Assembly (NCBI RefSeq): GCF_014279775.1
Contig: NZ_CP047961.1
Coordinates: 1,240,001-1,304,000 of the forward strand
Direction of reading: 5' to 3'
DNA from: Synechococcus sp. PROS-9-1
GTDB taxonomy: Bacteria; Cyanobacteriota; Cyanobacteriia; PCC-6307; Cyanobiaceae
Length of the DNA stretch: 64,000 nucleotides
Positions 1 to 64,000 of this stretch are shown piece after piece (position 1 is the stretch's first letter; each line of letters opens with the position of its first letter). The notes under the pieces are model-generated. The model was given only the letters and a program-made list of their open reading frames with translations. It did not search any database and was not told the origin of the DNA. Position numbers and translations under genes: made by a program.

Positions 1-13
1 TCCAACTTAGGAG

Positions 14-244
14 TCAGAGCTCAGACCGACGCACGGGTCCGTAGTGACGCCAAATGGAGGGAAGAAGAAGAATGACCACCACCGCCAGGAGATGGTGCCG
101 AATCGCAAAAATCAGGCTGGTCAACGTGATGTGATCCAACAGGAGCCGAAGCTCCACGCGTAAATCCAACAGAGCCAGAACGCCCAACAGCAGGGGCACC
201 CAGCGTTGGGATGGAGAGCTTGGAGTGATGGCCAAATCAGGCAC
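14..244 (-). CDS. Small membrane protein, last gene of the pdhB-secD-secF run
   Basis: Encodes about 76 residues if a GTG codon at 244 is used; this start overlaps the secF stop codon, suggesting translational coupling. The protein is leucine-rich, with a hydrophobic stretch near residues 17-30 and a second near 40-65 ending in IWRHYG, so one or two membrane helices are likely. The frame also stays open upstream inside secF, but the overlapping GTG is the more economical start. I do not recognise a family. Position directly behind secDF hints at co-expression with the Sec accessory subunits; this is inference only. Confidence 0.55.
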   Translation of the reverse strand: MPDLAITPSSPSQRWVPLLLGVLALLDLRVELRLLLDHITLTSLIFAIRHHLLAVVVILLLPSIWRHYGPVRRSEL

Positions 245-1238
245 CCGCCGTGCGTTGTCTGGGCCAAATACTGAGAAGGGAAGGGGCCAGAGCAATACTC
301 GACCAGCTGCCCACAATCACGCCAATCGCAAGCGCCACTGCAAACCAAAACAAGGTGGATCCACCAAACAGAATCAGACCCAAGAGAGGTAGCAAGGTGG
401 TGCCACTGGTGTACAGAGTGCGGGTAAGAGTCGCGGAAACGGCACGATCCACCTGAGCATCCAGGGGTAGGTCACTGTCTTCACGTTGGCGTTCGCGGAT
501 GCGATCAAACACCACCACGGTGTCATTCACCGAATAGCCGGCGATGGTGAGGAGTGAAACGGCAAACAAACTGTCGACTTCCAACCCGCTCATCAATCCA
601 AGCCAGGCGAAGCAACCACAAACAATCAACACGTCATGGCCTAAGGCCACGAGTGCCAAAACGGCATAACGCCCGTCGTAGCGGACGCTGATGTAAACAG
701 CGATGCCAGCAAACGCCACCAGCAAAGAGATCAAGCTGCTGCGCAGCAATTGCCCCCCAAGGCTTGGACCAATGGTGTCGACCGATTGGCCACCCACTTC
801 AAAGGGACCAGCAATGGGCTCGACAGCCTCAATTACGGCCTGCCCCTGTGAAGCGGACAACGCTGGCATGCGCAAGACCACCGATTCACCCCTGTCGAGC
901 AGCTGAACCCGAACTGCAGCGAGATTAGGCAGGGTGTCGGAGTCTTGATCGCTTGCTTCAGAAGTTAAAGCGAGGCTTTCAAGCTTCTGCTGGATATCGA
1001 TTGCCCTGATGTCTTGGCAACGATCTCCGCACACGCGCTCAAGCTGGATTTGGGTTCCACCTGTGAAATCGAGTCCAGGCCTTAAAGGAGAGCGAATCTG
1101 AGGATTGGTCCAGCTCAGCACTAAACCAAGCGTGCTGATCAACAGCACAATCACGGAGATCAACCAAACTTTTCGCCGTTGACGGCTCAGAGGAAAACGC
1201 AAAGGGCGTTCTTGACCAGTTGGGGAGGACACAGCCAT
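237..1238 (-). CDS. secF: Protein translocase subunit SecF
   Basis: Accessory subunit that pairs with SecD in the cytoplasmic and/or thylakoid membrane and uses the proton gradient to help release proteins exported through SecYEG. The 333-residue product has a first membrane helix near residues 24-43, the family motif GLDFTGGTQ near 55-63, an external domain to about 160, then five clustered helices with the VNDTVVVFDRIRE segment typical of SecF. The ATG start lies 3 bases after the secD stop. Order secD-secF and tight spacing match the usual operon. Length is normal for the family. Confidence 0.97.
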   Translation of the reverse strand: MAVSSPTGQERPLRFPLSRQRRKVWLISVIVLLISTLGLVLSWTNPQIRSPLRPGLDFTGGTQIQLERVCGDRCQDIRAIDIQQKLESLALTSEASDQDSDTLPNLAAVRVQLLDRGESVVLRMPALSASQGQAVIEAVEPIAGPFEVGGQSVDTIGPSLGGQLLRSSLISLLVAFAGIAVYISVRYDGRYAVLALVALGHDVLIVCGCFAWLGLMSGLEVDSLFAVSLLTIAGYSVNDTVVVFDRIRERQREDSDLPLDAQVDRAVSATLTRTLYTSGTTLLPLLGLILFGGSTLFWFAVALAIGVIVGSWSSIALAPSLLSIWPRQRTAGA

Positions 1239-1241
1239 GGC

Positions 1242-2726
1242 TCAAGCAGCGGAGGAAGGCAGCTGCCCTGCGGGCAGAAAATTGGTTGGGCGGCGCAGCG
1301 ATTGATAGCCCATCAAGAAGCGCAAAAGCGTGCGCGTACATGTCAGTGCCGTGAACAGGCTGAGCAGAACACCGATTCCCAGCGTTGCCGCAAAACCTTT
1401 CACCAGACCCGTCCCGAGGAAGAACAACGCAGCGCAACTAATCAGCGTGGTGATGTGACCATCAACGATCGAGGAGAAGGCTTGAGAGAACCCAGTTTCG
1501 ATCGAGCGGATCAAGGTGTTGCCTCGGCGTAATTCGTCTTTGATGCGCTCAAAAATCAACACGTTGGCATCCACCGCCATACCAATACTGAGAATGAACC
1601 CTGCCGTTCCAGGCAGCGTGAGGGTGACCGGTATCAGCGCGTAGGACGCCAGGTTGAACAAGGCATAAAGACTGAGTGCCAACACAGCCACCACCCCTGC
1701 AAGTCGATAGACGAGCAGCATGAAAATGGCCACCAACACCAGGCCCGCAAGTGCGGCAATCAGGCTGCGACGCACATTTTCAGCACCAAGACTGGGACCG
1801 ATCGTGCGCACCTCAAGAATTTCAACAGGAAGAGGCAGGGAGCCCCCACGCAGCTGCACCTCAAGGTCCCGGGCTTCCTCAGCGCTGAAATTGCCTGTGA
1901 TCACAGCAGAGCCACCGGTAATACCAGCGGCTTTGAATTGGTCACCCACGCTGGCTTCGCTGATGGGACGACCATCCAACACGATGCCGAGCAGACGCCC
2001 GGTGCCTGCGATCGAACGGGTGAGCTCTGCAAATTTGTCACCCCCCTCTCGATTGAAGGTGAGCGTCACTTCCCAGCTGTTGCCGTTTTGCTGCTGTTGG
2101 CGCCCGGCGGTGACGAGATCCTTACCGGTGAGCTCCGCCGGATCGAACCGTTCCACAATTTGTTCGTTGGCACGAGCGAGTAGCTGTTCCAACTGCTCTT
2201 GCTCAGAATCAGCAGTGCCTTCCAGACCCAACTCTTTTTGGGCCTTCGCCAACTGCTCACGAGTAGGTCCATCGTCTTGATCGGCTGCCTCTGATGGATC
2301 CTTGCTTTCGTTCAACGCCAGCACGCTTTTCAACTGTGCTCTGAGTTGAATCAAGCTGCGTAATTCGTCTTCTGAACCAGGCTTCTGTGACCGAAACTCC
2401 AGCAACGCTGTACTGCCAAGCACCCGCGCTGCTCTGGATGGATCGGTCACTCCTGGAAGCTGCAAGACCAGTTGGTTATCGCCCACGGTCTGGAGGGTGG
2501 ATTCGGCGACACCTAAACCATTGACGCGTCGATCCAGCACGGCCTTCACGGCTTCAAGCTGCTCAGCTTTCACTTTGGTGATCTCACCCGCTGGCTGCAC
2601 TTCCAGGGTGAGCTGGCTACCTCCGCGCAGATCAAGCCCCAACTGAAGAGGGAAGCTTGTGAGAACGGATCCAGCAGCGATAGCTAGAGCGAGGATGAGG
2701 GCGAACCACCCCTGTTGACGGGCCAT
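1242..2726 (-). CDS. secD: Protein translocase subunit SecD
   Basis: Partner of SecF in proton-driven completion of Sec export. The 494-residue protein starts with a helix at about 8-24, followed by the SecD signature GLDLRGGSQLTLEV near residue 30, a large extracytoplasmic region containing a Gln/Glu-rich segment near 130-190, and six C-terminal helices with AVDANVLIFERIKDE. The acidic and glutamine-rich insert makes it somewhat longer than the shortest SecD proteins, as is common in cyanobacteria. ATG start 3 bases after pdhB. Confidence 0.97.
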   Translation of the reverse strand: MARQQGWFALILALAIAAGSVLTSFPLQLGLDLRGGSQLTLEVQPAGEITKVKAEQLEAVKAVLDRRVNGLGVAESTLQTVGDNQLVLQLPGVTDPSRAARVLGSTALLEFRSQKPGSEDELRSLIQLRAQLKSVLALNESKDPSEAADQDDGPTREQLAKAQKELGLEGTADSEQEQLEQLLARANEQIVERFDPAELTGKDLVTAGRQQQQNGNSWEVTLTFNREGGDKFAELTRSIAGTGRLLGIVLDGRPISEASVGDQFKAAGITGGSAVITGNFSAEEARDLEVQLRGGSLPLPVEILEVRTIGPSLGAENVRRSLIAALAGLVLVAIFMLLVYRLAGVVAVLALSLYALFNLASYALIPVTLTLPGTAGFILSIGMAVDANVLIFERIKDELRRGNTLIRSIETGFSQAFSSIVDGHITTLISCAALFFLGTGLVKGFAATLGIGVLLSLFTALTCTRTLLRFLMGYQSLRRPTNFLPAGQLPSSAA

Positions 2727-2729
2727 GAA

Positions 2730-3713
2730 TCAGAGCCCCGTGCGCACGATGGCCTGAGCCGTTTCCACAATTTGGTGGGGCTGAATAATCGTCAGATTTT
2801 CAAGATTGCCGTTGTAAGGCGTGGGAATGTCCTGGCTGGACAAGCGAATGGGCCGGGCATCGAGATCGTCGAAGCAATGCTCGGTGATCAAGGCAATCAG
2901 TTCTGCACCAATCCCGCCGGTCTTCATGCACTCCTCAACCACAATCACCCGATGGGTTTTACGGATCGAGCGGGCGATCGTTTCCATATCGAAGGGCTTG
3001 AGGCTGATCAAGTCGATCAACTCAACACTGATGCCATCCGCTTCAAGCTGCTCGACAGCTTTCAAGCAATGGTGACGCATGCGTGAGTAGGTCAGGATCG
3101 TGACGTCACTGCCCTCTTTCACCAGATCGGCTTGATCAAGAGCGCAGGTGTAATCCCCTTCTGGAAGCTCTTCTGTGAGGTTGTACAGCAACACATGCTC
3201 AAAAAAGAGCACTGGGTTGTTGTCGCGAATCGCAGCCTTCATCAGCCCCTTGGCATTGGTGGGCGTGCTGCAAGCAACGATCTTGATGCCAGGAACGGCA
3301 TGAAAATAGGCCTCAAGGCGCTGACTATGTTCAGCCCCTAGCTGACGACCCACGCCACCTGGACCACGCACCACGGTGGGAATGGTGAAATTGCCGCCAC
3401 TGGTGTAGCGCAGCATCCCCATGTTGTTGGAGATCTGATTGAACGCCAAAAGCAAGAAGCCCATGTTCATGCCTTCCACGATTGGCCTTAAGCCCGTCAT
3501 CGCTGCACCAACAGCCATCCCCGTAAAACTGTTTTCAGCAATCGGCGTGTCGAGGACGCGTAATTCTCCGTATTTCTCGTAAAGATCCTTGGTGACTTTG
3601 TAAGAGCCGCCGTATTGGCCGACGTCTTCACCCATCACGCAAACGTGGGGATCTCGGGCCATCTCCTCGTCGATGGCCTCACGAAGTGCGTTGAAGAGAA
3701 GAGTCCCTGCCAC
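2730..3713 (-). CDS. pdhB: Pyruvate dehydrogenase E1 component, beta subunit
   Basis: Beta chain of the thiamine-diphosphate-dependent E1 enzyme that decarboxylates pyruvate and passes the acetyl group to lipoyl-E2, feeding acetyl-CoA into fatty-acid and isoprenoid synthesis. The 327-residue protein shows the transketolase pyrimidine-binding domain with [16 protein letters not shown] near residue 25, the glycine-rich [15 protein letters not shown] segment, and a C-terminal domain with [16 protein letters not shown] start at 3713 gives the typical N-terminus. It leads directly into secD. The alpha subunit is not in the window. Confidence 0.96.
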
Positions 3714-3775
3714 GGCGTTGCTGCAATCCCGGCCAAGCCGGCGTGAGTGGCCAAGCTATCTCAGCAACGAAATAA

Positions 3776-3871
3776 TCAGCCCCCTGCAGCAAACGTCGTG
3801 AGCAGGAGCACGGAGAGAAGTAACCCCGGAGAGAGCAGCAGGATCAGCTGACCAAGATCGTGGGGAGTCAT
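3776..3871 (-). CDS. Very short single-helix membrane ORF (31 aa)
   Basis: A complete ATG-to-TGA frame of 31 codons sits in the 200-base gap between the DUF3082 gene and pdhB, in the same direction. It begins MTPHDLGQLILLLSPG and continues with a leucine-rich hydrophobic run ending TTFAAGG, so it is essentially one membrane helix with a short polar head. The ribosome-binding site is weak (GGTG just upstream). The composition resembles small cyanobacterial complex subunits, but I cannot match it to a named Psb, Pet or Ndh subunit. Existence as a gene is inferred from composition and context. Confidence 0.5.
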   Translation of the reverse strand: MTPHDLGQLILLLSPGLLLSVLLLTTFAAGG

Positions 3872-3913
3872 CACCAATAACTGCCTATGGCAGTTCAGGA
3901 CAGTGATCTGAGG

Positions 3914-4246
3914 CTAGACAGCATCAGGTTCTTTGCCTGTGAAAAGACTGCGAAGAAACACAAGGAACAGCCCAATCCCAATAAAGGCACAACTGAATGT
4001 GCCTAGAAAACACATGCCGATCAACAACGTCTTCAAGGCAGAGGCAATGCTTTGAGCGGTGGGAGAACTAAACGTGGATGGACGGTTTGCGAAATAGGTC
4101 ACCATCCCTGTGCTCAATTTGAGACTGAGCCAGCTCATCAACAAACTTGTGAGAGAGCCCGAAAGGAAACTGATCGGCCCCTTCTTGCGCTTTGAAGGCG
4201 CCTCTGGCGTCTGGATCTCACTACCACTCATGCCATTCGTGCTCAT
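3914..4246 (-). CDS. DUF3082-type membrane protein
   Basis: About 110 residues starting at the ATG at 4246, which overlaps the ispE stop as ATGA. The N-terminal 30 residues are polar and basic (PSKRKKGP), followed by an amphipathic [18 protein letters not shown] segment and a pair of hydrophobic stretches near 70-100, ending in a short charged tail. The layout fits the uncharacterised DUF3082 family common next to ispE in cyanobacteria; this is recognition by eye. Function unknown. A longer in-frame start inside ispE (4288) is possible but less likely. Confidence 0.75.
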
Positions 4247-5175
4247 GCCATCAGCTTGGCGCCATGACCCACGAATGAACAACTCCACGCGTCAAAACCT
4301 GCCTGCGCGAAGGAATCACGGGCTGCATCCAAAGCCTTATCGGCATCAAGTCGATTGGGGAACAGGGCGAAGCAGCTAGGACCAGAACCACTCATCGCTG
4401 TTCTCAGTTGCCCGGGAAGATCCTGGAGCAAACGCAGGGCCGTTCGCACAGAGGCCGTTTGAGGTGCCACCACATTCTGCAAATCATTGCGAAGCGGAGG
4501 TGGCTCAGCCGCTCGCAGAGGGTGCAACCACGACGCTGCACGCAGATCCTGCCGCCGTTGCGCAAAAGCCTCTTCACCACTCAAATAGTGCTCGCCTTTG
4601 AGACGACGGCACTCGCCATAGGCCCAGGGCGTCGAAACGCTGACGCTGGGATCTTTCACCAACACCACACCTAAAGATTGCGCTGCATCATGGACGGTTT
4701 CAAGACATTCGCCTCGACCGAAGCAGAGCTGAATCCCACCGGCAAGACAAAACGGCATGTCGGAGCCAAGTTCAGCAGCCATGGCTCGTAAAGAATCCTC
4801 GGTATGTCCGAGCCCCCAGAGCGTATTAAGCGCTAGTAGAGCTGCAGCACCATCACTGGAGCCTCCGGCAAGACCAGCTCCAATGGGAATGCGTTTGCGC
4901 AGATGCAGATGAGCGCCTAGCTCATTGAAACCAGACCGCTGTCGGAGCAGTTCGGCGGCACGCATCACCAAATTGTCGCTGCCGCAACTGAGTCCGGGCT
5001 GGTCACAGCTCAGTTGAATTAATCCATCAGCGCTGTTGGAGCAGTCCAACTGATCAGCGAGGTCGATGCTTTGCATCACCATCGCCAATTCGTGAAACCC
5101 ATCGGATCGCTGACCGAGCACCTCAAGATGGAGGTTGATTTTGGCGGGAGCGGTGACGCGAACGGTGGCGGTCAT
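4243..5175 (-). CDS. ispE: 4-diphosphocytidyl-2-C-methyl-D-erythritol kinase
   Basis: GHMP-family kinase that phosphorylates CDP-methylerythritol with ATP in the MEP isoprenoid pathway, cytosolic. The 310-residue product has the N-terminal [13 protein letters not shown] motif, the ATP-binding loop [17 protein letters not shown] near residues 91-107 and the C-terminal [13 protein letters not shown] glycine loop. It follows rsmA by 4 bases, and its stop overlaps the next gene. Another MEP-pathway gene, ispG, lies at 56.7 kb, so the pathway is intact but dispersed. Confidence 0.97.
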
Positions 5176-5179
5176 CCGA

Positions 5180-6013
5180 TCAAGCAGCAGAGTCGAATTG
5201 ATTCAAACCCTTCGCTAGGGCAACCCAAGCTTCTGGTGCCACGTCCTGGGGTCGTTGTTGAAGGCTAATGCCGGCCTCTTCTGCCAAGGATTGCAAGTGA
5301 TCTGGAGAGCACACCGGGGCCAGGGTGTTGCGGAGCATTTTGCGGCGACTCAAGAAAGCCATTTTCAGTAGACGCTCCACCCCACGGGCTAATGCAGCAG
5401 TAGGACGCAGCTCCGCAGGGAAAGGGTCGATGCAGATCACCTCCGACTGCACTTTGGGGGGTGGTTGAAAGCAGCGCGGGGGCACAGGGCATACGTGGCT
5501 GCAACGTCCTAACAACTGCATGCGCACACTCAAGGCACTGAAATTGCTGTGCCCAGAGCGAGCACGAATGCGTTGAGCAACCTCATGCTGAACTAGCAAA
5601 ACCAGTCGTTGATAGGGGGGATCAACAGGACGGTCGAGACGACCGATCAAACGATCCAGCAAGGGGCCTGTGATGTTGTAAGGAATATTGGCCACAACTT
5701 TGTTGGCAGATACCCCACCAGACAGCTCCAAGGGAACGGACAACACGTCTCCCTCCTGCAGGGAAAACTTTGGATGGCTTCCAAAGGTCTGCTGAAGCCC
5801 AGCGACGAGGTCACGGTCAAGCTCCACCGCATGGATGGCCGCTGCCGGGGAGGCCAAGAGACGTTCGGTCAGAGCCCCGCGACCAGGACCCACCTCCAGG
5901 ACGCGATCCCCGTCCTGGAGTTCGGCGGCCTCAACGATTCGATCCAGCACTCGCTCATTGATCAGCCAGTGCTGGCCGAAACGCTTGCGGGCCTTGTGCC
6001 CTGAAAAGGTCAT
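5180..6013 (-). CDS. rsmA: 16S rRNA dimethyladenosine transferase RsmA/KsgA
   Basis: SAM-dependent enzyme that dimethylates the two adjacent adenosines near the 3' end of 16S rRNA late in 30S assembly. The N-terminus [17 protein letters not shown] is typical and supports the ATG at 6013. Motifs seen are [11 protein letters not shown] (SAM binding), the acidic AVELD and the catalytic NIPYNIT. About 277 residues, normal length. It is the first gene of the minus-strand run toward secF and is divergent from the uridine-kinase-like gene, so the promoter lies in the short gap near 6014-6075. Confidence 0.97.
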
Positions 6014-6075
6014 GACATTCAAAGCGTTGCTTCACTGTGCCCTATGCAGGATTGAACGACTCGAGCAACAGCGTG

Positions 6076-6690
6076 ATGGCAAAGGTTCCTGTGGTTTGCA
6101 TCACTGGCCCTTCCGCAGTTGGGAAAACCAGGTTCACCCTTGCGCTAGCAGAAGCACTGGGCGCGATCGAGATTGAAGTGCTCGTGATCTGCTGCGACAA
6201 CTACTACAAGCAGCATGGACAACCTCACCCACGCTTCGGATTTGACACGCTGGAGGCCATCGACATTCACGCGTTGCGAGCTGAGCTGGATCAGGTCACG
6301 CATCACACAGCAAGCAGCTTGCGCACCTACGACATGAGCACGCGTGATGTTGCTCGCAAACCCCTGAACCAGAGCTACCAACTTGTCTTGCTCGAAGGCG
6401 CCTATGGACCGCAAGACCTACTGGACGATGGCTTGATCACGGCGCTGTTCTATCTCGAAGCACCCTTACTGCTGCGCATGATTCGACGGCTAAGACGGGA
6501 TCGACAAGAGCGAGGTCGCAATCCAATTCAGATCATCCAACACATGCTGATCCACATGATTCCTGGTGAATGGAGTTTTATCCGCCCACTGCGATTGGTC
6601 TCGGGGCTCGTCATCAACAACCCACGGCAGGGACAAAGGGCTGCGATTGCGTTCATCCAGGCCCTGATCACTGAATCCTCACCAAGGTGA
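6076..6690 (+). CDS. Uridine kinase-like P-loop kinase
   Basis: About 204 residues from the ATG at 6076. Walker A GPSAVGKT lies near residue 12, followed by the CCDNYYKQ segment that corresponds to the substrate loop in uridine kinases and phosphoribulokinases, then FDTLEAID and VLLEGAYG as Walker B. This matches the uridine kinase/PRK fold; expected reaction is ATP-dependent phosphorylation of uridine or a related nucleoside. The C-terminal half (RGRNPIQIIQHMLIHMIPGEW) is less standard, so the exact substrate is uncertain. Convergent with the YraN gene with no gap. Confidence 0.75.
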   Translation: MAKVPVVCITGPSAVGKTRFTLALAEALGAIEIEVLVICCDNYYKQHGQPHPRFGFDTLEAIDIHALRAELDQVTHHTASSLRTYDMSTRDVARKPLNQSYQLVLLEGAYGPQDLLDDGLITALFYLEAPLLLRMIRRLRRDRQERGRNPIQIIQHMLIHMIPGEWSFIRPLRLVSGLVINNPRQGQRAAIAFIQALITESSPR

Positions 6691-7113
6691 TCACCGGCTC
6701 ACGCGATCGAGCTCGTCGATGCGAAACCAGCGCACACAATGCCTTTGCACTGGAAGTGCCACGAGCGCCAGCACGACTTCGAAATAACTGTCCTCACTCC
6801 AGGGGTTAGCGGCCTGCCAGCAGCGCACAGTGCGGGCCAAACGCCTCCGTTTGGCTGGATGAAACGCAGCAAGGCCCCAGCCATCCAACCCTGAACGGCG
6901 ACGCGCCTTCACCTCAACAACCAAAAGTCGACGATTCGGGAAAGACTGCTTCGTCAAGAGCAGGTCAATTTCTCCATACCGACAGCTCCAGTTGTGTTCC
7001 AGCAAGCGCCATCCATGACGCAGCAAAATCTCTTTGACGTAGCGCTCTGCTTGAGCTCCTCGCACTTGAGAGTGTGGCAACAAGACACGACATGACGATG
7101 TGCTCTCAACCAT
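6691..7113 (-). CDS. UPF0102/YraN family endonuclease-like protein
   Basis: About 140 residues from the ATG at 7113; a GTG five codons earlier is also possible. The family pattern is clear: RGAQAERYVKEILLRHGWRL, NWSCRYGEIDLLL, and LLVVEVKARRR, which together form a restriction-endonuclease-like fold with the E-x-K centre. The biological role of YraN proteins is not established. The stop codon abuts the end of the convergent kinase gene at 6690. Confidence 0.9.
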   Translation of the reverse strand: MVESTSSCRVLLPHSQVRGAQAERYVKEILLRHGWRLLEHNWSCRYGEIDLLLTKQSFPNRRLLVVEVKARRRSGLDGWGLAAFHPAKRRRLARTVRCWQAANPWSEDSYFEVVLALVALPVQRHCVRWFRIDELDRVSR

Positions 7114-7179
7114 TCCCCCGCTCAGCACGATTAAAGGACGGCGCTTGGGGGCTATAACTCTTCAAAGCTAAATCTTCGG

Positions 7180-7785
7180 ATGCGCATCGCTATTAGTGGC
7201 ACACATTCACAAGGGAAAAGCACATTCGTAAACGACTGGACTAATCGCCATCATCGCTACATTCGCGAAGAAGAACCGTTTCGAGCGTTGCATGATGAGG
7301 GCTATGACATTCGCTTTCGCCAAGAAAGCACGAGACTACATAATGGGATCCAGATGTACTACAACATCAGCAGACTAATGAGCTATCAGCAAGATAGTGA
7401 CTGCGTTATTTTCGATCGATGCCCAGTTGATTACATTGCTTATTCGCAATACACTGCAAATCATAGAACGACCGACATCAATGATAAATTTGTTGAGTCA
7501 TTAGCAGCAAGAGTTCGCGACTCACTTCAGAATCTTGATCTACTGATCTTTTTACCGATCACAAGTGAGTGGCCAGTTGCTATGGAAAATGATGGGATTC
7601 GTCCGATCGATCTCCCCTATCGCGATGAAGTTGATTCCATCTTCAAACAAATTTATAGGGAGCAACGATTCTCTGTGATGCCAATCAATAATCCACCAGT
7701 CTTGATTGAGCTTTGGGGCGCCAGAGAAGATCGCCTGAACTTCTTGAAACAGGTAATTGAATGCGAAAAGAACAAGCGGATCTAA
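7180..7785 (+). CDS. P-loop NTPase of the AAA_28/NadR-like type
   Basis: 201 residues. The N-terminus MRIAISGTHSQGKSTF contains a Walker A motif (SGTHSQGKST), and residues near 84-95 (CVIFDRCPVDYIAY) look like the Walker B/lid segment seen in kinase-like AAA_28 or NadR ribosylnicotinamide-kinase domains. LLIFLPIT near 128 is the next core strand. The remainder is charged without further signature. Its base composition is more AT-rich than the adjoining rRNA-maintenance genes, and it stands alone between divergent neighbours, so recent acquisition is possible. Substrate unknown. Confidence 0.65.
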   Translation: MRIAISGTHSQGKSTFVNDWTNRHHRYIREEEPFRALHDEGYDIRFRQESTRLHNGIQMYYNISRLMSYQQDSDCVIFDRCPVDYIAYSQYTANHRTTDINDKFVESLAARVRDSLQNLDLLIFLPITSEWPVAMENDGIRPIDLPYRDEVDSIFKQIYREQRFSVMPINNPPVLIELWGAREDRLNFLKQVIECEKNKRI

Positions 7786-7820
7786 AAGTCCTAGGCTGAA
7801 CAGCAGTTGTCTCACTCCCG

Positions 7821-8300
7821 ATGCGTTTGCGCTTATTGGCTCCGCTGATGGTTCTTTGGGTCATGCTGGCCTTGCCGATACAACCTGCATTTGCGGCCAT
7901 GGATTATGCCAAGCAGGTGTTGATTGGAGCCGATTTTTCAAACCGGGAAATGCAAGGTGTGACGTTTAACCTCACCAACCTTCGAGAAGCCGATCTCTCT
8001 GGGAGTGATCTGCAGGGTGCAAGCCTCTACGGGGCCAAGCTCCAAGACGCCAATCTGAGCAACAGCAATCTTCGTGATGCCACGCTTGATTCAGCTGTCT
8101 TTGATGGAACCAACCTCACCAATGCGGTGCTTGAGGATGCGTTTGCTTTCAATACACGCTTCATCAACGTCACCGTTGAAGGCGCTGATTTCACCAATGT
8201 GCCTCTGCGAGCTGATGCGCTCAAGGTGCTGTGTGCCAACGCCGAAGGGGTTAACCCTGTGACCGGTCGAGACACTCGCGAAACCCTGGGCTGCTCATGA
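7821..8300 (+). CDS. Secreted (lumenal-type) pentapeptide-repeat protein
   Basis: 159 residues. A signal peptide spans about 1-25 and ends PIQPAFAAM, giving a likely Ala-X-Ala cleavage. After it come about 13 consecutive pentapeptide units of the A(D/N)LXX type (GADFSN, EADLSGSDLQGASLYGAKLQDAN) that would fold as a right-handed quadrilateral helix. The C-terminus LKVLCANAEGVNPVTGRDTR contains two cysteines and resembles the capping segment of thylakoid-lumen pentapeptide proteins. Function unknown. Its stop overlaps the next start (ATGA), so the two genes are probably co-translated. Confidence 0.85.
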   Translation: MRLRLLAPLMVLWVMLALPIQPAFAAMDYAKQVLIGADFSNREMQGVTFNLTNLREADLSGSDLQGASLYGAKLQDANLSNSNLRDATLDSAVFDGTNLTNAVLEDAFAFNTRFINVTVEGADFTNVPLRADALKVLCANAEGVNPVTGRDTRETLGCS

Positions 8301-8728
8301 GTTTTGATCCCCGTAGCTTGGAGCGCCTCAAGGAGTTGGGCCGCTCCTTGCCTGAGCCGATCGCGCCTCCCCAACAGAACACCGATCACCCTTTGAAGGC
8401 GACCGAAAAGCGCCATCGGATTGAAACCGAAGACAATCCTGAACGCCTTTTTCAGGAACTGATGAAAGCGAGCAGTGATGGCACTGTTCCTGAACATTTG
8501 ATGGCACGGCTCAAGGATGCTGAGCGCCACGTTGCAACTCAGAACAAAGCGAAAGCAACGGCTCAGACGCCTCCTTCATCCCAGACCCTGTCCAGACAAC
8601 CGCTTCGCGGCGGCCAGGGAAAAACAACCCGTCCCTCTCGTCCGAAGGTGGCCGATGGAAGCGAAGAAGAATCGCTGTATGTGGCGTTTGGCCAACTTCT
8701 TTTGGAAGATGACGAAGACTCAATCTGA
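8297..8728 (+). CDS. Conserved cyanobacterial hypothetical protein
   Basis: 143 residues, hydrophilic, with no signal or membrane segment. Conserved-looking blocks sit at both ends: SLERLKELGRSLP and RLFQELMKASSDGTVPEHLMARL in the first half and LYVAFGQLLLEDDED at the C-terminus. The middle (about 85-120) is low-complexity and basic, probably disordered. It overlaps the pentapeptide gene by 4 bases and precedes rlmH by 27 bases, so the three probably share a transcript. I do not know a function for this family. Confidence 0.8.
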   Translation: MSFDPRSLERLKELGRSLPEPIAPPQQNTDHPLKATEKRHRIETEDNPERLFQELMKASSDGTVPEHLMARLKDAERHVATQNKAKATAQTPPSSQTLSRQPLRGGQGKTTRPSRPKVADGSEEESLYVAFGQLLLEDDEDSI

Positions 8729-8755
8729 GTCCTGCCTGCGTTGGGATCCCCTGGG

Positions 8756-9190
8756 ATGAATCCATCTCGCTGCCGCATTATCACCATCGGAAAAGTTCGA
8801 AAGGCCTGGGTGCAGGAAGGAATCGAGCTCTATCTCAAACGCCTGCCTGGACTCAAGATCGTTGAGTTGCGTGATGGCAATCCCGAAAAAGAAGCTGAAT
8901 CGATTCGTCAAACGCTCCGAAGCGATGAATGGCCTGTGATGTTGATGGAACAGGGTGAAACCCTGACGTCAATCAGCTTCGCTGAGCGGCTCAGCAACCT
9001 TGGATCGCAGCGACTTGCATTCGTGATTGGTGGTGCTGATGGCTTAACAGCTGAGCTGAAAGCCCTGGCCCATTGGAAGCTCAGCCTCTCACCGATGACA
9101 TTCCCCCATGAGCTTGCAAGACTTCTCTTAATCGAGCAATTGTTCAGAGCCCAAGCCATCCAGCAAGGAAGTCCATATCACCGTGCCTAG
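8756..9190 (+). CDS. rlmH: 23S rRNA (pseudouridine1915-N3)-methyltransferase RlmH
   Basis: SPOUT-class methyltransferase that modifies pseudouridine 1915 in helix 69 of 23S rRNA on assembled ribosomes. From the ATG at 8756 the product is 144 residues. Diagnostic segments are [21 protein letters not shown] at the N-terminus, FVIGGADGL (the SAM-binding knot) and the C-terminal [21 protein letters not shown] and GSPYHRA. Length is normal. Confidence 0.95.
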
Positions 9191-9232
9191 ACAAGAGACT
9201 TCATTGTTGGCCTACTACTGAACCAAAACATC

Positions 9233-9616
9233 ATGGAGCCAAAAAGTATTTTGTGTTTTGGAGACTCCAATACCTGGGGAATGGCGCCTGATGGGAGTGG
9301 GCGCTTGCCATTTGAAACACGCTGGCCCAATCTCCTCCAACAGATTCTGAATCAGCCCCCCATGATTGTTTTAGTCACTCCCGGAGTGATTCAAACCACA
9401 CCACAATCTCTTGCTTGGGGATTCAAAGGTGCCACGGAAAAGTCTCTGTTGCTTCCCTCCCTTTATCGCAACCTTGCGGAACAAGAGTCGGTGTTCTTTT
9501 TCGATATACAAACAGTTGCTGAAACCTCTCCCCTCGACGGTGTTCACTTCGGTGGCGATCAGCAGCACTCCATTGCAGCTGGATTGGCAGATCTCATCAC
9601 AGCGATTCCATCCTGA
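9233..9616 (+). pseudogene. SGNH/GDSL hydrolase with internal in-frame deletion
   Basis: The 127-residue reading frame starts like an arylesterase-type SGNH hydrolase (ILCFGDSNTWGMAPDG, the block with the nucleophile Ser, then RWPNLLQQILNQ) and ends like one (SPLDGVHFGGDQQHSIA, the block with catalytic Asp and His). Between residues about 44 and 47 it jumps from the first helix straight to the PPMIVLVTPG strand. The roughly 65 residues that normally carry the oxyanion-hole Gly and the G-x-N-D block are missing, so the enzyme is probably inactive. The frame is preserved, so a shortened protein could still be made. Confidence 0.7.
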
Positions 9617-9635
9617 GACCGTTTTGGCTGCCCGT

Positions 9636-10049
9636 TCAGGCTTCCATCTGCGACGCCTCAAGTGCAGTGAACGCAATTGGCTCGAATTTCGCGACGCTCA
9701 CACTCCAACACCGTGAGCTAATCGCCAACAGTCCTCGCCGAAAGGCTGCCTTATCCCCTGTGGTGAGCCAGTCCGCTTTGAGACGCGGCAAATCCTCAGG
9801 CAAATGCTCCATGCCTAATTCAGCGATCAGCAAACTTCCTGACCCCGCTTGGCGTTGCAAAGGCCCCTGATCACTGCGTTGCCAGACGCGAAGCAGGAGT
9901 TCCAAAGCCAGCTCACGGGCTATCTGCGCAGGAACACCCGCCTCATCTTGCGTTGCATCCTTCGGCAGGGAGCGTCCTCCGAGGGGCATAGCTCGTGTCC
10001 CATTCTGTGTAAACAGCGCAATTGCCAGGAGATAGGGAGAGTCGGCCAT
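9636..10049 (-). CDS. Hypothetical protein
   Basis: About 137 residues from the ATG at 10049. It starts ADSPYLLAIALFTQNGTRAMPL and contains a helical ARELALELLLRVWQRSDQG segment, then LPRLKADWLTTGDKAAFRRGLLA. No signal peptide or membrane helix. Codon use looks like the neighbours, and the frame is clean, so it is probably a real gene restricted to close relatives. I do not recognise a family. Convergent with the SGNH fragment, with about 20 bases between stops. Confidence 0.6.
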   Translation of the reverse strand: MADSPYLLAIALFTQNGTRAMPLGGRSLPKDATQDEAGVPAQIARELALELLLRVWQRSDQGPLQRQAGSGSLLIAELGMEHLPEDLPRLKADWLTTGDKAAFRRGLLAISSRCWSVSVAKFEPIAFTALEASQMEA

Positions 10050-10333
10050 CAACAGCAGCTACATAGGGAGCCATTTTGATCGATGCGGGATCCAAGCTTC
10101 AACGATGTTTCCGCAAAGACCATTAGGCAGCACCTTGAAGAGAGCGCAATAGCTGACAGGCGCGTTGATTGCAAGCGCGTCGATTCAGAGACACGCGCTT
10201 AGAGCAGATCCTTTTTGATGCCACCCCACCACCAAAAAGCCGAAACAGCTGAAAGCTTAAACAATTTCAAATTAACTTTTATTCTCCTTTATGCGCATCC
10301 CGCTATTTGCATTCAAACTTTTAAAAAGCACAA

Positions 10334-11098
10334 GTGTTTCACTTGAAAAAGCCTGATATTCCCATAAACGAATCGGAAAGGCTAAAAGCACTTAGCGAAT
10401 ATAGAATTCTTGGCACAAAGCCTGAAGAGAATTATGATGATATAACGAAAATAGCTTCTCTAACATGTGGCACTCCAATTGCTCTCTTAAGCCTGGTTGA
10501 TTCAGATCGGCAATGGTTTAAAGCCAAGGTTGGTATTGAGGCTCAAGAAACTGTGCGCGATTGGTCATTCTGCGCCCATGCAATTCACTCCTCTGAACCT
10601 TTAATCGTTGAAGACGCATTACAAGATGAACGATTCTTTGACAATCCCTTGGTTAAAGGAGAACCGAAGATCAGACTCTATGCGGGCTTTCCTTTGCAGA
10701 ATGATGAAAATCACAGAATTGGGACACTCTGCGTTATTGATCGAGAGCCACATGGACTTAGCGATTCACAACTTAGCATCATGGAATCCCTGTCCAGGCA
10801 AGCAGTTGCCTTCCTAGAACTAAGAAAAAGATCAATCAAATTAATTGAATCTTATTGTGCACTTGTAGACGATGGAAATATTATCTCAACCTGTTCTTAC
10901 TGCAGAAAAGCAAAAGACACCGATGGGCATTGGATGCATCTAGATCGATATTTATCTAAGCGCACTAATCTTAATTTCAGCCATGGAATTTGTGATTTAT
11001 GCATTGAAGAACACTTTCCTGATGTTCTTGAAGTCTGGCAGTCAGAAGAAAAACTCAAGCTTGAATGCAAATCAACTAATCGAAAGATTGTGCTCTAG
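10334..11098 (+). CDS. GAF-domain protein with C-terminal four-cysteine motif
   Basis: 254 residues from a GTG start. Residues about 15-165 form a GAF domain of the kind seen in cyanobacterial sensory proteins (RLKALSEYRILGTKPEENYDDI, CGTPIALLSLVDSDRQWFKAKVG, FCAHAI, LRLYAGFPL-like, IGTLCVIDREP). The C-terminal 85 residues contain STCSYCRKAKD and SHGICDLCIEEHFP, two CxxC pairs that probably bind a metal; similar tails occur at the ends of PAS/GAF signalling proteins. There is no kinase, cyclase or DNA-binding output domain. The gene is AT-rich relative to its surroundings. Confidence 0.8.
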   Translation: MFHLKKPDIPINESERLKALSEYRILGTKPEENYDDITKIASLTCGTPIALLSLVDSDRQWFKAKVGIEAQETVRDWSFCAHAIHSSEPLIVEDALQDERFFDNPLVKGEPKIRLYAGFPLQNDENHRIGTLCVIDREPHGLSDSQLSIMESLSRQAVAFLELRKRSIKLIESYCALVDDGNIISTCSYCRKAKDTDGHWMHLDRYLSKRTNLNFSHGICDLCIEEHFPDVLEVWQSEEKLKLECKSTNRKIVL

Positions 11099-11473
11099 AA
11101 GCTGCCACTGAAGCAGCGAGTATCGCCTCCTTGCAGTTGGGCAAAGAACAAGAGCCCCTGCTTTTGAGATTGGCGCCCGTAGGCCCGGCATCCGCTGCAA
11201 AGCATTGCTACTCAGGGATCAGTCAAAGATTGCTGTGCCCATCGAGTAAGGGCGAGGCGATGCCCGCTCAATCTTCAGCAAGTGAGAGTTACCTGCAACT
11301 TGGGCTCCTTTCGGATTGGATTGCGAACGGTTTTCATTGAACTGCAATGATTCGCCTGCTCGAAGCCAGGGACGACCTGCTCGCAGTCCTGACAACGCAC
11401 ACCGCGCACACCGAGAAGCAGCAGAAAAAAGTAGAACGCTTGTACTATTAAGCGAGTGTGAACGTGCGCTTCC
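11099..11473 (+). other. Intergenic region upstream of umuD
   Basis: 375 bases between the GAF gene and umuD. A 69-codon plus-strand frame (11131-11340) is present but has no recognisable features and is not called. The only signal I can support is the LexA-type box near 11433 described separately. Confidence 0.5.
11433..11446 (+). promoter_or_regulatory. LexA (SOS) box upstream of umuDC
   Basis: The 14-base element AGAACGCTTGTACT is an imperfect palindrome with half sites AGAAC and GTACT separated by four bases. It fits the cyanobacterial LexA operator form (RGWAC-N4-GTWCY). It lies about 28 bases before the umuD GTG start, where it could cover the promoter. Placement before mutagenesis genes makes SOS control very plausible. 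Confidence 0.75.
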
Positions 11474-11917
11474 GTGAAAGTGGATCGGATCTCGCTTCAG
11501 CTACCCCAGCCTCTGCGACTCCAGCGTCAAGGGCTCAGCCTTCCTCTGGCGAGCGACCAGGTTGCAGCAGGGTTTCCCTCCCCTGCTGACGACTACATCG
11601 AGGTGGGGATCGACCTCAATGAACAACTGATTCGCCATCCAAGCAGCACCTTTTTTCTGCGGGTGAGCGGCGACTCCATGACTGGCGCGGGCATTCACCA
11701 TGGCGATCTCTTGGTGGTTGATCGCAGCCTCGACCCTCGTCCTGGCCGAGTGGTGGTGGCCGTCCTGGATGGATCCTTCACTCTCAAACGCCTCGCTCGC
11801 TATCGCGGCCATCTACGCCTGGAAGCGGCCAACCCTGACTATCCCCATTTAGATCTCCATCGTTGCGGAGATGTGCAGATCTGGGGCGTCGCCATTCACG
11901 TCATCCATCCTCTCTAG
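11474..11917 (+). CDS. umuD: UmuD-like S24 peptidase (SOS mutagenesis)
   Basis: Self-cleaving LexA-fold subunit that, once processed, partners the UmuC polymerase. The 147-residue product from a GTG start has an N-terminal arm with the likely cleavage region near VAAGFPSPADD (Ala-Gly bond), the nucleophile serine in FLRVSGDSMTGAGIHHGD and the catalytic lysine in LDGSFTLKRL. The length matches UmuD rather than LexA, since no DNA-binding domain is present. It is followed by umuC after 16 bases. Confidence 0.93.
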   Translation: MKVDRISLQLPQPLRLQRQGLSLPLASDQVAAGFPSPADDYIEVGIDLNEQLIRHPSSTFFLRVSGDSMTGAGIHHGDLLVVDRSLDPRPGRVVVAVLDGSFTLKRLARYRGHLRLEAANPDYPHLDLHRCGDVQIWGVAIHVIHPL

Positions 11918-11933
11918 CGCTCACATCATCGCG

Positions 11934-13208
11934 ATGACCCAGGTCACGGCTCTCATTGATGCCAACAATTTTTATGCCTCATGCGAGCAGAGCCTGGATC
12001 CGGCCCTGATCGGCCGACCAGTGGTGGTGCTCTCCAATAATGATGGCTGCATCGTGGCCCGTAGCGCTGAAGCACGAGCTCTTGGCATCGCCATGGGCAC
12101 CCCCTATTTCAAAGCGAAGCGGCATCTCGAACAGAACAATGTTGTGATTCGCAGCTCGAATTACGCCCTCTACGCCGACATGAGTCAACGGCTGATGAGT
12201 TTGTTGGAAGGCCAGGTTGAGGATCTGGAGATCTACTCCATTGATGAGGCTTTTGCCCGGCTCAGCCGCCCGTCGGACGGAAATCTGCGTCCATGGGCCC
12301 AGCAGTTGCGAACCTTGGCTCGACGCAACCTCGGTTTACCCATTGCCATTGGTCTTGGAGCCAGCAAAGGACAAGCCAAGCTCGCCAACCGCCTCGCGAA
12401 AGTGGTGCCGGCCCACGCTGGACTCTTTGATCTTGACTTGTGTCGTGATCCCGATCGCTGGCTGGAAACGATTTCGATTGAAGACGTCTGGGGCATCGGC
12501 CGCAAACTCGCTGTCTGGTGCCGAATGCGAGGAGTGGTGAACGCACGGGAGCTGCGTGATATGCCCAGCGGATGCCTGCGCGCTAAGGCCGGTGTGGTGG
12601 GAGTTCGACTCCAAAGAGAACTGCAAGGCCATGCCTGCCTACCGCTTGATCTCCAACCCTCTGCGAAGCAGGAGACCTGCGTAAGCCGCAGCTTCAGTCA
12701 TCCAATTACCAGCCTGGAAGAGCTCCGCGAAGCAATCGCGACCTATGTGGTGCGAGCGGCTGAAAAGCTGCGAAAACAGCAGCAACGCACAGCGGCTCTC
12801 ACGATTTATACGCGCACAAGCCCTTTCATTCCAGGCTTTTACAGCCGAGCTGCCAGCACCAGCCTTGATCTACCCAGCAACGACACGCGTGTGTTGTTAG
12901 AAGCTGCATTACCCCTAGTGGAACGAATTTTCCAACCGCACCGACCGCTGGCGAAGGCAGGTGTTCTGATGCAACACCTGCAGGGGATCGATCAACTTCA
13001 ACAGCATCTATGGGTGCCCTGCACGGAGGAAGAGCAGCAGAAACGGGAGAGCTTGATGGCAACGGTCGATCGTCTCAATCACCGCTATGGGCGAGGCACC
13101 GTGCAATGGGCTGCCTGCGGTCTGGATCCGAGCTGGGCCATGCGACGCGAACGACTGGGTCGGGCCGCCACAACTCGCCTGAGCGACGTGCCGGTCGTGC
13201 GGGCCTAA
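11934..13208 (+). CDS. umuC: Y-family DNA polymerase UmuC
   Basis: Catalytic subunit of the translesion polymerase V type. From the ATG at 11934 the protein has 424 residues. It begins TQVTALIDANNFYASCEQ with the first catalytic Asp, has LSNNDGCIVARSAEARALG, the second acidic pair in IYSIDEAFARL, and helix-hairpin-helix segment IEDVWGIGRKLA. The C-terminal little-finger and UmuC-specific tail (FQPHRPLAKAGVLMQHL) are intact. Expected to be error-prone and SOS-induced together with umuD. Confidence 0.95.
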   Translation: MTQVTALIDANNFYASCEQSLDPALIGRPVVVLSNNDGCIVARSAEARALGIAMGTPYFKAKRHLEQNNVVIRSSNYALYADMSQRLMSLLEGQVEDLEIYSIDEAFARLSRPSDGNLRPWAQQLRTLARRNLGLPIAIGLGASKGQAKLANRLAKVVPAHAGLFDLDLCRDPDRWLETISIEDVWGIGRKLAVWCRMRGVVNARELRDMPSGCLRAKAGVVGVRLQRELQGHACLPLDLQPSAKQETCVSRSFSHPITSLEELREAIATYVVRAAEKLRKQQQRTAALTIYTRTSPFIPGFYSRAASTSLDLPSNDTRVLLEAALPLVERIFQPHRPLAKAGVLMQHLQGIDQLQQHLWVPCTEEEQQKRESLMATVDRLNHRYGRGTVQWAACGLDPSWAMRRERLGRAATTRLSDVPVVRA

Positions 13209-13252
13209 ACAAACACCGAGACTCATGCTTGCGCCAAATCATAAATATGAAT

Positions 13253-13552
13253 TCACAACGAATCTTGCAATAACTGCACTTCTAATTCACGTCGACTGAG
13301 TAATAAAACCATGCGATATCCGTGGCTGTTAAGACCTGTCTGTTCTCGCACAAGATCTGTATGAGCGAGAGCCAATCCACAGGTTTCAACAAAAAGAACG
13401 GGAAGACTGCCGGCATTCCCACTCATACCTTGAAGATCAAGAGCCTGACGCACTGCTTGCTGTGCTTTCTCAGATCCCAATCGTTCCACAAAAGCGGGCC
13501 AGAGGTGATTCACTGGCGTGTAGGTCGAGAAGTCAAGCGTGGAGTCAGCCAT
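13253..13552 (-). CDS. Hypothetical protein, second of a coupled pair
   Basis: 99 residues starting at the ATG at 13552, whose A overlaps the TGA stop of the preceding gene (TGATG), a strong sign of translational coupling. The sequence includes PVNHLWPAFVERLGSEKAQQAVRQALDLQG, a predicted helical segment, followed by SLPVLFVETCGLALAHTD and ends in a hydrophobic/acidic helix with LLSRRELEVQLLQDSL. No signal peptide. Convergent with umuC. Family unknown. Confidence 0.6.
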   Translation of the reverse strand: MADSTLDFSTYTPVNHLWPAFVERLGSEKAQQAVRQALDLQGMSGNAGSLPVLFVETCGLALAHTDLVREQTGLNSHGYRMVLLLSRRELEVQLLQDSL

Positions 13553-13833
13553 CAAACGGGCAACTGCTCAATCGCAACGACAATCATCTGAGGAGTCACC
13601 GTAATCACTTCAAGAGCATCCTGATTATCAAGATAGGAATCGAAGGAGGCGAAACGCTCGACATGAGGATTAGCTCCCTCAACAGCACATGCCTCGATCC
13701 AATCGTTATTTTCAGGCTTCACAACCACGAAGGCCTGAAGGGCTTCATCGAGATCGCCACCATCGCCGATTCCTTCTCCATGCCAGATCGCTTCAAAAAA
13801 TTCAGACATCGCTGAGAAGAGCTGTTCACTCAT
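13552..13833 (-). CDS. Hypothetical acidic protein, first of a coupled pair
   Basis: 93 residues from the ATG at 13833; the frame is open further upstream but that part is arginine/serine-rich and unlikely. The protein is acidic (MSEQLFSAMSEFFEAIWHGEG, then DGGDLDEALQAFVVVKPE) with a hydrophobic C-terminal strand VITVTPQMIVVAIEQLPV. It overlaps the following gene by one base. No family recognised; the pairing of an acidic protein with a coupled partner could mean a small complex, which is speculation. Confidence 0.6.
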   Translation of the reverse strand: MSEQLFSAMSEFFEAIWHGEGIGDGGDLDEALQAFVVVKPENNDWIEACAVEGANPHVERFASFDSYLDNQDALEVITVTPQMIVVAIEQLPV

Positions 13834-13976
13834 TATCAGTGATACAGATCTCCAGGAAGATTGCAAGCCCTTCTCGAAGGCGATTGAGCTGTGATGGCGT
13901 CGTTGACTGCTTGCCACACAAAACACTGTTGGCCCGTCTCAGTAATCGCTATCAAGGCTTGGTGCTTCGGGCTCAA

Positions 13977-14090
13977 TCACCGCAGCCAAAGAATCTTGAG
14001 AGTGCTCCACACTTGAAGAACCCGAAAGGGTGTTCCATCACCATCGCAAACCATCCGTGCGGGGCAGTGCCGATGCTCACTGTTAGCCAT
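13977..14090 (-). CDS. Possible small basic protein (37 aa)
   Basis: ATG at 14090, preceded by AAGG about 8 bases upstream, to a TGA at 13977. The peptide MANSEHRHCPARMVCDGDG followed by TPFRVLQVWSTLKILWLR has a protein-like alternation and two cysteines, reading like a short conserved domain. The frame is also open for about 24 codons upstream. Called mainly on composition; could be a remnant or not a gene. Confidence 0.35.
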   Translation of the reverse strand: MANSEHRHCPARMVCDGDGTPFRVLQVWSTLKILWLR

Positions 14091-14276
14091 CACGATGACC
14101 TTGCGGTGATCTTGGCAAATCCTCGAACCAACGAAGCATAAGATCAAACAATCATGCATCAATTGATTTACTTAAGAGACGAGTATACCCTTATGAAAAA
14201 TTTAATCTGATCCCAAAAGCTGGCAGCATCGTTGGCTTTGCGTGGTAGACGGGCAGAAACAAAATGTCAAACAAAA

Positions 14277-14301
14277 CCCTGCTAGAAGCAGGGCAAAAAA
14301 A
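14277..14301 (-). terminator. Intrinsic terminator, minus strand
   Basis: On the minus strand a stem CCCTGCT with loop TCT and the matching AGCAGGG is followed by TTTTGTTT. It lies about 300 bases beyond the dnaG stop and could end a long dnaG 3' region or a separate short transcript. Confidence 0.6.
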
Positions 14302-14594
14302 CTTCGATTCGATTTTGAACAGAGGAGAACATAGAGCTATACCCTGGGGAATGAAACAGCTTTCTCAGCCTCGTCCTATCGCTGAGTTTTCTGGTAAGCC
14401 TCCACAGCTCTAGCGATGCAGTTTTCATTGGGATTGAAGAACACCCTTAAGGGCTAGCTCCAAAAAAACACTGCGCCATCATCTAGCAAGGCAAACAAAT
14501 ACATTTTCGCAACAATTTGCTTCCGTTGATTCAAAGGTGAGGCCCACTGTTGTTGCAAAATCAAAAATCCAGGTTGTTGGCCAGTGCCAATCCA

Positions 14595-16676
14595 TCAAGC
14601 CGCAGGAGGAATGGATTTAGGGGGAGTAGCAGCAGCAACCTCATAACCAGCACAGCGTTGTTGATCAAGATGCTGAATATGCTTCCTCTCGGAGTAATAC
14701 AGCTCTTGCAATCGAAGCGCATCCGCATTCAACTTTTCAAACATGTCATGAATACGACCTTCCATATCCACTTCCACTGCCGTCGATGTCTGCTCTTGCT
14801 CATTGGCAATCAGCGAAGCAATGCACCGTTCCAGAGTCTCTAACCGTTGACCACCCCAAGCCTCCAGCAAGTGACGGCAACGTTTATGGCTCTTCTGTCG
14901 CTCCAACATGGCTGCAGTGCCTCGTAAAACATCCATGGGTCGCGCCAACGCCAAACGCTGCAGTTCTGCAGGCTCTAAAAGTGGCGTCAACCTGGCCACC
15001 AACGCGCTGTTTTCGAGCAGCAGCTGGTCGGTGAGCAAACGAGGAAGATCAAGGTCGGCCAACTCATGACCAGGATCTTTCCCCCGACTGATCGCCTCAA
15101 GCCGACCGGAGCCGATATTGCCTTCCTCAAGATCGGTGATCGCAGACCACAACAGACGGTGGTGCTGAAGAGCGAAGTCTTCCAACTCCCGTTGGCGTAA
15201 TTCGCAACGCACCTGCGAGCGATGAATCGGACAGTGCAAGTAAATGCGCAGGATCTCGGCTTCGCAACGCTCTCGTTGGCTGACTTCACCAGCCTTTTCA
15301 TGCCGGGCTGAACGTCCATGCCAGCGCTGACCTTGCACCTGTTGGCGCAAATCCTGCTCCAACTGCAAGGCCAAACGGCCTTGACCACCGCTTAACCGCT
15401 CCGCAACTTGCTGGAGGTAGTGCGTGCGAATCGCTGATTGAGGCAGCTTGCCTAACAGCTCCACCAAACCGCTAACAGCTTGTTGGAACTGATCAGCCTT
15501 GGTCAAATCACGGTCTTCAAGCACCTGTTCGATCTGCCAATCGAGCCAAAGCGGTGCCTGGTCGAGCAGGGCGCGATAGTCCCCAGCTCCATGGTCCTTT
15601 AAGTACTCATCTGGATCCTTCCCAGAAGGGGTGTGAAGCACGCGCAGCTCCAACTGTCCTTGAAGCGCAAGCTGCTCCACCTCACCGATCGCCCTGTTCG
15701 CAGCTCGGATCCCCGCACGATCGGCATCAAAATTAAGAACGATGCGCTTGCCATCACTGCACCGGCACAGTTGGGTGATCTGTTGACTGCTGAGGGCGGT
15801 ACCAAGTGACGCCACAGCGTTGGTGACTCCCGCCGCATGCAAGGCAATCACATCGAAATAACCCTCCACCACCACAGCTCGATCGTCCTTGCGGATCGCA
15901 TTGGCCGCCTGATCGAGACCGAAGAGGTGCTTGCCTTTTTCAAAGACCTCTGTTTCAGGGGAGTTCAGATACTTGGGATCGCTGCCATCAAGGCTTCGAC
16001 CGCCAAAGCCAATGACCCGTCCCTGCCGATCGCGAATCGGAACGATCACCCGGCCACGGAAGCGGTCATAAAACCCGTTGCCTCCTTTCCTGGGCACGAC
16101 AAGGCCCGCTGACTCAAGCAGCTCTGGCGATAACCCCTCAACGTGTTGAAGATGCTTGAGCAAACCGTCCCACTGATCGGGGGCATAGCCGAGCTCGAAG
16201 GTCTCCATCGTGGCTTCGCTCAAGCCACGCTGATCGCGCAGGTAAGCCAGGGCATCGGCGCCCGATGCACTCTTCAGCTGACTGCGAAACCAACCGGAAG
16301 CGAGGGCCAACGCACGATGCAGGTGATCCCGCCTTGAGAGTTGTTGACGGAGACGCTCCTGTTGAGGACCATCAACCGTTTCCACCGGGAGTTGATACCG
16401 GCGCGCCAAATCCAGAACAACGTCGCTGAAGCTCTGCCGCTGAAACTCCATCAAAAACTTGATGGAATTGCCACCCGCTCCGCAGGAGAAGCAGTAATAA
16501 AACTGCTTCTGCGGCGACACCGTCATCGACGGCTTGCTGTCGTCATGAAATGGGCAGACACCAACGAATTCCCGTCCCTTTTTTTTGAGCACCACGTGCT
16601 CGCCCACAACATCAACGATGTCGGCACGCTCCTTAACGGCGTCGATGGTGCGGGGGTGGAGACGGGGCATCGCCAT
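14595..16676 (-). CDS. dnaG: DNA primase DnaG
   Basis: Synthesises RNA primers for replication in association with the replicative helicase. The 693-residue protein has an N-terminal CHC2 zinc-binding domain (CPFHDDSKPSMTVS, then YYCFSCGAGG), the RNA polymerase/TOPRIM core with VVVEGYFDVIALH and the acidic LNFDADRAG, and a long helical C-terminal region for helicase interaction. The start MAMPRLHPRTIDAVKERADI is standard. Divergent from the EamA transporter gene. Confidence 0.97.
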   Translation of the reverse strand: MAMPRLHPRTIDAVKERADIVDVVGEHVVLKKKGREFVGVCPFHDDSKPSMTVSPQKQFYYCFSCGAGGNSIKFLMEFQRQSFSDVVLDLARRYQLPVETVDGPQQERLRQQLSRRDHLHRALALASGWFRSQLKSASGADALAYLRDQRGLSEATMETFELGYAPDQWDGLLKHLQHVEGLSPELLESAGLVVPRKGGNGFYDRFRGRVIVPIRDRQGRVIGFGGRSLDGSDPKYLNSPETEVFEKGKHLFGLDQAANAIRKDDRAVVVEGYFDVIALHAAGVTNAVASLGTALSSQQITQLCRCSDGKRIVLNFDADRAGIRAANRAIGEVEQLALQGQLELRVLHTPSGKDPDEYLKDHGAGDYRALLDQAPLWLDWQIEQVLEDRDLTKADQFQQAVSGLVELLGKLPQSAIRTHYLQQVAERLSGGQGRLALQLEQDLRQQVQGQRWHGRSARHEKAGEVSQRERCEAEILRIYLHCPIHRSQVRCELRQRELEDFALQHHRLLWSAITDLEEGNIGSGRLEAISRGKDPGHELADLDLPRLLTDQLLLENSALVARLTPLLEPAELQRLALARPMDVLRGTAAMLERQKSHKRCRHLLEAWGGQRLETLERCIASLIANEQEQTSTAVEVDMEGRIHDMFEKLNADALRLQELYYSERKHIQHLDQQRCAGYEVAAATPPKSIPPAA

Positions 16677-16777
16677 GACGCCATTCTGCGAGCTCCGATG
16701 CCGTTCTGGCTGTTCAGCGCGATGCGCTGGCTGTTAAGCATGATGCGCCATGGTTGGCAGGTGTCGCCGAAACCACC

Positions 16778-17692
16778 ATGCAAGGGCTGTTAGGCGCGAT
16801 AAGAGGCAGCCAGTCCGCTAAGGAATGGCGAGCCTGCGGAGCCCTGATCGCCTGTGCGTTGGCGTTCAGCTTGATGACCGTTTGCGTGAAACACCTGGGG
16901 GGAAGGCTTCCAGTCGCAGAGGTCGTGCTGGTGCGCTCCTTGATCAGCATTGCCATCACCCTGGCGATGTTGCGTCGTCTCAAGGTCTCGCCCTGGGGAG
17001 AACAGCGTGGATTGTTGTTGATCCGTGGGGGCTTAGGGACTGCAGCCTTGTTGTGTTTCTTTGAGGCCCTCGCTCGGCTTCCACTCGCAGCAGCAACCCT
17101 GCTGCAGTACACCTATCCAACTCTGACGGCACTGGCGGCATGGCTGCTTTTAGGCGAGACCATCCGACGCCGGATCGGCATCGCTGTGTTGTTAGGCCTG
17201 CTGGGGGTCACGTTGGTGGTTCAGCCGGAATGGGTAGGGGGCACGATGGGAAGCCTGCCCGCCATGGCGGCTCTGATTGGCCTAGGCGGAGCGTTACTGA
17301 CGGCACTGGCTTACGTGAGTGTGCGCCAGCTATCGGTTCAAGAGCACCCTCTAGTCATCGTCTTTTACTTCCCCTTGGTGTCGGTGCCAGCAACCCTGCC
17401 CTTGCTCTGGGGGCAGGCCGCGCTGTGGCCCAATCCAACCGAGTGGGTCTGGCTGATCGGGGTTGGGTTGTGCACTCAGATCGGGCAGATTTGGTTAACC
17501 GAAGGCCTATCCGCCCTACCTGCAGCACGCGCCACCTCCATTAATTACGTCCAAGTGGTGTTTGCCTCACTGTGGGGCGTGCTGTTTTTTGCCGAACCGA
17601 TAACGGGCGCCGTAGTGCTTGGAGCCTTGTGCGTCTTGGGCGCCACGCTGATCAGCCTGAGCGCCAGGACGGCTCGAAAAGCAGAAACCTGA
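16778..17692 (+). CDS. EamA-family (DMT) membrane transporter
   Basis: About 304 residues with ten predicted membrane helices arranged as two EamA repeats (first about 20-145, second about 165-300). Characteristic features are the VVLVRSLISIAITL helix, PLAAATLLQYTYPTLTAL near the end of repeat one and ATSINYVQVVFASLWGVLFF in repeat two. The substrate of such drug/metabolite transporters cannot be read from sequence; amino-acid or metabolite export is typical. The ATG at 16778 is preferred; a TTG eight codons earlier is possible. Confidence 0.88.
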   Translation: MQGLLGAIRGSQSAKEWRACGALIACALAFSLMTVCVKHLGGRLPVAEVVLVRSLISIAITLAMLRRLKVSPWGEQRGLLLIRGGLGTAALLCFFEALARLPLAAATLLQYTYPTLTALAAWLLLGETIRRRIGIAVLLGLLGVTLVVQPEWVGGTMGSLPAMAALIGLGGALLTALAYVSVRQLSVQEHPLVIVFYFPLVSVPATLPLLWGQAALWPNPTEWVWLIGVGLCTQIGQIWLTEGLSALPAARATSINYVQVVFASLWGVLFFAEPITGAVVLGALCVLGATLISLSARTARKAET

Positions 17693-17710
17693 ATCCTTTC
17701 AAGCCCAGAA

Positions 17711-18184
17711 TCAGAGCGAATCAATCGGCAAAGGATGGGTGATCCAATCTTGAGACGTTCCATCACTCGAGCCAACCGGCTGGGCTAGACGCCAACTTTG
17801 GCCGCGTTCACCTCGCTCTAAGAAGAGCTCAAAAGGACTATCAACTCGCACTGAATCAGCGGGAAGCCTCCAATCGAAGCGCCCGGTGAGATGAATTCCA
17901 CGTTGCTCACCGAGGCGGATCGACTCCTGATCTTCCACGCGAACACGACTCACTTCAGGCAACCCAACGGGGTCTAACTCCAGGGAACGCGCAATCGCTG
18001 TTTGGGTTAATTGAATTTGCAGCCCCAGCGCTTTCAGCAAAACACCGCGTGGGGGTTGATCGGATGGTCCACATCCGGTTAATCCAAGGTTCAGAAGCAA
18101 CACCATGCAAACAACCAGCAAAGGTTGAACGCTGCGCTTGAGCGGTGTGATCCAAACGTTCAGGCTTGGCAGGGCAGGCGGCAT
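17711..18184 (-). CDS. Putative lipoprotein
   Basis: 157 residues from the ATG at 18184. After a basic N-region the helix VQPLLVVCMVLLLNLGLTGC ends in a lipobox (LTGC), so the mature protein is probably lipid-anchored at the cysteine near residue 36. The mature part has GVLLKALGLQIQLTQTAIARSL and RFDWRLPADSVRVDSPFELFLERGE, which looks like a small beta-rich domain. No family recognised. Its stop is about 20 bases from that of the convergent transporter. Confidence 0.75.
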   Translation of the reverse strand: MPPALPSLNVWITPLKRSVQPLLVVCMVLLLNLGLTGCGPSDQPPRGVLLKALGLQIQLTQTAIARSLELDPVGLPEVSRVRVEDQESIRLGEQRGIHLTGRFDWRLPADSVRVDSPFELFLERGERGQSWRLAQPVGSSDGTSQDWITHPLPIDSL

Positions 18185-18320
18185 GAGCAGCCAATCAATG
18201 CTGACAACGATAGTTGCCAATTGGATCAATCTTGACCGCAATAGAAATAGAGCAGTGAAGGTGCAAAAAAAATCCGCACAAGGCGGATGAATGCTGAATA
18301 ATTGGTGCGGCAGGAGCTGA

Positions 18321-18527
18321 TTACTTTTTCTTTGCAATCCGCACTGCTAGAGGATTGAGAGGGCAGGCCAAGGCATGAAATGGTTTGTGATGACCTTCGA
18401 AAATCAAGCTCCCCATCGGTTGAGCATGGGCGGTATGAATTTCCATGAGTGAGTGTTTCGCTGTATTCGTTCTACAAACGCGCTGAGCAAGGTGCGATAG
18501 GTAAAACCGCCCATCCATGGGACGCAT
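18321..18527 (-). CDS. Possible small basic protein (68 aa)
   Basis: From the ATG at 18527 the peptide begins MRPMDGRFYLSHLAQRVCRT, continues with MEIHTAHAQPMGSLIFEGHH, and ends in a basic tail VRIAKKK. The middle reads like a small beta-strand domain. The frame extends 30 codons upstream but without convincing content. It is in the same direction as the lipoprotein gene 137 bases further on. Called on composition only. Confidence 0.4.
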   Translation of the reverse strand: MRPMDGRFYLSHLAQRVCRTNTAKHSLMEIHTAHAQPMGSLIFEGHHKPFHALACPLNPLAVRIAKKK

Positions 18528-19292
18528 GATTAGAAACCTGGTGATCAGAGGCCGTACTTGCGAGCAAAGCTGTTGTGATTGCGACCATGGCAACGGAGTT
18601 GATTGTGCAATTCGCAAAATCGTCTAATTGCATCCTTCGTTGATCCGACTTGATCCGCAATGACAACTCTGATGAGGCTGATCAGTTGGTGCAAATCACG
18701 AAAAGTTCAACGATTGGCAGTTGTCTTCGTGAACCGATAAGACGCCACCGTTGGGCAAGAAAGGTTCATCTTTGATCGGTTGTCAGCATGACGATGGATT
18801 CAGTAGTGCCTTGCAGATGCCTTTCATCCACAAACGATCCATCAACCGACGCCTTAGCGCTGAGGCACGCCATTCCTAATTTCGGTGGTTTTTGCTGTGA
18901 TGGCAATGCGCCTTTACACCGATGGCAAGTGTGCGCTGTTGGCACAAACTATGGACATCGAGATCGGAGGCGCTTTGACAGACGACACTCCACCTGAGTC
19001 ATCAGCAGAAGCAAGCTGACTTCAGGTCCCTGCTCCAACAGTCTCAACAAGACGTGGGTTGTTCCTTTGGTAGGCAATGCCTTGCGCGCCATGCCAATCG
19101 ATGCTCCATCTGCACCGTCTTAGGTGCCCTACGGAGAACACGACCCCACACCTAGAGCCCCGGCCCCAGGTGATCCTGCAGACAGTCGCTTCGCACCACC
19201 CCTTTCAGTTCACTGTGTTCGATACGAGGTTCAGGCTTCCGCGATACAGGTTCACTGATTAATGGTTTGCGATATGCATAAACGAGCGAGTT
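18528..19292. other. Mostly non-coding region
   Basis: About 765 bases. Apart from one possible 39-codon ORF (18900-19019) I see no gene with supporting features. The stretch leads into the RNA-rich region that follows. Confidence 0.45.
18900..19019 (+). CDS. Possible very small protein (39 aa)
   Basis: ATG at 18900 to TGA at 19017. The peptide MAMRLYTDGKCALLAQTMD followed by IEIGGALTDDTPPESS has a plausible short fold followed by an acidic, proline/serine tail. No clear ribosome-binding site. An upstream GTG extension is possible. Could easily be chance. Confidence 0.28.
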   Translation: MAMRLYTDGKCALLAQTMDIEIGGALTDDTPPESSAEAS

Positions 19293-19324
19293 AGGCCGTC
19301 TCTTCCATCCGGGAGGGGCGGCCT
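19293..19324 (+). promoter_or_regulatory. Strong 14-bp hairpin in a putative 5' leader
   Basis: Bases 19293-19306 (AGGCCGTCTCTTCC) pair with 19311-19324 across a four-base loop, allowing a few G-T pairs. There is no T-run after it, so it is not a terminator. It lies 17 bases before a well-placed ATG at 19342 with a GGAGGGG ribosome-binding site, so it may be a 5' UTR structure or part of a small RNA. Confidence 0.55.
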
Positions 19325-19341
19325 CTCTTCATGGAGGGGCA

Positions 19342-19569
19342 ATGCTGAAGTACAGCTACATCCCCGCGATGCATAACTATCAGCAATTAATGCAATATCA
19401 CCAAAGTTTCACCAGTGTTCAGCAGGGTATGTATCGCTACAAACAAAAACATGGACATAGAAGATCCTTTGCGCAGCGGCATCGAGCTGCTGACAAAAGG
19501 GAGAGCACGAGCGGCCTGAGAAACCGCTCGTTTTTTTGGCCATTATTCATGACTGATGCCGCTGTCTGA
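19342..19569 (+). CDS. Possible small Tyr/Gln/His-rich protein
   Basis: The ATG at 19342 is preceded by GGAGGGG at ideal spacing. The peptide starts MLKYSYIPAMHNYQQLMQYH and has further Gln/Tyr/Lys residues (GMYRYKQKHGHRRS), then becomes arginine-rich. The frame runs straight through a strong terminator hairpin at 19508-19537, so the C-terminal 20 codons are unlikely to be translated from a full transcript; a frameshift or a true RNA gene are alternatives. Confidence 0.35.
   Translation: MLKYSYIPAMHNYQQLMQYHQSFTSVQQGMYRYKQKHGHRRSFAQRHRAADKRESTSGLRNRSFFWPLFMTDAAV
19508..19537 (+). terminator. Intrinsic terminator, plus strand
   Basis: CGAGCGG (19508-19514) pairs perfectly with CCGCTCG (19524-19530) across a nine-base loop and is followed by seven T residues. 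It closes the short transcription unit that begins near the hairpin at 19293. Confidence 0.8.
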
Positions 19570-19613
19570 CGGAATCCGATAAGACTGCCTTCCGGGCATC
19601 CAGATAACGGAAG

Positions 19614-19704
19614 ACAAAAGAAAACCCCGCCAAAGGCAGGGTTTCTTGGCTTCTCGTAGGACGTGTTGCCTTGTTTCCACTCCGTGAAGAAGCCCTCCTC
19701 ACCC
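19614..19704 (-). ncRNA. Yfr2-family-like small RNA, copy A
   Basis: Reading the minus strand from about 19704: a 7-bp stem (GTGAGGA/TCTTCAC), then a second stem-loop GGAGTG...CACGTCC whose loop carries GGAAACAAGGCAA, then a terminator stem AAACCCTGCC/GGCGGGGTTT followed by TCTTTT. The GGAAACA loop motif is the hallmark of the cyanobacterial Yfr2 RNA family. A promoter-like TTGCAC (19736-19731) and AAGATA (19714-19709), 16 bases apart, lie just upstream. Length about 90 nt. The assignment is from motif and fold by eye. Confidence 0.62.
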
Positions 19705-19759
19705 AACTATCTTGAGTGACTGGAAGCATCGTGCAAGACACGTCTTGTCACTTGTTGGA

Positions 19760-19790
19760 TTGCCACAAAGCTTGGCCATTGACTTATAAA
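19760..19790 (+). promoter_or_regulatory. Promoter of Yfr1-like RNA copy 1
   Basis: TTGCCA (19760-19765) and TATAAA (19785-19790) form a sigma-70-like promoter with a 19-base spacer. Transcription would start at about 19796, exactly at the first base of the predicted 5' stem of the RNA. Confidence 0.55.
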
Positions 19791-19795
19791 GAAAC

Positions 19796-19863
19796 GGTCA
19801 ACTCCTGACCAAGGATTGACTCCTCACACCCCCTAAAGAAGGCATCAAACACCTTCTTTTTTT
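19796..19863 (+). ncRNA. yfr1: Yfr1 small regulatory RNA, copy 1
   Basis: Yfr1 is a short cyanobacterial trans-acting RNA whose unpaired ACUCCUCACAC element base-pairs with porin mRNAs. Here the architecture is complete: 5' stem GGTCA/TGACC (19796-19810), an unpaired stretch with the exact element GACTCCTCACAC, then a terminator stem AAAGAAGG/CCTTCTTT and seven T residues. Length is about 68 nt. A promoter lies directly upstream. Confidence 0.85.
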
Positions 19864-20164
19864 ATGTCTATAAAAAATTTTCATCTTTAGAGCACACTCC
19901 GCTGCCAGCGGGTGGCCTGAATGGCATGCAAACTCTGTAAAAACAACCAAGCAAAGCCGATCAACACTCACGCAATTCAAGGAGAGTGATTGAACCAAAA
20001 CCCCACAAAGGGCGCACATTCCCTCTTGTTGGACAGGTTGCCTTGTTGTTTCCGTCTCCAGAAGACGCCATCTTCAAGTGAAAAACGACGCCGACATCTA
20101 AGCAAACACGTCTCTACGTATCAGTTGGTTGACTGAGTGGCACATTCTTATCGAATATGGAAAA
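19864..20164. other. Spacer between the two Yfr1-like RNAs
   Basis: About 300 bases with no protein-coding gene. It holds the second Yfr2-like element on the minus strand and the promoter of the second Yfr1-like RNA (TTGACT at 20129 and GAATAT at 20153, 18-base spacer). Confidence 0.5.
19993..20080 (-). ncRNA. Yfr2-family-like small RNA, copy B (diverged)
   Basis: The minus strand repeats the order of copy A: a GAAGA/TCTTC stem, a second stem-loop region GGAGACGGAAACAACAAGG ending CCTGTCC with the CGGAAACA motif, and a G/C-T-rich end (CCCTTTGTGGGGTTTTGG). The second stem has mismatches and the terminator is weaker than in copy A, and the promoter (TAGATG near 20100) is poor. It may be a decaying duplicate or a working divergent copy. 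Confidence 0.48.
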
Positions 20165-20228
20165 GCCATCTCCTCACAAGATTTGGCTCCTCACACCCCC
20201 GAAGAAGGCGGATTCGCCTTCTTTTTTT
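20165..20228 (+). ncRNA. Yfr1-like small RNA, copy 2
   Basis: Second Yfr1-like RNA about 300 bases after the first. A 5' stem GCCATCT/AGATTTGGC (bulged) encloses CCTCACA; it is followed by an unpaired GGCTCCTCACACCCCC, then the terminator stem GAAGAAGGCG/CGCCTTCTTTT and a T-run. The core element is GCTCCTCACAC, one base away from canonical ACTCCTCACAC, and CTCCTCACA occurs a second time in the 5' loop. A TTGACT/GAATAT promoter precedes it. Confidence 0.68.
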
Positions 20229-20233
20229 ATGCC

Positions 20234-20341
20234 ATGGCATTGCACCAAGGCGATCCCCTGTGTGACCTTTCGATTAACGATTGGCTTGATGCGATGGCCC
20301 AAGGTCTCTTCATCAGCCTGAAAACGATGGTTGTCGCATGA
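20234..20341 (+). CDS. Possible leader ORF overlapping ruvA (35 aa)
   Basis: ATG at 20234, six bases after the T-run of the Yfr1-like RNA, to a TGA at 20339-20341 that overlaps the ruvA ATG. The peptide MALHQGDPLCDLSINDWLDA and AMAQGLFISLKTMVVA looks protein-like and helical. If translated it would couple to ruvA. It has no visible ribosome-binding site because the terminator ends immediately before it; expression would need read-through or a leaderless start. Confidence 0.35.
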   Translation: MALHQGDPLCDLSINDWLDAMAQGLFISLKTMVVA

Positions 20342-20997
20342 TTGGCTGGCTGCAAGGAGAACGAATCGAACACTGGAGTCAGGGCGGTCGTCAGGGATTG
20401 GTCATTGCTTGCGCTGGTGTGGGATATGAAGTTCAACTGGCTTCGAGGTACCTGCAACCTCTCTCCGCTGGGACCACCTGCACCGTCTGGATTCATCAAG
20501 TTCAAAGGGACGATGGCTCGAGTTTGTTTGGCTTCCCGGATCGAAGGGAACGGGACTTGTTTCGAGTTCTGATCAGCGTGAATGGTGTCGGTCCTCAAGT
20601 GGGACTGGCGTTGCTGGAGAGCTGCAGCGCTGCAGAGTTGATCGAAGCGATCATCGATGGAGACCTGCGTCGCCTCACCCAAGCTCAGGGCGTCGGGAAA
20701 CGCACAGCAGAACGCCTTGCGGTGGAGCTTCGCGATCGGCTGAGTGGCTGGAGTGCAGAGCGAGAAAGTGATCGTTCCGACCTCTCCTTGGTGGACAGGA
20801 GTGATCTCAAATCACTGCCAATTGAACCCGACCCACTGCAAGATTTACAGCTCACCCTCAACACACTGGGGTATGAGGATTTAGAGATCCGTCGCGCCAT
20901 GCGCGCAGTCGCCACAGGGCAAGAGGTCCCGGCATCGGATGACGGGGATGGGTGGTTACGCGCCAGTCTGCGATGGTTGAACCGGCCTTCGGCGTAA
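20338..20997 (+). CDS. ruvA: Holliday junction branch migration protein RuvA
   Basis: RuvA tetramers bind the four-way junction and load RuvB to drive branch migration in recombinational repair. The 219-residue protein has the N-terminal OB-fold (MIGWLQGERI, ACAGVGYEVQL), two helix-hairpin-helix motifs (LISVNGVGPQVGLALL and LTQAQGVGKRTAERLAVELRD), an acidic linker, and the C-terminal RuvB-binding domain (TLNTLGYEDLEIRRAM). Normal length. It precedes rpsO by 56 bases. Confidence 0.96.
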   Translation: MIGWLQGERIEHWSQGGRQGLVIACAGVGYEVQLASRYLQPLSAGTTCTVWIHQVQRDDGSSLFGFPDRRERDLFRVLISVNGVGPQVGLALLESCSAAELIEAIIDGDLRRLTQAQGVGKRTAERLAVELRDRLSGWSAERESDRSDLSLVDRSDLKSLPIEPDPLQDLQLTLNTLGYEDLEIRRAMRAVATGQEVPASDDGDGWLRASLRWLNRPSA

Positions 20998-21053
20998 TCG
21001 TGCCCACGACGAGGTAAATTGTTTCTTTGCACAAGTAGGGCCGGACGCTTCGC

Positions 21054-21323
21054 ATGTCGCTCGATACAACTGAAAAGCAGCAACTCATCAACAGTCACCA
21101 AACCCATGCCACCGACACCGGATCGGCAGAGGTTCAGGTCGCCATGCTCAGCGAGCGCATCTCGAAGCTCAGCGGCCATCTTCAGCAAAACATCCACGAC
21201 TTTTCGTCCCGCCAGGGTCTGCTGAAGATGATTGGTCGTCGCAAGCGTCTGCTTGGTTACGTGCGAGGCAAAAGCGAGCAGCGCTACAGCGATCTCATTT
21301 CTAAGCTTGGAATCCGCGGCTAA
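21054..21323 (+). CDS. rpsO: 30S ribosomal protein S15
   Basis: Primary-binding ribosomal protein of the 30S platform. 89 residues beginning [19 protein letters not shown] with the family signatures [15 protein letters not shown] and [15 protein letters not shown]. Length is exactly that expected. Lies between ruvA and the PAM68-like gene, all in the same direction. Confidence 0.98.
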
Positions 21324-21350
21324 GCAAGCTGCACAGGACTTCAGGAGCCC

Positions 21351-21767
21351 ATGGCTGATCGACGCAACTCTCTGCCCTTCGAGCCGCGCCGGTCAGCAGA
21401 AGGAACGAAATCAGAATCCAAATCCAAACGACCTGCTTCTCAATCAGGTCGTAGCCAACCCATTCCCAAGTCGGTGGCCAACCGAATGGCAAGACGTGTG
21501 GCAATCGCCACAGGAATCCCTTCAATCATGGGGATGGGTGTTTTTGTAGGAAGTTATTTCTTAGTCTCACGCCAAATCATGGATGTTCCTCCTGGGATCA
21601 CCTTGCTCGGCTCTGGCGGTTTCTTTTTGTTGGGACTTGGAGGGCTGAGTTATGGAGTTCTATCAGCCAGTTGGGAACAGGATGCCGGAACTTTGCTTGG
21701 TCTTGAGCACATCAAGCCAAATATCCAGCGAATGCGCGAATCCATACGGGCTCAAAAACAGAGCTAA
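21351..21767 (+). CDS. PAM68-like photosystem assembly protein
   Basis: 138 residues. The N-terminal 45 residues are basic and polar, followed by IPKSVANRMARRVAIATGIPS and two hydrophobic helices (about 56-74 and 82-108) with a short PPGITLLGSGG loop, and a C-terminal ASWEQDAGTLLGLEHIKPN segment. This is the pattern of the PAM68 family (DUF3464), which helps insert photosystem II core proteins into thylakoid membranes. Family call by eye. Confidence 0.85.
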   Translation: MADRRNSLPFEPRRSAEGTKSESKSKRPASQSGRSQPIPKSVANRMARRVAIATGIPSIMGMGVFVGSYFLVSRQIMDVPPGITLLGSGGFFLLGLGGLSYGVLSASWEQDAGTLLGLEHIKPNIQRMRESIRAQKQS

Positions 21768-21794
21768 ACCAAAGCGGGGCGATTCACACCGCAA

Positions 21795-24700
21795 TTAATT
21801 CAGTAGAGGTTCGCTGCATTTCACATTGAAGGCCTTCTCTTGGAGATGAAGCGCTGCAGCGGAAGCATCGCTTACACAAAACTGGGGTCCAAGCCGCACA
21901 TAGCGAACCGTATTGCCCTCTCGAACTGCGGCAACAACGGGGACTCGGACTCCCAACTGTTCCTGATCTGGACGGTAGGCCTGAAGACATTCACGCAATT
22001 TGTGTTGGACGGCCACATCGCTGGCCTGTTCTGGATCAAGTTCGACCATCAGTAAACGCAAATCATCGATGGCTCGGCAGTCATCCACAATCAATTGAAC
22101 CCGCTCGTCTCGGCGATCCACCGCTGCCCAGACCAGTAAACGAGCCTCAGCCATCAGGTGATCAGCCAAACGTGCATAGCTTTTGGGAAAGACCACCGCT
22201 TCACAGGATCCAGTGAGATCTTCCAGAGTCAAGACAGCCATTCGATCTCCCTTGCGCGTGGTGACCTGACGCATCTCACTGATCATCGCGATCGCACTGA
22301 CCTTGGCTTTATCGGCTTGTTCTTCAAGACTCCCGAGCCCAATCGGAGCCAAAAGCTTCGCTGGAGGAGTGAGCTGTTTTAAAGGATGATCAGAGAGATA
22401 AAAACCAACAAGATCCTTCTCCAAGCGGAGCTTTTCTGTGGGGTGGTAATCCTTCACTGCAGGAGCCTTTGGCGCCAAGCTGAGATCGGTCGCCGCATCA
22501 TCGGCATCGGCGCCATCACTGGATGCTGCCATCAGATCAAACAAGTTGCCCTGACCACTGGCCCGATCTTTAGCCCTTGATGTGGCCCAATCAAGAAGAA
22601 GATCTAAATCAGCCATCAGTTGAGCCCGATTCGCCTCGGGCTCAAGAGCGTCCATCGCTCCGCAATGGATCAACGACTCCATACTTCTGCGATTCAGCAC
22701 CGCAGAGGGAAGACGATCACAGAGATCAGCAAGCGATTGGAATGCCCCTTCTGATTCCCTAGACCCAATCACGGCACGGATCGCGCCATCGCCGAGATTA
22801 CGAACAGCAGACAACCCAAACAAAATGCGATCACCCTTAGGAGTGAAATCAATACCTGAAGCATTGATGTCGGGTGGCATTACTTCAATGCCCATCGCAT
22901 TGCAATTGGAGATATAGCGCTGCACTTTGTCGCTGGCTCCAGCATTCACCGTGAGCAAGGCAGCCATATAAGCCACAGGGTAATGCGCTTTTAAATAGGC
23001 CGTTTGATAAGTAACGGCTCCATAGGCCGTGGAGTGGCTTTTATTAAAACAATATTCAGCAAACAGCACCATTTGATCAAAGAGCTCATCAGCAACTTTT
23101 TGATCTACGCCACGATCGGACGCACCTTGCACAAAGATCCCGCGATGTTTCTGCATTTCTGACACTTTTTTCTTACCCATCGCGCGACGAAGCAAATCAG
23201 CCTCGCCCAATGAATACCCGGCCATCTCTTGAGCAATTTTCATAATTTGCTCTTGATAAACCATAATCCCATAGGTTTCTTGAAGGATCGGCTCAATAGA
23301 GTGGTGCGCAAAATCGATAGCCTCACGACCATGCTTACGGTTAATAAACTTAGGGATTAATCCTGCATCTAAAGGACCAGGTCGATAAAGAGCCAAAATC
23401 GAGGAAATATCCTCCAAAGATGAAGGCTTTAGATCGCGAACGATTTGACGCATTCCAGTGGATTCAAGCTGGAAGATTCCTTCCAAGTCACCACGGGCAA
23501 GCAGGGCATACGTTTCAGGATCTTCAATTGGAAGCTTGTCTGGATCTATCCTTTCTCCACTCGTGGCAGCAACGAGCTCCAGAGTTTTATCAATCATCGT
23601 AAGGTTTTTAAGGCCTAGGAAGTCCATCTTCAGGAGTCCCATAGACTCCACATCTTCCATAAAGTATTGAGTAATTACTTGTCCATCGTTATTTCTCTGA
23701 AGGGGAACAAGTTGATCCAGAGGATCCGCTGCGATGACAACTCCAGCAGCGTGAACTCCATAGGTTTTATTGGTCCCTTCAATGCGCATCGCCATATCGA
23801 CCCAGCGCTTCACTACAGGATCTTTCTTGTACTTCTCACGAAATTCTGGATTGGGAGATTCCTCACCGATCATCGCTGCCAACTTGGCAGGTTTACCGCG
23901 AACAACAGGAATCAGTTTAGCTAGTCGATCTGCATCGCCATAGGGAATATCCAGCACTCTTGCCACATCTTTCAAGACCGCCTTGGAGGTCATACGGTTA
24001 AACGTGATGATCTGAGCGACCTTGTCTTCGCCATAACGGCGGGTAACGTAATCAATCACTTCACCCCGACGTTCGATACAGAAATCGGTATCAATATCAG
24101 GCATCGACTTCCGTTCAGGATTCAAGAATCGCTCAAACAAGAGGCCATTACTAACAGGGTCAATATTGGTAATTCCAAGGGCGTAGGCCACCAATGATCC
24201 CGCCGCAGAGCCTCGCCCCGGTCCTACCGGAATTCCCTGCTCTCTCGCAAAGCGGATGTAATCCCACACCACAAGAAAATAGGTGGGGAATCCCATCTGT
24301 TCCATAATCTTTAATTCATGGGACAACCGATCTCCATAGATAGGATCAATCACTGTTTCGGAATCAATCTCCAAACGATTGCGTAAACCCTGCTCTGTGA
24401 CTTCCTTCAAATAGCTCACAGCAGTATGTGGCTCTGGGATTGGGAAACGCGGCATCTGATATCGGCCAAGGATGTCGTAATCCTCAACTTTCTCAGCGAC
24501 TTGCACAGTGTTTCTAATCGCTTCCGAGACCACATCTGGCTCGAGATGATCAGAAAAAAGCCGTGACATCTCCTCTTCACTTTTAAGGTATTCGGTGCCG
24601 GTATAACGCAACCTTTTAACATCACTGATCAGCTTGCCGGTCAAAACACAAAGCAAGGCATCATGTGCTTCTACATCGTTACGCGTAAGGTAATGAGCAT

Positions 24701-25322
24701 CATTGGTGGCGATCAAACGAATTCCAAGCTCCTTGGCGATCCGAACAATTTCTACATTGACAATTCGATCTTCAGGTGAGCCATGATCCTGAATTTCTAA
24801 GTAAAAGTCATCGCCGAAGGTTTCCTGATACCAAAGCGCCACATCACGGGCTACATCAGGACGATCACGCATAATCGCCTGCGGAATTTCACCACCGAGA
24901 CAAGCGGTTGCCAAGATTAATCCTTCGCCATATTGCTTCAGTAACTGTTTATCAACGCAGGCACGGGAAAAGATTCCTCGTCCTCGCATTCCACGCAAAT
25001 GGCTGATGCTGGTGAGCTTCACCAAGTTGCGGTAGCCAGTGGCATTCTTCGCCAAAACCACAAGGTGATAGCGGCGCTCCTTTTTGGGTTGTGGGTCATC
25101 AATCGAACCGTTGATGACATACATCTCATTGCCGATAATCGGCTTGATGCCTGCTCCTTTGCACAGCTTGAGAAGCTCTACGGCTCCGTACATCACTCCG
25201 TGGTCCGTGAGTGCCAGTGCCGGCATCCCTAATTCTTTGGCACGTTCCACCATTTGAGGGAGCTGTGAGGCTCCGTCCAAAAGGCTGTAGTCGCTGTGGT
25301 TATGGAGGGGAACAAATGCCAT
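21795..25322 (-). CDS. dnaE: DNA polymerase III subunit alpha
   Basis: Replicative polymerase catalytic subunit, 1175 residues. Seen in order: PHP domain ([27 protein letters not shown]), palm with [17 protein letters not shown] and the catalytic [13 protein letters not shown], fingers with [13 protein letters not shown], helix-hairpin-helix region and a C-terminal OB fold ([19 protein letters not shown]). Length is normal for the family. Directly downstream of gatA on the minus strand. Confidence 0.98.
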
Positions 25323-25410
25323 GCCACCAGCGTAAACGCAGGCGCAAGATGTAGGGGTATCAATCCCTGCAAGCGCTACATGCAGGGTGCTGAGGCACTT
25401 TGCTGAGGCT

Positions 25411-26874
25411 TCAAGCGGGAATAAAGCTTCCCTCAGGGCGTCGGGCCATCACATCCGCAGACTGCTCGTACTGATGGGCCACCTGGAGGAGCAAAGGTTC
25501 CTCGAGCACGTTGCCGATCAGTTGAACCCCAATCGGCAGCCCAGCGCTGTCAAAACCACAAGGCACGTTGATGGCTGGCAAGCCTGCCAGGTTGGCAGGA
25601 ATGGTGAGTAGATCCGCCAGGTACATCGCCAGGGGATCATCTGCATGGGCACCCGCAGCAAAGGCGGTGGACGGAGCGGTGGGAGTAAGCAACACATCCA
25701 CGGTGGTGAATGCCGTCTCGAAGTCTCGACGGATCAAGGTGCGAACCTGCTGGGCCTTGCGGTAGTAAGCGTCCACATATCCGGCAGAGAGGGCATAGGT
25801 ACCGATCAAAATGCGCCGTTGCACTTCACTCCCAAAGCCTTCAGCTCGGCTTCGAGCAGTCATCGCAGCAAGACTGGAAGCATCGTCAGCTCGGAAGCCA
25901 TACTTCACGCCGTCGTAGCGAGCCAAGTTGGCTGATGCTTCGGAAGGGGCGATGACGTAGTAAGTAGCAATACCGTCGTTGAAACGAGGGCAGCTCACAT
26001 CCACGAGCTCAGCCCCTAAGGACTGCAACAGATCGGCAGCGGCAAGCACCGAAGCCTTGACCTGAGGATCGAGTCCTTCCTGGTCAAAGCACTCACGCAC
26101 CACTCCGATGCGCAGCCCAGTTACTGAGCGACCAAGACAATCGCTGTAATTGGGGACAGGCGCCCTAAGGCAGGTGGAATCTCGCGGATCTTCTCCAGCG
26201 ATCGCTTGCAGCAGCTCGGCTGCATCAGACACTGAGGTGGCAAAAGGGCCCACTTGGTCAAGCGAGCTTGCAAAGGCCACCAGCCCGTAACGACTCACGC
26301 GGCCGTAGGTGGGTTTCAGACCCACCACGCCACAAAAGGATGCTGGTTGTCGGATGGATCCGCCCGTATCGGACCCCAAGGAAGCCATGCATTCACCCGC
26401 AGCAACGGCTGCTGCACTTCCTCCAGAACTCCCTCCAGGCACGTGCTCCGTATTCCAGGGGTTGGCTGTGGGTCCAAACGCTGAGGTTTCGGTTGAGCCG
26501 CCCATGGCGAACTCATCCAAATTGGTCTTTCCAATCAGAACAGCTCCAGAACGCCAGAGGCGATCCGTAACGGTGGATTCGTAGGGCGGAACAAAAGACT
26601 CCAGCATCCGGCTGGAACAGGTCGTGCGAATGCCTTTCGTGCAGAGGTTGTCCTTGATGGCAATCGGCACACCTGCCAAGGGGGGAAGATCCTCCCCTGC
26701 GGCACGGGCCTCATCTAACCGATCGGCATCGGCACGAGCTCGATCTGCTGTGACCTCCAAAAAGGCATGAACACTTGAATCAACTGCCTCAATTCGGGCC
26801 AGATGATGATCTGTCAGCTCCCTGGCGGAGACTTCACCGCTTTCAAGTTGCTGACGCCACTCGGCAATCGCCAT
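25411..26874 (-). CDS. gatA: Asp-tRNA(Asn)/Glu-tRNA(Gln) amidotransferase subunit A
   Basis: Amidase subunit of GatCAB, which converts Glu-tRNA(Gln) to Gln-tRNA(Gln) in organisms lacking GlnRS, including cyanobacteria. 487 residues. Catalytic Lys lies in [13 protein letters not shown], and the Ser-cisSer-Lys amidase signature is in [15 protein letters not shown] followed by [17 protein letters not shown]. The C-terminal half is also typical. Other Gat subunits are not in the window. Confidence 0.97.
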
Positions 26875-26917
26875 CTGCAGGATTTGGGTTCCAACATCGA
26901 CGCTATCAGCCGCAGGA

Positions 26918-27163
26918 TCACCCTTGAGCGTTGATGGTTAGAGGTTCGGATCGACGGCAACGGAGAACCGAATGATCAATCGAGGAAGGTGCTTCTGAGG
27001 ACAGGTCGTCGAGAAAGGCTGGCAGGACTTGTTCGAGACCGTTCTTGGTGACAAAGGGACCGAACCAATACGTGACATCAGGCCCATGGGTTTGGACACG
27101 AGCCCACCATGCAAAGCCAAGACCATTGGCGAGACTGCGGAGGGGCCTGATCAAGGGGCTCAT
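26918..27163 (-). CDS. DUF1816 domain protein
   Basis: 81 residues. The core [23 protein letters not shown] followed by [20 protein letters not shown] matches the cyanobacterial DUF1816 family, which is small, soluble and of unknown function. It sits between the rlmB-type gene and gatA in the same direction, with about 55 bases on each side. Confidence 0.85.
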
Positions 27164-27218
27164 GGAAGAGCGTTCGAGGTAAATATATTTTGCCTTGCTT
27201 CAAGACATTTGCTCGAAA

Positions 27219-28907
27219 TTAGAGATCAATACTCACTGCAAAAGCATCAGGTCCTGACATTTCAGAGTCCCGCTGTAAATCAAGACTGACCAGTGAACCC
27301 TCCGCCGAGGCCTGCTCAGCAACTTGCTCATAAGCCGCACCAGATGGCTGTTCTGAGGGCTGCTCAGAGATAGGGGCTTCACCAAGCTCTGGAACCACAG
27401 GAGCAGTTTCGACAGCTGGTCCGGCCAACTTCGGCCTGGTAATTCGTGGCGATGGGTTCTGTCCCTTGAGACCCTTCATCCAGCCGCGACGCGCCACCTC
27501 ATACAAACAAAGGGCCGTGGCAACCGATGCATTCAAACTGGGAGTGACGCCTCGCAAGGGAATGCGGATCAGCTGATCGCAATGACGACGCGTCAACATC
27601 GATAATCCTTGCCCTTCAGAGCCAGTCACAATCACAAGGGGACCATCCAGATCCACCTCTTCAAGGGTGAGATCACCTTCCTCAGCCAATCCGATCACGC
27701 GATAACCAGACGATTTAAGAGTTTCAAGGGAACGGTTGAGATTGACAACCCGAGCAACAGGTAAGTGCTCAAGGGCACCGGCAGCAACCTTGGCGACAGA
27801 GCCGGTTAAACCAGCACTTCTTCGCTGAGGAAGCACAACCCCATGAGCTCCGAGCGCTTCAGATGAGCGCACAATGGCACCCAAATTATGGGGATCGGTC
27901 AGACCATCTAGGGCTAACAACAGTGGAGCATCGTCCAAGGCGCTGCATCCCTTCACCAAATCCTCAAGGTCGAAGGTTTCAGCTGCAGCAGTTTGCAAAA
28001 CAATGCCCTGATGTACAGCGCCACCGGTGAGCTGGCCCAGCCTTGCCCAGGTGACCTCCTCAACCAACACCCCGGACGATTTGGCATCTCTGAGCAGCTG
28101 AAGGAATTTCGAGGCACTGCGCAACTCAGAAGTGCACCAAATGCGATGAATGGGCCTGCCTGCCTCTAGAGCCGCCTGAGTGGCATGACGCCCCCAGAGC
28201 AAATCATCGGCCACAGCCTCTGCGGCATGAGGACTCGACTCACCGCGCGGTTTGTCATCCAAGTGTCCTGAAAACTTTTTGCCGCCGCTGCCGCCCTGAC
28301 CACGACGTTCCGCAAAACGCGCTCGTCGCTCTCCGTAGGAACGATCAGAAGAGCGGCGATCAAAAGATGGCCGACGATCCGTTGAGCCCGAATCTTTAAA
28401 ACGACGTTCGGATAAACGTTGATCTGCGAAAGGGCCTTCAGGGGGACGTCTTTCCGTGAACCGGTCCGAGGAGGAACGATCTGAGGAGCGATCGGCTGAG
28501 GGTCGACGATCGAAGGAAGACCGGCGGTCACTTGAGCCCGAATCTCTGGAGCGACGATCAAAGGAAGGGCGGCGATCATTGGAACCAGAATCCCCATAAC
28601 GCCGCTCTGAGAAACGTCGCTCAGAAGGCTGTCGATCCGAGGGTCTGCGATCGGTGGAGCGGCGATCGAAAGCAGGCCGACGGTCCGTTCCATACGGATC
28701 GCCAGAACGACGTTCTGAAAAGCGCCGATCCGAGGGGCGGCGGTCACTGGAACGTCGGTCGCTGTTTCCGTTGTCAGGACGTCCCCCCCAGCTGTCATCG
28801 CGATCGCGGCGGATGGGTGGCGATCCATCACGAAACGGACGTCGACCGCGGGAACCTGAGCCGCTGCCAGAGCTGGAGGGGGGGCGGCGATCGAATCGTG
28901 AGCTCAT
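27219..28907 (-). CDS. rlmB: TrmH-family 23S rRNA (guanosine-2'-O)-methyltransferase (RlmB-type) with long Arg-rich tail
   Basis: 562 residues, about twice the length of a basic RlmB. Residues 1 to about 215 are a low-complexity region made of about twenty DRR or ERR triplets spaced by Ser, Pro and Phe. After it come a SpoU substrate-binding domain (LLWGRHATQAALEAGRPIHRI) and the SPOUT knot with NLGAIVRSSEALGAHGVV, IVTGSEGQGLSML and IPLRGVTPSLNASVATALCL. A C-terminal tail of about 85 residues is acidic and alanine/glutamine-rich. The core predicts 2'-O-methylation of rRNA; the tail probably aids RNA binding. It follows the Mini-III gene by 11 bases. Confidence 0.9.
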   Translation of the reverse strand: MSSRFDRRPPSSSGSGSGSRGRRPFRDGSPPIRRDRDDSWGGRPDNGNSDRRSSDRRPSDRRFSERRSGDPYGTDRRPAFDRRSTDRRPSDRQPSERRFSERRYGDSGSNDRRPSFDRRSRDSGSSDRRSSFDRRPSADRSSDRSSSDRFTERRPPEGPFADQRLSERRFKDSGSTDRRPSFDRRSSDRSYGERRARFAERRGQGGSGGKKFSGHLDDKPRGESSPHAAEAVADDLLWGRHATQAALEAGRPIHRIWCTSELRSASKFLQLLRDAKSSGVLVEEVTWARLGQLTGGAVHQGIVLQTAAAETFDLEDLVKGCSALDDAPLLLALDGLTDPHNLGAIVRSSEALGAHGVVLPQRRSAGLTGSVAKVAAGALEHLPVARVVNLNRSLETLKSSGYRVIGLAEEGDLTLEEVDLDGPLVIVTGSEGQGLSMLTRRHCDQLIRIPLRGVTPSLNASVATALCLYEVARRGWMKGLKGQNPSPRITRPKLAGPAVETAPVVPELGEAPISEQPSEQPSGAAYEQVAEQASAEGSLVSLDLQRDSEMSGPDAFAVSIDL

Positions 28908-28918
28908 AGCAGGGGTGG

Positions 28919-29326
28919 TTATGACAGGGCGGTGTCGGTCTCCTCGAGTCGATCCAAGAGCTGCGCAAGCCGCGTCGGATTCTGCAAAAAGAGCCAGCCA
29001 ATCATTGTCTCAAATCCCGTTGCTCTCCCATACACGCCGGCATCAGCCCGCTTGGGTCCTCGGCCGGCCCTATTGCGCCCACGCCGCACGTAATCACGTT
29101 CTTGATCGGTCAAAAACGGCTCGAGTTTCTCTAATGCAGCGGCTTGGGCATCAGCCCGGACGAGAGAAACAACGGCTTGGTGTAAATCCTGAGATCGACC
29201 TGGGGTTTTGCAAAATCTCAGTCTTTGATGCAGTTCCCACACAGCATCTCCAAGCCAAGCCAGCTGTAACGATCCAAGATCACGCTCAGGCTCTTGTGCC
29301 AACTGAGAACGAATCCAGTCACTCAA
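28919..29326 (-). CDS. mrnC: Mini-ribonuclease III (MrnC)
   Basis: 135-residue RNase III-like catalytic domain without a dsRNA-binding domain, which trims 23S rRNA ends. The motif LGSLQLAWLGDAVWELHQRLR contains the catalytic region (LGDAVW), and RRGRNRAGRGPKR followed by YGRATGFETMIGWLFL matches the family. The start appears to be TTG at 29326 overlapping the STAS stop (TTGA). The nearby rlmB-type gene supports a shared rRNA-maturation operon. Confidence 0.9.
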   Translation of the reverse strand: MSDWIRSQLAQEPERDLGSLQLAWLGDAVWELHQRLRFCKTPGRSQDLHQAVVSLVRADAQAAALEKLEPFLTDQERDYVRRGRNRAGRGPKRADAGVYGRATGFETMIGWLFLQNPTRLAQLLDRLEETDTALS

Positions 29327-29697
29327 GTTGAAAATTGGCTAACAGCCTTATCCAGATCTTCGGACAGGTGGAGAAACTCCTCAAGCCGCACCAACTTGAC
29401 AGTTTGAACAACGCGGGCATTGCCAACCACCGCAAAGAGTCGTTTGGAGTCTTTGCACTGTTTGGCAAATTGAACAAGAACACCCAGGCCAGAAGAGTCG
29501 AGAAAATCAACCTTGACAAGGTCGATCACGGCCGGTGACTTATTGGTTTTGAGAACATCAGTCACGTAGGTCAAGAACTGACTCTCGGAATAGGCATCGA
29601 GCTGACCGGTGAAATGAAACACGACGCAGCCACCCTTTTGCTCGAAGCCACCCCGAAGCGAAACTGTTAATCGCTGCAGTTCAGTAATGGGACTAAT
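29323..29697 (-). CDS. STAS-domain protein (anti-sigma-factor antagonist-like)
   Basis: STAS fold with VVFHFTGQLDAYSESQFLTY, VIDLVKVDFLDSSGLGVLVQ and ARVVQTVKLVRLEEFLHL. The serine of DSSGLG is the usual phosphorylation site in SpoIIAA-like antagonists, so a role in partner switching is likely. The first ATG/GTG/TTG start (GTG at 29622) would cut the first beta-strand. The frame remains open upstream and an ATT at 29697 gives a normal N-terminus (SPITELQRLTVSLRGGFEQ). I therefore extend to 29697, with a non-standard start. Confidence 0.75.
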   Translation of the reverse strand: MSPITELQRLTVSLRGGFEQKGGCVVFHFTGQLDAYSESQFLTYVTDVLKTNKSPAVIDLVKVDFLDSSGLGVLVQFAKQCKDSKRLFAVVGNARVVQTVKLVRLEEFLHLSEDLDKAVSQFST

Positions 29698-29764
29698 CCC
29701 CCGAAATTATGTTGCAGCAAATACTAGGGAGATTGGCTTCTTCTCACCACAATCTGATCAGGAT

Positions 29765-30904
29765 TCAACGGCGATCAGCCATCAAGCCTGCAAACCGGGC
29801 GAAATGATGATCTGCATCATGGGGGCCTGGGCTGGCTTCGGGGTGGTATTGAACACCAAACACCGGCTGATTCCTATGGGCTAATGCCGCCACGGTGCGG
29901 TCGTTCAAGTTGAAATGAGTGACTTCTACTTTGTCCTCAGGCAATGAAGCGGCATCAAGAGCAAACCCATGGTTTTGGCTGGTGATTTCCACCTGACCGG
30001 TGCTGCCACAAGGATGGTTGAGGCCACGATGGCCATAGGCCAACTTGAACGTTGTGCCCCCGAGGGCCAATCCCAGAATTTGATGGCCTAAACAGATCCC
30101 AAACATTGGCAGCTGTCTGTGTTCCAGCAAACTGCGGGCCAGTGTGATGCCTGATTGCACAGCCGCTGGATCTCCAGGTCCGTTGGACAGAAAAACACCT
30201 TCAGGCTCATAGGAGAGCACGGTGTTGATATCTGTATTTGCGGGCAAAACGGTTAGGTCACAGCCGTGGCTAACCATTCGTTCAAGAATGGCTCGCTTAA
30301 TCCCGAAATCAATGGCTACAACCCGATAAGGGCGTTCAGGACGCGTTTGAAAACGTTGGTCAAACCTGACGCTGCAGGGCTTGGTCCAGCGATAGGCGGT
30401 TGGAGTGGTCACCTGATCAGCCAGGTTGAGCCCCTCCATCGAAGGGGCTTGCTTGAGGTCCTCTAAAAGCTCAAGAGCCGGGCGACCATCGCTGCTGATC
30501 ACACCGTTCATGGGGCCTAATTCGCGCAGATGCCTCACCAGAGCACGGGTATCAACACCGTGTATTCCGATCACACCGTTTTGCTCCATCCATTCAGGAA
30601 GGGATTGTTGGCTGCGCCAGTTGCTCGCTTGAGGGGCCAGCTGCCTCACGATCAATCCACGGGCATGAGGCTGATCCGCCTCTTGGTCATCTGGATTGAC
30701 ACCCGTATTGCCAATCTCTGGATACGTAAAAGTGATGAGCTGACCTGAGTAACTGGGATCCGTTAAGACCTCTTGGTATCCCGTCATCCCGGTGTTGAAC
30801 ACCACCTCGCCGACCACGCTGCCGCGCTGCCCGCAGGCAAAGCCCTCGAGAACCGTGCCGTCCTGCAGGACCAGACGCGCTGTACATGGGTTAAGAGCGG
30901 TCAT
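29765..30904 (-). CDS. carA: Carbamoyl-phosphate synthase small subunit
   Basis: Glutaminase subunit that supplies ammonia to CarB for carbamoyl phosphate, precursor of arginine and pyrimidines. 379 residues. N-terminal CarA domain ([38 protein letters not shown]) then class I glutamine amidotransferase domain with nucleophile Cys in [18 protein letters not shown] and His/Glu in [15 protein letters not shown]. Downstream of trpD on the same strand by about 30 bases. Confidence 0.97.
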
Positions 30905-30934
30905 TAGCAGAAGCGAGTGTCAGCCATGGCCTCT

Positions 30935-31981
30935 TCATTCTTCCTTGCGACCCTCCAAGGCATCACGCAGAGACACAAGTCGATGCCACGGCTGACCTTC
31001 CTCCAAACTTGTCAAAGCCTGTTTGACTCCCTCAGATAAATCAGACTGAACGCCTGCAGCCCATAGGACCAGCGCGGTGTTCAAGGCAACAGCATCACGA
31101 TGCGCGTCAGGCGCTTCACCCTTCAAAACCGCCTCAAGAATCTGCTGATTGGTCACCAAATCCCCACCCCGCAATGCATCAAGGGGGGCTGGCGTCAAAC
31201 CAAAATCAGAGGCGTTGATTTGATCGGAACGAACGTTTCCATTCTCAAGAATGCGCACTTGATTGGGCCCCTCTAGAGAGGCTTCATCCAGCCCTCCTGA
31301 GCCATGCACCACAACAGCGCGCATGAGCCCAAGTTGGTGCAACGCCTCCGCCATCGGATCCAATAGTTCAGCTTTAGCGACACCGAGAACTTGCGCTTCT
31401 GGTGTGAGTGGATTCACGAGAGGGCCGAGCAGGTTAAACACCGTTCGCACCCCCAAACTGCGGCGAAGCGAAGCGAGATTGACGAGTGCTGGGTGCCATG
31501 CCGGTGCAAAGAGAAACGTCACCCGCGACTCAGACAAAGCGCCTACCACTGTTTCCAATGGAGCCTTGAGTTGCAATCCCAATCCCTCAAGAACATCGGC
31601 AGAGCCGACCTTTCCGCTGGCGCTGCGGTTGCCATGTTTCGCGACATTGGCCCCACAGGCCGCCGCTGTGAAAGCAACAGCTGTTGAGATATTGAAGGTG
31701 TTGGCCCCATCACCACCAGTGCCACAGGTGTCGACCAGCGCCAGGTTTGGTTTCGCGTCTGGGAGCGCACACGCCTTGCGCAAAACCTGGGCCATCGCAG
31801 CGAGTTCGGTGCCTTGAACGTCGCGTGCGCGAAACGCGGCGAGGAATGCACCTGTCTGCACTGGAGTGAGCTCTTCCGCGAGCCAGGCCTCCATGAGCGC
31901 AGCAGCATTCTCCTTAGACAAAACGTTTCCAACCAACAAATGCTCAAGCAGTTGGGGCCAGGACGCTGAAGCAGTGACCAT
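30935..31981 (-). CDS. trpD: Anthranilate phosphoribosyltransferase
   Basis: Second enzyme of tryptophan synthesis, joining anthranilate and PRPP. 348 residues from the ATG at 31981. PRPP-binding glycine-rich loop [17 protein letters not shown], then [21 protein letters not shown], both family hallmarks. The frame is open to 32086, but that part contains the terminator-like leader hairpin and is excluded. Confidence 0.96.
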
Positions 31982-32011
31982 GAAAGAAACGCGATTGAAG
32001 TAGCTGGTCAG

Positions 32012-32073
32012 AAAAAAGCCCGGTGTGCAGATGCACGCCGGGCCGGGTGATGGGGTCATCTCCACTATCACCC
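32012..32073 (-). promoter_or_regulatory. trpD leader with terminator-like hairpin (possible attenuator)
   Basis: Minus strand, 5' to 3': first hairpin GGGTGAT/ATCACCC (32073-32045), then CCCGGCGTGC/GCACACCGGG (32042-32019) with an ATCT loop, followed by a C and six T residues ending 30 bases before the trpD ATG. The second hairpin is a classical intrinsic terminator located inside the leader. It may attenuate trpD or end a separate small transcript. No run of tandem Trp codons is seen nearby. Confidence 0.6.
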
Positions 32074-32190
32074 ACAAATGAGGCAATGACCAGATCGATC
32101 AGTAACCAGCTTTGACTCGCAGAAAGAGAGCTTGCGAACCAACTTCTAGCCATGACGAATGCCTAGGTTGATAGCTGTTCTGCACCAGGC

Positions 32191-33942
32191 ATGGCCGCCT
32201 TCCGTCTCGATTTAATCGGTCGCTATCTGCGTCCGCACCGTCGCACGGTTGTGGTGGGAGCCCTAACTCTGGTCGTCGTGAATATTCTCAGTGTCACGAT
32301 CCCGCTTGAAGTGAGGCGGGTGATAGATGACCTACAGGACGGCTTCGCAATTTCCGACGTGCTGCGTCAAGCCGGCTTCATTGTGCTGCTAGCCACAAGT
32401 ATGGGAATTGCCCGGCTGATTTCTCGCCAATTGGTGTTTGGGGTTGGGCGGCAGGTTGAAGTGGAATTACGCCAAAAATTATTTGATCAAATGCTGCTGC
32501 AGGAGCCCGGCTGGGTGCAGCAAACAGGTAGCGGAGAAATTATTAGCCGTGCCACGAGCGATGTTGAAAACGTCAGAAGGCTTCTTGGCTTTGCTGTCCT
32601 CAGCCTGACCAACACCGTCTTGGCTTATGCCTTCACGCTCCCAGCGATGTTGGCGATTGATCCAGGACTGACCGTTGCAGCGATCGCCCTCTATCCAGTG
32701 ATGCTCGGATCAGTGCGCTTGTTTGGTGGTCGAATGATGCGCCAACAGCGCCGCCAACAGGAGGATTTGGCTGGTCTGAGTGAGCTCATTCAAGAAGATC
32801 TCTCCGGCATCGCAGCGATCAAGATTTACGGGCAAGAGGCTCCTGAGTTGGACGCTTTTAGCAATCGGAACAAAAACTACAGGGATTCGGCCATTCGATT
32901 AGCTCGAACCCGCAGCACCCTTTTTCCCTTACTGGAGGGGATTTCTTCCATCTCCTTGCTGCTCTTAATTGCCCTCGGAAGTGGGCAGTTGGAGCGAGGT
33001 GCGCTCACCATCGGCAGCTTGGTTGCTCTCATCCTTTACGTCGAACGACTGGTCTTCCCAACGGCCTTATTGGGCTTCACGCTCAACACCTTTCAGACCG
33101 GCCAGGTCAGCCTGGAGCGAGTCGAGGAACTCCTTTCGCGCCGTCCTCGTGTTGCAGATCCATTGGAGCCCGTCACTGTTAAAAAACAGATGCAGGGCGA
33201 ACTAGAAGCAAGGGATTTGCATGTTCGTTATGACGGCAGCGACCAAGACACCTTGAGAGGCCTTTCATTCCACATTGCTCCTGGCGAGTTGGTGGCGGTC
33301 GTTGGTCCTGTTGGTTGCGGAAAAACCACCTTGGCCCGAGCACTTGGTCGCATGGTGGAAGTCCCTGAGGGACAGCTGTTTTTAGATGGCTGCGATCTCA
33401 CACAGCTCCGACTTCAAGACCTCAGAGAGCAGATTGCGCTCGTGCCACAGGAGGGCTATTTGTTCACCAGCAGCCTTGCCGACAACCTGCGCTACGGAGA
33501 TCCAGAAGCAGGAATGGATCGGGTTGAAGCAGCAGCAGATCAAGCGCGACTGCTTGCTGATGTGAAGGGATTTCCCGATGGTTTTGACACCTTGGTGGGA
33601 GAAAGAGGAATCACGCTCAGCGGAGGTCAACGGCAACGAACGGCCCTTGGCAGAGCCTTGTTGATGACGTCACCGTTACTTGTTCTCGATGACGCATTAG
33701 CCAGCGTTGACAACAACACGGCCGCAGAAATTCTCGCGTCCGTCCGTCGTCAAACCCAACGCACGATTGTGATGATCAGCCACCAGTTGTCGGCAGCGGC
33801 AGCTTGCGATCGGATTCTTGTTCTGGAGCAGGGACGCGTCGTATAGCAGGGGCATCACAACGAACTCATTACCGTCAAAGGCCCTTACCGCAGCCTTTGG
33901 GAGCGGGAACAGGCCGCAGAACGATTGGATGCCGTGGCTTGA
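32191..33942 (+). pseudogene. ABC exporter (fused membrane-ATPase) with premature amber codon
   Basis: ATP-driven exporter half-transporter of the MdlB/lipid A type: six membrane helices in residues about 15-300, then the ATPase with Walker A VGPVGCGKTTLA, Q-loop LVPQEGYLF, signature LSGGQRQRTALGRALL, Walker B LLVLDDALAS and H-loop ISHQLSA. The frame is closed by TAG at 33844 after LEQGRVV, but the same frame continues QGHHNELITVKGPYRSLWER to TGA at 33940. These 31 residues are the normal ABC tail (usually E-x-G-x-H-x-E-L), so the TAG looks like a nonsense mutation. All catalytic motifs remain, so the 551-residue form may still work. Confidence 0.85.
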
Positions 33943-34016
33943 AACATGAAACGCTTATCCATAAAGTCACGACAAATGATGCGTTCGGGGCTTAGCTGGA
34001 TCAAAAGGTTTTAGCG

Positions 34017-34268
34017 ATGTCTTCCAGCCCTCCTTTCGCGGTGCGCTGCACCCTCACCTTCGGGGACGTTTACGGCCAAATCTTGGCCTGGATGGCGGTG
34101 ATTTTTGTGAGTTTGGCCTCTGGCCTAGCTCTCATGGGGTCATCCAAGCCGCTGTTCGCGCTTGTGGGTGTAGGTCTCATTCTGGTGTTGAGCTTGCCTT
34201 TTCTGTTATTCGCCTTTGTGACGACTTTGCTGAATCACATTCAACTGGAACCCAAATCAGTTGCCTAG
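34017..34268 (+). CDS. Small two-helix membrane protein
   Basis: 83 residues. A polar N-terminus (SSSPPFAVRCTLTFGDVYGQ) leads into two hydrophobic helices (about 24-40 and 45-70) separated by SSKPLF, ending in a short polar tail LEPKSVA. It is 24 bases before msrA in the same direction. I do not know a function for it. Confidence 0.75.
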   Translation: MSSSPPFAVRCTLTFGDVYGQILAWMAVIFVSLASGLALMGSSKPLFALVGVGLILVLSLPFLLFAFVTTLLNHIQLEPKSVA

Positions 34269-34292
34269 GGTTTTGGCACTGGCTTAATCGCG

Positions 34293-35015
34293 ATGCTGCC
34301 CTCCTGGCTTACCGGACAGACAACACCATCAGAGCCGTCCAGCAATCAAGGGCGGCATGTGGTGCTAGGCACTGCACTGAATGCGCCTCTCATGGACGAT
34401 CAGGAAGAGGCATTGTTTGGTTGTGGCTGCTTCTGGGGCGCTGAGAAAGGCTTTTGGAGACTTCCTGGTGTGGTTTCAACAGCCGTTGGTTATGCAGGTG
34501 GAAAGGTCGAAAACCCAAGCTATGAGCAAGTTTGTAGCGGCCGTACAGGCCACTCGGAAGTGGTGCGTGTGGTGTGGAGCACGACAGCGATTGATTTCAG
34601 TGATCTGCTAAAGCTGTTTTGGGAATGCCACAACCCAACGCAAGGCGACCAACAAGGCAACGACCGAGGCAGCCAGTATCGATCCGCGATTTATACCAGC
34701 ACTGAACATCAAGCAGAGCTGGCAAGCGCAAGCCGTGATTGGTATCAGACAGCCTTGAACAAACAAGACAGTGCTGCAATCACAACAGAGATCGCGGCCG
34801 ATCAAGTGTTTTTTAGAGCCGAGGAGTACCACCAGCAATACTTGGCCCGACCAGGCAGCAGGCCTTATTGCTCAGCCATGCCAAGCGGTGTGTTGCTCGG
34901 AGACTTCGCAGGTGCAAACTACAAGCTTCCCAGTTCTGTTTGGAGCAACTACGACTGGTCCATCAGTCACTGTGTTTTGCGCGGTGACAACAGTCCTATT
35001 TCTCTGAAGGCTTAA
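34293..35015 (+). CDS. msrA: Peptide methionine sulfoxide reductase MsrA
   Basis: Reduces methionine-S-sulfoxide in oxidised proteins using thioredoxin. 240 residues. The catalytic cysteine lies in ALFGCGCFWGAEKGFW (GCFWG motif); GYAGGKVENPSYEQVCSGRTG and the RAEEYHQQYL C-terminal motif are also present. The N-terminal 35 residues are a nonconserved extension with WLTGQTTPSEPSSNQG, common in cyanobacterial MsrA. Confidence 0.95.
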   Translation: MLPSWLTGQTTPSEPSSNQGRHVVLGTALNAPLMDDQEEALFGCGCFWGAEKGFWRLPGVVSTAVGYAGGKVENPSYEQVCSGRTGHSEVVRVVWSTTAIDFSDLLKLFWECHNPTQGDQQGNDRGSQYRSAIYTSTEHQAELASASRDWYQTALNKQDSAAITTEIAADQVFFRAEEYHQQYLARPGSRPYCSAMPSGVLLGDFAGANYKLPSSVWSNYDWSISHCVLRGDNSPISLKA

Positions 35016-35019
35016 ACCC

Positions 35020-35181
35020 ATGAACAACGCCTTGCCAGACAGGGTCGTCATGGCGGCGATTGCGCTCACACTTGTTGTGGTGTTCGTTTTGATCTTCAGT
35101 CTGAGGCCCAATAACAACAACTCAGAGCCATTCCTGTGGAAAGAGCAATCCAACCCAAGCAGGAGCTCCTTGGCGATTTGA
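35020..35181 (+). CDS. Small single-helix membrane protein (53 aa)
   Basis: ATG at 35020, four bases after the msrA stop. The peptide has a polar start (NNALPDR), a helix VVMAAIALTLVVVFVLIFSL, and a polar Asn/Ser-rich tail ending RSSLAI. It reads as a typical small cyanobacterial membrane protein and is probably co-transcribed with msrA. Function unknown. Confidence 0.65.
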   Translation: MNNALPDRVVMAAIALTLVVVFVLIFSLRPNNNNSEPFLWKEQSNPSRSSLAI

Positions 35182-35248
35182 TCACAAACAGAGTTTTGAG
35201 AGTGAAAATTCGCTTATTTAGATCCATCAAGGCAGCTAAAAAAGGTTC

Positions 35249-35596
35249 GTGAAGCCCTCACCTGACCCACGCCAGCGCCGTCGGCTCCACCCATTGCCTA
35301 AGGGATTGGTAGAACTTTATGGCTTGATTGCCGTGTTGGTTGTGCTCATTCCTGAGTGGCTCGCAGATGGAACGCTTGCCTTGAACGAGCGTCCTAGCCG
35401 CTCCGCAATGCCGATGACCAGCAGAGCTTGGCGCACACTGCCTGAGCTCCAGCTGGCTTCGATGACGCTCAATGAGTTGCGTCTGCTTGCAAGGGATTTG
35501 CGACTTTGGGGATACAGCAGCGATCCCCGCAACGAATTGACAGAACGCCTGCTGAAACGTTCCAAACGGTTCAACAAAGCGGGGAATGCGCTGTGA
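35249..35596 (+). CDS. Membrane-anchored SAP-like domain protein
   Basis: 115 residues. A basic start (PDPRQRRRLHPLPKGL) is followed by one hydrophobic segment (LYGLIAVLVVLIPEWL, about 23-38), a linker, and then a C-terminal SAP-like helix pair LASMTLNELRLLARDLRLWG and SDPRNELTERLLKRSKR. SAP motifs bind DNA in other proteins, so a membrane-associated DNA contact is conceivable. Function unknown; it ends 15 bases before a tRNA gene. Confidence 0.7.
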   Translation: MKPSPDPRQRRRLHPLPKGLVELYGLIAVLVVLIPEWLADGTLALNERPSRSAMPMTSRAWRTLPELQLASMTLNELRLLARDLRLWGYSSDPRNELTERLLKRSKRFNKAGNAL

Positions 35597-35607
35597 TAGC
35601 TTCCTTC

Positions 35608-35684
<77 letters not shown>

Positions 35685-35714
35685 TTTCAAACAAAACTCA
35701 AATCCCTTTTACGA

Positions 35715-35741
35715 AGCCGGTTCTTTAGGACCGGCTTTTTT
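35715..35741 (+). terminator. Intrinsic terminator after tRNA-Pro
   Basis: AGCCGGT pairs with ACCGGCT across a short TCTTTAGG loop, followed by a run of seven T residues. It lies 31 bases after the tRNA. Confidence 0.85.
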
Positions 35742-35933
35742 ATGACCTGCAATGTCGCTCTAAAACCTTAAAGCTGACTTATGAAGTTCACACGATGGAT
35801 GAAGATCTCAAAAAAACAGACAGAGTTGATGACTGCTGGTCATCGAGGAGAACATCTTGGACAACACTGACGAGTGATTTAGACCCTTTTCACCACTTCA
35901 CAAGCGACTCCTCGAGGATGCGTTGCTTCATCC

Positions 35934-36158
35934 TCACTCCCAGCTAACTGTGCAGCGATAGGAGGTCTCGCCACCCATGCCGATCTCTATGGATGTGCAT
36001 GAAGTACCGGTCACTTTTTTGCCTTGCGGAACTTTGGACAAAGCTCTGCTTGTCGCAACATCTTCATCCATCGCCTCTTGAGTAGCCGATCCAGCAAAGG
36101 CACTCCCGAAGGTACCAATCATCAAGGCAACCGCTGCAAACGAAAGAATGGATTTCAT
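35934..36158 (-). CDS. Small secreted protein
   Basis: 74 residues from the ATG at 36158. Signal peptide MKSILSFAAVALMIGTFGSA with a likely FAG cleavage near residue 23. The mature part is 50 residues (SATQEAMDEDVATSRALSK, then KVTGTSCTSIEIGMGGETS) and has two cysteines, at CTSI and YRCTV, that could form a disulfide. Found alone between a terminator and AT-rich DNA. Family unknown to me. Confidence 0.75.
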   Translation of the reverse strand: MKSILSFAAVALMIGTFGSAFAGSATQEAMDEDVATSRALSKVPQGKKVTGTSCTSIEIGMGGETSYRCTVSWE

Positions 36159-36460
36159 ACAAAAGAGATCGTGACGATGAACTCTTTTTAGCAACACATT
36201 CAGCACTTGCCAGCAAGCCAGACCTTAACTCTTAGCCGAAGGAACATTTAATAAAAAGATTGAGGCCATGAATCCAGCCAAACAACAACTCCATATTCAT
36301 GCGCAAATTGAAGCGAGCTATACTCATTTAAATATCAATTCTGAAGGTAAAATGATTAGAATCCATAGCAAATAGAACAATCTTGCAACATTTTTTATAT
36401 AATTAATTGCTCAACAATAGCGTAGCGTCCACTATCAAAGGCAGGGAGAACATATTGTCA
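36159..36460. other. AT-rich intergenic region
   Basis: About 300 bases, AT-rich, with no gene-like frame and no structure that I can name. Confidence 0.5.
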
Positions 36461-36928
36461 CTATTTAGCTTCAAATAGCTCTCCAGCCATTGACTTATAG
36501 CGCTTCAGAGATGCGCCTGGACGACGCCTACGATCACGCAAGCCTTGGCCAGGCAGAAGCATCACGGGTGCAAAGTTAACTGGCGGAGATGACTCAACTA
36601 ATTCTTGGGAATCCGCTAGCTCTTGAGCAATGGATTCGGCTGTCGTCATTGCCGGCTTTATATCATCGGTGGAAGGTTTTAACTCATCTGCTTTGAGTTC
36701 AGATTCACTTGGAGCAGAAGTTGAAGTTGAAGTTGAGACAGATGCAGTCGTAGGAGCAAGGGGGCGGAGAAGCACCAATCCAACCAACAAAGCGAGAAGT
36801 GAGATCACTGTGCTGGGGAGGCCGAGTGAACGGCCCAAGAAATTCCAAACAATTCCCGAGCCAGCGAGACCAAACACACCAATTGCCGCAAACAGCGGAG
36901 CGATCAGCTTGGGAAGCAAATGTTTCAT
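36461..36928 (-). CDS. Membrane protein sharing a C-terminal domain with the gene at 47848
   Basis: 155 residues. Two hydrophobic helices (about 10-30 and 37-55) are followed by a Ser/Thr-rich disordered linker, then a C-terminal domain: TTAESIAQELADSQELVESS, VNFAPVMLLPGQGLRDRRRR, PGASLKRYKSMAGELFEAK. The same order occurs in the soluble protein at 47848-48297 (TTAQAIAAALAEAEA, FAPEMLRPGRDLRS, RRPGRNLKGFKDMASELFKS). A basic, helical RNA- or membrane-surface binding module is conceivable; no named family recognised. Confidence 0.75.
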   Translation of the reverse strand: MKHLLPKLIAPLFAAIGVFGLAGSGIVWNFLGRSLGLPSTVISLLALLVGLVLLRPLAPTTASVSTSTSTSAPSESELKADELKPSTDDIKPAMTTAESIAQELADSQELVESSPPVNFAPVMLLPGQGLRDRRRRPGASLKRYKSMAGELFEAK

Positions 36929-37281
36929 CAGAGCATTTTGGCGAGTTTCGGGCCTTTGCCGTGAGTCAGCTGATCAGACCCAGCCAACCTCATCGAGAAT
37001 GATTCCATAAATCACACTCAATCTCGGACAGCAGCAACTGAGAATCATCATCTATACTTGATCACCGCTAGATTGATGTAATAAATGACAGATTTGAATA
37101 GACATCAATTCAAGACATCCTGAACAGGAATTGAGTGCATCCAGCCTTGAACATCCAGCGATGACAATCAAGTAATACATCATTGGCCTGATTAATTCAT
37201 TTTATACCAATCTCTTCTTCTTTTGGATAAAAAGAGCAAAGCCAACCGCCTTAATCTAATTTATATCGTATTGATATTTAA
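36929..37281. other. AT-rich intergenic region
   Basis: About 350 bases between divergent small genes. It presumably holds both promoters. I see no RNA gene or repeat. Confidence 0.45.
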
Positions 37282-37527
37282 ATGGACTTGCAGCTCGGCA
37301 GGCTAAACAGACTGGATCAGATCTCATTGGCACATCCATGGATTCCCAAACGTGATTTGATTCTCATTCTTCATCACACTTTCCACAGATTTGCAGATCA
37401 ATACTCTGGACAGAAACTACAAATGCAGCTGGATCGCTGGACCAACATGGCCTGCAGCATCTCAGAGCATGAAATGAAAGACTTCATGTCCCGCGTGAAA
37501 GAATTTGCTGTATTTGAAGACAAGTAA
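37282..37527 (+). CDS. Hypothetical small soluble protein
   Basis: 81 residues, helical and soluble, with no signal peptide. The sequence starts MDLQLGRLNRLDQISLAHPW and includes LILILHHTFHRFADQYSG and SISEHEMKDFMSRVKEFAVF. Base composition is AT-rich in the region. Convergent with the M16 gene pair. No family recognised. Confidence 0.55.
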   Translation: MDLQLGRLNRLDQISLAHPWIPKRDLILILHHTFHRFADQYSGQKLQMQLDRWTNMACSISEHEMKDFMSRVKEFAVFEDK

Positions 37528-37624
37528 TGTTTCCTTCCATAGAGAATCACTGATCAGTGAAAAATATACTTTGTTCCTCCTGCCTAGGCCTTAGTTTTCA
37601 AACAACCTAAATTTTTTCAGAAGC

Positions 37625-38887
37625 TCACTGTTTACTAAGCGCTTGGTGCCATCGCTCAGCCAATGATTCGATGGCAGATTTTGGTCCACAGAGGCTGAGA
37701 AGAGGATGAGTCAGATGGCGAGATGCAGCCAAACGCAATGCCGTGCCATCAAGGGTCTCCATAACCTCCATACAGCGATGGTCGTGGTTGTCGGGTAAGC
37801 CAAGACCTCTGAGCTGAGCACGACGCTCCGCTCTCTGACCTGTTGTTTGCGAGGCATGGGCCAACTGACCACGAAATTTGGCACGCGCCAGATTGAGATC
37901 TGCGCTCACAAGCGTGTGATCGATCAGTTCCTGCCAACTCATGATCAGCAGGTTCAAGGTGGTTAAGGCCTTATCGACTGCGGTGGAAGCATGCAAAACA
38001 AAAGGTGAGGACTGTGCTCTTGCTGGATGGTGAACGCCTACGTCGTAGGCCACGCCATGGTCTTCGCGAAGACGGCGGAATAGCAAGCTGGACATCCCGG
38101 TACCCAAATGGGTTTGCAGCAAACGAAGAGCAAGATCGTCTGGGTGTCCGTGAGGAAGCGTGGGCTGACCGAGCATCAGCACGACCTGCTCTGTGGTCTG
38201 AGGGTGAAGGTAAACCGTTTGTTCCCCGCTCAGAGATCCTTGATCACTCGACTCTTTGACGAGCAGATCAGGTTCAGCTGATTTGGATTGAGGGCAAATT
38301 CCGTCTGCTTGAAGCTGGTCCAACAATCCCGCTGGAATCGAACCCGACAACGCCAAAATCGCTCCCTCGGCGCTGAGGGATGTGGCAATCGGCCGAAGAG
38401 ACTCTGCGTTGAGTTGCTCCAACTCGCCAGCAACTCCGAGGGGGTCATGGCCATAGGGGCCCACGCCATAGGCCAAATGGCGCCAGCCATCAAAGGCCAG
38501 ATGGAAGGGATCTTCTCGCTGACGCTGCAACGCCTGAACACTCAACTCCCGCTCCAGAGTCACCTGATCGGCTTGCAGATGGGGTTCATGAACCATCGAG
38601 CTCAACAAGGGAAGCAATTGAGGGCTATCGAGATCCCGGCATTTCATGCTGATCAGCAAGCCGTCTTCGTTGGTGTCGCAACGCAGGCCAGCGCCACAAC
38701 CCTCCACGAGATCGGCCATTTGCATGGCATCGAGGGATCCACACCCGCGAGTTAGCACGGATGCCAGCAGTTGATGCGCTCCCCTCTGGCCGATCGGATC
38801 AGCGGCGCTTCCGCGACCGATCCACAATTTCGCGGCCAACACCCCTGGTGTCTGAACCGGATCCAAAACCAAATCGGTCGTGCTCAC
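37625..38887 (-). CDS. M16-family peptidase-like protein lacking the zinc motif
   Basis: 420 residues with the M16 double-domain fold (LAAKLWIGRGSAADPIGQRG, HQLLASVLTRGCGSLDAMQM, GLRCDTNEDGLLISMKC). At the place of the active-site HXXEH it has GAHQLLASVL, so it is probably the non-catalytic partner of a heterodimer. Its start overlaps the stop of the catalytic subunit gene by 4 bases. M16 pairs of this sort process small peptides; the exact substrate is unknown. Confidence 0.88.
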   Translation of the reverse strand: MSTTDLVLDPVQTPGVLAAKLWIGRGSAADPIGQRGAHQLLASVLTRGCGSLDAMQMADLVEGCGAGLRCDTNEDGLLISMKCRDLDSPQLLPLLSSMVHEPHLQADQVTLERELSVQALQRQREDPFHLAFDGWRHLAYGVGPYGHDPLGVAGELEQLNAESLRPIATSLSAEGAILALSGSIPAGLLDQLQADGICPQSKSAEPDLLVKESSDQGSLSGEQTVYLHPQTTEQVVLMLGQPTLPHGHPDDLALRLLQTHLGTGMSSLLFRRLREDHGVAYDVGVHHPARAQSSPFVLHASTAVDKALTTLNLLIMSWQELIDHTLVSADLNLARAKFRGQLAHASQTTGQRAERRAQLRGLGLPDNHDHRCMEVMETLDGTALRLAASRHLTHPLLSLCGPKSAIESLAERWHQALSKQ

Positions 38888-40269
38888 TCCGAGTCCTCCG
38901 GCAAGGCCAGCAGCGTGAACGCTTGGTCAGGTTGCAAACGAGGTAGCAGAGACTGTTGCAAACGCTCCACCTTCCAGGTCTGCAGATGACTGAGCGGAGA
39001 CAACAACGTCTGGGTTCGCCCCCATAGGGATTGGGATCCAGCAATTGCAGCCACGGATCCTGGTGCTTCCAAGCTAAAGCGAAGGCCATTCCCCACCAAC
39101 TGCTTTGCTCGATGCAGTTCCTCATCACCGATGGCATCCACCGTTGCCCGTTTCAATTCCTCCTCAATCACGGCTTCCACCTGCTCGATCTGGTCTTCAG
39201 GGCAGCAGGCCTCCAACATCACCACACTTCCCTGTTCCATCACCGTGACGTCCATATCAATGGATTCGACGATTTGTAGGTCTTCCCTCAAGCGTTGCAC
39301 CAAACGACTACGCCTCCCCTCCGCCAGAAGCGTGGTCGCCAGGTCGGCACCCATCACGCTGTCTTGATCGTTGGCGGCAGCCATCGGCCATGCCATCAGC
39401 AAACGAGCTGCTTCTAGGCGAGGGAATCGGATGCTTTGGCGTCCGCTTTGAAACGCAAGCGAACGCGAAGAAGATGCTGTTTCATCCCCCTGATCAAGAC
39501 TGGCTTCGAGCTCGGCGAGCTGGCTCGAGTGAATCTGCTCCAACAAGGTCGATGTCACAGCGCCACTAATGGCCAAACAACAGTTGGGACCGCGATACCT
39601 CCTGTTGTGAAATTGGCGCATCACCTCTGGAGTGCTGTCGAGCAAACTCTGTTCCCAGCCAAGAATTGGACGGCCATAGGGGTGCTGTCCAAAACCCTGA
39701 GACAACAGGGTTTTGAATACTTGTTCGTCGGGTTGATCTCGGTACTGGGCAATTTCTTCCAGCACCACATCCCTCTCCATGCCATAGGCGTCATCTCTCA
39801 GCGCGGGATTAAGCACGAGGTCAAGCAACAGGTCGAGGGCGTTCTGAGCGCAACTGGATGGCACCAAGACGTGAAAGTGCACATCATCAAAACCTGTTGC
39901 CGCATTGCTGCTGCCACCAAGAGCCTCAATCCGACGATCGAATTCTCCAGCCTGCAACGTTGCACTGCCCTTAAACACCATGTGCTCTAAAAAGTGAGCG
40001 AGACCCTCTTCCCCCTGGTCTTCCCAAACGCTTCCTCCTCGACACCAAAAGTCGAGACAGGTGAGGTCTGCATCTGGCATCAGCGCACTCACGGTTCGAC
40101 AACCATTTTTCAAAAGCTGATGATGCAGCTCAGGGCCGGAGGCGATCTTGTTCAGGGTCCCGTGGCAAGACCCCAGCTTCTTATTGGCAAAATCAGATTC
40201 GTTGCTACGACTCAAATCTATTGATGGCCACTGACCTCTACTGACACTACGGGCTGACCTGATAACCAT
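38884..40269 (-). CDS. M16-family zinc metallopeptidase (catalytic)
   Basis: About 461 residues from the ATG at 40269 (a TTG five codons upstream is possible; the true start may be further downstream because the first 45 residues look unconserved). The inverted zinc motif is intact: GLAHFLEHMVFKGS (HFLEH) with the third ligand in VVLEEIAQYRDQP. GFDDVHFHVLVPSS and NRRYRGPNCCLAISG are also typical. Pairs with the inactive partner downstream, forming a likely PqqF/PqqG-like or mitochondrial-processing-like heterodimer. Confidence 0.9.
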   Translation of the reverse strand: MVIRSARSVSRGQWPSIDLSRSNESDFANKKLGSCHGTLNKIASGPELHHQLLKNGCRTVSALMPDADLTCLDFWCRGGSVWEDQGEEGLAHFLEHMVFKGSATLQAGEFDRRIEALGGSSNAATGFDDVHFHVLVPSSCAQNALDLLLDLVLNPALRDDAYGMERDVVLEEIAQYRDQPDEQVFKTLLSQGFGQHPYGRPILGWEQSLLDSTPEVMRQFHNRRYRGPNCCLAISGAVTSTLLEQIHSSQLAELEASLDQGDETASSSRSLAFQSGRQSIRFPRLEAARLLMAWPMAAANDQDSVMGADLATTLLAEGRRSRLVQRLREDLQIVESIDMDVTVMEQGSVVMLEACCPEDQIEQVEAVIEEELKRATVDAIGDEELHRAKQLVGNGLRFSLEAPGSVAAIAGSQSLWGRTQTLLSPLSHLQTWKVERLQQSLLPRLQPDQAFTLLALPEDSE

Positions 40270-40722
40270 TGAAGAACGACTCAACGAGTGCCGACCAGCT
40301 GTGATTGCTTATCAGTCTTATAGAGAACAGTTTGACGATGAAAGGGAAGAAGCGCTGTCCAGCGGTTGGGAAATCTGACAACTTATGGACACTGTTAGTG
40401 AACAAGAGGCTCAGATAGAGCTGGAAGGATGAGAGAGACCTAGTCCAGGACAATCCCCTGGGGGCAGCACCTCGTCCTGGCGGTGGCCAATAGCACCAGA
40501 ACTGGAAGTCTTCATGGGGACCAACGAGATCTGATGGGCACAGCCTTAACGGTTCTGAGAATCAGAGGGGAAAGCTCTAGAAGCGCAGGCGACGCAGACA
40601 AAACTTGATGAACTAGAACGACCAATCGTTGCGAGATAGTATAAATACTTAAGTAATAATTTTTTATAGTAATTGCAGCCAAATCCATTGCAAAATAATT
40701 GCTGAGATCAAAAAGAATAATC
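40270..40722. other. Intergenic region, AT-rich toward its end
   Basis: About 450 bases between divergent genes. No supported gene, RNA or repeat. Confidence 0.45.
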
Positions 40723-40986
40723 GTGCTTAAAGAAGTCCAACCTTTTGCCTTCTACCACTCTTCCGAACGACGTAAGCAAGCAATAGCTTTCTTAGACAAA
40801 GTGATCAATGACTACAAGTTACGTGACAGAGTTAGTACTGCAAATAACAATGATGGCTTAGTGAGGATTGCCAAAGAAGCCGGATTCAACCCTTCAGCTG
40901 AAGACATTTGGCTGTACGAAGACCGAAGTTTTAAAAGAAAGGCCGGACTTCGTGGATGGTATTTTCATTCTCTTGAATCCAACTAG
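40723..40986 (+). CDS. Nif11-domain protein
   Basis: 87 residues if the GTG at 40723 is used. The segment KQAIAFLDKVINDYKLRDRV followed by GLVRIAKEAGFNPSAEDIW matches the Nif11 domain (N-terminal part of prochlorosin-type leader peptides and of free-standing Nif11 proteins). There is no double-glycine cleavage motif and no cysteine-rich core; the tail SFKRKAGLRGWYFHSLESN is basic/aromatic. It is therefore more like a stand-alone Nif11 protein than a lantipeptide precursor. Function unknown. Confidence 0.7.
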   Translation: MLKEVQPFAFYHSSERRKQAIAFLDKVINDYKLRDRVSTANNNDGLVRIAKEAGFNPSAEDIWLYEDRSFKRKAGLRGWYFHSLESN

Positions 40987-41220
40987 GCCTTTGCTTGTGC
41001 GTAGTTTTAGTGCATAGACTTTCAGACTTGAAAAAAATACTCTGCGACCACTGAGGGGAAATGCCGTTCGCGTTCACTCAGCAATCAATGAACCACCTCA
41101 AACGAGATCCGACAGAACGACCCACGATTGACATAGACCAGGATATATGAGCCAAGATCAACTAAAGTTTTGATTACATCAACACTGTAAGTACTGCAAT
41201 CTTCTGATCTGCTATCCGAT

Positions 41221-41727
41221 TCAAGCCATACGTTCTTCTGAACCTCCAATCGCAAAACCTCTTCTACCCAATTCATACATCTCTTGGTGAATACTGGATG
41301 ACTCTCTCTGAAACCAATCAGCATATTTAGGCACTTCAACTTTTTTCACTCCTAAGTCATAGAATTTGTATTCAAGGGTTATAAAGTCTCCACCTTCTGT
41401 TTTGTATCCCAGCTCTAGCAAAACCCTTCCATTGTCAGTTGGAAGATTAATCTCTGCGCTGTTCTGACTGGTCGTCGTTTCTATTGTCAAAGAAGCGCTT
41501 GTCCTATCTCCCGAGACGTCCCTTATCCTTAAGAATAGAGCAGAATTAAAATCGCTGTCTATTAGCATTTTCGTGCCTCTTCTGATTTTCCAATTGCATT
41601 GGATCATTCCAGGCTGAAGACTGCAAATGAAGCTAGACAGATCTTTATTGCCGCTCTTGGAGAGAGAATTCTTTAAGAATAAACCCAGCTTAAAAAAGAG
41701 ATGCTTCATGCCAGAAAATTTACTCAT
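41221..41727 (-). CDS. DUF4912-like protein
   Basis: 168 residues. A basic N-terminal 30 residues (MSKFSGMKHLFFKLGLFLKN) leads to MIQCNWKIRRGTKML and the domain LFLRIRDVSGDRTSASLTIE, then EINLPTDNGRVLLELGYKTE and FITLEYKFYDL, which matches the strand order of DUF4912. The C-terminus is a helical tail with HQEMYELGRRGFAIGGSEER. AT-rich and isolated; the usual role of DUF4912 proteins is unknown. Confidence 0.65.
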   Translation of the reverse strand: MSKFSGMKHLFFKLGLFLKNSLSKSGNKDLSSFICSLQPGMIQCNWKIRRGTKMLIDSDFNSALFLRIRDVSGDRTSASLTIETTTSQNSAEINLPTDNGRVLLELGYKTEGGDFITLEYKFYDLGVKKVEVPKYADWFQRESSSIHQEMYELGRRGFAIGGSEERMA

Positions 41728-42378
41728 CTATCTTTTAAGAGATCTCAGGAGATCACGCCTGAAAACTTCTGATGTCTTAATGAGGGTATCAAAAGATACG
41801 CTTACAGGCTGGTCATTGCAAAACAAATCTTCTTAAATACTGATCTAGAGCCGCTACACTTGCCTTGGCGAGCAGACATGATCAGAACTACTATTAGACA
41901 TTCATATCGGTGATATTTATTCAACTTATCATTTATTGCTTATTGCTGAACGAGGAGATGAACAGCAGGCAGCAAGCAACTAACCAACACTCAACTCCCT
42001 GGATGACATAAAAACAGGAAGCACATCTACTAACGGAGAAGCACGTCACCTTCTCCCAGGACGTTCAAAGTCAACAGGTCTAGCGGCTTTTGAACAAAAC
42101 ACCTGTATCTGCTCTATGAGCAGCGAAAGGCCATCAGCAGAGGCTGCCTAGCTCGTGGAGAACCATGTCCGAGGTGCGTCATCAAGGCTTAAAAACTCTC
42201 CACGCTTGATCTGTTCCCGCAACACCCTCAAGTAACCTTAGATATCCAACAGATGGCCCATAGCCACTGACATATCGCTGACACAACAGTGACTGAGGGT
42301 TAAGCAAACTCCCGTCATAGCCTTGATCAGTTGACTAGTCATGGGTAGCCCCATCCTGTGCTGTCCCTCGCTGGACTG
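41728..42378. other. Gene-poor AT-rich region before pcyA
   Basis: About 650 bases with no supported gene. There is a small hairpin GGAGAA/TTCTCC near 42034-42055, too weak to name. No tRNA or repeat found. Confidence 0.45.
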
Positions 42379-43116
42379 ATGTCCGAATCCACCAACGGTC
42401 TTGAATTGCATCCGCTGGTGACCTCATTAGCGGAGCAAATTCGCACGTGTCGGACGGCCCTCCCTGACCTGTCCCCTCTGGCTGTAGACCCGGCATTAGA
42501 GGCGATCAGCGGCATGCTCGATGGTGAATCCCTCTTCATTCGCAACGAGCTGCATCAATGCCTTGGTCTACGCAAACTCCATCTTGAAATTGCTCGACTG
42601 GGCATGGGATTGCAGATCCTTCACTGCGTCTTTTTTCCAGATCCCAGATTCGACTTACCCATCTTTGGTGCCGATATTGTTGCCAGCAAAGCTGGGATTT
42701 CAGCAGCCATCGTTGATCTCTCACCGGTATGCACCTCGTTACCCGATGCGGTGAGTCAACCGCTCAGTGCACTGCAATTGCCACCATTTCAGCAAGTGAG
42801 AGATCTACCCGCATGGGGGACCATTTTTTCTCCCTATGTGAAATTCATTCGCCCCGTGGATGAGCAAGAGGAGACATGGTTCGTTGATCTCGTCGCTGAA
42901 TACCTCAACATCCTTCGACAAGCGATTCTGGCAACCGCTCCCAATGATCTTGATGAACTACCTACGATCAAACGTCATCAAGGCCAACTCTCCTATTGCC
43001 GGCAACAGAAACGCAACGACAAGACCCGACGCGTCTTAGAGAAAGCCTTCGGCAGCGCTTGGGCAGATCGCTACATCGAGGAGATGCTCTTCGACGATCC
43101 TCCTCCTCTTCCATGA
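42379..43116 (+). CDS. pcyA: Phycocyanobilin:ferredoxin oxidoreductase
   Basis: Ferredoxin-dependent bilin reductase that makes the four-electron reduction of biliverdin IXalpha to phycocyanobilin, the chromophore of phycobilisomes. 245 residues from the ATG at 42379. The ferredoxin-dependent bilin reductase fold shows [41 protein letters not shown] and the [16 protein letters not shown]-terminal motif. Its stop overlaps the next ATG by 4 bases (ATGA), linking it to devBCA. Confidence 0.96.
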
Positions 43117-44018
43117 AGCAATTTCCGCTGTGGGTGATGGTTGGAGTCCTAGGAGCTGTCGTTGTCGGTGCCGGTGTCTGGATCACCCGCAGGCCTGCAC
43201 CGGAATCCTTACCTGCTGCTGCAGTTCCAACAGTTCTTGCACCGGAAGCGGTGGCTGCCCTTGGCCAACTCAAGCCTGCTGGTGAAGTGCGTCGCTTGGC
43301 GGCTCCAGTGAGTGGGTTTGGCGGCACACCACGCATTGCCGCCCTGCTGGTGAAGGAAGGGGAGCGGATTCTCAAGGGTCAACCCTTAGCGATCTTTGAC
43401 AGCCGCCCCCAAATCGAAGCCGAAATCGCTGAAGTGAACGCTCAAATCCAATCGGCTGCGCTCGAAGTGGAACTTCAACAGCGAGAGGTTTCTCGCTATG
43501 CAGCCGCGGCCAAAGTAGGAGCTGCTGCGATGGTGGCCTATGAGGAAAAACAGGATGAACTGAGACGCTTCCAACGCGAAGGTGTCGAGCTGATCGCAAA
43601 GCGACGAAGCCTCGAGACCGATCTTGCTGACAGCGAGTTGCTGTCTCCGATTGATGGCGTTGTACTCAAAATTCACAGCCGCGTTGGAGAGCGTCCTGGC
43701 AACGACGGTGTGATGGAAGTGGGAGCCAGCCAAAGCATGGAGGCCCTGGTTGAGGTGTACGAGTCGGATATCAATCGAATTGCAATCGGCCAGTCGGTCA
43801 GCTTGATCAGCGAAAACGGCGGATTCAAAGGAACACTCGAGGGCCGTGTCGAGCGAATCACTCCACAGGTGCGACAGCGAAAAGTCCTTTCAACCGATCC
43901 CACCGGTGATGCCGATGCCAGGGTCATTGAGGTGGATGTCGTTCTTTCGCCAACGTCGGCAAAGAGAGTGACTCAACTCTCCGGTTTGAAAGTGATTGCC
44001 CGCTTCAAGACCCCATGA
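43113..44018 (+). CDS. devB: DevB-type membrane fusion protein of ABC exporter
   Basis: About 301 residues; periplasmic adaptor linking an ABC exporter to an outer-membrane channel. One N-terminal helix ([19 protein letters not shown]), a lipoyl/barrel region split by a coiled coil around 105-195 ([38 protein letters not shown]), and [19 protein letters not shown] typical of HlyD adaptors. Gene order B-C-A and sequence type match the DevBCA family first described for heterocyst glycolipid export; here the cargo is unknown because this lineage makes no heterocysts. Confidence 0.9.
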
Positions 44019-45187
44019 TCCGAGCCTTTTGGCAGCGGCGCAGGATCCCATTGGCATCCTTAATGCTCATCCGCCAGCCCGTGCGTTTGGCGGTTGCTCT
44101 GGCAGGCATCAGCTTTGCCGGAATTCTGATGTTCATGCAGCTGGGCTTTCGCGACGGCTTGTTTGACGCCAGCGTCACCGTGCATCGTTTATTTGATGCC
44201 GACATCGTTTTAATCAGCCCGCGCTCCACCAGCTCCGTAAGCATGGCCGGCTTCCCTCGTAGGCGACTGATTCAAGCCATGGCCTCTCCTGAAGTGGAAG
44301 GGATTACACCCGTCCACTGGAATCTGCTGCTTTGGAGGAATCCAGAAACCCTTGGGACACGATCGATTCTTGCGTTGGGATTTGAGCCCGGCCATCCCCT
44401 CTTCACCGATCCAACGCTGGCAGCAAAAGCCAAGCTGCTCACACAGAAAGGCCGGGTCTTATTTGACGAAAAATCGCGAGCAGAATTTGGTCCTGTAGCC
44501 GAATGGTTTCGTGAGGGACGCACCGTTGAAAGTGAAATCAATGGCAAAAGAGTTCGCGTCGCCGGCCTGATTGGACTCGGGGCTTCTTTTGGTGCTGATG
44601 GCAACTTATTAACGAGCAGCGAAACATTTTTGGATTTAATTCCAAACACCCCTTCAGGAAGCATTGAAGTGGGCTTAGTGCGCCTTAAGCCTGGAAGTGA
44701 TGCAGAGCAGGTGGCTCAACGCCTCCAATCTCAGTTACCAGACGATGTGACCGTGCTGACCAAGCAGGGATTCATCGATTTCGAGCAAAATTACTGGCGT
44801 ACAAGCACATCAATCGGCTTCATTTTTACCCTTGGCGCCGCCATGGGCTTCGTGGTGGGCTGCGTGATTGTTTATCAGGTTCTGTATTCAGATGTCAGCG
44901 ATCATTTGCCCGAATACGCCACCCTGATGGCGATGGGTTACAAGCTCAATAGTTTGCTGGGAGTTGTGGTCAGAGAAGGCCTGTTGCTTGCTCTGTTTGG
45001 CTACTTGCCGGCTTACGCCGCCGGACAGGGCCTGTACCTTTTGGTGCGTAACGCCACCCAGTTGCCAGTGGCGATGAACACGGTTCGAGCCGTGAGCGTG
45101 TTCAGCATGATCTTGATCATGTGCATGCTCTCCGCAGGTCTTGCCATGAAACGACTTGTTGATGCTGATCCGGCGGAGATCTTTTAA
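44015..45187 (+). CDS. devC: DevC-type ABC exporter permease
   Basis: 390 residues, MacB/FtsX-like permease: an N-terminal helix (VRLAVALAGISFAGILMFMQ), a large extracytoplasmic domain (about 60-265), then three helices near the end (GFIFTLGAAMGFVVGCVIVY, LLALFGYLPAYAAGQGLYL, VFSMILIMCMLSAGLAM). Starts 4 bases inside the end of devB. Typical length for DevC. Confidence 0.92.
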   Translation: MIRAFWQRRRIPLASLMLIRQPVRLAVALAGISFAGILMFMQLGFRDGLFDASVTVHRLFDADIVLISPRSTSSVSMAGFPRRRLIQAMASPEVEGITPVHWNLLLWRNPETLGTRSILALGFEPGHPLFTDPTLAAKAKLLTQKGRVLFDEKSRAEFGPVAEWFREGRTVESEINGKRVRVAGLIGLGASFGADGNLLTSSETFLDLIPNTPSGSIEVGLVRLKPGSDAEQVAQRLQSQLPDDVTVLTKQGFIDFEQNYWRTSTSIGFIFTLGAAMGFVVGCVIVYQVLYSDVSDHLPEYATLMAMGYKLNSLLGVVVREGLLLALFGYLPAYAAGQGLYLLVRNATQLPVAMNTVRAVSVFSMILIMCMLSAGLAMKRLVDADPAEIF

Positions 45188-45191
45188 GGCG

Positions 45192-45884
45192 ATGGGCACT
45201 AGTGCACTCACAGTTGATATCCATGCTCTGAGCCATTGGTACGGCAACGGCTCCACCCGCAGGCAGGTTCTGCAAGGCGTGGACTTACAAATTTCTGCAG
45301 GTGAGGTGGTGCTGCTCACCGGGCCTTCCGGCTGCGGCAAAACAACCTTGCTCACCTTGATCGGAGCATTGCGAAAGGTTCAGGAGGGCGATGTTGATGT
45401 GTTTGGGCAGCAGCTACGCGGAGCAGCTCGAGGCCAGCGTCAGCGCTTGCGCCGTCGCATTGGCATGATTTTCCAGGGCCACAATCTTTTGCGCTGTCTC
45501 ACCGCTGAACAAAATGTTCAGATGGGCGCTGATTTGTTGCCCAATCTTGGCTACAGGGCTCGTCGCGATCAAGCACGGGAGTGGTTGCGATCTGTGGGAC
45601 TTGAAGACGAATTGGGAAAGCTTCCCCATGACCTTTCCGGGGGCCAAAAGCAGCGCGTAGCGATCGCCAGAGCCCTTGCAGCCAAACCTCAGCTCCTACT
45701 AGCCGATGAACCAACCGCTGCTCTCGACAGCGGCACAGGCCGAGAAGTTGTTGAGTTGTTGAAGCGGCTAGCTCGCGAACAGTCGTGTTCTGTGCTGATG
45801 GTGACGCACGATCCGCGCATCCTTGATGTGGCAGATCGTCTTGTTCGAATGGAAGATGGGCGTCTTTACCAGACGATTCGTTAA
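45192..45884 (+). CDS. devA: DevA-type ABC exporter ATPase
   Basis: 230 residues from the ATG at 45192. Walker A LLTGPSGCGKTTLLTLIGA, Q-loop MIFQGHNLLRCL, signature LSGGQKQRVAIARALAA, Walker B LLLADEPTAALDS and H-loop MVTHDPRIL are all intact. It powers export together with DevB and DevC. The preceding stop is only 4 bases away. Confidence 0.95.
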   Translation: MGTSALTVDIHALSHWYGNGSTRRQVLQGVDLQISAGEVVLLTGPSGCGKTTLLTLIGALRKVQEGDVDVFGQQLRGAARGQRQRLRRRIGMIFQGHNLLRCLTAEQNVQMGADLLPNLGYRARRDQAREWLRSVGLEDELGKLPHDLSGGQKQRVAIARALAAKPQLLLADEPTAALDSGTGREVVELLKRLAREQSCSVLMVTHDPRILDVADRLVRMEDGRLYQTIR

Positions 45885-45922
45885 GTTGGTCTGAGTAAAA
45901 GAATTGGAATCTTCCAGAACGC

Positions 45923-46078
45923 ATGGCTAAGCGCAGAAACCTCAAGAAGGAAAAGCAGGAGCGCAATCGCGCTTACGCCCGCAAATTTAAAAAGCGCAAG
46001 CTTCGCAACGATGGCCGTGGTGAAGGTGCTGGTAACGGAGTAACCGGTACGGCGAACAACGGTGGTGCTGCGGATTGA
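45923..46078 (+). CDS. Small highly basic protein (51 aa)
   Basis: 51 residues with N-terminal MAKRRNLKKEKQERNRAYAR and KFKKRKLRNDGRGEG, then a Gly/Asn/Ala-rich tail ending GGAAD. The very high Lys/Arg content suggests RNA or ribosome contact. The frame is clean, 38 bases after devA, and ends before a clear terminator. A small conserved cyanobacterial protein of unknown function is the best description. Confidence 0.75.
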   Translation: MAKRRNLKKEKQERNRAYARKFKKRKLRNDGRGEGAGNGVTGTANNGGAAD

Positions 46079-46113
46079 TCGCTTAGGCGTGACCCTGCAT
46101 CGTTTGCATCAAG

Positions 46114-46136
46114 AGAGGGGGAGACCCCTCTTTTTT
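46114..46136 (+). terminator. Intrinsic terminator after the dev operon and small basic gene
   Basis: AGAGGGG pairs with CCCCTCT across GAGA and is followed by six T residues. Confidence 0.85.
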
Positions 46137-46178
46137 GATGGCTTTAGGCTGAACCCCTAATGCCTCTGTTTCACGCGG

Positions 46179-47111
46179 ATGTTCATCAGCGTCGTCATCC
46201 CCACTTACAACCGGCGCTCCATTCTTGAGAAGTGTCTGCAGGCCCTGGAACATCAGGATCCCAGCGGAGAGATCGAGACCTACGAAGTGGTTGTCGTCGA
46301 TGACGGTTCCAGCGATGGCACTCCCGACTGGTTGCGTCAAAACGCAGCTCGATTCCCCCATGTCCGCCTTGTGGAACAACAACATGGCGGACCTGCCGAA
46401 GGTCGTAATCGCGGCGTTGATCATGCCAAAGGAGATGTGATCGTCTTTATCGATAGTGATTTAGTGGTCACATCTAGCTTCTTGGCATCCCATGCCCGAG
46501 CTTTAAGTCGACGTTGGAATCAGCAGGGAAATCGTCTCTGTTTCACCTACGGAGCCGTCATCAATACGGCCAACTTTGATCAACCAACGGCAGAACGCCA
46601 CAAACTGCGTGATCTCTCCTGGGCGTACTTCGCAACGGGAAACGTGGCGATCGACCGTGAAGTTTTGGAGCGTTCAGGGTTATTTGATCTTGGATTCCGC
46701 CTTTACGGATGGGAAGACTTGGAGCTCGGCGAGCGGCTCAGGCAAATGGGTGTTGAACTGGTGAAGTGTCCAGAAGCGGTTGGGTATCACTGGCATCCAG
46801 CCTTTCGCCTGGAGCAAATCCCAGACCTGATTCGCGTGGAGCGGGAACGAGCCCGCATGGGATTGGTTTTTTATCGCAAGCACCCCAGTCGGCGGGTCCG
46901 GTTCATCATTCAGTTCACGTTGTTGCATCGCTTGCTTTGGTCCTTGCTCACGATCGGAGGGCTGCTGAATGAACACAGCCTTCGGCCACTTATGTCATGG
47001 CTGATTCAACGGGGCCAACCATCCCTGGCTCTTGAGTTGTTGCGCCTTCCCCTCAACAGGATTGGGGTTGAGGCGCTCTATCGCGAAGCCCGACAAGCTG
47101 GCTTGAACTGA
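46179..47111 (+). CDS. Family 2 glycosyltransferase
   Basis: 310 residues. GT-A fold: FISVVIPTYNRRSILEKCLQ at the N-terminus, VVVVDDGSSDGTPDWL and HGGPAEGRNRGVDHAKGDVIVFIDSD (the DxD motif), then WEDLELGERLRQMG as the acceptor-side motif. It probably transfers a sugar to a lipid or polysaccharide. The C-terminal 60 residues include a hydrophobic FTLLHRLLWSLLTIGGLL segment. Just before rsmE by 5 bases. Confidence 0.92.
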   Translation: MFISVVIPTYNRRSILEKCLQALEHQDPSGEIETYEVVVVDDGSSDGTPDWLRQNAARFPHVRLVEQQHGGPAEGRNRGVDHAKGDVIVFIDSDLVVTSSFLASHARALSRRWNQQGNRLCFTYGAVINTANFDQPTAERHKLRDLSWAYFATGNVAIDREVLERSGLFDLGFRLYGWEDLELGERLRQMGVELVKCPEAVGYHWHPAFRLEQIPDLIRVERERARMGLVFYRKHPSRRVRFIIQFTLLHRLLWSLLTIGGLLNEHSLRPLMSWLIQRGQPSLALELLRLPLNRIGVEALYREARQAGLN

Positions 47112-47116
47112 ACCGA

Positions 47117-47917
47117 ATGGTGGCGGAGCTGCGTCGATTACTGATCGAGCCCAACCGATTGGCTGATCTTGATGGCAATGGATGCCTAGTGCTCAGTGAT
47201 GACGAACGTCATTACCTCCGCCGTGTTTTACGGCTTCGTGCTGGAGCAGCTGTGGCGGTGGTGGATGGCCGCGGCCATCTTTGGGAAGGATGCCTACAGG
47301 AGGAGGGACAGCTCCTGCTCCCTGGAAGTTGTACAACCACAACCCCAGCCAGCACCCCTCAGCTCGGCCTTGCGATTGCTCTGGTTCGACGTGGCATGGA
47401 TGACGTCATGCGCATGGCTTGTGAGTTGGGCGTGGATTGCATCCAGCCCTTGCAAGCAACGCGATGTACACCCCAAGCGGACTACAAACCAGAGCGCTGG
47501 CAGCTGATCCTCAAAGAAGCGGTCGAGCAATGCGAGCGGCTTTGGATGCCCCAGCTCCTACCTCTGGCATCCACGGAAGACTGGTGGACGATGCCAAACA
47601 GCAGCGAAACGCTGGCAATTGCCACCACACGATTAGAAGGGCTCACTGCATTGGAGCCTTGGTTGCGGCGCCAGACCCCTGGAGACAACAGGATCTGGCT
47701 TGCGATTGGCCCAGAGGGAGGCTGGGACCCTGAGGAACAAGCGCAAGCCCTGAGGGAAGGATGGTCACCCATCAGTCTCAATGAGGATATTTTGCGCTCT
47801 TCCACAGCCGCAATTGCCGGGGTGGTAACGCTCAGCAGTTGGCGTCGTCAGCTTTTGAACAGTTCTGAGGCCATGTCCTTGAAACCCTTCAAATTTCGGC
47901 CCGGACGACGAGGCTGA
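47117..47917 (+). CDS. rsmE: 16S rRNA (uracil1498-N3)-methyltransferase RsmE
   Basis: 266 residues. N-terminal PUA-like domain (LSDDERHYLRRVLRLRAGAA) and C-terminal SPOUT domain with LAIALVRRGMDDVMRMACEL, LAIGPEGGWDPEEQAQA and SLNEDILRSSTAAIAGVVTL (family LGxRILRxETA-like). Its 3' end overlaps the convergent gene at 47848 by 70 bases. Confidence 0.95.
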   Translation: MVAELRRLLIEPNRLADLDGNGCLVLSDDERHYLRRVLRLRAGAAVAVVDGRGHLWEGCLQEEGQLLLPGSCTTTTPASTPQLGLAIALVRRGMDDVMRMACELGVDCIQPLQATRCTPQADYKPERWQLILKEAVEQCERLWMPQLLPLASTEDWWTMPNSSETLAIATTRLEGLTALEPWLRRQTPGDNRIWLAIGPEGGWDPEEQAQALREGWSPISLNEDILRSSTAAIAGVVTLSSWRRQLLNSSEAMSLKPFKFRPGRRG

Positions 47918-48297
47918 GACCGAAGATCACGACCAGGCCGAAGCATCTCTGGAGCAAAGGTGCTGAGCGTTACGACAGGACGGGCCGCTTCTGCCTCTGC
48001 AAGGGCAGCTGCAATCGCTTGCGCAGTTGTTAGGGAGCCTGAAGAGGCAACTGGAGCAGATGCAGCTGGTGCAGAAGCTGTAACTGGAGCCGAGGGCGTC
48101 TTGACCGCTTGAGCTGGTTTGGCGGTCTCAACCGTGCTACTTCCATCTGTTGGTTTGGAGATGGCGGGTATCGGCGCAAGAATCTCCTCTTCACTGTCCT
48201 CGACAGGAAGATCTCGCACAGGCGCCATCTGAATCGCCTGGTCGGTCGAAGTGCCTTCCTCGAGGTTGAGGAAAAAGCCTTTGCTCTTCAGAGCCAT
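47848..48297 (-). CDS. Soluble protein sharing a C-terminal domain with the gene at 36461
   Basis: 149 residues from the ATG at 48297. Begins MALKSKGFFLNLEEGTSTDQ; the middle (60-95) is an Ala/Pro/Ser-rich disordered linker; the C-terminal 60 residues carry SLTTAQAIAAALAEAEAARP, TFAPEMLRPGRDLRSQP and RRPGRNLKGFKDMASELFKS. The same domain occurs in the protein at 36461-36928. The gene overlaps rsmE tail to tail. A regulatory or RNA-binding role is possible, but no function is known. Confidence 0.7.
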   Translation of the reverse strand: MALKSKGFFLNLEEGTSTDQAIQMAPVRDLPVEDSEEEILAPIPAISKPTDGSSTVETAKPAQAVKTPSAPVTASAPAASAPVASSGSLTTAQAIAAALAEAEAARPVVTLSTFAPEMLRPGRDLRSQPRRPGRNLKGFKDMASELFKS

Positions 48298-48356
48298 GCC
48301 AGGTTCCGGTGGACAACGTGGGCTGATTATCCAACCCAAACAGGCTGAATGGGCTG

Positions 48357-49136
48357 ATGCTTAGGGCAGTGCAACACAGCTCGATGGTTTTGCCCGACCA
48401 AAACATCACGATGTGGGGAATAGCCCTGCTTCTCAATGGCGTGCTGATCGCCTTTGCGCAGCGCCTTCCCCTCCTGACACGCATGGGTTGGGTGCATGCA
48501 GGAATCCTGGGAACCATTCTTTGGGGCTGCCTCGGTTGGAGAGGCTGGATCGCAGTAGTGATCTATCTCGTCTTGGGATCACTGGTCACGCGCCTTGGCT
48601 TTGCACAAAAACAAAAGCAAGGGCTTGCAGAGGCGCGTGGAGGCCGTCGAGGACCAGCAAACGTTTGGGGATCTGCCTTCACTGGCACGGTGATCGCCCT
48701 TTTGATTGGAGCAGGCATTGGCTCCGCAACGCTTTTGCTGATTGGATTTGCAGCCAGCTTCGCGGCCAAACTTGCTGACACCTTTGGCAGTGAGATCGGT
48801 AAACGCTGGGGACGAACCACCGTTTTGATTACGAGTCTTCGCAGAGTGCCAGCAGGAACGGAAGGTGCCGTGAGCTTGGAAGGCACCCTGGCGAGTGCCG
48901 CCGGCAGCCTGCTGATGATGCTTGTGATGGCCGGGCTATCGGTGTTGACCTCTCCCACGGCGATGATCGTGGTCGCGATTGTGGGTCTAATCGCAACCCT
49001 GCTGGAAAGCCTGCTGGGAGCTCTGGCTCAAGAGAAGGTCAGTTGGTTAACCAATGAGGTCGTTAACGGGTTGCAAACCTCTTGGGCCGCCGTCTTGGCG
49101 ATGCTGATCGCGGTCCCTTTGGGACTTGCTGGTTGA
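48357..49136 (+). CDS. DUF92/VTE6-type phytyl-phosphate kinase
   Basis: 259 residues with about seven membrane helices. GTILWGCLGWRGWIAVVIYL, AEARGGRRGPANVWGSAFTG and ASFAAKLADTFGSEIGKRWG followed by RRVPAGTEGAVSLEGTLAS are the DUF92 family signatures. Homologues in plants and cyanobacteria phosphorylate phytyl phosphate to phytyl diphosphate for tocopherol and phylloquinone synthesis from chlorophyll phytol. An ATG at 48384 is an alternative start. The 3' end overlaps the sigma factor gene. Confidence 0.88.
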   Translation: MLRAVQHSSMVLPDQNITMWGIALLLNGVLIAFAQRLPLLTRMGWVHAGILGTILWGCLGWRGWIAVVIYLVLGSLVTRLGFAQKQKQGLAEARGGRRGPANVWGSAFTGTVIALLIGAGIGSATLLLIGFAASFAAKLADTFGSEIGKRWGRTTVLITSLRRVPAGTEGAVSLEGTLASAAGSLLMMLVMAGLSVLTSPTAMIVVAIVGLIATLLESLLGALAQEKVSWLTNEVVNGLQTSWAAVLAMLIAVPLGLAG

Positions 49137-49911
49137 CGAGAGGCTGTGCGGTAGAGGATTTTGCTGCCTGTCGCAACATGCTTAAAGCCGCTCGAATGGA
49201 TTTGCGAAGCAACCCTGGGTGAACCTTCTCTCGCAAGGCAAGATCTTTGATAGGAATGTTGTCGACATAGCGAGCAAGGAGCCAGGAACGCTGTTGCGGC
49301 TCAAGGGTCTGCAACGCATCCTGCAACCACCGAAGGGTTGTCTCATCTAAAGATGAAGGCACGGATGAGGAATCCTCGATCAGATCGAGCAGGGAGCTTC
49401 TCAGCCCTCCTTCTACCGCCTGAATCGATGGTGCAACATCCAGCGATTCCACATGACCGAAGGCATGAGCGATCAGGGCCTCTCGCCAACGTTGAGGGCT
49501 CACGCGGAGGGATGCAGCGAGGCCTGGCTCATCCAGTGGCTCGAGTCTCTGCTGCAAGCGTTGAGCCTGAAGACGCATGCCCCGACGATGCAAGTCCTTC
49601 AAGCGCCAAGGAATCCTCAGCGTGTGTTGACGATCACGACGGAAATGCAGGATTTGACCGTGAACTCTTGCCAGGACATAGGTGCTGATCCGCAATCCGC
49701 GTTGAGGGTCGAAATTGGCTATTCCATTGATCAACCCCAAACGACCCTCTTGAACTAAGTCGTCTTGCTCACCTGGATAACGAGCCGCCTGGTAGATGGC
49801 GGCATGGTGTGCCAATCCAAGGTGTTCGAGCACAGCATCGTTGCGTTCAAGGATTAGCTTTGGCAACGATCTGCGCTGCTCGCGCCGTCGAAGACATTGG
49901 TTGGATGGCAT
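49063..49911 (-). CDS. Sigma-70 family factor (group 3-like)
   Basis: 282 residues. Region 2 is clear: YPGEQDDLVQEGRLGLINGI and FDPQRGLRISTYVLARVHGQ with ILHFRRDRQHTLRIPWRLKD. Regions 3-4 follow with LPEDLRQ-like segments (ALQTLEPQQRSWLLARYVDN and IKDLALREKVHPGLLRKSIR). No region 1. It resembles the alternative sigma factors of cyanobacteria (group 3, SigF/G-like). Its 3' end overlaps the DUF92 gene by 74 bases. Confidence 0.85.
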   Translation of the reverse strand: MPSNQCLRRREQRRSLPKLILERNDAVLEHLGLAHHAAIYQAARYPGEQDDLVQEGRLGLINGIANFDPQRGLRISTYVLARVHGQILHFRRDRQHTLRIPWRLKDLHRRGMRLQAQRLQQRLEPLDEPGLAASLRVSPQRWREALIAHAFGHVESLDVAPSIQAVEGGLRSSLLDLIEDSSSVPSSLDETTLRWLQDALQTLEPQQRSWLLARYVDNIPIKDLALREKVHPGLLRKSIRAALSMLRQAAKSSTAQPLVNQQVPKGPRSASPRRRPKRFATR

Positions 49912-50503
49912 AACGCGTGGGTTGATACGACCCTTTCAACGTCGCTTTGATCTCCCAATCTCCCCTCCTTCTTTTCAGTGAAAAGATCCACTCGAAAGGA
50001 TGAAAGCCAGTTCATCCTTTCGATGCCTACTCCTCACGCTGGGGAAGATTGATTAATCCACAAGTCCACTTAGCCCACTAAAACAATAAATCAATGAAGA
50101 TCCTGGATAGACTCAAAAAAAAAGAATTGTACCAATGAAAGAAAATTCTCATCTATTATCTTTTTACTTTTCCGCCTACGTTAGCTATTACTTGCTAGTT
50201 TAACTATTGCTACCCAGCCTAATCAAACTGGCTAATACTTGCCAGCCTGCACCAAGAAACATATCAACACACCAAAAACAAACCAAAGATGCGTAGAAGT
50301 AACCTCTGGTCTTCTCACGGCAACAATGAAGCGAGGAAGGAAAATGTAAAAAGAGCAAATAAGATTTGGCGGAATCTCATTACCCTTGTTTTTGGTGCCC
50401 GCTTATATTAACGAGCTCTACTTCAATACTGGTAGTAATCAGCACTAATCCTTGTATTAAAAAACACCCTTAGCAAGGATTGCAGGAGTGAAGGGTTCAA
50501 CAA
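49912..50503. other. Intergenic region with a perfect inverted repeat
   Basis: About 590 AT-rich bases between the sigma gene start and the phn operon end. It contains the inverted repeat at 49993-50022, a weak 40-codon basic ORF (50289-50411, not called), and near 50450-50480 a short CCTTGCTAAGG hairpin with TTTTTT on the minus strand that may end the phn operon. Confidence 0.5.
49993..50022. repeat. Perfect 12-bp inverted repeat upstream of the sigma factor
   Basis: CGAAAGGATGAA (49993-50004) is the exact reverse complement of TTCATCCTTTCG (50011-50022) with a six-base loop. It lies 80-110 bases upstream of the sigma factor ATG on the minus strand, with a second, smaller hairpin AGTG/CACT next to it. 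There is no T-run, so it is not a terminator; operator or leader structure are the options. Confidence 0.65.
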
Positions 50504-51178
50504 CTAAATAGTTGGTGTGAACTGACGGTGGGGCTCTAGACCAGCCCAATTAAGAAGGGGCTTCCAACCCTGAAGACGTTGATGAATCCAGTAATGACCT
50601 GTGCTGTTGAGATGAATCCCATCGGGTTCCAACCAGGTGAGCCAATCAGGCTCTGCTGCCATCGCTCGGTGCAGACTTAAAAACGGAACATCGGCCTCCA
50701 GGCATGTTTCCTCCAATTGCGCTTCATGGATGGCCACTGCCTCATTGCTGTACCAAAGACAGTCAGCAAAAGGCATCACTGCTTCATCAACAACGCTGAG
50801 CCCCATCACCATGACTTGGGTGGCAGGCGTCATCGCCGCAAGCAATTGCTCCAGCCCGAAGCGAAACGCTTCAGCGCTCAATTGCTGCCGTCCATCGAGC
50901 CTCCCAACCCGTGCACTGTCATTCAGTCCCACCGAAAGGAGCAGACCATCGGGCTTCTGACGACGGAGTTCACCGCGGCAACTCCACTCTTGCTGCCAAC
51001 GCTGAGCGACGCACTCCAGTCCATCCCCACGAATGCCAAGCCCGTACACCACTGGAGCAGATGGCATCGTCATCCATTGACGCCTCAAGCGTTCACACCA
51101 TCCACCCCCCTCTGGATCACCCCATCCGTACACACCGCTATCACCGATCACGACAAGCTGGCGGGGCGCTGTTGTCAT
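50504..51178 (-). CDS. SGNH/GDSL hydrolase
   Basis: 224 residues from the ATG at 51178. Block I is LVVIGDSGVYGWGDPEGGGW, the oxyanion-hole Gly is in VVYGLGIRGDGLE, block III is LLLSVGLNDSARVG, and block V is EPDGIHLNSTGHYWIH, so the full catalytic set (Ser, Gly, Asn, Asp, His) is present. It is the last gene of the phnDCE run. Esterase or lipase activity is expected; substrate unknown. Confidence 0.88.
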   Translation of the reverse strand: MTTAPRQLVVIGDSGVYGWGDPEGGGWCERLRRQWMTMPSAPVVYGLGIRGDGLECVAQRWQQEWSCRGELRRQKPDGLLLSVGLNDSARVGRLDGRQQLSAEAFRFGLEQLLAAMTPATQVMVMGLSVVDEAVMPFADCLWYSNEAVAIHEAQLEETCLEADVPFLSLHRAMAAEPDWLTWLEPDGIHLNSTGHYWIHQRLQGWKPLLNWAGLEPHRQFTPTI

Positions 51179-51203
51179 CACTGGCGGGCACGCAATCCAG
51201 ATG

Positions 51204-52733
51204 TCAGCTTTGCAGCCAGAGCGAACGGCAACGATCACTGAGCGACTCCCCACTGATCGTGAGGGCGCAGTAGCAACAAAGCACTAAGACCACCGCTGCC
51301 CAATGAAAGGAGCTGAGTGATTCCAGCAGCTGCCAGCCCAAACCACTTCCACCAATCACTCCCACCACCACTGTTTCGCGGAGAATCACATCGCTGCGGT
51401 AGGCCCCGTAAGCCAGATAACTAGGGCTTTGAGGACTGAGCAGGCCGTAGAACCAACTCATCCGCTCCGAACTTCCCATCGCTCTGAGAGCCACTTGACG
51501 CTGGCCACTTTGTTGATGAAGACCTTCGAGCAGCAAACGCCCCATCACCCCACTGTTGTGAAGACCAATCGCCAAGGCACCAATCGCCAGACTCGGCCGA
51601 TTGCTGAGCAGCAACAGAAGCACCATCAATGGTGGGGGAATCCAACGCATGCAGGCCCAGAACATTGAGCAGCACTGATGCCACCTTGGCGAGGGCCAAA
51701 GGAGCAAGGCCAGGGGGGGAAGTCCGATCGCAATCCCCGCAGCCAACACGGTGAGACCCAGCGTTTCCAAAATCATGCGCAACCAAGGAAGTTCAATGGC
51801 GGCCGCATTCAGTTGGGTCCAAGAAGGAACCTCCATCCCGATCCAGCTGAGTCCTGAAAACTGATCAGGAACGATGAGCCATAGCCAAAACGAGCCGATC
51901 ACTCCCAAAACAACCGCCAATAGTCCGAACAACAAGATGCGACGCTGACCATGAACGCCGACTCCAGACCGTTCTCGCCAAAACCTCAACAGCTGCTCAA
52001 GAATCAGCATCACGGCCGCGAGAACCCACAAACCTGTCCACAGCTCGCGGAATTGCAATGACTGAAGGGTGAGCTGCAGTTCGGTGCCAAGCCCTCCCAA
52101 ACCAAAGACCCCGAGCAAGGTGGCGCTTCGCAAGGCACATTCGAGCCGGTAGCCGCCGTAGCTCATCAAAACGGTTCCCATCCCTGGGTTGAGAGCCGTC
52201 ATCAAGGCAGACAAAGGGTGCACCCCAGCACTGATCAAGGCGTTGAGAGGACGGTGGTCTGCGCTGTCGAGATGATCCCGCCAAATCCTTGCGACCAGAG
52301 CGCTGTAAGGAATCGCGATAGCGGCAACTGCAACGTAGGGATGGAGCCCAAACACCTGCAGAAGCAACAGGCCCCAAACCAGCTCGTGCACTGCTCTTGG
52401 AATCGCAAGTACCCCTCGAAGCCCCCTCGCTGGCCAGGAGGAAAGCGTCCAGCTTCTCCAGACCACATCCGAGCAAGCGCTGCCGAGCAGCACACCAAAC
52501 AACAAACTGAGACTCCAGCTCAACAAAGCCGTGGCCATGGTGACGCCAAGGCCATGCCAAACCGCATGCAAAACATCGGCATCCATTGATGGATGCAGGG
52601 CTCCTGAAAGGCATTGCTGCCAAATCGACAGCCCGCCTCCATGCAGCCCCGTCCAAGTTACGATCAAAACGGGCACCATTGCCATGGCAGGCAACAAGGT
52701 GAGCAGGGGTGCCGCTAGTTTCAGGCGGTTCAT
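51204..52733 (-). CDS. phnE: Double-length phosphonate-type ABC permease PhnE
   Basis: 509 residues, about twice a normal PhnE, with two consecutive binding-protein-dependent permease modules: one around 65-235 (ALLSWSLSLLFGVLLGS, ALVARIWRDHLDSADHRPL) and one around 310-500 (ILETLGLTVLAAGIAIGLPP, LLEGLHQQSGQRQVALRAMG). A single gene therefore supplies both halves of the permease. Overlaps phnC by 4 bases. Confidence 0.88.
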   Translation of the reverse strand: MNRLKLAAPLLTLLPAMAMVPVLIVTWTGLHGGGLSIWQQCLSGALHPSMDADVLHAVWHGLGVTMATALLSWSLSLLFGVLLGSACSDVVWRSWTLSSWPARGLRGVLAIPRAVHELVWGLLLLQVFGLHPYVAVAAIAIPYSALVARIWRDHLDSADHRPLNALISAGVHPLSALMTALNPGMGTVLMSYGGYRLECALRSATLLGVFGLGGLGTELQLTLQSLQFRELWTGLWVLAAVMLILEQLLRFWRERSGVGVHGQRRILLFGLLAVVLGVIGSFWLWLIVPDQFSGLSWIGMEVPSWTQLNAAAIELPWLRMILETLGLTVLAAGIAIGLPPLALLLWPSPRWHQCCSMFWACMRWIPPPLMVLLLLLSNRPSLAIGALAIGLHNSGVMGRLLLEGLHQQSGQRQVALRAMGSSERMSWFYGLLSPQSPSYLAYGAYRSDVILRETVVVGVIGGSGLGWQLLESLSSFHWAAVVLVLCCYCALTISGESLSDRCRSLWLQS

Positions 52734-53491
52734 CCGGCCTCGTACAACCTGGAAAGGTCGGCAGGAGTGAGTTGATTTGAAGGCTGGTCCATCACAAGCT
52801 CCCCATCCTGCAAACCGATCACGCGATCAAAGCGATGAACGAGTTCGGGTTGATGCAAGCTGATCACAATCGCCTCAGCGCCACAATTCAGCTGCCCCTC
52901 TGGCGAACGATTCAGCAAGTGATCCAATAACTCATTGGCAATCGCAGGATCCAAATTCGCGATCGGTTCGTCGGCCAGGATCAGTTGCGGCTGCTGACGC
53001 AGCAAACGAGCAAGAGCCACGCGTTGTCTCTGCCCTCCGGACAACTGGCGGATCGGAGCATCGATCAATCCACGCTCGATGAGATCGGTATCCAGACCGG
53101 CTCGCTGAAGGCAATGCTTGCAGGCGGATTGATCCACGTTGAACAACAGGTTGGCCAATCCCCAGATCAGGTTGTGACGGCCCAACGCGCCACTGTTGAC
53201 GTTTTGGCCAACGCTCAGCTCCTCGACAAGCAGCAGGTCTTGCCAGAGCATTCCGATCTCCCTTTTTTTGCGGCGAGGCATGGTGCGAATCGAGGCACCG
53301 CGCCAACGCACCTCTCCCTGTTCCACCCGAAGACTGCCATTAGCGATGGCCAGCAAGGTGCTCTTGCCAGCCCCGCTCCGTCCCAACAAGGCGATCCGCT
53401 CTCCTTCGGAAACCGAGAGGGAAATCGAACGCAGTCGATCTCCTCTCGGGCCACTCAGGCTGACGTTCACTAACTCAAGGAGAGAGGTCAA
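52730..53491 (-). CDS. phnC: Phosphonate-type ABC transporter ATPase PhnC
   Basis: 253 residues. Walker A ALLGRSGAGKSTLLAIANG, Q-loop MLWQDLLLVEEL, signature LSGGQRQRVALARLLRQQ, Walker B LILADEPIANLDP. The start is probably TTG at 53491 overlapping the phnD stop (TTGA). Energises uptake with PhnD and PhnE. Confidence 0.92.
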   Translation of the reverse strand: MTSLLELVNVSLSGPRGDRLRSISLSVSEGERIALLGRSGAGKSTLLAIANGSLRVEQGEVRWRGASIRTMPRRKKREIGMLWQDLLLVEELSVGQNVNSGALGRHNLIWGLANLLFNVDQSACKHCLQRAGLDTDLIERGLIDAPIRQLSGGQRQRVALARLLRQQPQLILADEPIANLDPAIANELLDHLLNRSPEGQLNCGAEAIVISLHQPELVHRFDRVIGLQDGELVMDQPSNQLTPADLSRLYEAG

Positions 53492-54402
53492 CGGATCTTG
53501 CCGAGCTGACGACCCACCTCCTCAATGGGTTGATATTGAGATTCCTGCGCTGGAATGAAACGCTTGGCAGAAAACAGCTCCAAGATATTTTTCTGCCGCT
53601 CGCTGGTGGGGGTTAAACCAAACATGGCCTGCTGGAGTTTGGTTGTGAATCCCTTCCCAAAGCGTTGATCAAGATTGGGTCGTACCACCCAGTGGTAATT
53701 CCCAAAAGGAGGGGTTTTCCAAATCACCTTCACCTTTGTGGGATCTACTTTCCCGTTCTTGACGGCCACATTCCAGACAGGCTCACTAAGAGCACCAGCC
53801 TGGTAAGAGCCGCTCTGCACCAAAGCGATCGTGGCATCGTGGCTTCCACTGAAGCCTGCTTGTCCGCCAGCGAATTGCTTCGGGGTCACCCCTGCTTGGG
53901 CCAGAAAATGCTGAGGCATCAGTCGTCCCGACGTGGAACTTTCTGATCCAAAGGTGAAGCGCTTTCCTTTAAGGGATTTCAGACCATCAATGCTGATAAT
54001 TGGTTGTAAAGCTGTTGAAGTATTGGCAATAAAAACGCTATTGAACTTTGCATCGATCGCCCGTTGTGCCAAAACCTGGGCACCTGGAGTTTGAAGACGG
54101 GCCTGAATACCTGTGAGCCCTCCGAACCAAACAAGATCCAGACTTCCGGCTCTAAAGGCACTCACGGCTGCTGGGTAATTGCTCACTGGCACATAGCGCA
54201 CAGGAACCTTGAGTGTGTCGCTTAGTTCTGCAGAAAGTTGGCCGTAACGACGGTTCAACCGCTCGGGGTTTTGATCGGGTATCGCTCCGATGCGAAGTGT
54301 TGCTTCCGCGTTAGCGGGAAGGACCGTTGCGCCCTGGCTACAAAGAAGCGCCATAAGAACAACGGCCCCTTTTTTTCGGACCCGAGTCCAAGGATTGGTC
54401 AT
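53488..54402 (-). CDS. phnD: Phosphonate/phosphite-type ABC substrate-binding protein PhnD
   Basis: 304 residues with a signal peptide to about residue 32 (ending LPANA). TLRIGAIPDQNPERLNRRYG, VPVRYVPVSNYPAAVSAFRA, LDLVWFGGLTG and GSESSTSGRLMPQHFLAQAG are PhnD hallmarks. In marine picocyanobacteria such proteins bind phosphite or methylphosphonate; which ligand applies here cannot be read from sequence. Starts 18 bases after the aminotransferase gene. Confidence 0.9.
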   Translation of the reverse strand: MTNPWTRVRKKGAVVLMALLCSQGATVLPANAEATLRIGAIPDQNPERLNRRYGQLSAELSDTLKVPVRYVPVSNYPAAVSAFRAGSLDLVWFGGLTGIQARLQTPGAQVLAQRAIDAKFNSVFIANTSTALQPIISIDGLKSLKGKRFTFGSESSTSGRLMPQHFLAQAGVTPKQFAGGQAGFSGSHDATIALVQSGSYQAGALSEPVWNVAVKNGKVDPTKVKVIWKTPPFGNYHWVVRPNLDQRFGKGFTTKLQQAMFGLTPTSERQKNILELFSAKRFIPAQESQYQPIEEVGRQLGKIR

Positions 54403-54420
54403 GCTTGAAAAATGATGGCG

Positions 54421-55599
54421 TTAGGGATGAGTCAGCAAACTCTGAAACCGACTCAGTCCATCCGAAATCGTCTCACGCGAGACAGCACATGAAAGCCTCA
54501 CGCAACGATCATCGCCAAAGGCCCCACCAGGAACAATCGCCAAGCCTTCCTCCTCAAGAGCACGCTCACAAAAGGCCAGCGAATCAGTAATGGCATCAGG
54601 CAAGCGAGGAAACGCATAAAACGCGCCTCTTGGCGGCACAAGGGTGATGCCCTCCATCTGTTGAAGCCCATTGCAAAGCTCAGCACGCCGCGTGTTGTAG
54701 CTAGCGGCCATTGCATGGACGCAGTCCCGAGACCCTTGTAGCGCTGCCAATGCTCCCCGTTGCGCAAAGCTGCACACATTGCTGGTGCTTTGGCTTTGCA
54801 GGGCGGCCGCGGCCTTAATCACCGTGCTGTCACCACTGAGATATCCGAGTCGCCATCCGGTCATGGCCCAACCTTTGGCAAAACCATTCACCACAAAACA
54901 TCGCTCTCTGAGATCTGGAGCTATAGCGGCAAAACTATGGTGAGATTCACCATCTTCCAACAGATATTCATAGATCTCGTCGCTCATCACCATCAGGCTT
55001 GGATGCTTTCGCACCAGCTCTGCCAAGGCTTCCAGTTCACTGAGGTTCAACACACGGCCCGTTGGGTTGCCCGGTGAATTGAGAACCAAAACCTTGGTTG
55101 CTGGGGTGATGGATTGTTCGATCAAGTTCAGATCAAGGCCAAACCCATCGCTTGCTGACGACGACACCTTGACCGGCTTTCCCCCTGCCAAACGAACAAT
55201 TTCCGGATAACTCAACCAATACGGAGCCGGAATGATGACTTCATCGCCTGGGTTCAAGAGAACTTGGAACAGGTTGTAAATCGCCTGTTTGCCGCCATTG
55301 GTCACCAAGACCTGATCGGTGGTGGTGGGGATGTTGTTTTCAAGACTCAATTTCTGGGCGATGGCAGCACGCAGCTCTGGATCGCCAGCAGCGGGGCCAT
55401 ACCGAGTCATGCCATCCCTGAGGGCCTGGATCGTTGCCTCAACAATGAAATCTGGGGTCCCGAAATCAGGCTCTCCTGCACTCAAACTGCAAACATCTAC
55501 ACCCTGCTGCTGCAGGGCTTTTGCTCGGGCGCTGATGGCAAGTGTGAGCGATGGCTGCAGAGCCAAAGCTCGGTGCGAGAGAGATAGAGGGCCTGGCAT
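54421..55599 (-). CDS. aspC: Class I aminotransferase (aspartate aminotransferase-like)
   Basis: About 392 residues from the ATG at 55599. The N-terminus has LSLSHRALALQPSLTLAISA, then SLSAGEPDFGTPDFIVEATI. PLP-binding Lys lies in NGFAKGWAMTGWRLGYLSGD; Asn in NSPGNPTGRV and C-terminal Arg in RLSCAVSRE are present. Expected reaction is aspartate-oxoglutarate transamination, or prephenate amination as in related plant-type enzymes. Precedes phnD with a gap of only 18 bases, which may place it in the same operon. Confidence 0.92.
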   Translation of the reverse strand: MPGPLSLSHRALALQPSLTLAISARAKALQQQGVDVCSLSAGEPDFGTPDFIVEATIQALRDGMTRYGPAAGDPELRAAIAQKLSLENNIPTTTDQVLVTNGGKQAIYNLFQVLLNPGDEVIIPAPYWLSYPEIVRLAGGKPVKVSSSASDGFGLDLNLIEQSITPATKVLVLNSPGNPTGRVLNLSELEALAELVRKHPSLMVMSDEIYEYLLEDGESHHSFAAIAPDLRERCFVVNGFAKGWAMTGWRLGYLSGDSTVIKAAAALQSQSTSNVCSFAQRGALAALQGSRDCVHAMAASYNTRRAELCNGLQQMEGITLVPPRGAFYAFPRLPDAITDSLAFCERALEEEGLAIVPGGAFGDDRCVRLSCAVSRETISDGLSRFQSLLTHP

Positions 55600-55720
55600 C
55601 AGCACGGCACCCCCTCGATGGATGCTCGGATATGTGAAACATCATCCTGCCTGATGTGGCGTCAGTGACAACACCGATGTGCTGATGACAGCCTGGATCG
55701 AAATGTTGACCATGCCGAAC

Positions 55721-56125
55721 ATGTCAGCTGGAACGACCTCAATGAGTTGGGTATTGGCGGCCAACAATCCCCAATCTCTCGCTGAGTTTTATGCGGAGGC
55801 TTTGGGATGTTCGTGCCGTGTAGGGCTGTCTGACCAGCACTGGATGGTGTCTCTACCAACCGGAGGAACGCTTCAGATTTATCGCCCTTCTCGTCAACGG
55901 CCTTGGCCCATTCGCGGTGCGGCCCTTGCCCCTTGTTTTCAACGGATCGGAACCGACCATCCAGAGACGGAGCTCGGATGTTGGATCGAGCAACTCGAAG
56001 CGTTGGGGGCGCGGCGACGCGAAGCCGCTCGTCTCGAATCGTTTGGAGCGGAATGCTGGATGGAGGATCCTGAGGGGCAGCCCTTTCTCACCTTGGTGCT
56101 GCCGCAAGGTGCCGTGGGCTCATAG
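55721..56125 (+). CDS. Glyoxalase/bleomycin-resistance family protein
   Basis: About 134 residues from the ATG at 55721 (earlier in-frame starts at 55685 and 55679). VOC-fold features: MSWVLAANNPQSLAEFYAEA, then LGCSCRVGLSDQHWMVSL, and ECWMEDPEGQPFLTLVLPQ at the end. Probably a metal-dependent lyase or dioxygenase of unknown substrate. Confidence 0.85.
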   Translation: MSAGTTSMSWVLAANNPQSLAEFYAEALGCSCRVGLSDQHWMVSLPTGGTLQIYRPSRQRPWPIRGAALAPCFQRIGTDHPETELGCWIEQLEALGARRREAARLESFGAECWMEDPEGQPFLTLVLPQGAVGS

Positions 56126-56145
56126 GGTTTTGAGCTGAGCTGCCC

Positions 56146-56751
56146 ATGCGCGTGTCGTTAGAAGACTTCGAGGCATCCTGTCTCCAATGTCAACGCTGTG
56201 ACTTAGCGAAAGAACGCCAGCATGTTGTGGTTAGTCGCGGGAATCCTTCAGCGCGGCTGATGGTGGTAGGTGAAGCACCAGGGGCTGATGAGGATGCTCA
56301 GGGGCGTCCCTTTGTTGGGCGTTCCGGCCGACTCTTGGATGCATGCCTTGCAGATGTCGGTCTTGATCAAACCGACGACACCTACATCTGCAACTTGATC
56401 AAATGCCGGCCCCCTGGCAATCGGCGTCCAACCCCAGCTGAGCTCAAGGCCTGCAGACCGTGGCTGGATCGTCAAATTCTTGAGGTCAATCCGGAGATCC
56501 TGCTCCTTCTTGGAGCGACAGCCACAGCGACCCTGCTCGAATGCCGCACACCGATTAGTCGCTTAAGGGGTCAGTGGACGGAATGGCAAGGGCGTTATGT
56601 GATGCCGAGTTTTCATCCCTCTTACCTGTTGCGCAATCCTTCAAGAGACTCTGGTAAGCCCCGCTCGCTATTCATGGCTGATCTAGCCAACGTCAAGCAC
56701 GCTCTGAACGGGGTTGTGTCAGGGTTAACCCAAGATTCAAGCGATCCTTGA
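56146..56751 (+). CDS. Uracil-DNA glycosylase family 4 (Fe-S)
   Basis: 201 residues. Four cysteines for an iron-sulfur cluster are visible: CLQCQRC near 13-19 (two of them used), [10 protein letters not shown] and ELKACRP. The uracil-binding motif is [20 protein letters not shown] and the second active-site motif is [13 protein letters not shown]. Removes uracil from DNA as the first step of base excision repair. Its stop overlaps the ispG start by 4 bases. Confidence 0.93.
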
Positions 56752-57971
56752 TGACCGCCTCGCAGCGATACGACACAAAGATTCATCGCCGGGTGACTCG
56801 CACGGTGATGGTCGGCGATGTACCGATTGGGAGTGAGCACCCGATTGCGGTGCAATCGATGATCAATGAGGACACGCTTGATATCGACGGTTCGGTCGCG
56901 GGAATCCGTCGTCTTGCCGATGCAGGCTGCGAAATCGTGCGGGTCACGACTCCGTCGATCGGTCATGCCAAAGCGATGGGGAAGATTCGCTCAGCGCTTC
57001 AAGCTCAGGGATGCAACATCCCCCTCGTGGCCGATGTCCATCACAACGGCACGCGCATCGCCCTAGAAGTCGCGAAGCACGTCGACAAAGTGCGCATCAA
57101 CCCTGGGTTGTTTGTTTTCGACAAACCGGATCCCCATCGCCAGGAGTTCAGCCAAGACGAGTTTGATGCGATTGGAGATCGGATCAAAGAAACGTTTGCT
57201 CCTCTCGTGAAGGTGCTGAAAGAGCAGAACAAGGCCTTGAGGATTGGAGTCAATCACGGCTCCTTGGCTGAACGCATGCTGTTCACCTATGGGGACACCC
57301 CTCAAGGCATGGTCGAGTCGGCCATGGAATTCGTGCGCATTTGCGATTCACTCGATTTTCACAACATCGTGATTTCGATGAAGGCTTCCCGTGCGCCCGT
57401 GATGCTGGCGGCGTACCGATTGATGGCCGACACCATGGATCGGGAAGGGTTCAACTATCCACTGCACTTGGGTGTCACCGAAGCAGGTGATGGCGACTAC
57501 GGCCGCATCAAGAGCACGGCCGGAATCGCAACGCTGCTAGCGGAAGGACTTGGAGACACCATCCGGGTGTCTTTAACAGAAGCTCCTGAAAAGGAAATTC
57601 CTGTGTGCTTCTCGATCTTGCAAGCGCTTGGAATCCGCAAAACGATGGTCGAATACGTGGCCTGTCCGAGCTGCGGTCGCACTTTGTTTAATCTTGAGGA
57701 GGTCCTCCATCAGGTCCGAAACGCCACCTGTCACCTCACCGGTCTCGACATTGCGGTAATGGGTTGCATTGTCAACGGTCCTGGCGAGATGGCTGATGCT
57801 GACTACGGTTATGTCGGCAAAGGGCCTGGAGTGATCGCTCTCTATCGCAATCGTGATGAGATCCGAAAAGTACCCGAGTCTGAAGGTGTAGAAGCCTTGG
57901 TTCAGTTGATCAAAGACGACGGTCGCTGGGTTGAACCGACTGATGTCGTTAAGGTGCTGAAAAGGCCCTAG
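56748..57971 (+). CDS. ispG: 4-hydroxy-3-methylbut-2-en-1-yl diphosphate synthase IspG
   Basis: Fe-S enzyme of the MEP pathway that makes HMBPP from MEcPP, using reduced ferredoxin in cyanobacteria. 407 residues. [20 protein letters not shown]-like N-terminus, VRINPGLF, and the three-cysteine [4Fe-4S] site in [15 protein letters not shown] and [13 protein letters not shown]. ispE lies at 4.2-5.2 kb. Confidence 0.97.
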
Positions 57972-59329
57972 TGGACGGCATGCGCGCAAAAAAATCCAGC
58001 ATCAAAGGCTCTCCACGTCGTTGGTTTTTGGCGCTAGGCGCAGGGACTGTCACAGCAGCAGTGGTTGTGGCCAATCCTGGTTTGGGTTTACCAAGCACAG
58101 CCTCGTCGTCCATCACCAACAGCCCGAAAGAGGTGATTGATCAGGTATGGCAGATCGTCTATCGAGATTTCCTTGATTCATCGGGCGATTATGACCTCGA
58201 TCAATGGTCAATTCTTCGTAAGGATTTGCTCTCTAAGTCTTATGCAGGAACAGCGGAATCGTATGAAGCGATTCGCGGCATGTTGGCGAGTCTTGATGAC
58301 CCTTACACCCGATTCCTGGACCCAAAAGAGTTCAAGGAAATGCAGATTGACACTTCAGGTGAATTAACCGGTGTCGGCATTCAAATTTCACTGGACAAAG
58401 ACACCAAAGAGATCGTGGTGGTGTCTCCGATCGAAGGCACACCTGCCTCAAAAGCAGGGGTCCAACCCAAAGACGTCATCGTTTCGATTGATGGTCAACT
58501 CACTAAGGGGATGACCACGGAAGATGCGGTGAAGCTCATTCGTGGAACGGAAGGAAGCAACGTGGTGCTGGGCTTGCGCCGCAAGGGCTCCATCATCGAC
58601 GTCCCCCTTGTGCGGGCGCGCATTGAAATTCATGCCGTCGACAGTCAACTCAACACCAGTGCCAATGGCACCAAGGTGGGCTATATCCGCCTGAAGCAAT
58701 TCAATGCCAATGCATCCAAAGAGATGCGTGCAGCGATTCGCGAACTGGAAAAGCAAGGATCTCAGGGTTACGTCCTTGATTTGCGCAGTAATCCCGGCGG
58801 ATTGCTTGAAGCCAGCATCGACATTGCGCGTCAGTGGCTTGATGAAGGAACGATTGTCAGCACAAAAACCCGTGAGGGCATTCAGGACGTGCGCCGCGCC
58901 ACAGGGAATGCCTTAACCAACCGGCCAGTCGTGGTGTTGGTGAACGAAGGCTCAGCTAGTGCAAGCGAAATCCTTTCAGGAGCGCTTCAAGACAATGAGC
59001 GCGGGCTTCTGGTGGGCCAAAAAACATTTGGCAAAGGGCTCGTCCAATCCGTAAGAGGTCTCTCCGACGGATCTGGGATGACCGTCACGATTGCCAAATA
59101 CCTCACGCCCAAGGGCACCGATATCCACAAAAACGGCATCCTGCCGGATGTTTCCGTGGAGATGAGTGAGAAGGAAATTAAAACCCTCACGATTGAACAG
59201 TTAGGGACCAATAAAGATGGGCAGTACCGCGTCGCGGAAACCACCCTGATCAAAGCGTTGCAAGCTCCGAAAACTGGAAGAAACTATCAACCAGGAGCTG
59301 CCAACCTTCAATCGGCACTTCAGCGTTAA
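57971..59329 (+). CDS. ctpA: Carboxy-terminal processing protease (S41, CtpA-like)
   Basis: 452 residues from a GTG that overlaps the ispG stop by one base, or 449 from the ATG at 57980. An N-terminal signal/anchor segment (WFLALGAGTVTAAVVVANPG) is followed by a PDZ domain with GELTGVGIQISLDKDTKEIV and the S41 core: catalytic Ser in NEGSASASEILSGALQD and Lys in VGQKTFGKGLVQSV. In cyanobacteria CtpA-type proteases trim the D1 precursor in the thylakoid lumen; paralogues act elsewhere, so the substrate is not certain. Confidence 0.93.
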   Translation: MDGMRAKKSSIKGSPRRWFLALGAGTVTAAVVVANPGLGLPSTASSSITNSPKEVIDQVWQIVYRDFLDSSGDYDLDQWSILRKDLLSKSYAGTAESYEAIRGMLASLDDPYTRFLDPKEFKEMQIDTSGELTGVGIQISLDKDTKEIVVVSPIEGTPASKAGVQPKDVIVSIDGQLTKGMTTEDAVKLIRGTEGSNVVLGLRRKGSIIDVPLVRARIEIHAVDSQLNTSANGTKVGYIRLKQFNANASKEMRAAIRELEKQGSQGYVLDLRSNPGGLLEASIDIARQWLDEGTIVSTKTREGIQDVRRATGNALTNRPVVVLVNEGSASASEILSGALQDNERGLLVGQKTFGKGLVQSVRGLSDGSGMTVTIAKYLTPKGTDIHKNGILPDVSVEMSEKEIKTLTIEQLGTNKDGQYRVAETTLIKALQAPKTGRNYQPGAANLQSALQR

Positions 59330-59442
59330 CGGCGGCCACGGTGGGTGCTGGAATCGTGGCTGTCCTGCCTTAGGGGGCCTTTCGAGCCCTTTGCTCGAGA
59401 GCCTTGCCAAGGTGGCAACCTGAAAGTTGGGCATCGACGCAT

Positions 59443-59466
59443 AAAAAAATCACCCATCAGGGTGAT
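59443..59466 (-). terminator. Intrinsic terminator, minus strand
   Basis: On the minus strand ATCACCC and GGGTGAT pair across a four-base loop and are followed by seven T residues. It closes the small gene at 59497. Confidence 0.85.
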
Positions 59467-59496
59467 TTCAGCAACGAAAGATCAGCGAAGTGCAGC

Positions 59497-59661
59497 TCAG
59501 GCCACAGGCTGCATCAGGCCACCGCCTGGAGACGAGTCGTCGTCATCATTTTCCGTATCGTTCTGCCACAGAGCAAAGATTCCCAGTGCAGCTGCACCAA
59601 CCAAACTGCCTAGAAGGCTGAGGGAGCTTCCCGATGCAATTGGATCGATGAATTCAGCCAC
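59497..59661 (-). CDS. Small single-helix membrane protein with acidic tail (54 aa)
   Basis: GTG start at 59661; VAEFIDPIASGSSLSLLGSL followed by VGAAALGIFALWQNDTENDD is one membrane helix with a short N-terminal part and a strongly acidic stretch, then PGGGLMQPVA. A clear terminator follows within 55 bases, which strengthens the call. It looks like a small thylakoid-type protein; no named family recognised. The frame is open a few codons upstream without a better start. Confidence 0.7.
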   Translation of the reverse strand: MAEFIDPIASGSSLSLLGSLVGAAALGIFALWQNDTENDDDDSSPGGGLMQPVA

Positions 59662-59747
59662 AGGGGTATCACGTCGTATGCCTACATGGTAACGAAGGAT
59701 TGCGAATTGTGTTGGACTTTCTCATCTTTCCAGCATGGGACTGGAGC

Positions 59748-62700
59748 TCAAACCGTCAAAACAGCCTCATTCCGGTCTTTTTGCTGTCGGTCGCGCTGCT
59801 CACGCGTCAATCCATCAGCATCAGGAATCTGTGCTGCCATCTGCTCTAGCCAGCCTTTGAGCTCATCAAGCTGCCTCTCCATGGGCAAGACGCCAAGACC
59901 TCGTGCCAGGACCTTGGCAACGCTTCCACTCCCCGCCTGGTAAACAAGTCGGCCATGAAGATGTTGGGGCAACCCCTGACGAAGAAGACGGAACGCGGGT
60001 TCCTCCATCGGCGTTTCGAGCGCAATATTTGGTTTTTCAGGGCGAATCCGCGCAAATCCGCAGCGTTTCGCAAGCAGCTTGAGTTCCATCAACTGCAAGA
60101 GGGATTGAACTGGTCCAGGCAAAGCCCCATAGCGATCAGCCCAACCAGCAGCCAGTTCCACCAAGGCTTCTGAACTCTGGCACTCGGATGCAGCTCGATA
60201 CGCAGACATTTTCTCGTCGGCATCGACGATCCAATCCGCAGGGATAAAGGCAGTGACCTGCAGATCCACCTGCGTGTCGTCCACAGCGGGAATGTCTTGT
60301 CCCTGAATTTCTGCCAACGACTCTTGCAACATCTCCATGTAGAGATCGAAACCAATGGCCTCCATCTGCCCGCTTTGCTCCACTCCGAGCAAGTTGCCCA
60401 CCCCGCGGATCTCCATATCCCGCATCGCCAATTGATACCCACTGCCGAGCTGGGCGAATTCCTGGATGGCGCGTAAGCGCTGACGTGCCGCTTCACTGAG
60501 CGAGGCATCGCCGGGATAAAACAACCAAGCATGGGCTTGAACACCACTGCGCCCTACGCGCCCCCTGAGCTGATACAGCTGAGCGAGTCCAAACCGGTGA
60601 GCATCTTCAATCAGGATCGTGTTGACACGAGGAATGTCGAGCCCGCTCTCCACAATCGTGGTGCAAAGCATCACGTCGGCTTCCCCACCGTTGAACGCCA
60701 CCATCGCGCTCTCGAGCTCGCCTTCGGCCATTTGTCCATGGGCCACGAGGAGCTTGAGACCAGGAAGCATCTCGCGAAGCTTGCCCGCCACCTCTTCAAT
60801 CCCTTCCACCCGAGGCACCACATAAAACACCTGCCCACCACGATCAAGTTCTTGGCGGATGGAACTCCGCACTGCCTCATCATCCAGAGCTGCTAAGTGG
60901 GTTTTGATTGGACGACGCAACGGTGGCGGAGTGGTTATCAAACTCATCTCACGCACCCCAGACAGGCTCATGTACAAGGTGCGCGGTATGGGCGTCGCCG
61001 AGAGCGTTAAAACGTCTACGTCCTTGCGCAAGGCCTTGATTTTTTCCTTTTGATTCACACCAAAACGTTGTTCCTCATCCACCACCAGCAAACCCAGTTT
61101 GTCGAAGCAGGTGTTTTTGCTGAGCAGCTGGTGCGTGCCCACCACGGCATCGATGGTGCCCGTTTTCAGCTCCTCAAGAATTGTTTTGCGCTCACCTGCC
61201 GTGCGGAAACGATTGAGAAGAGCCACCTTGATCGGGTAGGGAGCAAAGCGTTCCGAGAGCGTGCGCCAATGCTGTTGAGCTAACACCGTTGTGGGAGCCA
61301 ACATCGCCACTTGCTTGCCAGCGGTGATGGCTTTGAAAATCGCACGGATGGCCACCTCCGTTTTCCCGAAACCCACATCACCGCAAACCAGCCGGTCCAT
61401 CGGCTCTGGTTTCTCCATGTCTCGCTTGACATCCACCGTGGCCTTGAGCTGGTCAGAGGTGGGTTCGTAGGGGAAGGAATCCTCGAGTTCAACCTGCCAT
61501 GGCCCATCGATCGGGAAGGCAAACCCTGCAGCTTGATGACGTTCGGCGTACAGCTTCACCAAATCAAGCGCAACTTTGCGAACCGCCTTGGTGGCCCTCT
61601 CCTTCGCCTTCACCCAAGCGGAGCCGCCCATTTTGCTGAGCTGCGGCGGAGTGTCACTATTGGCGCGAAACCGCCCCAGGCTTCCGAGTTGATCGGCGGC
61701 CACTCGCAAGATGCCATCGGAATACTGAACAACGAGGTAATCGCGAACCTCTCCGCTGATCGCTAATTTTTCGAGCTTTTTAAAGCGACCAATTCCATGG
61801 TTGCGATGCACCACAAAATCCCCTTGCTGCATCTTGTTGGGATCAACGGTGCGGCTGGCCGCTTTGCGCCGTCGACGCACGTAGCCGCTGCTGGTGAGCG
61901 ACTGCTGTCCAAAAAATTCGCGATCGGTAAGAAGAACAACCCTCCAAGCGGGAAGTTGCAGTCCCTCGAGCTCAGCTGTTCCTCGGGTTTTTAAGGCCAC
62001 AGGTGTGCCCTGTTCAATCAAGCGATCGATCGCTTGCGTATCGGCTGCATTGGGTACAAAGCGCGTGATGCAGTCGTGTTCTTCAAGCAGAGCCACAGCG
62101 CGGCTGGGCTGCGCTGACAACAACCAAACAGCCTGACGCTCCCTTTGGTGCTGTTTGATCAATTCACCGAGTTTTCCGAATTGATTGGGGTAAGACGGAA
62201 CGGGGCGACTGGCGAGATCGAAGGCATTGGGGTGGCTGTCGTGTTCCTGAAGTTCTGCCAGATCGAAGCCAGCAAACGACTCGGCAAGCTCCATCGCCTC
62301 TTTGATGGGCCGATGCAAAGAAGGAATGGGAACTGGAAGCTCGGCATGTTGCTCTTCAGCGTGATCGAGCCACTGCTGCCCATGGGCGCTGCCATGCCGG
62401 CGCTCATCGATGGCGATGCAGCAGTCCGCAGGCAAATAATCGAGTAGGGACGCAGGTGCATCCCAGGCCAATCCCATCAATCGACGCATCCCCTCAGGGG
62501 TTCCGCCCTCCAGCAGCTCAGTGATCTGCGCCTGACTCAGCAATTGGTCAAGGTCATCAGGCACCTGCTCGCGCAGACGTTCAGCAATCAGAGGACTGAA
62601 GCCGGTTGGGGTGAGCTTGAGCGTGTCGACGGCGTCAAGGGAGCGCTGACTGGCTGGATCAAATTCGCGAAGCTTGTCGAGTTCATTCCCAAAGAACTCC

Positions 62701-63290
62701 AGACGCACGGGGAGTTCACTGCTAACGGGATAGACGTCAACAATGTCGCCACGACGGCTCCACGTTCCTTCCTGATCAATCGTCGAGACGCGCTCATAGC
62801 CAAGTTGGCTGAGGTAGGTCGATAGCTCTTCAAGATCCACAACATCACCCTTCTTCAAGGCCCGGCAATGCTCTGCCAGTGCCTGCGCAGGCGGCAAGTG
62901 GGGCTGCAGACATCGCTCTGTAGCCACGATCGCTAGATCGCTTTTGCTGCGGTCTGCTTGCAGTTCGCTCAACACCTGGAGCTGGCCCCAGGTGATTTCG
63001 GTGGTGGAGTCGAAAGGTTCGTAGGGAGACCCTTCACTGGTGGGGTAAAGCTGCGCACGAGACCAACCCATCAGCTCCAAGAGGGCTGTCCAACGTCCGG
63101 CCTCCTCCAGTGTGGGAACGACCACCAGCAGGGGCTGATCCATGCGTCGCGCCAACGCACTGGCCACCAACGCCCGAGCGGCTCGGCCAGCGCTGCGCAT
63201 CAACAGCCTTTGGTCCCGTTCCGCTCGTTCGCACAACTCACCGCTCAGCGCTGAGGTCTGCAACAGACGCACCAAAGAGCTGAGGGGCAT
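59748..63290 (-). CDS. mfd: Transcription-repair coupling factor Mfd
   Basis: About 1180 residues from the ATG at 63290; a TTG or GTG 26 codons upstream is less likely. Removes RNA polymerase stalled at DNA lesions and recruits UvrA. Order: UvrB-homology region (LVVVPTLEEAGRWTALLELM, EGSPYEPFDST), RNA polymerase-interacting domain (GDFVVHRNHGIGRFKKLEKL), helicase with Walker A CGDVGFGKTEVAIRA, motif II VVDEEQRFG, LTLSATPIPRTLYMSLSGVR and RGRVGRSGVQAHAW, and TRCF C-terminal domain (IPADWIVDADEKMSAYRAAS). Length is normal. Confidence 0.97.
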   Translation of the reverse strand: MPLSSLVRLLQTSALSGELCERAERDQRLLMRSAGRAARALVASALARRMDQPLLVVVPTLEEAGRWTALLELMGWSRAQLYPTSEGSPYEPFDSTTEITWGQLQVLSELQADRSKSDLAIVATERCLQPHLPPAQALAEHCRALKKGDVVDLEELSTYLSQLGYERVSTIDQEGTWSRRGDIVDVYPVSSELPVRLEFFGNELDKLREFDPASQRSLDAVDTLKLTPTGFSPLIAERLREQVPDDLDQLLSQAQITELLEGGTPEGMRRLMGLAWDAPASLLDYLPADCCIAIDERRHGSAHGQQWLDHAEEQHAELPVPIPSLHRPIKEAMELAESFAGFDLAELQEHDSHPNAFDLASRPVPSYPNQFGKLGELIKQHQRERQAVWLLSAQPSRAVALLEEHDCITRFVPNAADTQAIDRLIEQGTPVALKTRGTAELEGLQLPAWRVVLLTDREFFGQQSLTSSGYVRRRRKAASRTVDPNKMQQGDFVVHRNHGIGRFKKLEKLAISGEVRDYLVVQYSDGILRVAADQLGSLGRFRANSDTPPQLSKMGGSAWVKAKERATKAVRKVALDLVKLYAERHQAAGFAFPIDGPWQVELEDSFPYEPTSDQLKATVDVKRDMEKPEPMDRLVCGDVGFGKTEVAIRAIFKAITAGKQVAMLAPTTVLAQQHWRTLSERFAPYPIKVALLNRFRTAGERKTILEELKTGTIDAVVGTHQLLSKNTCFDKLGLLVVDEEQRFGVNQKEKIKALRKDVDVLTLSATPIPRTLYMSLSGVREMSLITTPPPLRRPIKTHLAALDDEAVRSSIRQELDRGGQVFYVVPRVEGIEEVAGKLREMLPGLKLLVAHGQMAEGELESAMVAFNGGEADVMLCTTIVESGLDIPRVNTILIEDAHRFGLAQLYQLRGRVGRSGVQAHAWLFYPGDASLSEAARQRLRAIQEFAQLGSGYQLAMRDMEIRGVGNLLGVEQSGQMEAIGFDLYMEMLQESLAEIQGQDIPAVDDTQVDLQVTAFIPADWIVDADEKMSAYRAASECQSSEALVELAAGWADRYGALPGPVQSLLQLMELKLLAKRCGFARIRPEKPNIALETPMEEPAFRLLRQGLPQHLHGRLVYQAGSGSVAKVLARGLGVLPMERQLDELKGWLEQMAAQIPDADGLTREQRDRQQKDRNEAVLTV

Positions 63291-63370
63291 GGCAGAACAA
63301 CTGTCGGCAACGCATGATTGTCGCAATTCACTGCCTGGTAGCGCGGGATTCGCCACCACCCAAAACATTC

Positions 63371-63613
63371 ATGCCCCGTTTTCGCTGCCCAGAGTGCTGT
63401 TGTGGACCAGCCGTTGTCCTACATCCACCCCCAGGAGCCACACCAATTTGTGTGCGCTGTGGAACCGTTTTAGACAAGCAGCCCCTCGTTAAACCGGTGC
63501 CCCTCCTCGTGTTGCTTGTCGTGGGTAGCGCGTTGATCACGCTGTCCATTCCGGCACTTTTTACACCGCGGCCACTACCGCCTCAAACCAATCCACCAGC
63601 CACAACCGTTTAA
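63371..63613 (+). CDS. Small zinc-ribbon membrane protein
   Basis: 80 residues from the ATG at 63371. MPRFRCPECCCGPAVVLHPP and TPICVRCGTVLDKQ carry two CxxC pairs that form a rubredoxin-like zinc ribbon, followed by a membrane helix PLLVLLVVGSALITLSIPAL and a proline-rich end. Divergent from mfd. Function unknown; such proteins often act as scaffolds or regulators. Confidence 0.75.
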   Translation: MPRFRCPECCCGPAVVLHPPPGATPICVRCGTVLDKQPLVKPVPLLVLLVVGSALITLSIPALFTPRPLPPQTNPPATTV

Positions 63614-63929
63614 TTACAAGAACCTAGTTATTAACAATCAAACACGAATGATCAAAAGGCAGAACTTGAGAACAAAAAAATCGGAGAGCCCGATTCGAAT
63701 CTCGTTTTGAACATTTGCTTTGCCGATTCCGATTGGTAACCATCCTGCCTGTTGTGATGAGCCTCCTTGGCAGCGTTAGCTGTTTCATCCTTGGAACCTA
63801 AGAGGAGATCCACGCCCTCAACAATCCAAAACCAATCACTGAACAGAATCAATTTGAGGGTCTTGATCTTTCATTATTTACATCTGATTAATTGCGTCCT
63901 AAACTCATTCAAGACATGACCCAGAAGCG
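63614..63929. other. AT-rich region with a minus-strand terminator
   Basis: About 316 bases. A minus-strand frame (63652-63852) beginning MILFSDWFWIVEGVDLLL with a non-ATG start is open but has no further support and runs through the terminator at 63674-63694, so it is not called. Confidence 0.45.
63674..63694 (-). terminator. Intrinsic terminator, minus strand
   Basis: On the minus strand ATCGG and CCGAT pair across a five-base loop (GCTCT), followed by a T-run of seven. It implies a short minus-strand transcript starting to the right; none is identified. Confidence 0.6.
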
Positions 63930-64000
63930 ATGAAGTTGTATCCAAAAGGCACCGGGGCAGGGATTTCACTATTCATCTTGATTGTGCTCGGAATTTACGC
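63930..64000 (+). CDS. Partial gene at the window edge, membrane N-terminus
   Basis: ATG at 63930; the visible residues MKLYPKGTGAGISLFILIVL then GIYA show a short basic start followed by a membrane helix. The gene runs off the window, so length and function cannot be given. Confidence 0.6.
   Translation, partial: MKLYPKGTGAGISLFILIVLGIY

Follow-up and report, generated by a model that had tools for sequence, protein, structure and literature searches.

Results

Organization of the locus upstream of ruvA

The window analyzed here is a 64,000-nucleotide stretch (G000:C1:1240001-1304000) of a marine Synechococcus-like genome consisting of a single contig of 2.27 Mb. About 2 kb upstream of ruvA contain no convincing protein gene; ruvA itself (20338..20997, plus strand; Pfam RuvA_N, HHH_5 and RuvA_C) is the downstream neighbor and fixes the synteny of the locus. 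From left to right, this region harbors an intact Yfr2 (Rfam Cyano-1; 19644..19708, minus strand) with its intrinsic terminator (GAAACCCUGCCUUUGGCGGGGUUUU-CUUUU; 19614..19646, minus strand; terminator scan and fold), the intergenic region between the divergent yfr2 and yfr10A (19709..19795), Yfr10A (19796..19863, plus strand), a Yfr2 relic (20011..20095, minus strand), a conserved upstream element of yfr10B (ACGTATCAGTTGGTTGAC; 20116..20133, plus strand) and Yfr10B (20164..20228, plus strand).

Just upstream of the cluster lies a dispersed repeat of ~490 bp (window 18861-19348), present in five copies in this genome, of which one is 100% identical (C1:667055), two are 75% identical and one is a partial copy of 85% identity; the repeat is 93.6% identical in G001. 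It has no Rfam match. A short reading frame in it (MAMRLYTDGKCALLAQTMDIEIGGALTDDTPPESSAEAS) is conserved, with IEIGGA and DTPP retained in the other copies, and the repeat ends in a conserved terminator-like hairpin.

The plus-strand RNAs belong to the Yfr10 type

The initial annotation read the two plus-strand RNAs as Yfr1-type. Their presence at 19796-19863 and 20164-20228 is borne out by a motif search, which finds exact CTCCTCACACCCC at 19820 and 20187, one per RNA, and exact CTCCTCACAC in both, as well as by RNA folding z-scores of -3.96 for Yfr10A and -4.27 for Yfr10B. Both fold as a stem-loop, a linker and a terminator, with a terminator hairpin and T run at their ends. In Yfr10B, a first CUCCUCAC occupies the loop and a second CUCCUCACACCCCC the linker; in Yfr10A, whose stem-loop is GUCAA/UUGAC, the loop motif is mutated to CUCCUGAC and only the linker copy CUCCUCACACCCCC is left.

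The Yfr1 label, however, has to be abandoned. The Yfr1 model RF01116 matches neither RNA, even at E<=10, and as a positive control it recovers the canonical Yfr1 of this genome with 69.2 bits, which rules out a Yfr1 identity. This canonical copy is located between guaB (IMP dehydrogenase) and trxA (thioredoxin), the position of most Yfr1 homologues (PMC6778093), whereas Yfr10A and Yfr10B are found upstream of ruvA. The two RNAs share with Yfr1 the CUCCUCACAC motif and the order stem-loop, linker, terminator, but neither presents the unpaired linker of 16-20 nt with ACUCCUCACAC between two stem-loops that defines Yfr1 (PMC2190773). The 11-mer ACUCCUCACAC is present in Yfr10A and replaced by GCUCCUCACAC in Yfr10B; in the minimum free energy folds the first motif nucleotides are paired, in Yfr10A within the stem, and the free linker of Yfr10A is shorter than 16 nt.

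Yfr10, Yfr12 and Yfr18 of Prochlorococcus MED4 are Yfr1-motif RNAs that adjoin Yfr2-family genes (PMC2518516, PMC6778093), and Yfr10 has also been detected in Synechococcus WH8102 (PMC6778093). Likewise, both plus-strand RNAs carry the Yfr1 motif outside the Yfr1 locus and adjoin Yfr2 genes: Yfr10A is 111 nt from the 5' end of Yfr2 and Yfr10B lies beside the relic. They are thus Yfr10-type RNAs, not Yfr1. A model built from 28 homologues (R1) scores Yfr10A at 80.6 bits and Yfr10B at 82.1 bits, both being members of its training set.

One intact Yfr2 and one relic

Two Yfr2-like elements had also been proposed on the minus strand. The Yfr2 model RF01701 aligns over its full length to the first, at 19644-19708, with 60.6 bits (E 4e-8; gathering score 41), including the 5' GUGAGGAG motif and the GGAAACAAGG loop, and this intact Yfr2 is the only Rfam sRNA of the window at gathering thresholds. 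The second element, at 20011-20095, does contain the GGAAACA element (minus strand, ~20037-20056) and aligns to Yfr2 with a score of 48, the maximum of 1000 dinucleotide shuffles being 35; on the basis of this alignment, it is a true Yfr2 homologue, beyond chance. Unlike the first, it gives no match to RF01701 at E<=10, the position of its 5' GUGAGGAG motif reads CUUGAAGAUG, its loop bears a 3-nt insertion and its fold is no more stable than those of shuffled sequences (z -0.15). The Rfam covariance models to which the initial annotation looked for support therefore single out the first minus-strand element alone, the Yfr1 model matching neither plus-strand copy.

Predicted pairing further distinguishes the two elements. 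RNAduplex without accessibility was uninformative because it returned large energies even for the relic, and opening energies were added. The corrected energies with the intact Yfr2 are -13.1 kcal/mol for Yfr10A and -12.7 kcal/mol for Yfr10B, as compared with -8.9 and -9.1 for the best of 40 shuffles, a strong predicted motif-to-motif pairing between Yfr10 and Yfr2. The relic reaches only -4.3 and -4.5 kcal/mol, respectively, the same as its own shuffles. A second working Yfr2 at 20011-20095 is ruled out by the missing covariance match, the lost motif, the fold and the shuffle-level pairing; this second minus-strand Yfr2 is dead, a relic.

Different upstream elements for Yfr10A and Yfr10B

The upstream regions of the two yfr10 genes are unrelated. 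The one shared by yfr2 and yfr10A is 74-84% identical to that of relatives and includes the palindrome CAAGACACGTCTTG (from 19734), kept in G024, G006 and G021 and found, with the following T (CAAGACACGTCTTGT), once in the genome, as well as a TATAAAG upstream of yfr10A. The yfr10B element is common to the two dispersed yfr10 genes of this genome: a genome-wide search for exact CGTATCAGTTGGTTGAC yields only three occurrences, one for Yfr10B and one for each of these two genes (M2, M3, M4), and the surrounding region is 80-87% conserved. A CGRE1/GntR site is known in MED4. Because no consensus sigma-70 site was found at the locus, we infer from conservation only that 19709..19795 is the shared promoter region of yfr2 and yfr10A and that the yfr10B element is a promoter or activator site. 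The idea that these sRNA paralogues specialise, put forward in the initial annotation, gains support from these different upstream elements and from the presence of one antisense motif in Yfr10A versus two in Yfr10B.

Synteny and conservation

Synteny was surveyed in 31 genomes of the genus, eight of which, the window genome included, form a subclade in which RuvA identity is 87% or more. In all eight of these closest genomes, Yfr10 sits just upstream of ruvA, either accompanied by Yfr2 or alone; in G002, neither was found upstream of ruvA. The fullest arrays are those of G006 and G021 (Yfr2|Yfr10, ~1.3 kb, Yfr2|Yfr10A, Yfr10B, ruvA). G024 has the outer module together with Yfr10A and Yfr10B, G001 and G007 combine Yfr10B with A modules that have decayed and with an outer module in which Yfr2 remains but Yfr10 has lost the motif, G027 retains Yfr10A only and G015 retains two Yfr10. 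No similar cluster was found in phage records.

Yfr10B is 85-100% identical in five relatives, while the spacer before ruvA is only 32-41% identical. Several species have orthologues of each of the two Yfr10 RNAs upstream of ruvA and, as judged from these comparisons, Yfr10A and Yfr10B are separate lineages. As for the intact Yfr2, its left flank can be aligned with the corresponding flank of the outer module in G024 (87%), G001 (78%) and G007 (74%), and its body shares 95% identity with the outer Yfr2 of G001 versus 78% with the A copy of that genome, although the copies of G006 and G021 do not discriminate between an outer and an A origin (88-91% vs 90%). Its right side, in turn, matches module A. 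In the simplest reading, the intact Yfr2 appears to derive from a third, more upstream (outer) module that was joined to Yfr10A by a deletion.

These matches of flank, body and right side indicate that the order Yfr2-Yfr10-Yfr2-Yfr10 goes back to an older array reshaped by deletion and decay, and not to one tandem duplication. The initial annotation was right in that a module of Yfr2 and a Yfr1-motif RNA has been multiplied and its copies have diverged. If one Yfr2-Yfr1 module had simply been duplicated in tandem at this site, leaving four working sRNAs, the homology between the two halves would be accounted for (79% over 68 nt on the plus strand, 83% over 24 nt in the minus-strand elements); we nevertheless regard this scenario as improbable, since the second Yfr2 is a relic, RF01116 is silent, Yfr10A and Yfr10B have their own orthologues and differ upstream, and Yfr10B matches the dispersed M3 and M4 from the upstream element to the terminator (80% over 128 nt).

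An equally doubtful proposition is that Yfr10A is itself decaying, so that only Yfr10B and the intact Yfr2 work. It would fit with the mutated loop motif and with the decay or deletion of Yfr10A in G001 (72%) and G007 (22%). However, in G024, G006 and G021, where the spacer between Yfr10A and Yfr10B is only 28-55% identical, the Yfr10A orthologues retain 94-96% identity. The linker motif, the stem and the terminator of Yfr10A are preserved, and its predicted pairing with Yfr2 is as strong as that of Yfr10B. Lastly, a role of the minus-strand relic as something other than a Yfr2, be it a leader, an antisense or a spacer transcript, could explain its 60-69% identity to G001 and G007 and the recognizable, if weaker, remnant in G007, but is hardly credible for an element that is deleted in G024, G006 and G021, shows no folding signal and pairs like shuffled sequence.

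A divergent Yfr2/Yfr10 module across the genus

The survey covered 108 Yfr2 loci in the 31 genomes. At 35 of them, the strand opposite Yfr2 carries CTCCTCAC at a distance of 100-115 nt from the 5' end of Yfr2, the chance expectation for this divergent set being ~0.03 (16 positions x 108 loci / 4^8). The motif is convergent with Yfr2 at five of the 108 loci. Of 35 aligned Yfr10 copies, 23 have an exact CTCCTCAC both in the first hairpin loop and in the linker, and this two-motif layout is constant across differing stems (GCCAA/UUGGC, GUCAA/UUGAC, GUUGG/CCAAC and GAUCAACU/AGUUGAUC). The loop reads CUCCUGAC in Yfr10A and in its orthologues of G024, G027, G006 and G021, which leaves them with one working motif.

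RNAalifold returned only four pairs for the mixed alignment of close and distant copies, owing to the misalignment of stems of unlike sequence; covariation was thus assessed with the structure named on close relatives instead of the RNAalifold consensus. In the close clade, 95.5% of the stem cells are paired, versus 29-64% with the partners slid, and a compensatory C-G to U-A change is present in 10 of 25 distinct sequences; these figures count sequences and not independent events, of which a small number may underlie the compensatory change.

Convergent arrangements of Yfr2 with a Yfr10-like RNA occur in another subclade (L131, L142, L103, L066 and L135, in G010, G029, G005 and G019), and four of these five loci have two motifs on a different, longer hairpin stem.

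The window genome itself has five Cyano-1 matches, two of which, besides that of the window, are accompanied by a divergent Yfr10 (M3 and M4). Each of these other two divergent Yfr2/Yfr10 modules (L044 and L041; C1:1833.2-1833.9 kb and 877.4-878.1 kb) is contained in a segment of ~660 bp whose two copies are almost the same in sequence; on this sequence identity, it is a recent segmental duplication. The segment has two tiny reading frames of 43 and 31 aa, neither with a Pfam match. At L004 (C1:1231989-1232053, plus strand), a Yfr2 match of 50.3 bits is above the Rfam cut-off with a fold z of +0.85; it seems to have lost the 3' arm of its stem as well as its terminator, and is probably another decaying Yfr2.

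Discussion

Based on the above data, the locus upstream of ruvA is best described, with good though not complete confidence, as the product of deletion and decay in an earlier array of divergent Yfr2/Yfr10 modules, which has left a pair of working Yfr10-type RNAs (A and B) and two copies of Yfr2, one working and the other dead. An ancestral array of such modules would have stood upstream of ruvA; a deletion would then have joined the outer Yfr2 to Yfr10A, the Yfr2 beside Yfr10B would have decayed, and A and B would subsequently have diverged.

Yfr10 has been described as poorly conserved in both synteny and structure (PMC6778093). The RNAs of the window resemble MED4 Yfr10 in having a Yfr1 motif outside the guaB-trxA locus, a Yfr2-family gene beside them and pairing with Yfr2, predicted here and demonstrated in MED4. 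They differ in orientation, Yfr10 being divergent from Yfr2 here whereas in MED4 it is upstream on the same strand (PMC2518516), and in architecture: the motif of MED4 Yfr10 is in a loop atop a stem, in contrast to the Yfr1-like stem-loop, linker and terminator found here, with two motifs in Yfr10B and one in Yfr10A.

In MED4, Yfr2 was shown experimentally to bind Yfr1 and Yfr10 and to relieve Yfr1 repression, and RNase E cuts Yfr2 unless it is bound (PMC6778093). For the present locus, we infer transcription, promoters, targets and titration, the latter by analogy with MED4. Yfr10A and Yfr10B would present the anti-Shine-Dalgarno-like sequence CUCCUCAC(AC) and would most likely pair with purine-rich mRNA sites. 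The 5' end of Yfr2 would expose the complementary GUGAGGAG and would most likely thereby titrate Yfr10 as well as Yfr1. Divergent transcription from the short intergenic region could ensure that the antagonist and the sRNA are made together and that titration is local, and A and B would differ in their regulation and in their number of binding sites. Local pairing of Yfr2 and Yfr10 is not obligatory, since Yfr10 copies without an adjacent Yfr2 persist in G024, G027 and G015.

More tentatively, and with the odds somewhat against it, Yfr10 of marine Synechococcus could be a two-site RNA, in which the anti-Yfr2 motifs of the hairpin loop and of the linker are both selected, on wholly different stem sequences; within the window, Yfr10A would have lost the loop site and Yfr10B kept it. 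If so, one Yfr10 could hold two partners simultaneously, either Yfr2 together with an mRNA or a pair of Yfr2 molecules, and Yfr10A and Yfr10B would constitute a natural one-site/two-site pair under different promoters.

Yfr1, Yfr2 and Yfr10 are cyanobacterial sRNAs of wide occurrence. Across the genus, the survey reveals a Yfr2/Yfr10 module that is compact, divergent and fixed in its spacing, a conserved two-motif Yfr10, and module copies that are repeatedly born and lost. It offers a test bed for how the balance between an sRNA and its RNA antagonist is kept as copies are gained and lost, for which the window provides a matched pair of diverged Yfr10.
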